Origin: a virus
Length of the DNA: 36,401 nt
Reading direction: 5' to 3' (one strand)
IMG/VR virus record: IMGVR_UViG_3300009183_000201
Location: 1-36,401 of that record
Below the pieces are notes generated by a model. The model was not told the origin of the DNA, searched no databases, and worked only from the letters and a program-made list of their open reading frames with translations. The position numbers and the translations under genes were made by a program. Each line of letters begins with the position of its first letter. Position 1 is the first letter of the stretch. Below, one piece after another: positions 1 to 36,401 of the stretch.

Positions 1-268
1 CAACAGTATAGATTTTGGAGACGGGTGCTGTGGGCTGTGCGCACGGGTAGGTGCTTGTAGGTGGGTTGGGGGGGGGTGGGGGGCGGGGGGGGGGTGGGTG
101 ATGCGGACAACAAAGGCGCATGGGACAATGCTTCTCGTGATACATCGGTATTAAAAGCGTATGCGTCCTATACTACATAGAACCCATAAAATGATTTACG
201 CCCCGTACAGTTGTCAGCGTATCTATTGGTCGGTCAAAGGCAAGTTTACGCGCGCAACGCCAGGCCCA
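1..268. other. Left window end, no gene, G-rich noise
   Basis: I see no convincing gene here. Positions 61-100 are almost pure G with a few T and C, unlike anything else in the window except the poly-G tract near the right end, so this end is probably low-quality sequence. The first late-strand stop codon lies at 269. I looked on the minus strand below 269 for a hairpin with a T-run that would end the late transcript and found none. The short reading frames in this stretch lack ribosome binding sites. Confidence 0.6.
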
Positions 269-529
269 CTACTTCCTGTAACGCCCTTTTTCGCACCAGA
301 ATTTGGTTTTTACACCGTCTTGAGACTGGAACAAATCGCGGGCCACGGTGCAGTTTCCCCAGTTGTAATCATTCCCATCTGCTGAGTCGAAACTCGCGAC
401 GTGAATCCTAGCGTTTTGCGAATCAGGATCAAACTGCCCGCCCGATACACTATTCCGATACAGCGTCGCCACTGCGGGACTGCCGCAAGACACGCCCAGC
501 AGCGTCAACGTCAACAATAAAAAACGCAT
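269..529 (-). CDS. Small exported lipoprotein-like lysis-cassette protein
   Basis: This 86-residue protein begins with a short positive and hydrophobic signal (MRFLLLTLTLLGVSC) ending at Cys15, which resembles a lipobox although the -3 residue is not ideal. The mature part has two further cysteines (NWGNC and FWCEKGRYRK), which could form a disulfide in the periplasm. It is the last gene of the late operon, after the endolysin and membrane proteins, the place where outer-membrane spanin lipoproteins often occur. Similar small proteins ending in CEKGR-type tails occur in phage lysis regions, but I know of no proven function. Being an o-spanin partner of the coiled-coil protein at 1348-1992 is an inference. 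Confidence 0.7.
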   Translation of the reverse strand: MRFLLLTLTLLGVSCGSPAVATLYRNSVSGGQFDPDSQNARIHVASFDSADGNDYNWGNCTVARDLFQSQDGVKTKFWCEKGRYRK

Positions 530-541
530 CAGCGAAGCATA

Positions 542-856
542 TCAGAGGATTGCGCGCTGCACGACAGCTATGGCGATGCCGGTCAGCACCGCGACGGCCG
601 CCGACGTAATCGCCCCGCCGACTTTCCAGCCCCCAGCGGCTTGAGACAGTTGCTGGCCGTGCAAGTCAACCTTCAGGGTCAAATCCTCTAGCTCGCCGTC
701 TGTCGCCGCGCCGCTGATCTCCTGGCCGCGTCTCCACGCCTCTAGTTCCCGCACGCGGCCGTTGGTCATTTTGACTTCTGCGTGCACGCTATCGAGCTTG
801 TCGCCCACTCCGACCAACAGCGCTTCGATTCTTGCCAGGCGTTCAATCTCTGTCAT
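542..856 (-). CDS. Holin-like protein, coiled coil plus C-terminal TM
   Basis: The protein has 104 residues from MTEIERLARIEALL. I chose the ATG at 856 because a GGGAGA ribosome binding site lies about 10 bases upstream and because the ATG overlaps the TGA of the preceding small gene. The N-terminal 70 residues are amphipathic and heptad-like; residues about 78-100 form one hydrophobic segment (GGAITSAAVAVLTGIAIAVV). A coiled coil with one C-terminal membrane segment resembles the XhlA family of lysis accessory proteins. Its place beside the endolysin supports a role in membrane disruption. The family link is by architecture only. Confidence 0.7.
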   Translation of the reverse strand: MTEIERLARIEALLVGVGDKLDSVHAEVKMTNGRVRELEAWRRGQEISGAATDGELEDLTLKVDLHGQQLSQAAGGWKVGGAITSAAVAVLTGIAIAVVQRAIL

Positions 857-1023
857 TTGTTTGTTTCTCCCAGCATAGAACGCCCTAAAGCCCCGAGGGA
901 GAAGATAACAACGTCTTCGGCCTTGGGCACCTTCGCAACCGCCGCGGCCATGCCGATCAAGATGAGGGCGACGCACACGGCTATGTGGCCGCCCGGGGTG
1001 TCAAGACGGCCGAGAATCTTCAT
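853..1023 (-). CDS. 56-residue single-TM protein, possible holin
   Basis: This short gene starts at the ATG at 1023, inside the 3' end of the 1001-1333 gene, and ends in TGA at 853-855, overlapping the ATG of the next gene by the ATGA pattern. The protein starts MKILGRLDTPGGH, has one membrane segment (IAVCVALILIGMAAAVA, about residues 14-30) and a short hydrophilic tail ending GETNK. I see no good ribosome binding site, so translation is probably coupled to the upstream gene. Together with the next gene it could form a two-protein holin or holin/antiholin pair; that is inference from location and topology. Confidence 0.6.
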   Translation of the reverse strand: MKILGRLDTPGGHIAVCVALILIGMAAAVAKVPKAEDVVIFSLGALGRSMLGETNK

Positions 1024-1333
1024 ACGCCGCATGCACGATCATCTGAGCCTTCGTCGTGGAAACGTCCACCTTCCGCTTCAGCAGGAGAACCGCGGCCCGC
1101 CCTAGCAGCATCTTGACTTCGTCAGGCTGCAAACCACCGCGCATGGCCTCACTTAGCGGCAGCCCAAACTTTTCGTATACCGCAATCATTTCACCCAATG
1201 TTTTATTGGGCGCAGCGACATTGATGTCGCTCACCACATCGTGGGCGATTTCCATGTACCTGCTGAAGTGATCCATGTCCAGCATCTGCACAGCCCGCCG
1301 AGTCCATTGCAAAAGATTCTTGAGCCACTTCAT
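1001..1333 (-). CDS. Lysis-region hypothetical protein
   Basis: A 110-residue soluble protein (starts MKWLKNLLQWTRRAVQML). An AGGAAGG ribosome binding site lies about 10 bases before the ATG. It has an amphipathic N-terminal helix and no clear membrane segment, and ends in a region overlapped by the next small gene. I do not recognise the family. Its place between the coiled-coil membrane protein and two TM proteins suggests a lysis or lysis-timing role, but no motif supports a specific function. Confidence 0.75.
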   Translation of the reverse strand: MKWLKNLLQWTRRAVQMLDMDHFSRYMEIAHDVVSDINVAAPNKTLGEMIAVYEKFGLPLSEAMRGGLQPDEVKMLLGRAAVLLLKRKVDVSTTKAQMIVHAAYEDSRPS

Positions 1334-1347
1334 TTTTGAGTACCTTC

Positions 1348-1992
1348 CTATTTGATTAACAGCACGCCTGCAGTGATAGCCCCGTTGAGGAGTCGATCGT
1401 ACCAGCGCGGTTTCGTGATGCGATTGAGGTTGGCCGCTACGCCGGCCGATGACTCGACCAACTGGGGCATGGATTGGGCTACAGCGTCCGAGACGCGTTC
1501 AGTGCTTTGGACGATCCGCGGAACGCCGGATTGGAGAGCCCGCGCCGACGACTCGACCGCCCGGGACACCGACACGTACCGATTCTCGACACAGTCGGGG
1601 TTACTCTCACAGTCCCAAATCGTTGAGGTTGCCCAGGCCATTTCGTCGGGCACCCGCTGATATCGCTCCATGAGCTGCACGGTGCTGGCTGTGACCTCTG
1701 CCGCGTGGCGATCAGCGTCGGCCTGTATGGAGGCTAGGCGGGCGTCTGCGGTCGCCGTCAGCGTGCGTATCTCTGCCACCGCCGCCGCTCTAGTCGCTGT
1801 AGATTCGCGCCGCAGGTCTTTGCGCAGTTCGCTCACCTGGTGCTCGAGCAACTGCGGCAGTGCCACCACGACGCGCTGCCGGGCCTGTGTCTCCTCACGC
1901 AGCGCGCCCAGCAGATCTGCCATCTGTAGAGCCGCCCACGCTATGGCGAGAGCCGCTATCATGCGGCAAATGATCCACAGCCTACGTGCCAT
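1348..1992 (-). CDS. Membrane-anchored coiled-coil protein, spanin-like
   Basis: 214 residues. Residues about 5-27 form an N-terminal membrane anchor (WIICRMIAALAIAWAALQM), followed by roughly 90 residues of charged, alanine-rich helix (residues 30-120) consistent with a coiled coil; a short hydrophobic stretch ends the protein (GAITAGVLLIK). Cys128 and Cys133 form a close pair (CESNPDC). The start overlaps the endolysin stop by 11 bases and has a GAGAG site upstream. An N-terminal anchor plus a long periplasmic coiled coil beside an endolysin is the plan of inner-membrane spanins, though it is longer than most. A structural role cannot be excluded. Confidence 0.7.
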   Translation of the reverse strand: MARRLWIICRMIAALAIAWAALQMADLLGALREETQARQRVVVALPQLLEHQVSELRKDLRRESTATRAAAVAEIRTLTATADARLASIQADADRHAAEVTASTVQLMERYQRVPDEMAWATSTIWDCESNPDCVENRYVSVSRAVESSARALQSGVPRIVQSTERVSDAVAQSMPQLVESSAGVAANLNRITKPRWYDRLLNGAITAGVLLIK

Positions 1993-2410
1993 CGAACATC
2001 TCTCGCTCTGCTTTGCGACGCCGGTCCAGACCAGGCAACACCTCGCCTCTGGCCCGATTCCAGACGAGGAACTGACCCGAAGCTCCCGATACGTTGCCGG
2101 CGTTCAGCTTCTTCAAGAGTGTCGACAGCTTGAAGTTGCCAATTCCGATGTTGTAGGCCAGAGACACCAAAGCGTCGAACTGGTGCTGCTCAATTGGCTG
2201 CTTAACCAGTTCGGCCACCGTTTTCTCCCGTTCGACTAGATCCACGCGCAGCAACTCCTCAGCCTTCTGCTGCGTGATCGTCTGCCTAAGCTTTGCCGTC
2301 GCCGTGTGCCCATAGCCGATCGTAGCGATGCCGCCAGGGCACAGGTACGCAGCCAGACGGCACCCCTCAAACCGCTTAATCAGTGCAATGCCTGCCGAGG
2401 ACGTCGTCAC
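1982..2410 (-). CDS. Endolysin, GH24 lysozyme
   Basis: A 142-residue muramidase that cleaves peptidoglycan glycan strands at the end of infection. Residues 13-35 hold the GH24 signature: Glu15 in RFEG, Cys24, Thr30 and the IGYGHT motif, i.e. E-x8-C-x5-T as in P1 Lyz, where T4 lysozyme has Asp in the middle position. The C-terminal GLDRRRKAEREMF is also typical. There is no signal peptide or SAR segment, so release should need a holin; several small membrane proteins lie just downstream. The start is GTG, overlapping the previous stop by GTGA. Length is normal for single-domain phage lysozymes. Confidence 0.95.
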   Translation of the reverse strand: MTTSSAGIALIKRFEGCRLAAYLCPGGIATIGYGHTATAKLRQTITQQKAEELLRVDLVEREKTVAELVKQPIEQHQFDALVSLAYNIGIGNFKLSTLLKKLNAGNVSGASGQFLVWNRARGEVLPGLDRRRKAEREMFDGT

Positions 2411-4476
2411 TGAGCCTTCCGTTCCCGCTCTTGGTCACGGTCGACTTTAGCGATTTCGGCCATCAACCCCTGAAACGCCATTGTCGCTGCGGCGCGGTTG
2501 CCAATCGGGATCTTGAATGCCTGCGTCAGCAACCGAGTAGCTTTGGGCGAATACATCAATTTGGCCAGAATCGGCGGGGCAATCAGCACAAACGCTGCCG
2601 TCTTTGGGTCCAGCAAAGCCGCACCTTGGCTCACGAGCGACGCAACTTTTGCCGTCCCTGATGGGTTGGGGTCCCGCGACTGCATCTCTGCCAATTGGAA
2701 CAAATTGCTTATGTCTTGCCGCTGGCGAGGGTTAGGAACCAGCACCGCCTTGGTCTCCGGCCCGAGAGCTTCCCAGCGCTTTGTGAGTGATTTGCCGCCA
2801 GTGAATTCTCCCGTGCGCATAGCGTCCTCAAACAACCCTTGAAGGAATGCCCGACCGACCTTCGGTATCTCTGAAGGCACTTCTGCCGCAACCCGCTTCA
2901 GGAACGCTACTCCGGAGTCTCCTTGGTAGGTCAACTGTTGAAACACCTGCACCGGCTCCTTCAATAGTTTGTTCGCAACGGCTTCGGCACTCTTCTGGCT
3001 TTTAAATGCCTCACGGCCTGACTGCAACGCCTCCAGCGCCTCCGGTCCTGCCTCCGCGACCGAGCGCTCCACCTGGTCGTAGAGTTCCTGGACCGTGCGC
3101 GCGGCCATCCCCTGCTTCTCGTTCCGTACGATTTGCCCATCGTCGAGACGGCTGGCTGCCTTCATCGCAGACAGATCTCGATCCGCTATGCTGGCAGATT
3201 TGAAATCGGGGCCGTCGACGATAGACTGCAACATAGCCTGTTCCTGGCCGCGCATCTTCGCCGTTTCAGGGTCGGCTGACTTATACAACTGCTTGAGATC
3301 TTCCAGCGGGCCGCCAGCCAACTCCTTCAAGTTCCGCACATCCACTGGGACCGCCATCGTCTCCATCACCGGCTGATCAGCTAATTGGACGCCAGACAAT
3401 TGCGCTAATTTGTAGACGCTCGCCTGCTGCTCCTTCGTCAGTTTGCTAAATGGCTTGTCGGTCTGACTCTTCGCGAACGCATCCAGTTCCAGGGCTGCCT
3501 CTGGCGATTTCGCCATGCCGACCTGAACGGTCCGCAGATTCTCAGGGCGCGACTCAATCTCTCGCAGGTTACCGTAATGGTGGCCGGCCTCGTTGCTCAT
3601 TTGCCGCGCGCGTTCCGGGACGGCGTTCTGCACGCCCTCACCGGCTTGCTGTGCGGTAATAGGCCGCGGATACACCTCATCCGCTTGCTGTTGCGCCGCT
3701 GAACCTATCGCCGCCGTCTGCTTCTGTTGCTCTGTGCGGCTGATGAGGCCGCCCGTCATAGAGCCCTGGAGCAATGTCTTGGCGTGCTGAACCCACTTCG
3801 AGCCACTCCGCATAGCCAGGTCGACTGGAATGCCGCTTGCGTCGGCGAAAGCGATAGCGGCGGCCTCCGCCTGGTTAAGCGCCGGCCGGATCAGCGGCCG
3901 CACCGAAACATGCCCCGCCTGCTGCATCTTCGCCGGAGCCATCACCGACAAACCCAGCCCGGCCGTCTCGCCTAGCCCCTCGGCTACTCTGCCCTGCGCA
4001 ATGAGGTCTCCAGCGTGATTGACACCCGGCCCCAGCATAGGTATCAGGTAGCCCATCCCGTAACGAAGGGCGTCAGTGTAGTTGCCCTGCCCCCAAGCGT
4101 CCCGAGCCTTCGTCAGCTGATCGGCCTGCGCCTCGAGCATGCTGTTGCCGACTTGTCCGACTGCCTGCAGCGGGTTTTTCCCTCGGAATTGGCCAGAGCC
4201 AGACAACGCGTCCAACACCGGAGCCGGGTTGACTACATCGCCCGCGGACCGCATGAATTTGCCGGTGGCCTCCAGCGCATTTGAGAACACGCCAGGCGCG
4301 GCCTCGCCAGACATCGACGCCTGCATAGGCTGCTGCGTAGGCTGCGGCGTAGGCTGCGGCGGCTCATCCTGGACAATGCGTGCGCCACGCGCGACGGCAG
4401 CCTCCACGGAGCCGCGCGGGATTGCCCCACGCCGCCCATCCGGGAGCTCAACAAGTACCTTCTGTGGATCTGCCAT
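2407..4476 (-). CDS. Ejection protein, P22 gp16 position
   Basis: 689 residues, the third of three consecutive large proteins after the gp14-like gene, the place of the P22 DNA-ejection protein gp16 (609 residues). The N-terminal 60 residues include a Pro/Gln-rich linker; the middle is helical and rich in Ala and Gln; a hydrophobic stretch near the C-terminus (AAFVLIAPPILAKLM) could enter a membrane. Such proteins sit inside the virion and are expelled into the cell envelope ahead of the DNA. A very strong GAGGAGG site precedes the ATG. The call rests on synteny, length and composition more than on sequence motifs. Confidence 0.75.
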   Translation of the reverse strand: MADPQKVLVELPDGRRGAIPRGSVEAAVARGARIVQDEPPQPTPQPTQQPMQASMSGEAAPGVFSNALEATGKFMRSAGDVVNPAPVLDALSGSGQFRGKNPLQAVGQVGNSMLEAQADQLTKARDAWGQGNYTDALRYGMGYLIPMLGPGVNHAGDLIAQGRVAEGLGETAGLGLSVMAPAKMQQAGHVSVRPLIRPALNQAEAAAIAFADASGIPVDLAMRSGSKWVQHAKTLLQGSMTGGLISRTEQQKQTAAIGSAAQQQADEVYPRPITAQQAGEGVQNAVPERARQMSNEAGHHYGNLREIESRPENLRTVQVGMAKSPEAALELDAFAKSQTDKPFSKLTKEQQASVYKLAQLSGVQLADQPVMETMAVPVDVRNLKELAGGPLEDLKQLYKSADPETAKMRGQEQAMLQSIVDGPDFKSASIADRDLSAMKAASRLDDGQIVRNEKQGMAARTVQELYDQVERSVAEAGPEALEALQSGREAFKSQKSAEAVANKLLKEPVQVFQQLTYQGDSGVAFLKRVAAEVPSEIPKVGRAFLQGLFEDAMRTGEFTGGKSLTKRWEALGPETKAVLVPNPRQRQDISNLFQLAEMQSRDPNPSGTAKVASLVSQGAALLDPKTAAFVLIAPPILAKLMYSPKATRLLTQAFKIPIGNRAAATMAFQGLMAEIAKVDRDQERERKAQ

Positions 4477-5841
4477 TTACTTCACCTCCTCAAACCCCAG
4501 GCCGACGAACGGATCCTGTTGGCCGGCCTCGTCCGCTGCGCGTCCAGATTCCCGCTTGAGAGAGTCCAGTACCACATTTCGAGCTTGCGCCTTACGCTTC
4601 AGCGTGGCCTCAGAATCACCCGGCTGCGGGAAGTAAGTCAGCCCGTCCTTTTCGTATTCACTCGTTGCGATCGCCGCCCCTGAATCCTTCCGCAACCTGG
4701 CCTCGGTGAACTGCCGTTGCGCTTGGATGTACGCTTGATTCGTGTCGTCTTGTGTCACGTTTGGCCCGTACTTCAGACGCAGCTGACTCAAATACCCCAT
4801 CTTTGCCACAGCCGGCTGCAACTCCGTCAAAACCTTTTCTGCATCCGCCGCCCGCTCGTAAAAGGCATAAGCCTTACGTTCAGGCCCACTCGGTGGTCGC
4901 GCATCAATCCGCGCCGCAACGAGTTCTCGCATGCGCTTATCCGTTAAAGTCTGCCCGCGCTCGGTCAGGCCTCGGCTTTGCTCTGCGTTATTCTCAAGCA
5001 CGCGATTGTGCCGCGCCGTCTCCGTCGCCGTCCCCCTCGACTGCTCGCCCTGCGCCAACTGCGCCGGCGTCATGCCCATCCGCTGGACCATCTGGACCGC
5101 CACCGGGGAGAACATCGACGGGATACGCCCCTGGATCTCCGGCGGCAATGTGGCGCGCCAGGCGTCGTACTGATCCTGGTTCTGCACGCCGCCGACGGAC
5201 TGCCCTACGTAGTCCAACTGCTTCCGCCTAGCGTCGGCCTGCCGCCCAGGCTGCTCGAGGTCAAATTGCTGCTGCTCCCGATTCTCCCCCGACACAGCCC
5301 GCCCCTCTGCCGACTGCTTGTACTGCTGCTCTAACTGTTGCGCCATCGTTAGCGACTGCCGGCCAACTTGCTGCACCCTGGCTGCTGTCTCGGGATTCCA
5401 CCCGTGCTGCAGATAAGTGTTTGCCTCATCCGTAGAAATTAAACCCATCTGCGCTGCCTGCCTGATGCCACGATCAAATGTGGGCCCGTCCGTAATCGTA
5501 CCGGCGATCTGCCCAAACGCCGCCAGCTTTTGCACATGCACCTCAATCTGCTTGTGTTGCTGTTCCAACTCCGCCTTGCGATGATCAGCAATTTGCTTCT
5601 GATAGCTAGCCGCTGCAGTCGGCGATATGCGCATCAACTCGTCGAACGGTGCTTGGCGGCCGAGCGCCTCGCGAAACGATTGCTGTTCCCCCATCTGCCG
5701 CTGCTGCTCGCGCAACTGCATTTGCTGGACTTGCGCTTGCCGCTGGTGACCTTCTTCGGCCATGCGCTGCTCCCGCAGCTGGCGCGGGTCGATGTACTGA
5801 CCAGGCTCGTAAGCCAATGCAATGCGTGGATCGATCGGCAT
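4477..5841 (-). CDS. Ejection protein, P22 gp20 position
   Basis: 454 residues (P22 gp20 has 471). The protein is extremely rich in Gln, Arg and Ala, with a long helical N-terminal region (REQRMAEEGHQRQAQ and following) and no membrane segment. It starts one codon after the gp7-like gene and ends directly against the gp16-like start, so the three are one translational block. The position and the Gln-rich helical composition fit an internal virion protein expelled during infection. I see no enzymatic motif. Confidence 0.75.
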   Translation of the reverse strand: MPIDPRIALAYEPGQYIDPRQLREQRMAEEGHQRQAQVQQMQLREQQRQMGEQQSFREALGRQAPFDELMRISPTAAASYQKQIADHRKAELEQQHKQIEVHVQKLAAFGQIAGTITDGPTFDRGIRQAAQMGLISTDEANTYLQHGWNPETAARVQQVGRQSLTMAQQLEQQYKQSAEGRAVSGENREQQQFDLEQPGRQADARRKQLDYVGQSVGGVQNQDQYDAWRATLPPEIQGRIPSMFSPVAVQMVQRMGMTPAQLAQGEQSRGTATETARHNRVLENNAEQSRGLTERGQTLTDKRMRELVAARIDARPPSGPERKAYAFYERAADAEKVLTELQPAVAKMGYLSQLRLKYGPNVTQDDTNQAYIQAQRQFTEARLRKDSGAAIATSEYEKDGLTYFPQPGDSEATLKRKAQARNVVLDSLKRESGRAADEAGQQDPFVGLGFEEVK

Positions 5842-7014
5842 TTAATACCCCCCTCCGTTATTCCCGTACCCGTACAAAAGCCTTCCGGTGCGGAGATTGC
5901 GATCGCCCGCAGACTGATTCGACACTCGATCAAGCGCCGATGAGGCGGGCGATACGCCCTTGTAACGGCCATATGCATCCGCAGCCGTCCGCCCTACTTG
6001 ACTGATCGTGCTCGCCCACGCGTTCGCGCTGCCGATCCGGCCGGCAGCCATCGCGTTCGCGCCGCCCATTTGGGCCTCGGTGGAGCCGCGTGTGCCCTCC
6101 ATGCGGAAGTCACCGGCGGCGCGCGCTGCGGAAGTATCCCAGTCGCCCGCCGATCTGGCCGCGTTTGTCGTGAATACCCCAGCCTGCTGCGCCCCGCGGA
6201 AGCCGACGTCTCCGGCGGCCGTGGCACCGCGCACGCCCAAGTCGCCCTGTAATTCTGCGCCCTGCATCAGATTGCGACTGGTGCCAGTCCCATATGCGTT
6301 GCCTGCTTCGATTTGTTGGCCAACGGCTTTCTGCCCAAAGCCGGCGAGGTCCGACAGCATGCCGAATCGATTCTTTCGGTCGGATTGAAACCGCTCGAAA
6401 CTTTTGCCGTACTCATCGCTGGCGACGCCCTGAGCGTAACGCTCCAGCGCCTTCAGCGTCCCCCCGCCCTGCAAGCCACCGCGCGCAGCCGCCGACCTCT
6501 CCAGTGCCTTTTGGCCCTGCTCCAGACGGAACTGGTAGCCAGGATCCTGGTTGGGGTCGAACTTGAACTGCTGCATGAACTCGCCGTTGGGGCCCAGTAG
6601 ACCCGCGAGACTATTGACGGCACCGGCACCGGCTTGCCGATAAGGGTCGGTGTACCCGCTGGACTGGCCGTACAGCTGCGACAACAAATCGTTGGCGCTG
6701 CCGACCGCCTGCTGGGATCCGGCAACACCTTGCTGCGTCGCCTGGTTAATCCCGCTTGCGGCGTTACCGGCAGCGTCGACGACTTGCTGCCCTGCCTGCC
6801 CAGAGGCGTCAATCATCCGCTGGCCGGCCGCGGCAGAGGCGTCCACTACCTGCTGCCCTGACTGCTGAGCAGACTGCTGATACTGCTGGGACACCTGTTG
6901 CGCGGCCTGATTCTGAGTGTTCGCCGCGTCCTTAGCCGCGCGCGAGCCGATGACGCCACTGATGATACTGCTCCCCGCGCTGATCAGCGCTGGGACTGCA
7001 ATTGCTGCTGGCAT
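5842..7014 (-). CDS. Ejection / DNA transfer protein, P22 gp7 position
   Basis: 390 residues. An N-terminal hydrophobic segment (residues about 3-25, AIAVPALISAGSSIISGVIG) is followed by Gln/Ala/Ser repeats of QQVVDAS/QQVVDAAG type (residues 40-100). A conserved block FDPNQDPGYQFRLEQGQKAL followed by a Gly-rich turn and SFERFQSDR is widespread in podovirus proteins annotated as DNA transfer or ejection proteins. A glycine-rich C-terminus follows. A GGAGG site precedes the start, which overlaps the upstream gene by 31 bases. In P22, gp7 is the first of the three ejection proteins; the order is the same here. Confidence 0.85.
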   Translation of the reverse strand: MPAAIAVPALISAGSSIISGVIGSRAAKDAANTQNQAAQQVSQQYQQSAQQSGQQVVDASAAAGQRMIDASGQAGQQVVDAAGNAASGINQATQQGVAGSQQAVGSANDLLSQLYGQSSGYTDPYRQAGAGAVNSLAGLLGPNGEFMQQFKFDPNQDPGYQFRLEQGQKALERSAAARGGLQGGGTLKALERYAQGVASDEYGKSFERFQSDRKNRFGMLSDLAGFGQKAVGQQIEAGNAYGTGTSRNLMQGAELQGDLGVRGATAAGDVGFRGAQQAGVFTTNAARSAGDWDTSAARAAGDFRMEGTRGSTEAQMGGANAMAAGRIGSANAWASTISQVGRTAADAYGRYKGVSPASSALDRVSNQSAGDRNLRTGRLLYGYGNNGGGY

Positions 7015-7442
7015 TTAACCTCCGGTTTACTCATGCCGAGTAGTAGCTGGTCTAATAATTGGCCGCCCTTGCGGAACGACTTTGGGTTGGTTCCGTACTG
7101 CTCCATCCCCGCTCCCACAGCGAATCGATGAGCGAGCCGGTTGGTAGTTGGCACGGCCGTGACTAACCGCTGGCAGGGAGTGTTCTCCCATATCCAGTCG
7201 GCCATCAATCCCGCGGCCTGCCGCGCCGGTGGGCCATAGGCAGCAGGCAGCAGGCAGGTGTGGATTTCCCAACAGATGCTGTTCTGCGGAACCAACATCC
7301 ACATCCCCAGCAGCGCGTCGTCTGCTCGAACGACTACGTACCACACCTGGTCGCTCTCGACCGGCTGATACTCGCTGGCCAGTGGCGATCCATCGTCGGT
7401 GATTTTCGGGTATACGCGCGGGTGGGTCATGATCTGACGCAT
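6984..7442 (-). CDS. GNAT-fold protein, P22 gp14-like
   Basis: About 152 residues from the ATG at 7442 (a TTG one codon earlier and an ATG at 7430 are alternatives; only a weak GAAAG precedes it). The centre has GNAT-like features: a beta region (VWYVVVRADDALLGMWML) and a helix start (GPPARQAAGLMADWIW), then TNRLAHRFAVGAGMEQYG, like the acetyltransferase motif where a residue looks for a close match. Its place directly before the gp7-like gene matches P22 gp14, a head protein of GNAT-like fold. Whether it acetylates anything is unknown; a structural or assembly role is likelier from context. Confidence 0.7.
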   Translation of the reverse strand: MRQIMTHPRVYPKITDDGSPLASEYQPVESDQVWYVVVRADDALLGMWMLVPQNSICWEIHTCLLPAAYGPPARQAAGLMADWIWENTPCQRLVTAVPTTNRLAHRFAVGAGMEQYGTNPKSFRKGGQLLDQLLLGMSKPEVKCQQQLQSQR

Positions 7443-7471
7443 CAATTCGTAATCTTTCGACCGCTCAAAGG

Positions 7472-7807
7472 TCAGGCTGGCTGCTCCCAGGGGGGTGCCA
7501 TCGCGACCACCGGCGGGTTGCGCTGCCGCGCGATGTCACCGGCCAGGGCCTCGTCGAACTGCGCCATCTGCTCCGGTCCAATCGTTGCCTGCACCCATTC
7601 GGTGACTTCGGCTTCCGTCAGATCGGCGAACGGGGTGTACGCCAGCGGATCAGGTGGCCCCAGGTTGACCTGCCCGTAGCACTGCGCCGCAAACGTGCCG
7701 TCGGTAGCCGTGCGCCGCCAATCCACCAGCACCACAACGTCTGTAAGAGAACCCTCTGCGGGTTTGACCGTCAAAGGGTTGAAGATCCAATCGTAAGTAA
7801 TTGCCAT
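7472..7807 (-). CDS. Small conserved phage tail-region protein
   Basis: 111 residues starting MAITYDWIFNPLTVKP. I chose the ATG at 7807 rather than the in-frame start 21 bases earlier because AAGGA lies seven bases before it. The first half looks like a beta-rich domain (TDVVVLVDWRRTATDGTFAA), the second half is helical (ADLTEAEVTEWVQATIG). Proteins of this kind commonly sit next to tail-fibre genes in phages, as here, but their function is not established. It could be a fibre chaperone or a minor virion protein. Confidence 0.75.
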   Translation of the reverse strand: MAITYDWIFNPLTVKPAEGSLTDVVVLVDWRRTATDGTFAAQCYGQVNLGPPDPLAYTPFADLTEAEVTEWVQATIGPEQMAQFDEALAGDIARQRNPPVVAMAPPWEQPA

Positions 7808-7842
7808 AATTAAGTCCTTATTCCTCAATGAAATCGTGAATA

Positions 7843-10041
7843 CTATGCGGGGCCTAGAGTCGTAACCGTCCCAGACGATCCTCGATATTTGAGAGCGCCT
7901 GCTTCGACATAAAGTTGCCCCATGCCTGCTGGCGAGGTCGTGGGTGCTGTGCCGTTGGCGATACCAATAACCTTTGCCGCTGAAGTACCGAAGGAAGCGA
8001 CTCCGATGCCCACGTTGCCAGTGGAGTCGATCGTTACGCGAGTATTTGTCCCGCCACTCTGTGTTATGAATTTATGACCACTGTAACTAGAACACTCCAC
8101 GTATCCAGAAACAGAATTAGCTTTTATAGTGCTGTTTGTATCACCACTGTTTAAGTTTACTAATGTGTCTGCAGTAACCACTATCCCATTACTAGCGTAG
8201 ATCGTTCCAACAACATGCAACTTTTGCACAGGACTCGTCGTTCCGATGCCCACATTGCCAGTGCTATCTATTGTTAAACCTGTGCTAAAAGAAGTTCCCG
8301 AATTGATTGTCCATTTATTAGCATTAACGCCCCAAGACCACCATTGGCTAGCACCGGCCCCATCGGTTGATGCCATCAGGTTTAGTGCGTTTATTGAATT
8401 TCCGGTCGGGGTCATTTGTGTCAGACGACCCTGACCACCATAGACAGTAGTAATAAGTAATGATGCGTCGGCTGTAGGCGCAGTAGCTCCTATAGTAACT
8501 GCCCCGCCGACTATAGCTACTTTCGCATACGCCCCAGGACTCGGCGTTCCGATGCCCACGTTGCCAGAGGTGTCGATACGCATCGTTTCCGTTGTTCCAC
8601 CGCTGCCTCTGTAAAATGCCAATACTTCTGCTGCTGGCTGGCGAATAGCTGCGTATGTGGTTCCGTCTATTCTTAACTCAACACCACTGCCAGAAGTATT
8701 AGCACCGGCGTTCGCTCTGCTTGCGATAAAATTGCCTATATTACTATAAACACTTCCCGAAACTTCTAATTTAGCCGTCGGACTCGCCGTCCCGATGCCC
8801 AAATTTCCAGATGTATCCAGCGTCATTCTCAATGAGTTATTTGAATAAAACGCAACGGGATGATTTGTTGTTGTCCCAATACCAAGAGAAGTTCCTCCAG
8901 TATTATAGAAAACACCCTTCAGAGTATTAGTAGTATCTGATACAGTAATCCCATCATTTGCGGCCACGGATACATGGAACTTGGATACCGGACTCGTCGT
9001 TCCGATGCCCACGTATGTTCCAACCATTGAAAGAACATCTGTCGTGCCTGCCCCCAAGTGAATATTGGCGTTACCCAATTCCACATAACTAGCTGGCGAG
9101 GTAGTAAACGAGTTATCAACAGCGTATTGCATCCTCCACCCAGCCCCTGTCCAATCGGATCCAGCAGTTCGCCGATATGCCGCTACTTGTAAACGCAATA
9201 TGTTAGAGCTAGAAGCGTTTAACACTTCTAATGGATAAGAGTAATTCGTTGCACTATTACCCAAATTGACCGTCCCATAGGCTGTAAATGCAGAGCCTAT
9301 GTTGGTGGTCATACCTCCAGTAGTACCCACTTGTAATTTTGCTGATGGACTCGCCGTTCCAATGCCCACCTCACCTGTGGTTTTAATCCGCATCCTTTCA
9401 GACTGCGATCCAGTCGTAAAGATAATGGCATCACTCGTACCAGCCCCGCTGGTCGATTGCAATGTCAGAAAGGACGATACAGCAGTGCCGCCGTTGACGA
9501 GTGGGATCACAGCGCTAGTCGTGACCGTAGGCGTGACAATCGTAGGCGAGGTAGCAAATACATTTGCACCTGTACCTGTCTCGTCAGTCAATGCAGCCGC
9601 TAGATTAGCAGAAGACGGCGTAGCTAAGAACGTCGCAACGCTAGTGCCTAATCCACTCACTCCAGTAGAGATAGGGAGGCCCGTGCAGTTCGTCAGAACG
9701 CCAGAAGTTGGAGTTCCTAATAGAGGAGTTACCAACGTCGGACTCGTAGCAAAAACCAATGCCCCTGTCCCCGTCTCATTGGTAACCACGGCAGCCAGAT
9801 TGGCCGAAGACGGCGTCCCCAGGAACGTCGCCACCCCGGTCCCAAGCCCGCTGACCCCGGTGGAGATCGGCAGGCCAAAGCACGTAGAAAGGTCGAATCC
9901 AGACAAAACAACATTGGCCAGCACGTAGCCCCCGCCGTTGACATTGCCTCCCCAGGCGCGAATATCGTTGCCGACGTTGTTCAGGTCAGTGAACGACAAC
10001 ACGTCGGCGCTGGTGAAGTTGACGCGCGATAGCCAGGCCAT
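7843..10041 (-). CDS. Tail fibre with VGIGT repeats
   Basis: 732 residues. The N-terminal 40 residues ([17 protein letters not shown]) are likely the virion-binding end. Residues about 57-170 hold two near-copies of a repeat ([31 protein letters not shown]). The rest is built from repeated blocks of GNVGIGTxSPxxKLxV type, the hallmark of trimeric beta-helical phage fibres. The C-terminus ([14 protein letters not shown]) lacks an obvious self-cleaving chaperone domain. The DNA between about 8040 and 9480 is clearly more AT-rich than the capsid genes, suggesting separate origin. It should recognise the host surface. Confidence 0.88.
8003..9368 (-). repeat. Dispersed repeat encoding VGIGT fibre motif
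   Basis: Six copies of the plus-strand core CCGATGCCCA (one with CCAATGCCCA) start at 8003, 8243, 8549, 8792, 9002 and 9359. Most are preceded by GGACTCGYCGTTCC-like sequence and followed by a variable segment. On the coding strand they encode VGIGT/S-SP. Spacing is irregular, 210 to 357 bases, so this is a protein-module repeat rather than a tandem DNA repeat. It could be a target for recombination that reshuffles fibre modules. Confidence 0.85.
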
Positions 10042-10275
10042 CTACCCCTCCTTCTGCTCGATCAGGGTGAGCGACTTGCAATCTTCAGCCAGCCGGAACT
10101 GTGCAGATTCTGGCACATTGGCGCATTCAAGAACGGTCGCCAAAACAGCCTGCACGGCCATCTGGAATGATTTCTGCAAATCCTGCAGAGGCTTCAATTG
10201 CCCCTCCACAAGTTGCAATTCCTTCAGTAGTTGCGCAATGCGCTGTTGCGAATTTTCAGTGAGTGTGATGGTCAT
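10042..10275 (-). CDS. Small coiled-coil protein between fibre genes
   Basis: 77 residues beginning MTITLTENSQQRIAQLL. The ATG at 10275 has AGGA five bases upstream; the alternative four codons earlier has a poorer site. Residues 8-55 are a Leu/Gln-rich helix (QLLKELQLVEGQLKPLQ) likely to form a coiled coil, followed by a short tail with two cysteines. It lies between two fibre genes and may act in fibre assembly or as a small trimerising virion component; no family recognised. Confidence 0.65.
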   Translation of the reverse strand: MTITLTENSQQRIAQLLKELQLVEGQLKPLQDLQKSFQMAVQAVLATVLECANVPESAQFRLAEDCKSLTLIEQKEG

Positions 10276-10289
10276 AGTGTCCTGCATAA

Positions 10290-13200
10290 TTAAACTCGAA
10301 TGCCCCCCGTGAAAGTTAAGGTGGTGGTAACTGTTGAGCTAAACGCTAAAAAACTGGCCGTCTGGTTGACGCTTGAGTGGTCCTTGTAATTGATCGTCAC
10401 CAGCGTCGTATTGATACCGGTCACTGGCAATATGCTGCCCGTCACGCCGACGGACCCACCGACCTGGTAGCCACCATCCGCGCGGCAGCGACCATCGGAA
10501 CCGCTTAGCCGGATGTAGCTGGAGGCGGTCGCGCCGTACACGACGACTTCCCCAGCGCCGCTAGAGGTTGGATCGCGGTTCACCGTCACCGCGTAAAAGT
10601 TGCTTTGATAGTTGCCAGATCCGTATACGACCATCCCGCGGGAGATGAACCACGTCGTATCGCTGCCGGAGGCCGGGTTGACGCCGTTTGAAATGCGCAT
10701 ACCAGCCGTCGTGTAGGCGGTGTCGTATGTCGTCTGCGACAGCAGGATCTTGTTGTTGCTATTATTCGCCGCAGCGTAGTCGATGGTGATCTGCCCGCTG
10801 GTGTTGGCCTTGATCACGCCGGTGCCGTAGCTGGTGCCACCGACAGACAACGCCTTGAACCATGCTCCCTCGTTACCGCTCTCCACGCCAATGAAGCCAA
10901 TCTGACTGCCGGCCGCGTTGTAAACTCCAAACTTCCCCGGCTTCGAGCCGCCGCCGCCGACGTTGATCTCCGTTGCGTCGAGCTTGTCGGAGCTGATGGC
11001 GTTCGCGGCGATCTTGCCGGTCGTAATGGAGCCAGCCAAAATCTTAGAAGCGATGATGGCGTCGGTGGCGATGTCACCGGCCACAATGCTAAGGGCTGCA
11101 ATTTTACCGGCCACAATAGCCCCGGCCGCAATCTCTGTTGCTGTTACGGCTCCAGCGTTTATCTTTACGGTCGTAATCGAACCGGCCAGAATCTTGGACG
11201 CTGTTATGGCATCGGTTGCAATGTCACCCGCCACGATGGATAGAGCGGCAATCTTCCCCGCCGTTACAGCGCTTGCCGCAATGGCCGGAGAGGTGACAGC
11301 CCCGGCCGCGATCTTCGCCACTGTCACCGCCGCGCTAGCCAGCTTTAAATCGTCTACCGCTCCGTTAACCAAAGCAGCATTGCCAACCGCTCCTGCTGCA
11401 ATCAAACTTGCATCAATACCAGATGCGGAAACCCGCAGATTGCCAGATGCGTCGACCGTCATGGCCACGCCAGTCTTGATCTGCAAAAACGTGCCATTGA
11501 TCGTGAAATTATCTGTTGATGCCGGCAGGAATCTACGAAGGTCTAGCGTACCGGCGACGGATCCGATCAGCAAATTGCCCTGGGGCGTGGTGCCGACTTC
11601 CGTATTGATGCGCCCGTTGACGTCGTACGCCACGAGCTTGGCCGTGACCGTTGTGGACGTAGCCGGGTTCGGGATGGTGACGGCGATCGGCGAGGGAGTC
11701 GCTTTCGTCGATGCCAGCAAAGTCGCGCCGTCGTACACTCGCAACTCGACGCCGCCAAACGTCGAGTCCAGCGGCGGGCTGAAAGTCGCCGTAATTCGCT
11801 GCAAGGTCGTGCCATCAGACGCCGCTACGGTCGCGGCCGCAAAGCTCGTGCCAAATACGTTCAGCGTGTACTCCGACCCTGCCGCGCCGAGTGGAGGCGG
11901 AACGACGGCGAGCGTGCTGGTAGGCGTCCCTGCCATCGGCGAGCGCCCGTCGGTGTTCGCGTTGGCGTTGTTGTCCTGCGAGACGCCATAGAACACCCAC
12001 GATTGAGAACTCGTCGGAAATACGGCCAGTTGGATTGTCAGCTGGCTGCCAGTTTCGGCACCGCTCATCTGATACTTATTGCCATCTGGGGTGTGCAGCC
12101 ACACGACCACGCCGCCCCACCGTGCTTGCGCATCGGCTCCCACCGGCTTCACCCACGTCACATCAATCAGCAACTGCTTCAGGCCTTGACCGTTGACGAA
12201 GTAGCGCGGGTTGGTAACGCTGAAAGACGTCACATTGTCTGCGTATTTGCCTTCGGGTGGACGACTGACGAGCGGCCACGTAACCGTCGCCAGTGCCGAT
12301 GGAGTGAGATTCTCGACGATGCTATTGAGCCGGGGCTCCTCTGAAGCATCCATCGAGACGAACCAGCACTTGATTACGCTGGTGCCGACGAACAAATCGT
12401 ACCAATCGGATCGAGCAGTCGTTCCGTTGACGGCCAGGGTTGGCCCGTTCGCGCGCCGCCCGTTGTCGTACTCATAAACAATCTGGACGCCACCAAATTC
12501 AAGCTGCCATGCCGCCGGCGGGTTCGTCGGCGCGGTCCAAGTGAACACGATACTGTACTTCGGGCTGCTCACTTGCGTATCGTCGTATTCGACCGCAACG
12601 CCAGCACCAGTCACCAGGCGAGCAAACTCCTCACCGGATTGATAGGCGTTCGCCGTGACGACAAGAGTTATTGACGGAGTTGGCCCAGCTTGATTGGCGC
12701 GGACCAACGCATTTTCCGTCGTCGCGCTGCGGCTTTGCAAATAGAATCGCTTCGTGACTGTTTCGGTTGGCCGCGGCAACAGCAGCACCACCGGGCTTGC
12801 GCCAAATACGCCACGATCAATCGGAGCCCAGGCCCCCCCGAGATTCCGCGTCCCGTCCAGCGGGACAGTGCCGTTCATGGGCGCGCCCTGCGAAGAGGAT
12901 TGATCGATCTCCTCCTCCCATATGTGCACTCCCTCCCACACGCCCAGCGGCGAGGGAGGGGTGAAAGTCAGTCGAACTCGAATCTGCTTGTCGTCGGCGT
13001 ACTCGTACGTTGCAGCAATGCCCGTCACATCGCCCGCCGTCCCAGAGGTAACCGCGAACCGCGTCGACGACAGCACCCAGGCGGACACCTCCTCCTGGTA
13101 GGTGGCTGACCGTGCGCGCAGCAGGCAATACTGAGTCGAGGCAGGCAACGGCCAGTAGCCAGAAGTCAGCACCGGACTCGAGGCGTCCACCGAGCCGAGC

Positions 13201-13484
13201 GTTATCCAATCGGACACCGCCGTGCCGCCGGTCGGAGCATCCCAAAACTGAGCCTGCACTTCAAACACGACTACATCGCCCAGCGGCGTCGGCGGAGTGA
13301 TGGTCGTCACGATGCCGTAGGAATCCGGATCCTTCAGCAGTAGCGCACCCACCACCGCTACGGGAGGCGCGGGAGTGACTAGCACGTTCTGCCTGGTCAG
13401 AGACTCTAGGAACCGTATCCAAGGCACGGTGATAAAGCCAGCGTCGTCGAAGAAGGGGTTCCGAATAGGCATCTGCGGGATCAT
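10290..13484 (-). CDS. Large tail tip / fibre protein, beta-sandwich repeats
   Basis: 1064 residues. The N-terminus (PIRNPFFDDAGFITVPWIRF) looks like an attachment module. Residues about 50-640 contain roughly five beta-sandwich repeats, each marked by phrases like RVRLTFTPPSPLGVWEGVHI, resembling fibronectin-III-type domains. Residues about 680-860 are short repeats of AxAVTAGKIAAxxI type, the pattern of a triple-stranded fibre shaft. A GGGGSKPGKFGVYN linker leads to a C-terminal beta-rich tip. It lies where P22 has its tail needle gene. The start overlaps the gp10-like stop by ATGA. It likely forms the central tail or a receptor-binding fibre. Confidence 0.8.
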   Translation of the reverse strand: MIPQMPIRNPFFDDAGFITVPWIRFLESLTRQNVLVTPAPPVAVVGALLLKDPDSYGIVTTITPPTPLGDVVVFEVQAQFWDAPTGGTAVSDWITLGSVDASSPVLTSGYWPLPASTQYCLLRARSATYQEEVSAWVLSSTRFAVTSGTAGDVTGIAATYEYADDKQIRVRLTFTPPSPLGVWEGVHIWEEEIDQSSSQGAPMNGTVPLDGTRNLGGAWAPIDRGVFGASPVVLLLPRPTETVTKRFYLQSRSATTENALVRANQAGPTPSITLVVTANAYQSGEEFARLVTGAGVAVEYDDTQVSSPKYSIVFTWTAPTNPPAAWQLEFGGVQIVYEYDNGRRANGPTLAVNGTTARSDWYDLFVGTSVIKCWFVSMDASEEPRLNSIVENLTPSALATVTWPLVSRPPEGKYADNVTSFSVTNPRYFVNGQGLKQLLIDVTWVKPVGADAQARWGGVVVWLHTPDGNKYQMSGAETGSQLTIQLAVFPTSSQSWVFYGVSQDNNANANTDGRSPMAGTPTSTLAVVPPPLGAAGSEYTLNVFGTSFAAATVAASDGTTLQRITATFSPPLDSTFGGVELRVYDGATLLASTKATPSPIAVTIPNPATSTTVTAKLVAYDVNGRINTEVGTTPQGNLLIGSVAGTLDLRRFLPASTDNFTINGTFLQIKTGVAMTVDASGNLRVSASGIDASLIAAGAVGNAALVNGAVDDLKLASAAVTVAKIAAGAVTSPAIAASAVTAGKIAALSIVAGDIATDAITASKILAGSITTVKINAGAVTATEIAAGAIVAGKIAALSIVAGDIATDAIIASKILAGSITTGKIAANAISSDKLDATEINVGGGGSKPGKFGVYNAAGSQIGFIGVESGNEGAWFKALSVGGTSYGTGVIKANTSGQITIDYAAANNSNNKILLSQTTYDTAYTTAGMRISNGVNPASGSDTTWFISRGMVVYGSGNYQSNFYAVTVNRDPTSSGAGEVVVYGATASSYIRLSGSDGRCRADGGYQVGGSVGVTGSILPVTGINTTLVTINYKDHSSVNQTASFLAFSSTVTTTLTFTGGIRV
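11012..11262 (-). repeat. 150-bp period internal duplication in fibre shaft
   Basis: Two segments of about 101 bases (roughly 11012-11112 and 11162-11262) are offset by exactly 150 bases. They encode the same stretch: AGKIAALSIVAGDIATDAI followed by ASKILAGSITT. Third-codon positions differ widely while the protein is nearly identical, so the duplication is old and selected at protein level. This lengthened the fibre shaft by 50 residues. Confidence 0.85.
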
Positions 13485-14926
13485 GCTTTCCCCCCTGTCA
13501 CCTGGAGATACGCATCAATCAAAGCGACGCGCTGCTGCGCCTCCGTCGTAACGCGGAAGACGCGGTCGCGGCTGCTGCCCAATCGGTTCCAGATCACCCG
13601 CTGCTTGTAGCTCCCAGACGACCCCAGAGACTTGCTGATGGGCGTGTTGAAGGTGTGTCCGCCATCATCGGACCAGTCGAGCGACACCGTCGCGCCGCTA
13701 GTGAGCCCCACCTCGAGGTCCAGCTGTAGCCGGTGATAGAAGGCGCGCATCTGCTCTTCCGAGATGTGCGGCGCCGTCCGGATGCGCCGAATCGGTTGCC
13801 CATCGTCCAGATACGTCGTCGCAGATAAGTTGTAGATTTCGCCCGAATTGTAGGCCCCGACCAGTTGTTGCCCAAAGACGTAGGCGTTACAACGCGCCCG
13901 GTACTGGCCGACTGTACTGCTCGTGAGCGAGGTGCGCTCGTGCCACATCTTGCTGGTGAGGTCATACACCCACGTCGCCGCGGCGGTCGGAAACGTGAGC
14001 ACCCAAAAGATATGCCCGCGATCCGTGTAACTCCAGCTCATGGCATCTGCTACCGTCGTGTACCCAGCCCACGCCTGCTCCACCGCATGCGTCGAGACTC
14101 GCTGCGGCTGATAGCCCTGCGCAATCCAGGCTGTGGTGCGGCCTATGGCGTCGCCGCCCAGCCAGCCGACATTCGTGCCCAGACCAATCGGCGAGAACGT
14201 GGCGACGCACCCCTCGTGGATGAATGCTCCCGGTTGCCGACGGAACGGGAAGTCGGCCGTGCCGTCATTTATCCACACTTCGGTCGTCTGATTCCCAAAT
14301 AGCCACAGCTCCGACTGATAGCTCAATATGCTGTTGATGTTGTCTGGATACCCTTCTTTAGAGGCAAACTCAAGAGCGGACCAAGTGGTCCCTTGATTAA
14401 GATCAGAAATAAAGAACTTCTTCGACTCGTACTTCGCACCGATGAAATAACCGTCTAAAAACGTACCGGTACTAGCCGTGTTAATCTGCCCGCCTGGATA
14501 AATTGCGCTGATGTCTGGGTCCGCGGGCACAGGCGCAAAACTCAAGGAAGTCCCATTGTGAACGTACGCGTAGCCAGCGCTGACGACGAACAACTGCGTG
14601 CCGTTCGGCCAAATCTGCACCGGGCTGTTCGCCGCGTCATTGGCAATGGTGCCGAGCTCCACGGTCGGATTCAGGCTTGGGTTGCTGAACACCTCGTACA
14701 ATTTGGTGCCCGCGGCAACGAATAACCGGGTGTCGGTTGCGAACATCCCGCGGATTGGCGATTGCGCCAGCGTGGTAAATAGGCCCAGGCCAGGTGTGCC
14801 ATACAGCACCACCTTCGCCTTCCCCGTGCCGCTTTCGACGAACTCAGGGTACAGGTTCACGGTGCGCTGGGCGTCGACATTCACCGACTCGGAAACGTAC
14901 GTCGGGCCGACAAAGTTAAACTTCAC
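13481..14926 (-). CDS. Packaged DNA stabilization protein, P22 gp10-like
   Basis: About 481 residues from the GTG at 14926, which has GGAGGA just upstream; a GTG at 14950 gives eight more residues but has no properly spaced site. The protein has the gp10 layout: N-terminal LYPE-VESGTGKAKVVLYGTPG region, a seven-bladed propeller-like body (DGYFIGAKYESKKFFISDLN, then YPDNINSILSYQSELWLFG) and a C-terminal beta domain ending RVIWNRLGSSRDRVFRV. P22 gp10 (472 residues) plugs the portal-gp4 tube after packaging and carries the tail tip. Gene order right after the gp4-like genes supports the call. Confidence 0.88.
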   Translation of the reverse strand: MKFNFVGPTYVSESVNVDAQRTVNLYPEFVESGTGKAKVVLYGTPGLGLFTTLAQSPIRGMFATDTRLFVAAGTKLYEVFSNPSLNPTVELGTIANDAANSPVQIWPNGTQLFVVSAGYAYVHNGTSLSFAPVPADPDISAIYPGGQINTASTGTFLDGYFIGAKYESKKFFISDLNQGTTWSALEFASKEGYPDNINSILSYQSELWLFGNQTTEVWINDGTADFPFRRQPGAFIHEGCVATFSPIGLGTNVGWLGGDAIGRTTAWIAQGYQPQRVSTHAVEQAWAGYTTVADAMSWSYTDRGHIFWVLTFPTAAATWVYDLTSKMWHERTSLTSSTVGQYRARCNAYVFGQQLVGAYNSGEIYNLSATTYLDDGQPIRRIRTAPHISEEQMRAFYHRLQLDLEVGLTSGATVSLDWSDDGGHTFNTPISKSLGSSGSYKQRVIWNRLGSSRDRVFRVTTEAQQRVALIDAYLQVTGGKA

Positions 14927-15620
14927 CCGTCCTCCAATCGAAAGCAGCACCTCGGCCAGTCATCGCCGCGTCGACTGCCATCTCAAGGTTTGGCGCATTG
15001 GTTGTCTTGATCCGCGACAAACTCTCGACAGCCATCGCAGCCACATCGGGCCGCGGCATCTTGCCCCACTCGGGAGCCAGGCGCAGCGCCAGGTTGTAGC
15101 GGATGGCGTCGGCGTACCCGGGTGGCAGCGTAAGCGTGTCCGACACCAACGCAAACGTGCTGATAGGCCCATAGGTGTACAGCACTAAGTTCCGCACTTC
15201 GGTCGGCGTCGGGTAGACAAACACGGTCCCGTTCGGGAAGCTGGGCTTGTAAAAGACCTGCGTTGGTTGCGTTGACAGCAAACCCTTTATCCGCACCCTA
15301 GAGTATTCGTCCTCGGTCAGTTGATCGAGCGGGATTTCGGTCGTGGCGTCGATCATCAGCCCGACATGGTCCAAGCTCAGGGGGCGCGCCAGCGTCCAGT
15401 TCGCGCCCGACGGCCCGATGGTGTAATAAGTCAGGTTGGCCTGGAGCGGGAACAAGTTGCGATCGACGGCGTACACCAGCAGGCGTTCGTTCGCCCACGA
15501 TTCCAACATGCGGTTCAAAACGAACAACGCGTCGGTCGTCTCGGAAGGGCCCGCGACGCGGCCCGGGCCTAACTGCCCAATCAGCCGCAGCGACGATGTA
15601 ATGATCTCCAGGACTGTCAT
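14916..15620 (-). CDS. gp4-like tail accessory factor, paralogue 3
   Basis: 234 residues. It shares the family frame with its two neighbours: start MTVxxxIxxxLRxIG, a conserved NRMLESWANE helix, the YTIGPSG beta hairpin, TLPPGYADAIRYNLALRLAPE, and a C-terminal helix. It is clearly more diverged than the other two and has an extra C-terminal tail (DAAMTGRGAAFDWRTGEV). In P22, gp4 binds the portal after packaging and extends the tube for gp10. GAAGG lies eight bases before its ATG. Being adjacent to gp10, this copy may be the one contacting it. Confidence 0.8.
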   Translation of the reverse strand: MTVLEIITSSLRLIGQLGPGRVAGPSETTDALFVLNRMLESWANERLLVYAVDRNLFPLQANLTYYTIGPSGANWTLARPLSLDHVGLMIDATTEIPLDQLTEDEYSRVRIKGLLSTQPTQVFYKPSFPNGTVFVYPTPTEVRNLVLYTYGPISTFALVSDTLTLPPGYADAIRYNLALRLAPEWGKMPRPDVAAMAVESLSRIKTTNAPNLEMAVDAAMTGRGAAFDWRTGEV

Positions 15621-15623
15621 GTG

Positions 15624-16280
15624 TTACGCCTTCGGGGGTTCCGCCCCGCCTTCTCCGAGCACCTGCGCGTTCAGCTGCGACAGCGCAGCCAGCGATTGCG
15701 TCGCGCCCTGCACGATCTCCTGCGACACCGTCCGCCCATAGCTGGGCGCAATGTCGACGGCGAGGTTGTAGGTCAGCGCGCGCTCGTAGCCGGCGGGTAA
15801 TGTTACCGTCGTCGCAAGGGTGGCGAACTCGGTTAAAGCCTTGAGCGAGTAGAGGATCAGGTTCCCGGCCGTCGGCTTCGGGTAGAGGAAGATGTTGCCG
15901 GTGGGGCTGCCACCATCCCAGAACATTGCATCGGCGAACTTGCCGGTTGCGGCCTTATCGAGGATCATAGACCACTGCTCCGCGGGGATAATCGATACTG
16001 GCTGCTCCACCGTGCCGGTCGACACCGAGGCAGCTTTAATCTTCAGCGGCCGTGCCGTGTTGAAGGTTTGCCCTGTGCCGATCGTGTAGGAAGCGGCACC
16101 CGTCAACGTAAAGCTCTCCCGCGTCACCTGGTACACCGGGAGGCCCGCGGAGCTCCAGCTGGAGAGCAGGTTATTCAGACGGGTGAGGGCGTCCGCGGAC
16201 TCCTCCGCGCTCGCCTGACGCCCGGTGCGTAGCTCCCCGATCGCACGTAACGCCTGGTCGATGAGATTCTGGACTGTCAT
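15624..16280 (-). CDS. gp4-like tail accessory factor, paralogue 2
   Basis: 218 residues, colinear with the copy directly upstream over the full length and close to half identical by eye: MTVQNLIDQALRAIGEL, LPVYQVTRESFTLTG, SYTIGTGQTFNTARP, FWDGGSPTGNIFLYP and TLPAGYERALTYNLAVD. Its ATG overlaps the previous stop by ATGA and a GGGAG site precedes it. The family joins the portal ring to the tail tube. Both copies look intact, with no stop or frameshift, so both are probably used. Confidence 0.8.
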   Translation of the reverse strand: MTVQNLIDQALRAIGELRTGRQASAEESADALTRLNNLLSSWSSAGLPVYQVTRESFTLTGAASYTIGTGQTFNTARPLKIKAASVSTGTVEQPVSIIPAEQWSMILDKAATGKFADAMFWDGGSPTGNIFLYPKPTAGNLILYSLKALTEFATLATTVTLPAGYERALTYNLAVDIAPSYGRTVSQEIVQGATQSLAALSQLNAQVLGEGGAEPPKA

Positions 16281-16933
16281 TGAGCAACTCCCGCCGGGGC
16301 GGCTTCACCCAGGACGATCTGATTGAGGTTGGTCAGGGCCGTCTTCGACTCGGCGGCAGCAACTGAGGCTTCGGGCGACAATTGCCGGCCGTACTCGGCG
16401 GCAAGGTCGGACGCTAGTGCAAACCGCAAGGCGCGCTCGTAGCCAGGCGGAAGCGTCACTGTGTCACCCAGCGCTGAAAACGTCGTCAGCGGCTTGTAGC
16501 TGTACAGCAAAATGGATCCTGAAGTCGGTGCTGGCCACAGATGTATCGTGCCGGTGGGAAACCCGGCATCCCAGAACAACCGCTCGGCGAACGTGCCCGT
16601 GCGCCCCTGGTCGATGATCTCGGCCCACTGCGCTGCCGAGACAATCTCGACGGGCTTCTCGACCGACGAGTTAACGACAGCCGCGGCCACCAGGCGCACC
16701 GGCCGCGTCGTGTTGAACGACTGACCCGTGCCGATCGTGTAGGATGCCGGGCCGGTCAGCGAGAACGTCTCGCGCGTGATCTGGTAGATGGGCAGCCCCA
16801 GCGCTGTCCACGACTCAATAATTTGATTTAGAGCGGAAAACGAATCGTTAGATTCATCCGCCGACGGCGACTCTCCACTGGCAATGACGCCCAGGGTCCG
16901 CAACGCCGAATTGACCAATTGCTGTACTGTCAT
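16277..16933 (-). CDS. gp4-like tail accessory factor, paralogue 1
   Basis: 218 residues beginning MTVQQLVNSALRTLGVIAS. Conserved family blocks include LPIYQITRETFSLTG, SYTIGTGQSFNTTRP, FWDAGFPTGTIHLWPAP and TLPPGYERALRFALASD. The start codon overlaps the stop of the small gene upstream (ATGA) and AAGGA lies seven bases before it. It is the first of three tandem paralogues placed where P22 has one gp4. P22 gp4 also has a muramidase-like activity; I see no clear catalytic motif here and make no such claim. Confidence 0.8.
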   Translation of the reverse strand: MTVQQLVNSALRTLGVIASGESPSADESNDSFSALNQIIESWTALGLPIYQITRETFSLTGPASYTIGTGQSFNTTRPVRLVAAAVVNSSVEKPVEIVSAAQWAEIIDQGRTGTFAERLFWDAGFPTGTIHLWPAPTSGSILLYSYKPLTTFSALGDTVTLPPGYERALRFALASDLAAEYGRQLSPEASVAAAESKTALTNLNQIVLGEAAPAGVAQ

Positions 16934-17088
16934 TTCCGTTTCCTTGTGGTCGGCTTGGGTTCGTCTGCCTGCTCAGCGAAGGCAGCAGGTGTCTCCGCCC
17001 ACTCCGCGCCCAAAGCAGATTGTTCGTCGGGATCCTGCACCAGCTGGGCGGCCTCGGTGCGGTGATATAACCATTTGGGGTAGTGCAT
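16930..17088 (-). CDS. 52-residue small phage protein after coat gene
   Basis: A short gene from the ATG at 17088 (GAGGAG just upstream) to a TGA that overlaps the first gp4-like start by ATGA. The protein begins MHYPKWLYHRTEAAQLVQDP and contains EQSALGAEWAETPAAF, then a basic tail PTTRKRK. The pattern YPKxLYH...VxDxxEExALGxxW is common in small phage proteins near head genes, often annotated only as hypothetical. It probably belongs to the head-completion region; function unknown. Confidence 0.75.
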   Translation of the reverse strand: MHYPKWLYHRTEAAQLVQDPDEQSALGAEWAETPAAFAEQADEPKPTTRKRK

Positions 17089-17102
17089 GGGCTCCTCTTG
17101 GG

Positions 17103-17125
17103 AAAGGGGCAGGCTTCCCTGCCCC
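17103..17125 (-). terminator. Hairpin after coat gene, weak intrinsic terminator
   Basis: On the minus strand, 11 bases beyond the coat stop, GGGGCAGG (17125-17118), loop GAAG, CCTGCCCC (17113-17106) form an 8-bp stem with only three T after it. The short T-run suggests partial termination or protection of the coat mRNA, so coat would be made in excess over the tail-connector genes downstream. Confidence 0.6.
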
Positions 17126-17135
17126 CTCTTTACTG

Positions 17136-18347
17136 CTAGCTAGCGACGCGGCAGGCCCATTCCGGCCGACGTGCGGCCCAGCCATACATAATGTCCGCGC
17201 GAGTGATGAACTTGTCGTTCGTCACGTCGTAAGCGGACACCATGCGGATCGACATCCCCGTTTCAGGGTCCGTCTGGGTTTTGGCCATGTCAACGCCCTG
17301 CGGCACCTGCAACGGCACCATCGCAAAGCAAAATGCCTCCTTGTGGAAGGCGATGCCCTGCGGGCTGAGAGCCGACGCCGCGCCCAAAACCGTGATGGCT
17401 GCGTTGTCAGCAGGCGACGCCGTCACCGTCTTATACGCGCCCGTCACCGTGATCGCCGGGTAGATCGAGGCAGTCAAATTGCCACTGCCGTCGGACGAAA
17501 CGTCGGCCGTGACGACAAACTGCTGCAACGACCCCGTCGAGTCACCGGACACCTTATTGACGCTATTGACGCCAGTGATCGTGAACACGTCACCCTTCTT
17601 GAGGCGCGACGCAGCCGAGGCCGTCCAGCCGTCCGTCACCAAGCTGGTACCAGTCTGGGAGGCACCGTTAACGAGCGGGGTGCCGCCCAGCGGGCCAACG
17701 GTGTGCGTGCGGATGTTCTGGTCCATGTACCACTTGAAGCCAGCCGCCTGACCCATCGAGCCCTTTTTGTACTGCTTGTCGATCTCGCTGGACGACTGAA
17801 ACAACCCCTTCAGGGAATCGACGATGGTCGCCTGCATCCCGGGGTTGATGACGAGGTGCCGCTGGTCATCGACCGGGGCGCTGTTCTCGCTGATCTTCTG
17901 ACCGGCTTGGAGGTACGTGATGATGGCGTTGGGCACCGTGGCCGGCGTGCCGACCGTGTTGGCGGTCGCCTGATACGCAAGGGTCAAGCCATCGACGTCG
18001 ACGCTGTTGGCGAGGGCGACGGCGGCGCTGTTCAAATAACGATCAGCGAAGCGGTCGATCGACAGCGTCAAGTCCTTCGAGGTGAACTCGAAAGCGACGT
18101 GCTTTTGAGTATTGATCACCAGGTCCACGCTGGTTTCGGTCACGTCTTGGGTGCTGAGTGTCGCGCCGTTTGACGCCGTAAACTGCACGGGACGACGGAG
18201 TTTCAGGGTGTCGCCGATTTTCGCGCCAGATTGGGCGAAGCGGTCATCGTACTCGTGGCTGACGTTGCTGGTGAACACCAAGTTGTTCTTGAAGCGCATC
18301 AAGAGCTCGTTGGTGATGATCGTGGGCGTAAGAATGGAATTGGCCAT
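17136..18347 (-). CDS. Major capsid protein, P22 coat family
   Basis: 403 residues (P22 coat has 430). The sequence follows the P22 coat family: N-terminal ANSILTPTIITNELLMRFKN, then GAKIGDTLKLRRP, the TSVDLVINTQKHVAFEF strand and LSIDRFADRYLNSAAVALAN. A beta-rich inserted region follows in the second half (RLKKGDVFTITGV, TGSLQQFVVTADV), comparable to the I-domain of P22 coat, and the C-terminus is ADIMYGWAARRPEWACR. It assembles the HK97-fold icosahedral shell on the scaffold encoded just upstream. An almost ideal GGAGGT site lies six bases before the ATG, and a hairpin follows the stop; both fit very high expression. Confidence 0.93.
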   Translation of the reverse strand: MANSILTPTIITNELLMRFKNNLVFTSNVSHEYDDRFAQSGAKIGDTLKLRRPVQFTASNGATLSTQDVTETSVDLVINTQKHVAFEFTSKDLTLSIDRFADRYLNSAAVALANSVDVDGLTLAYQATANTVGTPATVPNAIITYLQAGQKISENSAPVDDQRHLVINPGMQATIVDSLKGLFQSSSEIDKQYKKGSMGQAAGFKWYMDQNIRTHTVGPLGGTPLVNGASQTGTSLVTDGWTASAASRLKKGDVFTITGVNSVNKVSGDSTGSLQQFVVTADVSSDGSGNLTASIYPAITVTGAYKTVTASPADNAAITVLGAASALSPQGIAFHKEAFCFAMVPLQVPQGVDMAKTQTDPETGMSIRMVSAYDVTNDKFITRADIMYGWAARRPEWACRVAS

Positions 18348-18350
18348 TGG

Positions 18351-19223
18351 CTACCTCCGTAGCTGTTGTCGCCGAGCCTTTTCCCATGCCGTGAAGTCGT
18401 TCGCGAAGCTGTCGTCGAGTATGTTCGGCGTCACCTTGGCAGAGGCCGTCACGGGTCGGATGGGCTCGGGAGCGCGTGTCACGCGCTGCTGGGTTTTCGG
18501 TTGTGCGGGCGCGGCCAGAGTGGCCTCGAGACGCCCTAACTCGCGCGCGGCCGCAATCGGCGGCAGCTGCGCAATTCGTTCTGCTTCTTTGGGGTTCGAG
18601 CCAAGCCAGTAGGCCAGGTCCGGTCCCGATTCGGAGTCGAGGATCACAGCGCGCATCGCATCGCTGACCGGCACGTCTTCGCTGAAGGCGATCTCGGCAA
18701 AGTCCGCATACTTCGAAGCCGCCGCCTTCGCGCGCTCCTGGAAGGTCCGCGTGAGGTTCTCGTCCTGCTGTTGCTGCTGGTAGCGCTCCAGAGCCTTGTG
18801 CTCCATCGCGATCCGCTGATCCAGCTTCTGGTCCGTCTTCCAGTCCGCTAGCGCCTCTACGTACGCGTCGTAGTCGTCGAACTGCTCGGCCCGCGGACGC
18901 TGCACCGTGGTCTGCTCAGGCTCCTGTTGGCGCGCAGCGGGTTGTCCGCCAGTCGCCCCCAATGCCTGCTGCAGAGCCGTCTGCAACTCGTAGTTGCTAC
19001 GCGTCAGCCGGTCAATGCGTTTCTGGAAGCCGCCTTTTCCCTTGCGGGGGGCGTCATCCTGGTCGTCTTCTCCCGTTTCCGATTCGGGAGCAGTTTCAGC
19101 CGGCGGGGTTGCCGCGGCCTCGGACATAGTTCCGTCGGCTTGGTCGCGCCAAGCCTGATACTGCTGAAAGTCTTCGGGTGCCTGAACGGACGAGTCCGCT
19201 GGCGTCTGTGTGAAGTCGCTCAT
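18351..19223 (-). CDS. Scaffolding protein
   Basis: 290 residues (P22 gp8 has 303), acidic and low-complexity at the N-terminus (ETGEDDQDDAPRKGKGG), a helical middle rich in Gln and Lys (RYQQQQQDENLTRTFQERAK), the phrase NPKEAERIAQLPPIAAAREL and a basic C-terminal end (EKARRQQLRR). In P22-type phages the basic C-terminal helix-turn-helix binds coat. It lies three bases before the coat gene, the normal place. Sequence similarity to gp8 is not obvious by eye; composition, ends and position support the call. Confidence 0.88.
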   Translation of the reverse strand: MSDFTQTPADSSVQAPEDFQQYQAWRDQADGTMSEAAATPPAETAPESETGEDDQDDAPRKGKGGFQKRIDRLTRSNYELQTALQQALGATGGQPAARQQEPEQTTVQRPRAEQFDDYDAYVEALADWKTDQKLDQRIAMEHKALERYQQQQQDENLTRTFQERAKAAASKYADFAEIAFSEDVPVSDAMRAVILDSESGPDLAYWLGSNPKEAERIAQLPPIAAARELGRLEATLAAPAQPKTQQRVTRAPEPIRPVTASAKVTPNILDDSFANDFTAWEKARRQQLRR

Positions 19224-19234
19224 GGTGATTGCCT

Positions 19235-19263
19235 TTGAGTGGATTGGGAACGCGGTCTACAAT
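19235..19263 (+). promoter_or_regulatory. Sigma70-type promoter for plus-strand gene
   Basis: TTGAGT at 19235-19240 and TACAAT at 19258-19263 are separated by 17 bases. It points away from the scaffold gene, into the plus-strand gene at 19332. The 5' leader contains CAGGT-GAA-ACCTG (19277-19289) and AAACCT-GATA-AGGTTT (19283-19298), two small hairpins that share the ACCT segment and so exclude each other. Confidence 0.55.
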
Positions 19264-19331
19264 GCCGGCCGCTAGGCAGGTGAAACCTGATAAGGTTTGG
19301 CTACGTCAAAGAAGGAAAGGAAGGTGTTTGA

Positions 19332-19592
19332 ATGCGGTTGAAAGACAGAAAAGTGTGGCTATCCGGCGAAGAAGACGAAATGAGATTCATATCGCTTGGG
19401 TTCACCACCGAAGGTGGTGAGCAAGTCATCGCCGTGTACAAGCAATTTGGATGGGAACGGGCACCGCAGGCGCATCTGGACGAAATGATCCAGCCCATGT
19501 TGTCTAGAGCTCCGGTTGCGATTTTCCATCCCGTCCAAGCCCCCCCAAGTAAGCCAAAGCCGCAGCGGTCGGTAAAAACGCCCCGTTCTTAA
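19332..19592 (+). CDS. Plus-strand cargo-type gene inside capsid operon
   Basis: 86 residues beginning MRLKDRKVWLSGEEDEMRF. A GGAAGG ribosome binding site lies seven bases before the ATG and a promoter-like sequence is at 19235-19263, so this looks like an independently expressed unit. It is transcribed against the surrounding late operon, and its last 89 bases overlap the 3' end of the 924-residue gene. Codons such as AGA, ATA and CTA are commoner than in neighbours, hinting at transfer. The first 57 residues look like a folded domain; the C-terminus is a Pro/Lys-rich tail. Function not recognised; such genes ('morons') are often expressed in the lysogen. Confidence 0.6.
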   Translation: MRLKDRKVWLSGEEDEMRFISLGFTTEGGEQVIAVYKQFGWERAPQAHLDEMIQPMLSRAPVAIFHPVQAPPSKPKPQRSVKTPRS

Positions 19593-22278
19593 GACCTTCG
19601 AGAACTGCCGGAAACCCGTCTCTTTCAAGCAGTTTCACGAGGTTCGTCACGTCGACGCGTAGCTGCGCCCCTGGCTTCATACGGTCATACACAGGGCGTA
19701 GTTGCTGGGCGGAACGCTGAAACGCTCCCGATAAATCCATCTGGTCTTTGGGATCTAGTTGGGCTATCTTCCCCAGCCACTCCCTTGTCAACGTACCCGA
19801 CCCCATCGGTTTCTTCAGAAATGCCGAGTTGTCGACGTACCCGCCAATATCGGTCCCCAAAATGCCTAATTGTTGCTTCTCCTTCAACTTCGGGTCATGA
19901 AGAGCGGTCTGAAGAGCGTCCCGTTTCTCCCGACCAATATCCCGGGTCGACCCTGTCGCAATTACGCCAGCACCGCTGTCGACCATGTACATGCTTGGGT
20001 CAACCGCATTGCCTGCTTGGAGCCGCTCTAGGGGCGCGCGCCCCTCGGCGGGGAACATGGCAGCCTTGCCTTTATCCGTTGGGACTATGCCCGTGTAGCC
20101 CATGCCAAGCTGCTGCGTCATAATGCCGCGGCCCTGTTCCGCGGCAGCTATCACCGCTTTGTCGCGAAAGCGCATGTCGGGCTGGCCGCCTTCCCACGAC
20201 AACGGCACCTGAACGCCGCGCGGCGTCGTTTGGTGTGATACCGTCTCTCCAGTCACTGGCTCTTTCCAGTACCCGGTACCCTTTCGCACCGACATTGAGC
20301 CGTCAGGGAACGTGGCTCGGTGCAGAATATCGTGCCCAAGTTCATCGGTGAAAGCGCCACCCACAAGATTGTCGTGGTATTCCAAATTGTTGATATCTGG
20401 GGTGACGCCCGGGGTCATCCCACTCCCGGTGCCTGCCCCCGGTGCGCTCTCTGGTGTCGCATAGACCACCGCTTTATTCGGACGTGACCCTTGAACGGGT
20501 AACTTCAGCGCCTGGGAGTCCCGGCGACGCCCCCCGCCGAGATCAGCCAAAACCCCTCCGACCTCATGCAGGTTTCGCTGGTCATCAAGAGTTAAATCAA
20601 CTTTCCGTTGAGGCCATAGGAACGACGGCATTCGATCCGCGGCTTCGCCAAACCGAGTATCCCCAAGGACGTCACGGTACTTGCCCTGCTTGAACAACGA
20701 CGAGAAGTCTGGAGTGCCGGAAACTAAGTCCGGAGTCAGCCGCCCGGAAGCCACAAAATCCCGCGGGTCCATTTTCTGCTTGCCCGATTGCTCATACCAC
20801 GGCATAAGCGCAGACCATTCCATCTCCTGCGCCTCAGACGGATGCACCCCAAGTTCGTTGGCCGCTGCGCGCGTACGGCCAGACACTGCTGCATAAACTT
20901 GTGTCATGCCAGGATTGCCTTTTGCAAGGTCTTTGCCTGATCCGCTGAAGATGTTATTGCGTAACCCGTAGCCGTTGGCCATCCACGCATCAAGCGTTAG
21001 CTTATTGACGTCGTCGGACAGGTTCGCATAAAAGCTGTTGACCTTCGGCCCGCTCAGCGTCATCTTGGGTATGCTGCCGTCCGGAGTCGTAAGAGCGCTC
21101 ACCGAATTCGGAAACCACGCATGCAGTACTGACTTCTCAGTCTTGGAGCCCTGTACGGATGCCGCCATTATTTGCTTGATCGCGTTGGGATCGATAGGCC
21201 TACCAGCCTTGTCCCAAGTGACCCAGACATTCAACGCGTTCATGAGGTTTGCCTCAACCGATACTCTCGGGCTGAGCGAGGCCAACAAAGACGCGAACCG
21301 CGGCGCATCATCGCCAAACGTATCCATAATCGCCTGCGTAGACGCCCGGTACCAGCCTTGTTTTGGTGCCCCCACTTTCATGACCGACATCAATTGAGCC
21401 TCGTTCGGTAACGCCTTCAGTAATCGGTCGACAGCCGATATATGCTCTGGCGAACTCAGCACCTTGGAAGCCTCAAGGCCGTTCATAAACTGCATCGCCC
21501 GGCCCACGTCAGGATGAGAACGCTGCACTTTGTCGAGCAGTTCCAGTTCCTGCGGAGACATCGTGCGGCTGCGCTCTTCAGCCATATCCGCTACCAAATT
21601 GCCACGCACCGGGTCTGATGCTGGCCTCTGCGCCCCTTGCAACTCCCGCCCATCGACTGTTCTCACCCCAGGGGGCGGCCCAAATGGTTCCACCTTAGAC
21701 GATGGCCCGAAGGCGTCCGACAGACTCGTTATGCGGCTTTCACTTTCGCCAGCTACGCCTGCCGCTCGTGGTTGTAATGACCCATGAAGGCCCTTCATCA
21801 CCTCGTCGTATTTGCTGGCCGCCTGCCGGCTGAATCCACCGCCCAGCCCCTCTAAGCCTGGAACCACCTTCTTCGCATTCTTGCTTACCTTGGCCAACGC
21901 CCCGACGCCTCCGATCAACAACTTGTCCAGATCCCCATCAGCACTCGGGGGGATCGCGTCCAAAATGGAGGTGATGTTCATCCCTATCGGCGAACGCAAT
22001 AACGAGTCCAGGTACTGCGCGCCCTGTTCCACGCCTGGAACCTTCGCAACGGCACCGAGAACGCCTTCCCCTAGGCCCTCAAGGTCCATGTCCAAGATCC
22101 CCCTCCCAAGGCGGGAGCCTCTCTTCTGCGCCTCAGCTTGCGCCATCTCCCACTCCCGCAACTTCTGCTTGCGGTCGACGTCAGTTTCTGCGCCCTGACG
22201 GCTCCAATCCTCTCCGCGGCGCATCACACTCTGCATCAATGACGAGGGCACGTACTGCTTCCGTTTGTTATCCGCCAT
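19504..22278 (-). CDS. Unrecognised 924-residue protein between portal and scaffold
   Basis: I chose the ATG at 22278 (MADNKRKQYVPSSLMQ), which overlaps the portal stop by 11 bases and has AGGAG seven bases upstream. Residues 60-150 contain Gly/Leu-rich helices. Residues about 305-495 form a helical domain with GWYRAST, FASLLASLSPRVSVEANLMN, LSGPKVNSFYANLSDDVNKL and TLDAWMANGYG; I believe this type occurs in other phages as a domain of unknown function (DUF7178-like, from memory). The C-terminal 400 residues include Gly/Pro-rich stretches and no motif I know. P22 has no gene here. An internal virion protein or an effector carried in the head are possible. Confidence 0.8.
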   Translation of the reverse strand: MADNKRKQYVPSSLMQSVMRRGEDWSRQGAETDVDRKQKLREWEMAQAEAQKRGSRLGRGILDMDLEGLGEGVLGAVAKVPGVEQGAQYLDSLLRSPIGMNITSILDAIPPSADGDLDKLLIGGVGALAKVSKNAKKVVPGLEGLGGGFSRQAASKYDEVMKGLHGSLQPRAAGVAGESESRITSLSDAFGPSSKVEPFGPPPGVRTVDGRELQGAQRPASDPVRGNLVADMAEERSRTMSPQELELLDKVQRSHPDVGRAMQFMNGLEASKVLSSPEHISAVDRLLKALPNEAQLMSVMKVGAPKQGWYRASTQAIMDTFGDDAPRFASLLASLSPRVSVEANLMNALNVWVTWDKAGRPIDPNAIKQIMAASVQGSKTEKSVLHAWFPNSVSALTTPDGSIPKMTLSGPKVNSFYANLSDDVNKLTLDAWMANGYGLRNNIFSGSGKDLAKGNPGMTQVYAAVSGRTRAAANELGVHPSEAQEMEWSALMPWYEQSGKQKMDPRDFVASGRLTPDLVSGTPDFSSLFKQGKYRDVLGDTRFGEAADRMPSFLWPQRKVDLTLDDQRNLHEVGGVLADLGGGRRRDSQALKLPVQGSRPNKAVVYATPESAPGAGTGSGMTPGVTPDINNLEYHDNLVGGAFTDELGHDILHRATFPDGSMSVRKGTGYWKEPVTGETVSHQTTPRGVQVPLSWEGGQPDMRFRDKAVIAAAEQGRGIMTQQLGMGYTGIVPTDKGKAAMFPAEGRAPLERLQAGNAVDPSMYMVDSGAGVIATGSTRDIGREKRDALQTALHDPKLKEKQQLGILGTDIGGYVDNSAFLKKPMGSGTLTREWLGKIAQLDPKDQMDLSGAFQRSAQQLRPVYDRMKPGAQLRVDVTNLVKLLERDGFPAVLEGLKNGAFLPTAAALAYLGGLGRDGKSQPEL

Positions 22279-24313
22279 ATGCCTGCTCCTGCTCCTGACC
22301 GGGCATCGCCGGCTGCTGCTGCTCTTCCTCGGCCGCCACCACCGCAATCGTCTGCTTCAGCGACGCGATCTCCTGGCGGAGCAGCTCGATGTTTTCGCGG
22401 CTCGATAGCTGCGCCTCGATCTTCACCAGTTCGGTCTGCGCCTTCATCGCCTCGATCCGTTCGCGAGACTCTAGCTCCATACGCTTCGTCCTGATGTCGT
22501 CGGTCGCCTGGTTCAATGCCTGGCTCAGCTGCTCGTTCTGCTGCGCCATCTGCGCCATCTGAGCCTGCACCTCAGGCGGAACCTGCTGTTCGTTCTCTTC
22601 GCCTTCCTGCAGGTTCGGCGGCAACAGCTTCTTCAACCGCTCAGCGATCTCCGCGGCGCCTGGCCAATCCATGTTCTTGACTAGCAAATCGCCTGCCACC
22701 TGCATCAACGGCGGGTACGCCTGCGACAGCTGCATCATGCTGTCGACGGCTTCCTGGCGCTTGGTGGAGAACGACGGCCCCACCGACACGGTGACGTCGT
22801 ACTGGCCCACTGATAGGTCGTAGATGCGCTCCACGCCCTTGTCTAGCGTGGGGGCATTGATCTGCACGACGCGCTCCTGGTCCTCGGTCCCGATGATGCG
22901 CATGACCCGCGGCGCATCGTAGATCTGGGGGATCAGGTCGAGAACGATGCGGCCGAGATGCTTAATGCTGCGCGCAAGGTTGTCGGCGTAGTGGAAGTTG
23001 GCGACGTCGCCCTCACGCTGACGGGCGAGGATCGCTCTGCCGCTCTGCTCGTTGGAACGCGCGCCCAGAGAGGCGTCGTAGATGCCCGTCGTGGCCTTCA
23101 GGTCATCGTTGGCCTGCATCCGCGCATGGCTGATCGCCTGGATCGGTGGCTCGTACACTTGCCGCTGCGGCGCGCCTATCGCCACGCCTGCGTGGCTAAT
23201 CGGCTTGTACTCCAAATATGGAAAATTCCGGGTGTTGGCCGACTGCCACTGGCGCTCAAACCCTTCAAACTGGCCCGCGGCACCGATGAACGGAGCCTTT
23301 GGGGCCAGGGCGATCATCTCGGTCTCCGCTGTGGCCCAGTAGTTGTACATCCGCTGCGGGTCACGAGCAAATCGAACGACGCCAAACAGCTGCCGATCCC
23401 CGTTGACGATGACCTCATCGCCTAGCACCGGGATGATCGGAATCCACTTGCCCGGCCACTCCCGCTTCTCGAGCACTTCGAGGCCGTTGATCTTGCACCA
23501 GTAGACAGTCGGCACCTGCACGCTGCGGGTCCGCAGCACCTGCATCCCTTCCGGCACCTGGTCGGCCGGCATCACCGAGCCATCCTCAAGCATCGCGAGA
23601 TCCTGCTCTGCGTAATCGATGTGCCAATACTCGGCGATTCGAACCGACTTGCCCGTGATCCAGCCCGGGGCCTGGTCGCCAACTGAGTGCAAGTCGGGCA
23701 TCCCCGACAATTCGCTCTTCGGGTACAGCTTTTTGAACTCTTCCCGTTCGATATCCTGCACAACAAACGCGAAACGCGCATCGCTGTAGTCGGTCTTCTG
23801 GCACTCCGGATCAAAGTAGATGGAGAACGGGTTGCGGATCCGCTCGATCTTGATCTCCTGATCGAAGCTCCTCTCGTCGACGTAATCGGTGATCACGCGA
23901 ATGTAGCCAAACCCAAACGTCGCCGCATGCTCAGCAGCGGTGTCGTAGGCCACGTCAGCGTCGCTGACGACCTCGATGTGACGCATGATCCCCTGCAGGA
24001 TCTCCGCCGTCTCCGGATCAGCCATATCGTCGACCGGGTTGACCTGGATCGACGGACGGTTCTGCCGGATCTCGTTGGTCACCTGGCGCAGGAACTGAGG
24101 GATACGATTGATCGTCAAGCACGGGCGACCGCTGTTCTGGCGCTCGATCTTGATGTTCTCGGGCCATTGCTCGCCCGCTCGGAACCGCAGATCCTCCAGC
24201 GACTCGCGCCGGATCGACTCTTCGGCCTCTGAAGCCACCTTGAAACGCTCACGCGCATGCTGCAGCAGCTTCTCGTCGCCTTCCAAGCCGTCTTTCTTGT
24301 CTTCGTAATCCAT
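22268..24313 (-). CDS. Portal protein, P22 family
   Basis: 681 residues (P22 portal has 725). Residues about 40-95 carry the family signature: DLRFRAGEQWPENIK, GRPCLTINRIPQFLRQVTN and NRPSIQVNP. Then come HAATFGFGYIRVITDY and RNPFSIYFDPECQKTDYSDA. The C-terminal 130 residues are a long Gln/Glu-rich helix, which fits the P22 barrel. Twelve copies form the vertex ring through which DNA is packaged and ejected. The gene starts directly after the terminase stop. Confidence 0.94.
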   Translation of the reverse strand: MDYEDKKDGLEGDEKLLQHARERFKVASEAEESIRRESLEDLRFRAGEQWPENIKIERQNSGRPCLTINRIPQFLRQVTNEIRQNRPSIQVNPVDDMADPETAEILQGIMRHIEVVSDADVAYDTAAEHAATFGFGYIRVITDYVDERSFDQEIKIERIRNPFSIYFDPECQKTDYSDARFAFVVQDIEREEFKKLYPKSELSGMPDLHSVGDQAPGWITGKSVRIAEYWHIDYAEQDLAMLEDGSVMPADQVPEGMQVLRTRSVQVPTVYWCKINGLEVLEKREWPGKWIPIIPVLGDEVIVNGDRQLFGVVRFARDPQRMYNYWATAETEMIALAPKAPFIGAAGQFEGFERQWQSANTRNFPYLEYKPISHAGVAIGAPQRQVYEPPIQAISHARMQANDDLKATTGIYDASLGARSNEQSGRAILARQREGDVANFHYADNLARSIKHLGRIVLDLIPQIYDAPRVMRIIGTEDQERVVQINAPTLDKGVERIYDLSVGQYDVTVSVGPSFSTKRQEAVDSMMQLSQAYPPLMQVAGDLLVKNMDWPGAAEIAERLKKLLPPNLQEGEENEQQVPPEVQAQMAQMAQQNEQLSQALNQATDDIRTKRMELESRERIEAMKAQTELVKIEAQLSSRENIELLRQEIASLKQTIAVVAAEEEQQQPAMPGQEQEQAYGG

Positions 24314-25771
24314 TTAGGCCATCCACCCGCCGGCAGCATCCTGCCCGACGTACGAAAACGATTGCTCAGCCTCTTTCGGCTTCGGCTGAACCTTCATGCG
24401 GTCGCGGCCGCTCATCACCAGGTACCGAGTCGCATCCATAAGGTGGTCCTTCTCCTTCACGACGCGCCCGCCGGCGTCGCGACGATACAACCGAAACTCC
24501 TCTCGCCAGTTCGACAACGAGGCAAACACCCGCAGCTTCCCGGCAGACAGCATCTGCCAGACTTCGTACAGCCCGGCCTCCACCGCGTTCTGCGCGGCTT
24601 CAATGTCCAGGCCCAAGTCCAGATACATCTGCATGAGCTGGGCTCCATCACGCTGCGCACGCCCGCGGGAGGCAGGATCAATGACCCCGGGTACCCACGC
24701 GCCGCGGCCCTTGATCGCCTCGGCATGCAACACCGGCTCCGCCTGGCCCCTGTAATGCTCCGAATAGAGGTACACCGTGCTCGTCTCGCGATCCAGCGCT
24801 CCCCAAATCGCCGCGGTGCGGTTCCAGCCGACGTCGAGCGCGAACGCCCGCGGCCAGTGCGCAGGAATCTCAAAGTCAGGCACCACCACATCGCTTTCGG
24901 GTACCGGATAGATGGCACCGCTGCCCAGGGCAGGCACGCCCAAGGCGCGCGCGTCGCGCTGGTGCGGGGGAATCGCCGCCCACAACTCCTCTTTGACGTC
25001 CTTCGACAGGTGCGGCACGTCGTCCCAGGTGCAGCCGACGACGAAGCGCTTGCCGCCCTTGGCCTGCTCCAGGTCGCCGCCGGGTAGAAACTGCAGCACC
25101 AACGGCGTCAGCCCGTTGAGCGGGGTGAACGTGCAAAGCAACATCCCGTTTGTGGTCATCGTCCGGAGCAGGCACTCCGCGTAGATGTCCTCGCTGGGCT
25201 CCTCATCGAGCCACACCACATCCTGCTCGGTGCCCTGGAACGCCTCGCGGCGCTGGTCGTACGACTTCAGGACGAGGCTGCTGACGCCACCCGACGCATG
25301 CCGCACCCAGATGGTGTCGACTGCATCCGCCACTCCCGCCTTGGCCGTCGTCTTCAGCAGCAGGTCGCCAGGTATCATGCCGGTGCCGTGGCTACCCGCC
25401 TGGCCCAGTAGCTTCGCCTGGATGATCTCGCGCACCGTCTTGCTGGTGTCGCCTGCGGCCCATGCTTTGATCGGGCGAGTGAAGCGCCGACCTTCCCACC
25501 AAACCGGATAGTTGCCCGTCAGGTGCAGCACTACCTCGTACGCGCCGACGCCCTCGGTCTTCCCGACGCGGTTGGCCGCCAGCATCAGCCTTTCCCTGTG
25601 CGCCCCGCCAGCACCAAAAAACTCCAGGTGCTTCTGGTAGAGCTCTCGCCGCAGTTCCCCCGTGTCGGGGTAGTAACGCGTGATCTTAATCCTCGCCCGC
25701 CGGTGCTGCTCAGCCTTGATGGCCGGCAACAACGCGCGCAACGAGTCCGGTGAGATTATCGAACTCTGCAT
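24314..25771 (-). CDS. terL: Terminase large subunit
   Basis: 485 residues. The packaging ATPase domain shows Walker A AANRVGKT (65-72), Walker B VVWLDEE (185-191) and coupling motif TFTP (214-217). The nuclease domain shows the expected acids Asp313 (ALDVGWN), Asp365 (VIDPASRG) and Asp446 (DHLMDATRY). It cuts concatemeric DNA and drives it into the prohead through the portal. The start lies inside the small-subunit gene (62-base overlap) with no clear ribosome binding site, suggesting coupled translation. By position and size (P22 gp2 has 499 residues) a headful enzyme is likely. Confidence 0.95.
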   Translation of the reverse strand: MQSSIISPDSLRALLPAIKAEQHRRARIKITRYYPDTGELRRELYQKHLEFFGAGGAHRERLMLAANRVGKTEGVGAYEVVLHLTGNYPVWWEGRRFTRPIKAWAAGDTSKTVREIIQAKLLGQAGSHGTGMIPGDLLLKTTAKAGVADAVDTIWVRHASGGVSSLVLKSYDQRREAFQGTEQDVVWLDEEPSEDIYAECLLRTMTTNGMLLCTFTPLNGLTPLVLQFLPGGDLEQAKGGKRFVVGCTWDDVPHLSKDVKEELWAAIPPHQRDARALGVPALGSGAIYPVPESDVVVPDFEIPAHWPRAFALDVGWNRTAAIWGALDRETSTVYLYSEHYRGQAEPVLHAEAIKGRGAWVPGVIDPASRGRAQRDGAQLMQMYLDLGLDIEAAQNAVEAGLYEVWQMLSAGKLRVFASLSNWREEFRLYRRDAGGRVVKEKDHLMDATRYLVMSGRDRMKVQPKPKEAEQSFSYVGQDAAGGWMA

Positions 25772-26087
25772 CGGTCAATACGCTGAAATTCATCGGGATT
25801 GGCCCGCCGTCGGGACCACTCAACTCAACCTTGTCGGTTGCCTTGTGACCAGTGCGGTCAAGGATGTCCTTGGCCACCTGCACCTGCAGCTGCGGCAGCT
25901 CTTTGTCAGCCAGCCGCTCCTCGAATACCGTGATTGCCGGGCACACAAGAGCCGCTAGACGCTCGCGTGCCGACCGGATGACCTGCGGGGCTGCGCCACC
26001 GTGAACGACGCACACGGTTCCGCCGGCGATGGCATTGCGGTTGCACCGTTTCCCGCTGCTCTTTGCCTTCGCAATACATTGGCCCAT
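25710..26087 (-). CDS. Terminase small subunit-like, HGG zinc motif
   Basis: 125 residues from the ATG at 26087, chosen because GAAGG lies eight bases upstream; starts at 26105 and 26165 are longer but poorer. The N-terminus holds Cys4, Cys15, Cys26 and His29 in QCIAKAKSSGKRCNRNA, then VCVVHGGAAPQ, a zinc-knuckle pattern common in small phage proteins preceding large terminases. The rest is helical (ERLADKELPQLQVQVAKDIL), compatible with the oligomerisation part of a small terminase. It overlaps terL by 62 bases. The role in recognising the packaging start site is inferred from position. Confidence 0.8.
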   Translation of the reverse strand: MGQCIAKAKSSGKRCNRNAIAGGTVCVVHGGAAPQVIRSARERLAALVCPAITVFEERLADKELPQLQVQVAKDILDRTGHKATDKVELSGPDGGPIPMNFSVLTDAEFDNLTGLVARVVAGHQG

Positions 26088-26116
26088 AAGGTGTGCCTTC
26101 AACATGGGGTACCCCA

Positions 26117-26374
26117 CTAGCGCGATCCGCGAACTCCCTGCAAAGCCCACACCGGGGCACCGCACGACAGATGTTGCGCAAATCCTTTGCCGACCCAGCC
26201 TTGGCTGCTGTCGACGGCGCGCGACGACAGCGCCTTGCGAAACGCGCGCGTTGCGTGACCGCGGCGATTGCGCACAATTTCGACGCCGCCGCTGTTTTCA
26301 ATATCAGCGGGCACAAAAAACCCGACCAGTGTTACCCGGTCGGGCTCGTAAAGTGGGATTTTGTGTGCGGGCAT
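26117..26374 (-). CDS. Possible 85-residue protein upstream of terminase
   Basis: An open frame from ATG 26374 (MPAHKIPLYEPDRVTLVGFF) to TAG at 26117, with GC-rich third positions like nearby genes and phrases such as GWVGKGFAQHL that look protein-like. It would be the first gene after the late promoter. Against it: no ribosome binding site at normal distance (GAGG is 14 bases away), and codons 11-20 coincide with a strong hairpin plus T-run. Either this is a real leader gene whose translation prevents termination, or the frame is open by chance. I leave both possibilities. Confidence 0.4.
   Translation of the reverse strand: MPAHKIPLYEPDRVTLVGFFVPADIENSGGVEIVRNRRGHATRAFRKALSSRAVDSSQGWVGKGFAQHLSCGAPVWALQGVRGSR
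26315..26344 (-). terminator. Intrinsic terminator or attenuator ahead of terminase
   Basis: Minus-strand CCCGACC (26344-26338), a 10-base loop, GGTCGGG (26327-26321), then six T (26320-26315). It is one of the clearest intrinsic terminators in the window. It lies about 95 bases after the transcription start expected from the minus promoter at 26444-26472 and before all late genes, so late transcription must pass it. Confidence 0.65.
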
Positions 26375-26443
26375 GCGAGGGCAATACGCCTCAGCTGCGG
26401 GGTGGATTGACGAGCGCCCCGGCGCTCGGAAGAAGATGCCCAC

Positions 26444-26472
26444 AGAATAGGAGCCAAATAGCGATTCGTCAA
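26444..26472 (-). promoter_or_regulatory. Late promoter candidate, sigma70 type
   Basis: On the minus strand TTGACG (26472-26467), a 17-base spacer and TATTCT (26449-26444) make a near-consensus promoter, with a start expected near 26437. The leader holds a perfect inverted repeat CGAGCGCC/GGCGCTCG (26411-26428). It faces the terminase-capsid-tail-lysis gene block with no other strong promoter found before it, so it is the best candidate for the late promoter. Confidence 0.65.
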
Positions 26473-26509
26473 GCGCCATGCATTATTTTCCACAACATGC
26501 ATTTATCTA

Positions 26510-26539
26510 TTGCATCTATTCCGTGAATAGATGTATACT
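26510..26539 (+). promoter_or_regulatory. Divergent plus promoter with palindromic operator
   Basis: A -10 TATACT (26534-26539) with a weak -35 TTGCAT (26510-26515) at 18 bases reads toward the 92-residue gene at 26572. Between the two elements lies a perfect inverted repeat CATCTATT (26513-26520), CCGTG, AATAGATG (26526-26533); an extra ATCTATT half-site precedes it at 26504-26510. A protein bound here would cover the promoter. ATGCAT occurs twice upstream (26478-26483, 26497-26502). Confidence 0.6.
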
Positions 26540-26571
26540 TAAAGAGTAGAGAGTGAGCCGGAGACAACACC

Positions 26572-26850
26572 ATGACTATTTCAACAAACACCACCGAACA
26601 GAACCGAAACCAAGAGCTCAAGATTGAGGCCAGCAAGTCCCAAAAGCGTTTAGCGGGCCTTGTTGGAGTAGTTGGGTTTCACTGCTACGCCGACGCCAAG
26701 CGAGCGCTAGAAGCCGCCGGATACGCCGGCGCAGCGGTTCCGGCCGGACACTCCTGGAGATCGGCGGCAAAGCTTAACGACGCCGAAATTGTCGCCGCCT
26801 GCACGCTTGAAGTGATGACCGGACGCGAACAGTTTGCCGTCGAATACTAA
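26572..26850 (+). CDS. 92-residue protein, first gene of plus operon
   Basis: Starts MTISTNTTEQNRNQELKI with GGAGA upstream and the operator-bearing promoter at 26510-26539. The first 30 residues are polar and probably flexible; then comes a small alpha/beta-like region (LAGLVGVVGFHCYADAKRAL, EAAGYAGAAVPAGHSW). I do not recognise it. It leads a three-gene plus-strand unit lying between the early and late minus-strand halves, a place where phages often keep regulators, but no helix-turn-helix is evident. Confidence 0.75.
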   Translation: MTISTNTTEQNRNQELKIEASKSQKRLAGLVGVVGFHCYADAKRALEAAGYAGAAVPAGHSWRSAAKLNDAEIVAACTLEVMTGREQFAVEY

Positions 26851-26874
26851 ATACAGAAAACAAAGGAAACAAAC

Positions 26875-27126
26875 ATGCTAACCGAACAACAGCAGATCGA
26901 AGCCACCGAGCGCGGCGCCACCTGGGGCCAGCAGGAGGCCGAGTTGCAACTGGAGGCCGTCGAGAACGGCCACCAGCGCACCACCGCCAAATGGACAACG
27001 GGAACGTGGTGCGGGAGTAACCCGTTCAGCCGCACCGATGACGAGACCGCCGATCTAGCAAACGAGTACGAAGATATACTCGACCGCGCCGCGCAGGACG
27101 CGTATGAGTCGGCGGTGGGCCAGTGA
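26875..27126 (+). CDS. 83-residue acidic protein, plus operon
   Basis: Begins MLTEQQQIEATERGATWG, with AAAGGA seven bases before the ATG. It is strongly acidic and helical at both ends (QEAELQLEAVENG; TADLANEYEDILDRAAQDAY) with a tryptophan-rich middle (TTAKWTTGTWCGSNPF). It overlaps the next gene by GTGA. No family recognised. The charge and the small size could fit a DNA-mimic or a protein-protein inhibitor, but nothing specific supports that. Confidence 0.75.
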   Translation: MLTEQQQIEATERGATWGQQEAELQLEAVENGHQRTTAKWTTGTWCGSNPFSRTDDETADLANEYEDILDRAAQDAYESAVGQ

Positions 27127-27302
27127 TCGACCTCGCCCCAATCCCCACCGAAGTCCTCCAGGCCGAACTCGCCAAGCGCAAAAAGCGCCGGGGACACCCC
27201 GGCGTTCTGGCTGCCTGCTCAAAGTGCGGCAAGGTTCTCACGGCCGTCGAGCGCCGCCGGCGGTGCCCGCAGCACACTGTAGTCAATTCACTCCACCCAT
27301 AA
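27123..27302 (+). CDS. 59-residue zinc-ribbon protein, plus operon
   Basis: Starts at GTG 27123, overlapping the upstream stop (GTGA), and ends at TAA 27300-27302. The protein (MIDLAPIPTEVLQAELAKRK...) has a basic linker KRKKRRG and then Cys32-x2-Cys35 (ACSKCGK) and Cys48-x2-His51 (RRCPQH), a likely zinc site in a region with many arginines (AVERRRR). A small basic zinc-ribbon protein suggests nucleic-acid or RNA-polymerase binding; that is inference. It is the last gene of the unit. Confidence 0.7.
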   Translation: MIDLAPIPTEVLQAELAKRKKRRGHPGVLAACSKCGKVLTAVERRRRCPQHTVVNSLHP

Positions 27303-27360
27303 ATGCGCTTACGGGTGCCAATCAATCGACTTTTCGCCACACACGCGGCATAATAGTTAC

Positions 27361-27445
27361 GCTACCTTGTCAGAGGCTAGCTGTTTGAAAAGTGGTTAAC
27401 AAATGGGCTGTCACTGCGTCGGGAAAACTAGGTGACAGCCTTTTT
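27361..27445 (+). ncRNA. Candidate ~85-nt small RNA with own promoter
   Basis: A promoter-like pair TCGACT (27326-27331) and CATAAT (27349-27354) with a 17-base spacer predicts a start near 27361. The transcript would end at a strong intrinsic terminator: GGCTGTCAC (27406-27414), 17-base loop, GTGACAGCC (27432-27440), TTTTT (27441-27445). Between them there is no open frame with a ribosome binding site. The terminator also ends the three-gene plus operon, so the short RNA might only be the operon's 3' tail. Confidence 0.4.
27406..27445 (+). terminator. Intrinsic terminator of plus operon
   Basis: A 9-bp perfect stem (GGCTGTCAC/GTGACAGCC) followed by five T on the plus strand. It lies about 100 bases after the last plus gene and just before the convergent minus-strand gene ending at 27495, so it separates the two transcription units. 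Confidence 0.8.
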
Positions 27446-27494
27446 CTATGCGAACACGCCGGCCAGATCTCAATGCACCCGCTCATCCGTCTCA

Positions 27495-27674
27495 TTAAGA
27501 TCTTTCACTCCGCATCCACTTCGCGAACATCGTCTTCGTCACAATGCGGTCGTGCATCACGCCCCCATCCTCCTCGCGAAACCAAACGAACGACGGCGTC
27601 AGGCGGAATACCCGCCGCGTGTGCGTGGTGCCGTCTCGCCGGAGGACGGAATAGGTGGTGTTATTTTTCAGCAT
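27495..27674 (-). CDS. 59-residue small early protein
   Basis: From ATG 27674 to TAA 27495-27497. An excellent GGAGGT lies five bases before the ATG, and the gene overlaps the end of the upstream gene by 14 bases. The protein begins MLKNNTTYSVLRRDGTTHTR, continues with a beta-like RRVFRLTPSFVWFREE and ends in a basic helix (TKTMFAKWMRSERS). No family recognised. It is the last gene of the minus-strand early run. Confidence 0.7.
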   Translation of the reverse strand: MLKNNTTYSVLRRDGTTHTRRVFRLTPSFVWFREEDGGVMHDRIVTKTMFAKWMRSERS

Positions 27675-27861
27675 CAGCCACCTCCCCGACCATCTTGCGC
27701 CACTGCTCCCAGTCCACCTGGAGGACCGGCAGCCCCACTGGCTGCACCATGCAGCCAGCCTGAGACACCGCCCGCACCGTCACGTATACGCGACTCAGCC
27801 CAACGTCGCCGTTTTGCGGGTGCCATACAATACGATGCACCGAGCCAATCTGCGGCTTCAT
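27661..27861 (-). CDS. 66-residue hypothetical early protein
   Basis: Begins MKPQIGSVHRIVWHPQNGDV; GGGAGG lies about nine bases upstream and the start overlaps the previous stop by ATGA. The sequence is beta-rich (SRVYVTVRAVSQAG) with a short C-terminal helix (VDWEQWRKMVGEVADAEK). Not recognised. Tight coupling to both neighbours suggests it is real and made together with them. Confidence 0.7.
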   Translation of the reverse strand: MKPQIGSVHRIVWHPQNGDVGLSRVYVTVRAVSQAGCMVQPVGLPVLQVDWEQWRKMVGEVADAEK

Positions 27862-28271
27862 AGCCCGGCCTCCCGCATCGCCCAGTCGAGCGACCCGCGG
27901 CGCGTGTAATGCTCGACCCAGCAGGGGTGCTGGAGCTTCACCGCCATTGGCTCCCAGGCAGCGGGGATCTTATCGCCGCGTTGTGCAATCGGAGCGACCG
28001 GCACGTAAGGATCTAAAGCACGTCCAGACTCCCTGCGCTCAGATGGCACGACGGCGGTATAGGGTGCCGGCTTTTTCTTCTGCAAGCAGAAGCCGCGCCG
28101 CTCCCGCGGGATCAGCGGCCCGCCCTTGGCCGCGTTTTTTGCAAGGTTGCGGCGAAAATATTCGCGAGCGTATGCGCGCCGGCATTCCACACACGCAGCG
28201 GAAACAACTTCCTCCGTTGAGCCGCATTTTGTGCAGACCGTAGTTTTTGTTCTAGTCACGCCGCTAAACAT
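27858..28271 (-). CDS. Zinc-ribbon protein, 137 residues
   Basis: The N-terminus has Cys13-x2-Cys16 and Cys27-x2-Cys30 (VCTKCGS ... ACVECRRAY), followed by a basic helix AREYFRRNLAKNAAKGG. This N-terminal pattern is common in front of phage HNH nuclease domains, but the rest of this protein shows no HNH histidine-asparagine core. The C-terminus (PCWVEHYTRRGSLDWAMREAG) is acidic to neutral. It may be a DNA- or RNA-binding adaptor, or the remnant of an HNH protein. The ends overlap both neighbouring genes by a few bases. Confidence 0.7.
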   Translation of the reverse strand: MFSGVTRTKTTVCTKCGSTEEVVSAACVECRRAYAREYFRRNLAKNAAKGGPLIPRERRGFCLQKKKPAPYTAVVPSERRESGRALDPYVPVAPIAQRGDKIPAAWEPMAVKLQHPCWVEHYTRRGSLDWAMREAGL

Positions 28272-28569
28272 TTTGTTGCGTTTCCTTTTTGTCGTTATTG
28301 ATTTCCTTCCTAATTGAGTTCATCATCTTGTACAGCTCAAACTGCCTTCCCATTTGAAACGCACCTACGAATGTGGTGACTACTTTAGTCACAGCATCTA
28401 GGTGTTTGTCTCTCATTATTTCATCGATAAGACTAAACACGCCGTCATTCTGCATTACTTCTGTGCCTACAACCTCGGCCTGTTCTTGGCTGTAATCGCT
28501 TCTTACTTCAAGATTCAATCTACTCATAAACAAAACTACTTCTTCTTTCGTTATCTCTTTTAGTTTCAC
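28264..28569 (-). CDS. AT-rich 101-residue helical protein
   Basis: Starts at GTG 28569 (GGAGA six bases upstream), immediately after the stop of the 44-residue gene. The protein (MKLKEITKEEVVLFMSRLNL) is charged and helical throughout, without membrane segments. Its DNA is far more AT-rich than the genes on both sides and uses AAA, AGA and ATA codons freely, suggesting recent transfer. Not recognised. Confidence 0.75.
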   Translation of the reverse strand: MKLKEITKEEVVLFMSRLNLEVRSDYSQEQAEVVGTEVMQNDGVFSLIDEIMRDKHLDAVTKVVTTFVGAFQMGRQFELYKMMNSIRKEINNDKKETQQNV

Positions 28570-28704
28570 TTAATCTCCGTTTATGTCCTGGTCCTTCCAC
28601 GCCTCGTAGATCCGATCCTCGCGATCGCCGGGATCCTCCTGGTCCACGGCGTAGGCCGGGTGATCCGCCCCCGGTTGGTCCTCGCGCCCCGTCGCCCGCG
28701 TCAC
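28570..28704 (-). CDS. 44-residue very acidic small protein
   Basis: From GTG 28704, overlapping the upstream stop by GTGA, to TAA 28570-28572, directly abutting the next start. The protein is rich in Asp and Glu (VDQEDPGDREDRIYEAW) and ends KDQDINGD. No fold or function recognised. Support comes from exact packing between two genes and continuous coding; a chance frame filling the gap precisely is possible. Confidence 0.55.
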   Translation of the reverse strand: MTRATGREDQPGADHPAYAVDQEDPGDREDRIYEAWKDQDINGD

Positions 28705-29063
28705 GCGCCGTCCCCAGCCCGAAGGCGGGCGGCTTCGGCGCGGATCACTCGGGAAGCGTAAGCATTCCCAACTTTCTCCGCTACAGCCTCCAGCGCCTCG
28801 GCCTTGATTTCCCCGATGAAGGGACCGGGTGACTTGTCCCCCTCCGGCCGCTTCAGCGCGGCGAGTGCCCGCTGATAGTTCTCCTGAGCGTCAGCTAAGG
28901 CCAGGGCGGCGTTGCAAAACGCCCGCATAACAGGGAGGCATTCTTCGGCATTGGTCATCTCTCGCAGTGCTGCCACGCCAGCAATAAACGCGTCGTATAT
29001 ATCTCCCGCTGGGTACACCTGTGAAACCGCATCTAGAGTCTTTGCGTGTTCGTTATTATTCAT
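28701..29063 (-). CDS. 120-residue helical early protein
   Basis: I chose ATG 29063 (MNNNEHAKTLDAVSQVYP) because AAGGAG lies just upstream; a GTG 27 bases earlier is possible. The protein is almost wholly helical and Ala/Glu-rich (FCNAALALADAQENYQRAL), with a central proline-glycine loop (GDKSPGPFIGE). No catalytic motif. Function unknown. Confidence 0.75.
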   Translation of the reverse strand: MNNNEHAKTLDAVSQVYPAGDIYDAFIAGVAALREMTNAEECLPVMRAFCNAALALADAQENYQRALAALKRPEGDKSPGPFIGEIKAEALEAVAEKVGNAYASRVIRAEAARLRAGDGA

Positions 29064-29086
29064 CGTTTCTCTCCTTCTACAAACAT

Positions 29087-29188
29087 TCACAACATCCCTC
29101 GCAAGTTACTTGAAGACATGCAGCACCCCTTGCCGCTTGCAGCGCCACACACTCGCCTCATTTCCCGCTTCTCGCCATCATCTGCCAT
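29087..29188 (-). CDS. Possible 33-residue peptide
   Basis: A short frame, ATG 29188 to TGA 29087-29089, in an otherwise empty gap. It starts inside the end of the upstream gene; AAGGTGG lies within ten bases before it. The peptide MADDGEKREMRRVCGAASGK has three cysteines. Support is weak; the gap may be untranslated. Confidence 0.25.
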   Translation of the reverse strand: MADDGEKREMRRVCGAASGKGCCMSSSNLRGML

Positions 29189-29636
29189 TCCCCGCCACCT
29201 TCCCCTCACTCAACGACCCTGCGATGCCGTTTCTTGGGCCGCAAACAGGGCAAGGCACCCTCGCCGCCTCCGTCGCGGCGTGCAGAGCCTCCCACGGCAT
29301 GTCGATCGTCAGGGAGGCCTGCACGGGGCCACAGACGTCCCCCAGCCCTCCGCATCTCCGGCAGGCTGGAGAGGGTCGCGCCGAGGGAGTGCGACTCCCC
29401 CGCAGCCACAGCAGTAACTCCCCCGGCGACGGCATCCGGTTAGTCTCGACAAACGACGCCCGCATCGTGTCAGTCAGGATCGACATGACGACCGAGTTAG
29501 CCTCCCCGGGACTTTCTGCTTCCCGTGCCAGAGTCTCGATAAGTACCATCCGGCCGGCAGCGCTGAGAGCGTGGCTGTACGGCAGTGAGTCCAGTTTGTC
29601 AATCGCAGCCGCGGCGATTTCCAGCGCTACTGGCAT
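29178..29636 (-). CDS. Zinc-finger-like protein downstream of replication gene
   Basis: 152 residues, GGAGG seven bases before the ATG, start overlapping the replication gene stop by 10 bases. The first 75 residues are helical (MPVALEIAAAAIDKLDSLPY). The second half has two Cys pairs, CRRCGG and CPVCG, separated by about 36 residues, a DnaJ-like zinc-binding layout. It sits right after the initiator, a spot where helicase loaders or initiator partners often lie, but no Walker motif is present. Confidence 0.7.
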   Translation of the reverse strand: MPVALEIAAAAIDKLDSLPYSHALSAAGRMVLIETLAREAESPGEANSVVMSILTDTMRASFVETNRMPSPGELLLWLRGSRTPSARPSPACRRCGGLGDVCGPVQASLTIDMPWEALHAATEAARVPCPVCGPRNGIAGSLSEGKVAGNGR

Positions 29637-30442
29637 TTCTCCGCCTCCTGCTGCGCCAGCATCTGGCGAACGAGCTCGACGCCGGTTGGCCTGCGGTTGG
29701 CCGTCGGCATCGGCCGCGCCGTGACAGCCTCAGGGGCCGGCAGCGAGTAGTCCCCCTGCCTCACCCACCGCTCGAGGGTCGGGACAAAGTGCCGAGCGCC
29801 AGTCGCCAGGCAAGCCCGATGTGCCGCTGCATGCGTCGCCCCGGTCGCCGCTATCCGCCGGCACCACGCCTCGACTCCGGCCGTGTGCATCGCCGCCTCC
29901 CGCTTCCAGGCCTGGAGGGCGTAGCTCGGGTCGCCTCGATGGCTCGGTGGCCAGACTTCTGCCACCTGGCGAAACGCGTGTTCGACCAGCGTCTCGGGGT
30001 CGATTTCCGAGCCTCGCGCGCTCGCTGATGGTGGTGTTTTATCTGTATCTGTATCTGAGGGCGTTGCAGAAACCGTTTCTGGCCGTTCCATGAAACGTTT
30101 CATGGAACGTTCCCTGTGGCGCTTCACCCGCTCCGTCGACACATCGCTCTCGTACTGCCAAGTCTCCCAGTTTCTTACATATAGCCCATCATCCTTAAAG
30201 TACAACATTGGGGGCTCCATCTCTGTTAAACGCCTCAAATAGCGCTCGACGGTCGGCTTGTCCAGCCGAAGACGAAACGCCAAATGGGCGGCGTTCGGGG
30301 CCAAACCAGCCGTGTTCGACGCGCGCACCAGCGCCCAGAGGTTAATTGTGAACCGGAATAATTCGGCCGGCATGCTCTGCAGCTGCACATCATCAAGGAC
30401 CGAAACGTAGAGCCGCAGCCACTGGTTTTTTTGGTTATTCAT
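29627..30442 (-). CDS. Replication initiator, winged-helix, O-like
   Basis: 271 residues from ATG 30442, with GGAGG six bases upstream. The N-terminal 110 residues look like a winged helix: WLRLYVSVLDDVQLQSMP, FTINLWALVRASNTAG, LAFRLRLDKPTVERYLRRL, then LYFKDDGLYVRNWETWQYES. A low-complexity linker DTDTDKTPPS follows and a helical C-terminal half (ALQAWKREAAMHTAGVEAW) that would contact a helicase or loader. This is the plan of lambda O-type and DnaD-like phage initiators. The middle of the gene contains a large palindrome that could be the origin. No phage helicase or polymerase is seen, so host machinery would be recruited. Confidence 0.8.
   Translation of the reverse strand: MNNQKNQWLRLYVSVLDDVQLQSMPAELFRFTINLWALVRASNTAGLAPNAAHLAFRLRLDKPTVERYLRRLTEMEPPMLYFKDDGLYVRNWETWQYESDVSTERVKRHRERSMKRFMERPETVSATPSDTDTDKTPPSASARGSEIDPETLVEHAFRQVAEVWPPSHRGDPSYALQAWKREAAMHTAGVEAWCRRIAATGATHAAAHRACLATGARHFVPTLERWVRQGDYSLPAPEAVTARPMPTANRRPTGVELVRQMLAQQEAEKCQ
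30041..30113. repeat. Candidate replication origin inside initiator gene
   Basis: A perfect 26-bp palindrome spans 30084-30109 (arms CGTTCCATGAAAC and GTTTCATGGAACG). Hexamers CGTTYC recur on the plus strand at 30074, 30084, 30096 and 30108, i.e. 10 to 12 bases apart, about one helical turn. Upstream are three ATCTGT copies (30041-30057). Lambdoid origins also lie within the initiator gene and use repeated binding sites. Confidence 0.5.
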
Positions 30443-30812
30443 CGGTCGCCTCCAGTTCACTCACCCGCTTAATTAGCGCAGCCACACGCACCTCTAGCCA
30501 CTCAATCCGGTTCATATGCATGTCGCCCCTGCCCTCAAGACCCCGCCCGATCAGACGCACCTCGGTGAGCCCAGCATTGAGCTTGCAGACGTTTTCTTGC
30601 ATCGTCCTACCCTTTGTTATGCGCTCGGTGACCGCGTCGACGAACGCCCCCCGCGCAGACGAGGCTCGCTCTTCTCGCTCCATCGCCAGCTTGTCTGGGC
30701 ACTCGACGACGCGCCGAGGCCTAGCCTGCCCGCGCCGAAACGCGATCGAGCACGCTGGGCAGCGCGTCGACTTCAGGCCGATGTCGGTCGCGCAATCAAT
30801 ACATGTATTCAT
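30435..30812 (-). CDS. Zinc-ribbon plus helical protein, 125 residues
   Basis: GGAGG lies just before ATG 30812 and the start overlaps the rusA stop (ATGA). The N-terminus has Cys4-x2-Cys7 and Cys18-x2-Cys21 (MNTCIDCATDIG, RCPACSIAF), a classical zinc ribbon, followed by an arginine-rich stretch and a C-terminal helix (IEWLEVRVAALIKRVSELE) with heptad character. Probably nucleic-acid binding and self-associating. It is encoded between resolvase and initiator. Confidence 0.75.
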   Translation of the reverse strand: MNTCIDCATDIGLKSTRCPACSIAFRRGQARPRRVVECPDKLAMEREERASSARGAFVDAVTERITKGRTMQENVCKLNAGLTEVRLIGRGLEGRGDMHMNRIEWLEVRVAALIKRVSELEATDE

Positions 30813-31219
30813 CGAGCCTCCGAAATGCGAATAATTGCCCCAGGCACATCAAGCGCAAACCTATCCGTGCCGGGGAACACTTTGACCACGGCCAAGCGCA
30901 CGATTCTGGCGTCGTCGTCGATGGTGCCCGCGTCGACCAAAGCGTCCTCCGTCGATCGGATTAACTTGGACAGATCTGGCTTGCGGTCTGGGAAGAGTCG
31001 AGATTTTGGCGCGCTAGGCGGCCGCCGGAGCGTGAAAGTGATCTCCACCTGGATTGCCCCGGCAATGCGCTGGCCAGCCTCGCGTGCGGCCCAGACCACC
31101 GCCAGGCGCCAGGGCTTAACCCCGGCGCTCGACTCGATCATGCGACCGTTCCCCACATGCCGCTTGCTGCCCTGCGGGGCGGGCTCGCCCAACACGGTGA
31201 TGGTGATAGGATCAGCCAC
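30809..31219 (-). CDS. rusA: RusA-family Holliday junction resolvase
   Basis: 136 residues, GTG start overlapping the previous stop. The RusA family hallmark is visible: N-terminal GEPAPQGSKRH, then KPDLSKLIRSTEDALVDAG (residues 80-98) and DDDARIV (101-107). RusA dimers cut four-way junctions. In E. coli RusA the essential acids are in a DxD pair and a downstream DD; here the second acid of the pair is Ser84, though Asp82, Asp92 and Asp101-103 are present. Some phage relatives may also have Ser there, so activity is uncertain. It belongs with the recombination genes upstream. Confidence 0.88.
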   Translation of the reverse strand: MADPITITVLGEPAPQGSKRHVGNGRMIESSAGVKPWRLAVVWAAREAGQRIAGAIQVEITFTLRRPPSAPKSRLFPDRKPDLSKLIRSTEDALVDAGTIDDDARIVRLAVVKVFPGTDRFALDVPGAIIRISEAR

Positions 31220-31418
31220 GGCGAAGACCCGCGCTGTTCTCCACCGACTCTCGCCTGGTTAGCCACGCGAAGTGCATGGCCTCGATGCCCTCGGCATATA
31301 GGAGCAACTCGGCCGCCAGCTTACGCGACAGCTCAGCCCGATCGGACCAGCGTCGCGCGCTCCAGACGCCAGCGAATATTATCAAAGTCCCTGTTAATGC
31401 CAAAACGATATCGATCAT
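31212..31418 (-). CDS. 68-residue single-TM early protein
   Basis: AGGAGA lies five bases before the ATG. Residues 2-19 form an N-terminal membrane segment (IDIVLALTGTLIIFAGVW) followed by a positive ARRWSDRAELSRK and a helical tail, predicting the C-terminus inside the cell. It overlaps rusA by 8 bases. An early membrane protein among replication genes could act in superinfection exclusion or membrane attachment; no evidence decides. Confidence 0.7.
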   Translation of the reverse strand: MIDIVLALTGTLIIFAGVWSARRWSDRAELSRKLAAELLLYAEGIEAMHFAWLTRRESVENSAGLRRG

Positions 31419-31439
31419 AAGTTCTCCTTTTTTTGCTTA

Positions 31440-31970
31440 CTAAAACGGTAAATCGTCGTCGGACACCAAAAGCGGTGTCGGGTTCGGTACAGGTGCAGTT
31501 ACTGGCAAAGCCTTCAAAGCCCGGCCAAACAGCATGTCCAGCTTCTTTACGGCCGCCGCAGGCATCGCCTCGGGAGTAACTCCGACTGACTGCCGTCGCA
31601 CTTGCCAGCGCTCCACAGTCTGCGTCTGCCCTCCGTTGTCGACATACTCTTCATGCGCGCAGATCATCTGCGCCTGGCCAGTCAAGATGATCGCCCGCGG
31701 GCTCCGCGGGTCTAACTGGGAAAAGTTCTCCCCAGCGAACCCCAGCGTCCGCAGATCCTGCGCGAAATAGTCCTCCGTCTTCGGCGTCAAGACCTTTCGC
31801 CAGGTGCGTTCGTACTCCGCCGGCACCGGCTCCCAGTCGGCACCGCGCTGGATGAAGTTCGGGCGGAACTTCAGCCAAAACTCCGCGTTCCCGTTCTTCG
31901 TCTCCGTCCAGCCCTGCCCTCCCTCCAGTTCGACGGAGTAGATGCCTTGTGCGTAAAATGGCTTACCCAT
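31440..31970 (-). CDS. SSB-like protein with acidic C-terminal tip
   Basis: 176 residues. The protein has a beta-rich N-terminal region (AQGIYSVELEGGQGWTETKN, AEFWLKFRPNFI), a central RAIILTGQAQMICAHEEYV strand pair, and ends in a proline-rich linker and SDDDLPF. The D-D-D-L-P-F tip is the hallmark by which bacterial and phage SSBs bind partner proteins. It follows the Sak4-like gene with an 8-base overlap, and Sak4-type annealases work with such SSBs. The OB fold itself cannot be proven by eye. Confidence 0.65.
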   Translation of the reverse strand: MGKPFYAQGIYSVELEGGQGWTETKNGNAEFWLKFRPNFIQRGADWEPVPAEYERTWRKVLTPKTEDYFAQDLRTLGFAGENFSQLDPRSPRAIILTGQAQMICAHEEYVDNGGQTQTVERWQVRRQSVGVTPEAMPAAAVKKLDMLFGRALKALPVTAPVPNPTPLLVSDDDLPF

Positions 31971-32853
31971 TATTCAGTGCCCTCCCGGCCTCGCGGGCCT
32001 GTTTGATTGCGCCAATGAATGCCTCGTAGGCATCCACATATCCGGTCGAGCCAAGGTCGACCTGCTCGGGCAGGCCCAGGCGATTCTTGGCGTCGAACGC
32101 CGCGGTGCGCGTAGTGAGCAGGATGCGCTCGGCCCCGCCGACTGCCTTGCCCCGCTTGGAGACATCCGTCTCCTCTTTGCCGCGGGCCCCGATCACCATC
32201 TGGCTGTAGTGGCCAAACAAAACTAGGTCGGCCCACTCTTTCGACAGCGCCCAGGTTTTGTCGTGCATTTTCGCGCTGTAGCGGTCGTAGTCGGCCCCTT
32301 CGGGATTCCTAAACGGACGCACGGCCGTGTGGCAGAGAGCCATGATCGCCATCCGCTTCTCACTGCGCAAGCGGTCAAGTTTGGAGAGGAACTCCCTCCA
32401 ATACGAGAGACTTACCTCGTATCCCCTCATGTACCCCATGAAGCCCTTATCCGACCAGTCGCCCTGGAACTCCCGCTCGCAGACATACTCGTGGCAAAGC
32501 CGCTCGGCCCCGTTGAGCGTGTCGATCGCCAGCGTGCGAAATGTATGCTGCTCGGTCAGCAGCATCTCAATGCCGGCCGTGAGCTCGTCCCACGTCTCTG
32601 CCGCCGGCAGATGCGGCACCTCCGGCAGCTGCTGCGCGTCGATCAAGGTTTCCAGGCCCGTCTCGCCGCGCGTCTGGAGAAAAAAGACTTCCTTGGCGCA
32701 GGCCGCGAAACTCGTCTTCCCCCAGCCTTCGGTGGCGTGTAAAATAGCCCTGCTGGGCAGGTTCTGGCCCTTGGTGACTACGTTAGCCAGCGTGAACTGC
32801 TTCGGTGCTGCTGATGATGACCTCGGCGGCCTCGTCATTAATGAACTCGACAT
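31963..32853 (-). CDS. Sak4-like RecA-fold ATPase
   Basis: 296 residues from ATG 32853 (AGGAG eight bases upstream). Walker A lies at residues 39-47 (ATEGWGKTS), and a hydrophobic strand LAIDTLNGAERL near residue 110 is the Walker B region; a sensor-type MALCHTAVRPF follows near 170. This matches the AAA_24/Sak4 group of phage ATPases that stimulate single-strand annealing. It is encoded between a RecB-type nuclease and an SSB-like protein, a typical phage recombination set. Its first 71 bases lie inside the nuclease gene. Confidence 0.82.
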   Translation of the reverse strand: MSSSLMTRPPRSSSAAPKQFTLANVVTKGQNLPSRAILHATEGWGKTSFAACAKEVFFLQTRGETGLETLIDAQQLPEVPHLPAAETWDELTAGIEMLLTEQHTFRTLAIDTLNGAERLCHEYVCEREFQGDWSDKGFMGYMRGYEVSLSYWREFLSKLDRLRSEKRMAIMALCHTAVRPFRNPEGADYDRYSAKMHDKTWALSKEWADLVLFGHYSQMVIGARGKEETDVSKRGKAVGGAERILLTTRTAAFDAKNRLGLPEQVDLGSTGYVDAYEAFIGAIKQAREAGRALNNG

Positions 32854-33892
32854 TCCCTTGCTCCTTTATTTGCTTAAAATACGCGGCCATCGCGTGATGC
32901 CACGCCTGACCGAAAATGAGCGACTCCCGCTCATCGTCTTGGACCCGCTCCACGCCAAGCTCATACTGATAGAAGTGCTTCCGCCGGCACGTCTGAAAGG
33001 TCCGCAGACGGCTATTGGTCAGCAAGCTGCGCCCGCCTTCGCCGTCATCGAACTCGTTGATTTCCGCATGCACCAACGCCTTACGCTGCCAGTTGGCGCT
33101 GTCGATGGTGTCGTGGCCGCTGCAGACGCCCAGGAACTTGCACGGGCTTCCGTAGAGCATGCAGGCCCCGCTGTTGCGTGGGTGCCGGTCGTTGCGCCGC
33201 GCCTGGATGATCTCCTGGCCGAGGTCCCATAATTCGGTCGCGTATTCGGCCAGCTGCGAGTCCATCCGCGGGATCCGCCGCCGCTGGAAGTACGCTTGCG
33301 GCCGCACCTCGCTGCAGTCGTTCACCAGGCGAGCTTCATACAGGGCAAAAGTCTCGCGCCCTGACACTTGCGCTTCCTCAATTGCCTCGTCCTCCATTTC
33401 GATCCCGCACCACGTCCGAGTCGCCACCAACGCGGCCATCTCCGCCTTCGTTATCTGCCGCGGCGATATGGTCGGTTTCTTGACCACGTCCCAGACAGCC
33501 CACTGCACGCGCTCTCCATGAGCGTGCTTCAGCAGCATGTAGTGATCTATCTGCGATTCCACTACCAGCTGCCGCCAGTACGGCGCGTCCGGATCCTCGA
33601 TGCTGTCTGACGTCGTCTTGTGATCCATGAGGCCTGGCTGATCGCCATCAAACAGTTCCACGTCCATAACGCCGCCAAAGGCAAACGTCCTGCTACGGGC
33701 ACCGGTTTCGATATTGATCAGCCCGGCGCCAGCGAACTCCTCGACGTGCGTGACCCGGTAACGCTCCACCTCCGCGCGGAACCGAAGATGGTAGCCAACC
33801 ACTAGCGCGCGCAGCTTCGACTGCAGCAGGCCCTCGTCTGGCCCGATAGCGTCGAGCGCCGCGTACATCGGCGCGTCGATTCGGTTAATCAA
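32783..33892 (-). CDS. PD-(D/E)XK nuclease with permuted domain order
   Basis: 369 residues from TTG 33892, which overlaps the upstream stop (TTGA). The catalytic core of RecB-family nucleases is early in the chain: Asp77 (FGGVMD), Asp90-x-Lys92 (MDHKTT) and Gln114-x3-Tyr118 (QIDHY). Next come three cysteines, Cys244, Cys251 and Cys257 (CMLYGSPCKFLGVC), as in the Fe-S group. After these, at residues 288-340, stand the elements normally found at the N-terminus of this family: SLLTNSRLRTFQTC (Cys302), FYQYELGVE and FGQAWHHAMAAYF (His332). So motif order is core, Cys cluster, N-terminal module. It should act as a 5'-3' exonuclease or resection enzyme with Sak4. Confidence 0.82.
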   Translation of the reverse strand: MINRIDAPMYAALDAIGPDEGLLQSKLRALVVGYHLRFRAEVERYRVTHVEEFAGAGLINIETGARSRTFAFGGVMDVELFDGDQPGLMDHKTTSDSIEDPDAPYWRQLVVESQIDHYMLLKHAHGERVQWAVWDVVKKPTISPRQITKAEMAALVATRTWCGIEMEDEAIEEAQVSGRETFALYEARLVNDCSEVRPQAYFQRRRIPRMDSQLAEYATELWDLGQEIIQARRNDRHPRNSGACMLYGSPCKFLGVCSGHDTIDSANWQRKALVHAEINEFDDGEGGRSLLTNSRLRTFQTCRRKHFYQYELGVERVQDDERESLIFGQAWHHAMAAYFKQIKEQGNVEFINDEAAEVIISSTEAVHAG

Positions 33893-34092
33893 AACTTCAC
33901 CGACTCTTCCGAGTCAAGCCAAAAAATGCCGTACTCACCGGCCACCTGGCCCGCCCCCCTGCGGACCAAGTCTGAGACGGTGACCAGTTTCCCCGTCTCC
34001 CTCCGCGCCAAGGCAACAGCAGCCGTCAGCGCTTCCCAATCCTGCGGCAGGAACCGGATAGACGTTATTTTTGTTCGATTGTCGTATTTCAT
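33889..34092 (-). CDS. Ribbon-helix-helix-like DNA-binding protein
   Basis: 67 residues from ATG 34092, with GAGGAG eight bases upstream. The layout is a short beta strand (TKITSIRFLPQDWEAL), a helix (AAVALARRETGKL) and a second helix after a threonine (VTVSDLVRRGAGQVA), as in Arc/MetJ-type ribbon-helix-helix repressors. It is the first gene of the early run and lies next to attP, so it could repress the early promoter or assist excision. No other repressor was found in the window, which makes it a candidate regulator. Confidence 0.65.
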   Translation of the reverse strand: MKYDNRTKITSIRFLPQDWEALTAAVALARRETGKLVTVSDLVRRGAGQVAGEYGIFWLDSEESVKF

Positions 34093-34129
34093 ACTTTCTT
34101 CTCCTCTCATTGGTCAGGCCCCGATAGGG

Positions 34130-34350
34130 AGCAAAAAGGTGCAAATTTGAGTTCAAAAGACCTTAGCTACAAAAGTTCAGTGTTGAAAACAAAGGACTTA
34201 TCAACCAAAAGTGTTGCCTCCGGAGCAAAAGGCCACAAGTTCGAATCTTGTCGGGCGCACCATTTTTTCAACAACTTACAGTCAAAACAACTATCTCAAA
34301 CGCTGCCAGGGTGCAAAAAGGGTGCAAAAAGTGCAAAAAGGGTGCAAAAA
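34130..34350 (+). repeat. GTGCAAAAA direct repeats flanking attP core
   Basis: GGTGCAAAAA occurs at 34310-34319, 34321-34330 and 34341-34350, with GTGCAAAAA at 34331-34339. On the other side of the core, AGCAAAAA (34130-34137) is followed by GGTGCAAAT (34138-34146). All are direct copies on the plus strand. Short repeats on both sides of a crossover core are what tyrosine integrases use as arm-type sites. Confidence 0.6.
34214..34262 (+). other. attP core: 3' half of tRNA-Arg(CCG)
   Basis: The sequence reproduces a tRNA from the anticodon arm to the CCA end: TTGC, anticodon loop CTCCGGA (CCG, arginine; 34218-34224), GCAA, variable bases, T arm ACAAG-TTCGAAT-CTTGT (34235-34251), acceptor strand CGGGCGC, A, CCA (34260-34262). 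The 5' half of a tRNA (a GCGCCCG start) is absent upstream. This is the usual form of an attP that restores the tRNA on integration. It lies 650 bases from the integrase gene's 3' end. Confidence 0.8.
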
Positions 34351-34614
34351 GCTCAGCAAGGGCCAAAAAGAACCAATAAGCTAAATTCTCCAGCCGCTTC
34401 GTCCTTCAAGCGCCGTGAGCCTCCAAGCGCTTAAGTCTTTACAGTATGCAATACGTGTAACTCGTGTGCAACACTTTTTTAATAAATATTCATCATATTG
34501 CAGTGCCGTAATGCCGTTTGCAATACGGTCTTTAATGTTGGGCGTCGCTACAGTTTAAGACTCTGAAGGACCCTACTGGCCCCTGGAACAGCCGGCCCGG
34601 TCTGGACAAAGCAA

Positions 34615-34803
34615 ATGCAAACCTCTAAACATCGCAGGCTGCACGCCTCCCTTGGAATCGACGAGCGCTATTTTGCTTGCTTGCATTTTCAGTGGATCGA
34701 TGCCGATGGCAACCATCTCGGCTATCTCGACGCGACAGAAGTTGAGACGCTGCGCAACGAACTCAATATTAGCTGGGAGCAGCCTGGCTACGTGACCAAA
34801 TAA
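34615..34803 (+). CDS. 62-residue plus-strand protein next to integrase
   Basis: Begins MQTSKHRRLHASLGIDER and ends NISWEQPGYVTK, converging on the integrase gene. The ribosome binding site is poor (GGACAAAG). The middle reads like a beta hairpin (ACLHFQWIDADGNHLGYLD) followed by a helix (ATEVETLRNELN). Small genes next to int often encode excisionases, but no winged-helix or HTH signature is clear here. Function unknown. Confidence 0.5.
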   Translation: MQTSKHRRLHASLGIDERYFACLHFQWIDADGNHLGYLDATEVETLRNELNISWEQPGYVTK

Positions 34804-34828
34804 AAAAAGCCGCTCTGGGCGGAGCGGC
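34802..34828 (-). terminator. Integrase transcript terminator
   Basis: Minus strand GCCGCTC (34828-34822), 6-base loop, GAGCGGC (34815-34809), then seven T (34808-34802). A strong intrinsic terminator 84 bases after the integrase stop. It stops int transcription from running into attP and the early region, and touches the stop codon of the convergent plus gene. Confidence 0.88.
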
Positions 34829-34911
34829 CGTCTTGCTCTGGCGAGCGTTGTACTCGAGAAAGGAGGAAAACTCGAGATCGGACAATCCGATTATGCGGGG
34901 TAGTAGAGTTG

Positions 34912-36117
34912 CTACGCAAGCATGGAGGCAAATAACTGCTCGGCACCGGCTCGCTGCGACTCGGTCACGATCTGCGCGTACACATCCATGGTGGTCTGCG
35001 CGCTGGCGTGCCGCAGCTGCGCCTGGACACTTTTGACGCTGGTGCCCTGTGCGATCGACAGCGTCGCTACCGTGCGCCTAATTACTTGGAACGTACACTT
35101 CACGCCCGCCAGCTTCGCCGCGGGGGCCAAGATACGCTTCCGCCAGTGTTCCGAATAAATAGGCGTCCCGGCCTGAGACGGGAACAGAATATCTTGCGGG
35201 AACCGGCATTTCCCTTCAGCAATCCACACCCGCAGTCGCGTCATCAATCCCGCCGGCACAGCCACAGCCGCAATCGACGCGCGCGTCTTCGGCAATTCCA
35301 TCTTGCCGCGTGTGTAGCCCTCGTCGATGTACAGCCCGTTGTCCTGCACGTCACCGAGCTTCAATGCAAACAACTCGCCCGGGCGCATGCCGGTGGCCAG
35401 CGCCAAGTCCAGGATCAGCAAATCGCGGCCCTTTAGTTCCAAGCGTAGCCGGTGTACCTCGTCGACAGTCAAATACGACCGGTCGGTCCGTTTCTGTGCG
35501 AGCGGCTTCTTCAGCCGCCGCAACGGATCGCGCGGCAGCACCCCCCGATCAAATGCCTCGGAGGTGATTGATCGCATGTACACTCGCAACTTATGCAAGT
35601 ACGAGCCGCTGCGCTTCACCGTCGACTCGACTAGCCAAGCCGCGCACGCTGGCTCTGTAATTTTGTCGAGCGGCGTTGCGCCCCACTGCTCTTTGATCAG
35701 CGCCAGGAATCGCAACGCCGTCAACTCTGTGTTGCGACGCCAGGTGCCGCGCCGCGACGGAAGCCAGGTATCGTCGACAAATTGCCCCAGCGTCGGCACC
35801 AGCAGCACGGGAGCGGTAGGCTGCGTATTGCCGATTGCCTGCCGCACCATCGCAGGTGCCTCTTCCTTAATGAGGCGGGCAAGCTCCAGGCGCGCTTCAT
35901 CCTTGGTCAGAAAGGGCAGGTGCTCGTCAGCAATACTGGCGGACTCGCACTCCATATTCGGCCCCTTTTTAATCCCCACAACTTTTGACCGATGCGCGCG
36001 GGCCTGCTCACCGTCGTCATTGACGACGTAGATGAACCAATGCGCTTTGAGTTTTTTTTGCCCAGTAGCCGTGGCGACCTCCTCAATATAGCCGCGAACT
36101 CCTTTTTCTCTGCGCAC
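34912..36117 (-). CDS. int: Tyrosine-type phage integrase
   Basis: 401 residues from GTG 36117, preceded by GGAGGA (a TTG at 36132 is the longer alternative). Numbering from that TTG, the catalytic residues are Arg250 (ATGMRPGEL), Lys282 (PKTRAS), Arg352 (VIRRT), His375 (LRHAS) and the nucleophile Tyr385 (DVYAQ). Where most relatives have His in the HxxR box, this protein has Gln349 (FQVIRRT). The N-terminal 100 residues form the arm-binding region and residues 113-200 the core-binding SAM-like domain. It recombines attP with the host tRNA-Arg gene. Confidence 0.93.
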   Translation of the reverse strand: MRREKGVRGYIEEVATATGQKKLKAHWFIYVVNDDGEQARAHRSKVVGIKKGPNMECESASIADEHLPFLTKDEARLELARLIKEEAPAMVRQAIGNTQPTAPVLLVPTLGQFVDDTWLPSRRGTWRRNTELTALRFLALIKEQWGATPLDKITEPACAAWLVESTVKRSGSYLHKLRVYMRSITSEAFDRGVLPRDPLRRLKKPLAQKRTDRSYLTVDEVHRLRLELKGRDLLILDLALATGMRPGELFALKLGDVQDNGLYIDEGYTRGKMELPKTRASIAAVAVPAGLMTRLRVWIAEGKCRFPQDILFPSQAGTPIYSEHWRKRILAPAAKLAGVKCTFQVIRRTVATLSIAQGTSVKSVQAQLRHASAQTTMDVYAQIVTESQRAGAEQLFASMLA

Positions 36118-36401
36118 ACTTCCTCCCAACAACAGCCTGAATGACTATCGTTAAGCGTAGCATACGCGTATTACACTTCAGCTCCTAGCTCAATTTCGTC
36201 TAGGACTCATGAATTCTGTGACACTTTTGGTGGACACTTGCGTGACCGACCCCTTACCCATAGACGCTATTAAAACAAAGCCCCTTGATGCTGGAACCAC
36301 TCGCGTGCCGGTTCTAGTACCTTACGTGGCTTGGGGGGGGGGGGGGGGGGGCGACACCGCCCACACACAACCCCGGGGAAACCACCACCAGCTTCACCCC
36401 G
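36118..36401. other. Integrase upstream region and right window end
   Basis: No gene seen. ATACGCGTAT (36162-36171) is a perfect 10-bp palindrome about 45 bases before the integrase start and could be an operator. I found no clear promoter. Positions 36333-36351 are 19 G in a row followed by C/A-rich low-complexity sequence, matching a poly-G sequencing artefact at a contig end. Confidence 0.5.

Follow-up and report, generated by a model that had tools for sequence, protein, structure and literature searches.

Gene content of the locus

The window analyzed here comprises positions 1 to 36,401 (36.4 kb) of an IMG/VR virus record, IMGVR_UViG_3300009183_000201. On the minus strand, a 369-aa ORF that begins with a TTG start codon is predicted to encode a nuclease of permuted motif order. 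This gene lies directly upstream of a gene for a Sak4-like protein, which is followed by a gene for an SSB-like protein. The features of the locus are as follows, in the direction of transcription:

33889-34110, minus strand: small ORF upstream of the nuclease gene, 73 aa, no family match
32783-33892, minus strand: predicted permuted PD-(D/E)XK exonuclease gene, 369 aa
33107-33829, minus strand: catalytic core and three-Cys motif, residues 22-262 (D77, D90xK92, QxxxY at 114-118, C244/C251/C257)
33032-33106, minus strand: linker, residues 263-287, bridging the former C- and N-termini (W268 and E277 conserved in the alignment)
32855-33031, minus strand: translocated N-terminal module, residues 288-346, with LTNSRLRTFQTC (C302) and GQAWH (G328, H332)
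32786-32854, minus strand: variable, probably disordered C-terminal tail (pLDDT <50 at residues 349-369), which overlaps the start of sak4
31963-32853, minus strand: Sak4-like ssDNA annealing protein (AAA_24), 296 aa, based on profile matches
31440-31970, minus strand: SSB-like protein, 176 aa, with the acidic tip DDDLPF; annotated in phages Tunturi_1 and Tunturi_2 as single strand DNA binding protein
30809-31219, minus strand: RusA-like Holliday junction resolvase (PF05866, 40.8 bits)

The TTG start codon of the nuclease gene overlaps the stop codon of the small ORF upstream. Translation could also begin at an in-frame ATG, codon 9, and the argument for permutation is unaffected by which of the two is used. 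In three relatives, the SSB-like protein ends in DDDVPF, DDDIPF or DSDVPF.

Order of the conserved motifs

The window protein carries the D..(D/E)xK motif of the PD-(D/E)XK superfamily (D77, D90 and K92) and the QxxxY motif of the RecB/AddB/Cas4 subfamily (Q114 and Y118), together with a metal-ligand GxxxH helix (G328 and H332) and four cysteines corresponding to those of the Cas4/AddB staple, with C302 contributed by the N-terminal module and C244, C251 and C257 following the core. The original prediction read these motifs in the order core, three cysteines, N-terminal modules, and both this order and each of the residue positions above were confirmed; the modules carry LTNSRxRTFQTC and GxxxH. 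The GxxxH helix is therefore C-terminal to the core, all four cysteines fall within the C-terminal third of the protein, and the catalytic histidine comes last in the chain. In RecB/AddB/Cas4 proteins, the order is N-terminal module, core, three cysteines; as the window protein does not follow it, we name this protein a permuted variant and not a canonical member. A second N-terminal module was found neither upstream of the gene nor at any other place in the window, the relatives likewise have none upstream, and the 73-aa ORF is not such a module. Across the loci, we also looked for a module at both ends or an upstream remnant and found none.

Profile comparisons gave the same picture. In native order, the Pfam profile PDDEXK_1 matched the window protein in two stretches, the best of which was residues 292-353 on profile positions 3-66; this is the translocated module, which perm_N and can_N profiles also recognized. 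The phrog_1218 (exonuclease) profile likewise matched two stretches, with residues 44-257 on profile positions 116-329 as the best. When the sequence was rotated at residue 285, each profile matched in one stretch (PDDEXK_1 3-246 and phrog_1218 6-329) and scores rose; the PDDEXK_1 score increased from 56.9 bits to 62.1 bits, both above the curated cut-off of 22.

For rotation tests, we built further profiles from canonical-order phage genes. The native window protein matched the canonical-gene profile twice, at 37.5 bits (profile 88-301 on residues 23-264) and at 37.0 bits (profile 16-68 on residues 291-345); in a scan of rotation points, rotation at residues 277-289 yielded a single match of ~75 bits over profile positions 16-301. 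A 13-sequence canonical profile that leaves out the nearest canonical relative, L033, was applied to the window protein and 30 of its permuted relatives; in 31 of these 31 proteins the two swapped matches became one upon rotation, with the best rotation points at residues 262-289, whereas rotation of L033 itself, the canonical control, added a mere 0.1 bits. Because swapped two-part matches fuse on rotation, circular permutation of the nuclease is established at the sequence level. Rotation near residue 285 thus produced the single full-length match to phage nucleases that the original prediction called for, and the break lies where it was placed, in the linker that connects the GxxxH helix to the core.

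Fourteen relatives from other phages have the canonical order, in which the module precedes the core, the opposite of the permuted genes; none has both. Exonucleases of phrog_1218 and PDDEXK_1 (PF12705), such as Yersinia phage P744 ORF032, Gordonia phage GiKK gp47 and the Desulfofustis phage exonuclease, share the motifs and also adjoin a Sak4 or RecA-like gene; however, their N-terminal module occupies residues 1-80, ahead of the core, whereas in the permuted protein it follows the core and the cysteines. For both halves of the window protein, the best canonical relative is L033 (core, 95 bits; N-terminal module, 44.6 bits), and the next best scores 22.1 bits and 31.8 bits, respectively.

These comparisons bear on the possibility that a core lacking its own N-terminal module captured the module of a different nuclease gene downstream. 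The module is short, so that its own history is poorly resolved, and the tree described below treats both halves together, which leaves some room for such a fusion; however, rotation rebuilds one continuous profile match, and a check of 12 permuted records found a single PDDEXK_1 gene in every one (12/12). Since L033 is the best canonical match of either half, we consider fusion with a foreign module quite unlikely.

Predicted structure, active site and proposed activity

Using a 25-sequence alignment of permuted proteins (34-51% identity to the window protein), AlphaFold2 modeled the window protein with a mean pLDDT of 88.7 and a pTM of 0.85; residues 289-346 were well modeled (pLDDT 85-97), and the last 21 residues were disordered. 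The AlphaFold2 model of L027, a relative about 34% identical to the window protein, had a pLDDT of 89.7 and a pTM of 0.85. In both models, the C-terminal module folds confidently within the chain and not as the unrelated domain that would speak against permutation. With residues 1-284 accounting for only 0.77 of the window chain, the pTM of 0.85 suggests that the module, too, must be placed.

Structural comparison of model residues 2-260 with the PDB identified AdnAB (Z 9.0, 177 residues aligned), AddAB (Z 8.3, 140 aligned) and ACE1 (Z 8.3, 174 aligned); these are sequential alignments, and the C-terminal module lies outside them. In the alignment with the Cas4-family protein ACE1, model residues 2-259 are paired with its residues 75-271; ~74 residues at the start of ACE1 and ~110 at the end of the model are left unpaired, as permutation predicts. 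By sequence, the nuclease had no match in the PDB, nor did it match any NCBIfam or PADLOC entry. In the viral model library BFVD, the top match was A0A6J5NSY1 (22% identity, full length, same order, TM 0.74-0.85), which is probably a further permuted member. A second BFVD entry, A0A6J5MFE0, which like A0A6J5NSY1 is a protein of an uncultured Caudovirales phage, matched the permuted models over nearly the whole length at 12-13% identity. Together, these model matches suggest that the permuted architecture reaches past the aligned family.

In AddB and Cas4, which are 5'-3' exonucleases, one N-terminal and three C-terminal cysteines hold one Fe-S cluster (PMC3466216). The nuclease domains of Cas4 (Sso0001) and AddB have the same catalytic motifs and four cysteines as the permuted protein; however, their first cysteine is N-terminal and their GxxxH module lies ahead of the core, whereas both are C-terminal in the permuted protein. 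The reasoning of the original prediction that joining the old termini is structurally sensible agrees with this staple (PMC3466216). We predict that the permuted chain adopts the usual architecture, in which H332 from the C-terminal module would complete the D77/D90/K92 metal site, and C302 together with C244/C251/C257 would bind a single Fe-S cluster, or alternatively a zinc ion, stapling the new junction.

The same geometry weighs on whether the C-terminal module instead packs on the core of a neighboring subunit in a domain-swapped dimer. A linker of ~25-45 residues precedes the module and the AlphaFold2 model is of a monomer, both of which would be compatible with a swap; however, the single-chain models are confident (pTM 0.85), and the cis connection is short because the old termini meet at the Fe-S cluster in the canonical fold (PMC3466216). 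We therefore give domain swapping a low probability and prefer a module that packs on its own core.

The gene neighborhood is conserved among permuted loci. Sak4 lies downstream in 37 of the 39 distinct loci, and the remaining two contigs end too soon; an SSB-like gene comes next in 35 of the 35 loci with room for it. Canonical-order relatives occupy the same slot beside Sak4 in Yersinia phage P744, the Desulfofustis phage, FF47 and others. In phage HK620, Sak4 anneals single strands, and SSB aids it through its last six residues (PMC5928155). By analogy, the permuted enzyme would resect phage DNA ends 5' to 3' and most likely generates 3' single strands for annealing by Sak4; the SSB-like protein would coat these strands, and the RusA-like resolvase may act on the branched recombination products. 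For cluster binding, 5'-3' polarity and ss/ds preference, we extrapolate from Cas4 and AddB; nuclease activity, the presence of an Fe-S cluster and where the module sits in space are likewise inferred.

In the 25-sequence alignment, D77, D90, K92, Q114, Y118, C244, C251, C257, C302, G328 and H332 are all invariant. The gene very probably encodes a working end-resection exonuclease of the Sak4 cassette, a metal-dependent and circularly permuted enzyme of the RecB/Cas4/AddB type. An inactive or repurposed nuclease fold, for instance one with a structural role as in the Cas4 derivative of TTV1 nucleocapsids, has a known precedent in an archaeal virus with an inactivated Cas4 derivative (PMC5704561); it is nevertheless very improbable here, given that D77, D90, K92, Q114, Y118 and H332 do not vary across 25 diverse members and that the gene belongs to a recombination cassette.

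Distribution among phages and possible origin

Another 43 IMG/VR contigs share the permuted order, as do two cultured phages with complete genomes, Tunturi_1 and Tunturi_2, so that the search for same-order relatives suggested at the outset returned dozens. Identity of these relatives is 34-53%, and reading frames are intact in nearly all: the core and the module share one frame in 41 of the 43 contigs and in both isolates, and the order core, three cysteines, N-terminal module occurs in 44 of 44 complete permuted genes. One contig (L032) ends inside the permuted gene. In contig 3300025133_001378 (L031 and L078, about 3990-4330), the reading frame of the permuted gene changes at a point between YFQRR and the Cys motif; either the gene is broken there or the assembly contains an indel.

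The homologues in the cultured phages, Tunturi_1 gp59 and Tunturi_2 gp56, come from phages of Tunturiibacter (Acidobacteriota) and are 50-51% identical; they have the permuted order and, like the window gene, sit upstream of Sak4 and SSB. In the annotation of both genomes, they are listed as “exonuclease,” and the permutation goes unmentioned there; a term search of the paper describing the Tunturi phages turned up no exonuclease. Pattern scans of limited sensitivity across a bacterial and archaeal genome collection identified no relative, and neither did a scan of plasmids. A viral scan with the rotated single sequence gave no match because its patterns were too specific.

The window comes from an IMG/VR virus record and not from a cultured phage, which speaks for an assembly chimera, but the chance that the swapped order is such a metagenome artifact is practically nil: 43 other contigs and two complete cultured-phage genomes share it at 34-53% identity, which also rules out a chance origin, and because the isolate genomes Tunturi_1 and Tunturi_2 carry the order, the misassembly against which the original prediction had advised checking is excluded.

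In the tree of rotated sequences, a single branch parts permuted from canonical proteins. A single origin of the permutation has moderate support here, with values of 92/70, or 61/87 once one long-branch row is dropped. The exact place of L033 is unsure because a long branch leads to it. We propose that the permutation arose once, in an ancestral phage, and was then conserved. The most likely route is that a gene in canonical order was duplicated in tandem and that a start within copy 1 and a stop within copy 2 then came into use; this would have joined the old N- and C-termini via a linker of ~25-45 residues and opened new termini in the stretch connecting the GxxxH helix to the core. The two-ended form that such a duplication would pass through was sought in the permuted loci, and none was found.

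The kind of enzyme is already known, and the module order is a variant of it. In the open papers searched, we found no report of a permuted RecB/Cas4/PD-(D/E)XK nuclease; an earlier mention may exist elsewhere. Circularly permuted DNA methyltransferases occur in jumbo phages (PMC7824862); these are likewise permuted domains in phages, although of another fold and enzyme class. The nuclease provides a natural experiment in a DNA-end-handling superfamily of all domains of life, as the metal-binding histidine and one of four cluster cysteines have shifted from the N-terminal to the C-terminal end without loss of any key residue. The permutation lends support to the published “staple” model, which has the two old termini meeting at the cluster, and it explains why annotation by motif order or full-length profile (Pfam, PHROGs) detects halves only.

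It is conceivable, though unlikely, that this is an undescribed natural permutation of an Fe-S-stapled fold that was fixed once in a phage lineage and kept for a functional effect of the order. For example, the fourth cluster cysteine and the metal-ligand histidine would be made last, and activity would arise only once the chain is complete; another example of such an effect would be module exchange between subunits. The idea is directly testable, as two cultured phages carry the permuted gene.

Three other regions of the window contain features of note. A stretch at 34210-34270 (GTTCGAATCTTGTCGGGCGCACCA) resembles a tRNA 3' end and lies beside an integrase gene (34912-36132, minus strand); ARAGORN identified no complete tRNA at 34210-34270, and the stretch is probably a phage attachment site. 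Between 7989 and 9387, a 43-nt repeat occurs in six spaced copies within a 732-aa ORF (7843-10041) without a Pfam match, possibly a repetitive tail protein. Between 15778 and 16799, repeat families of 103 and 32 nt recur at a spacing of 653 nt and span two adjacent 218-aa ORFs (15624-16280 and 16277-16933), which are likely a tandem gene duplication.
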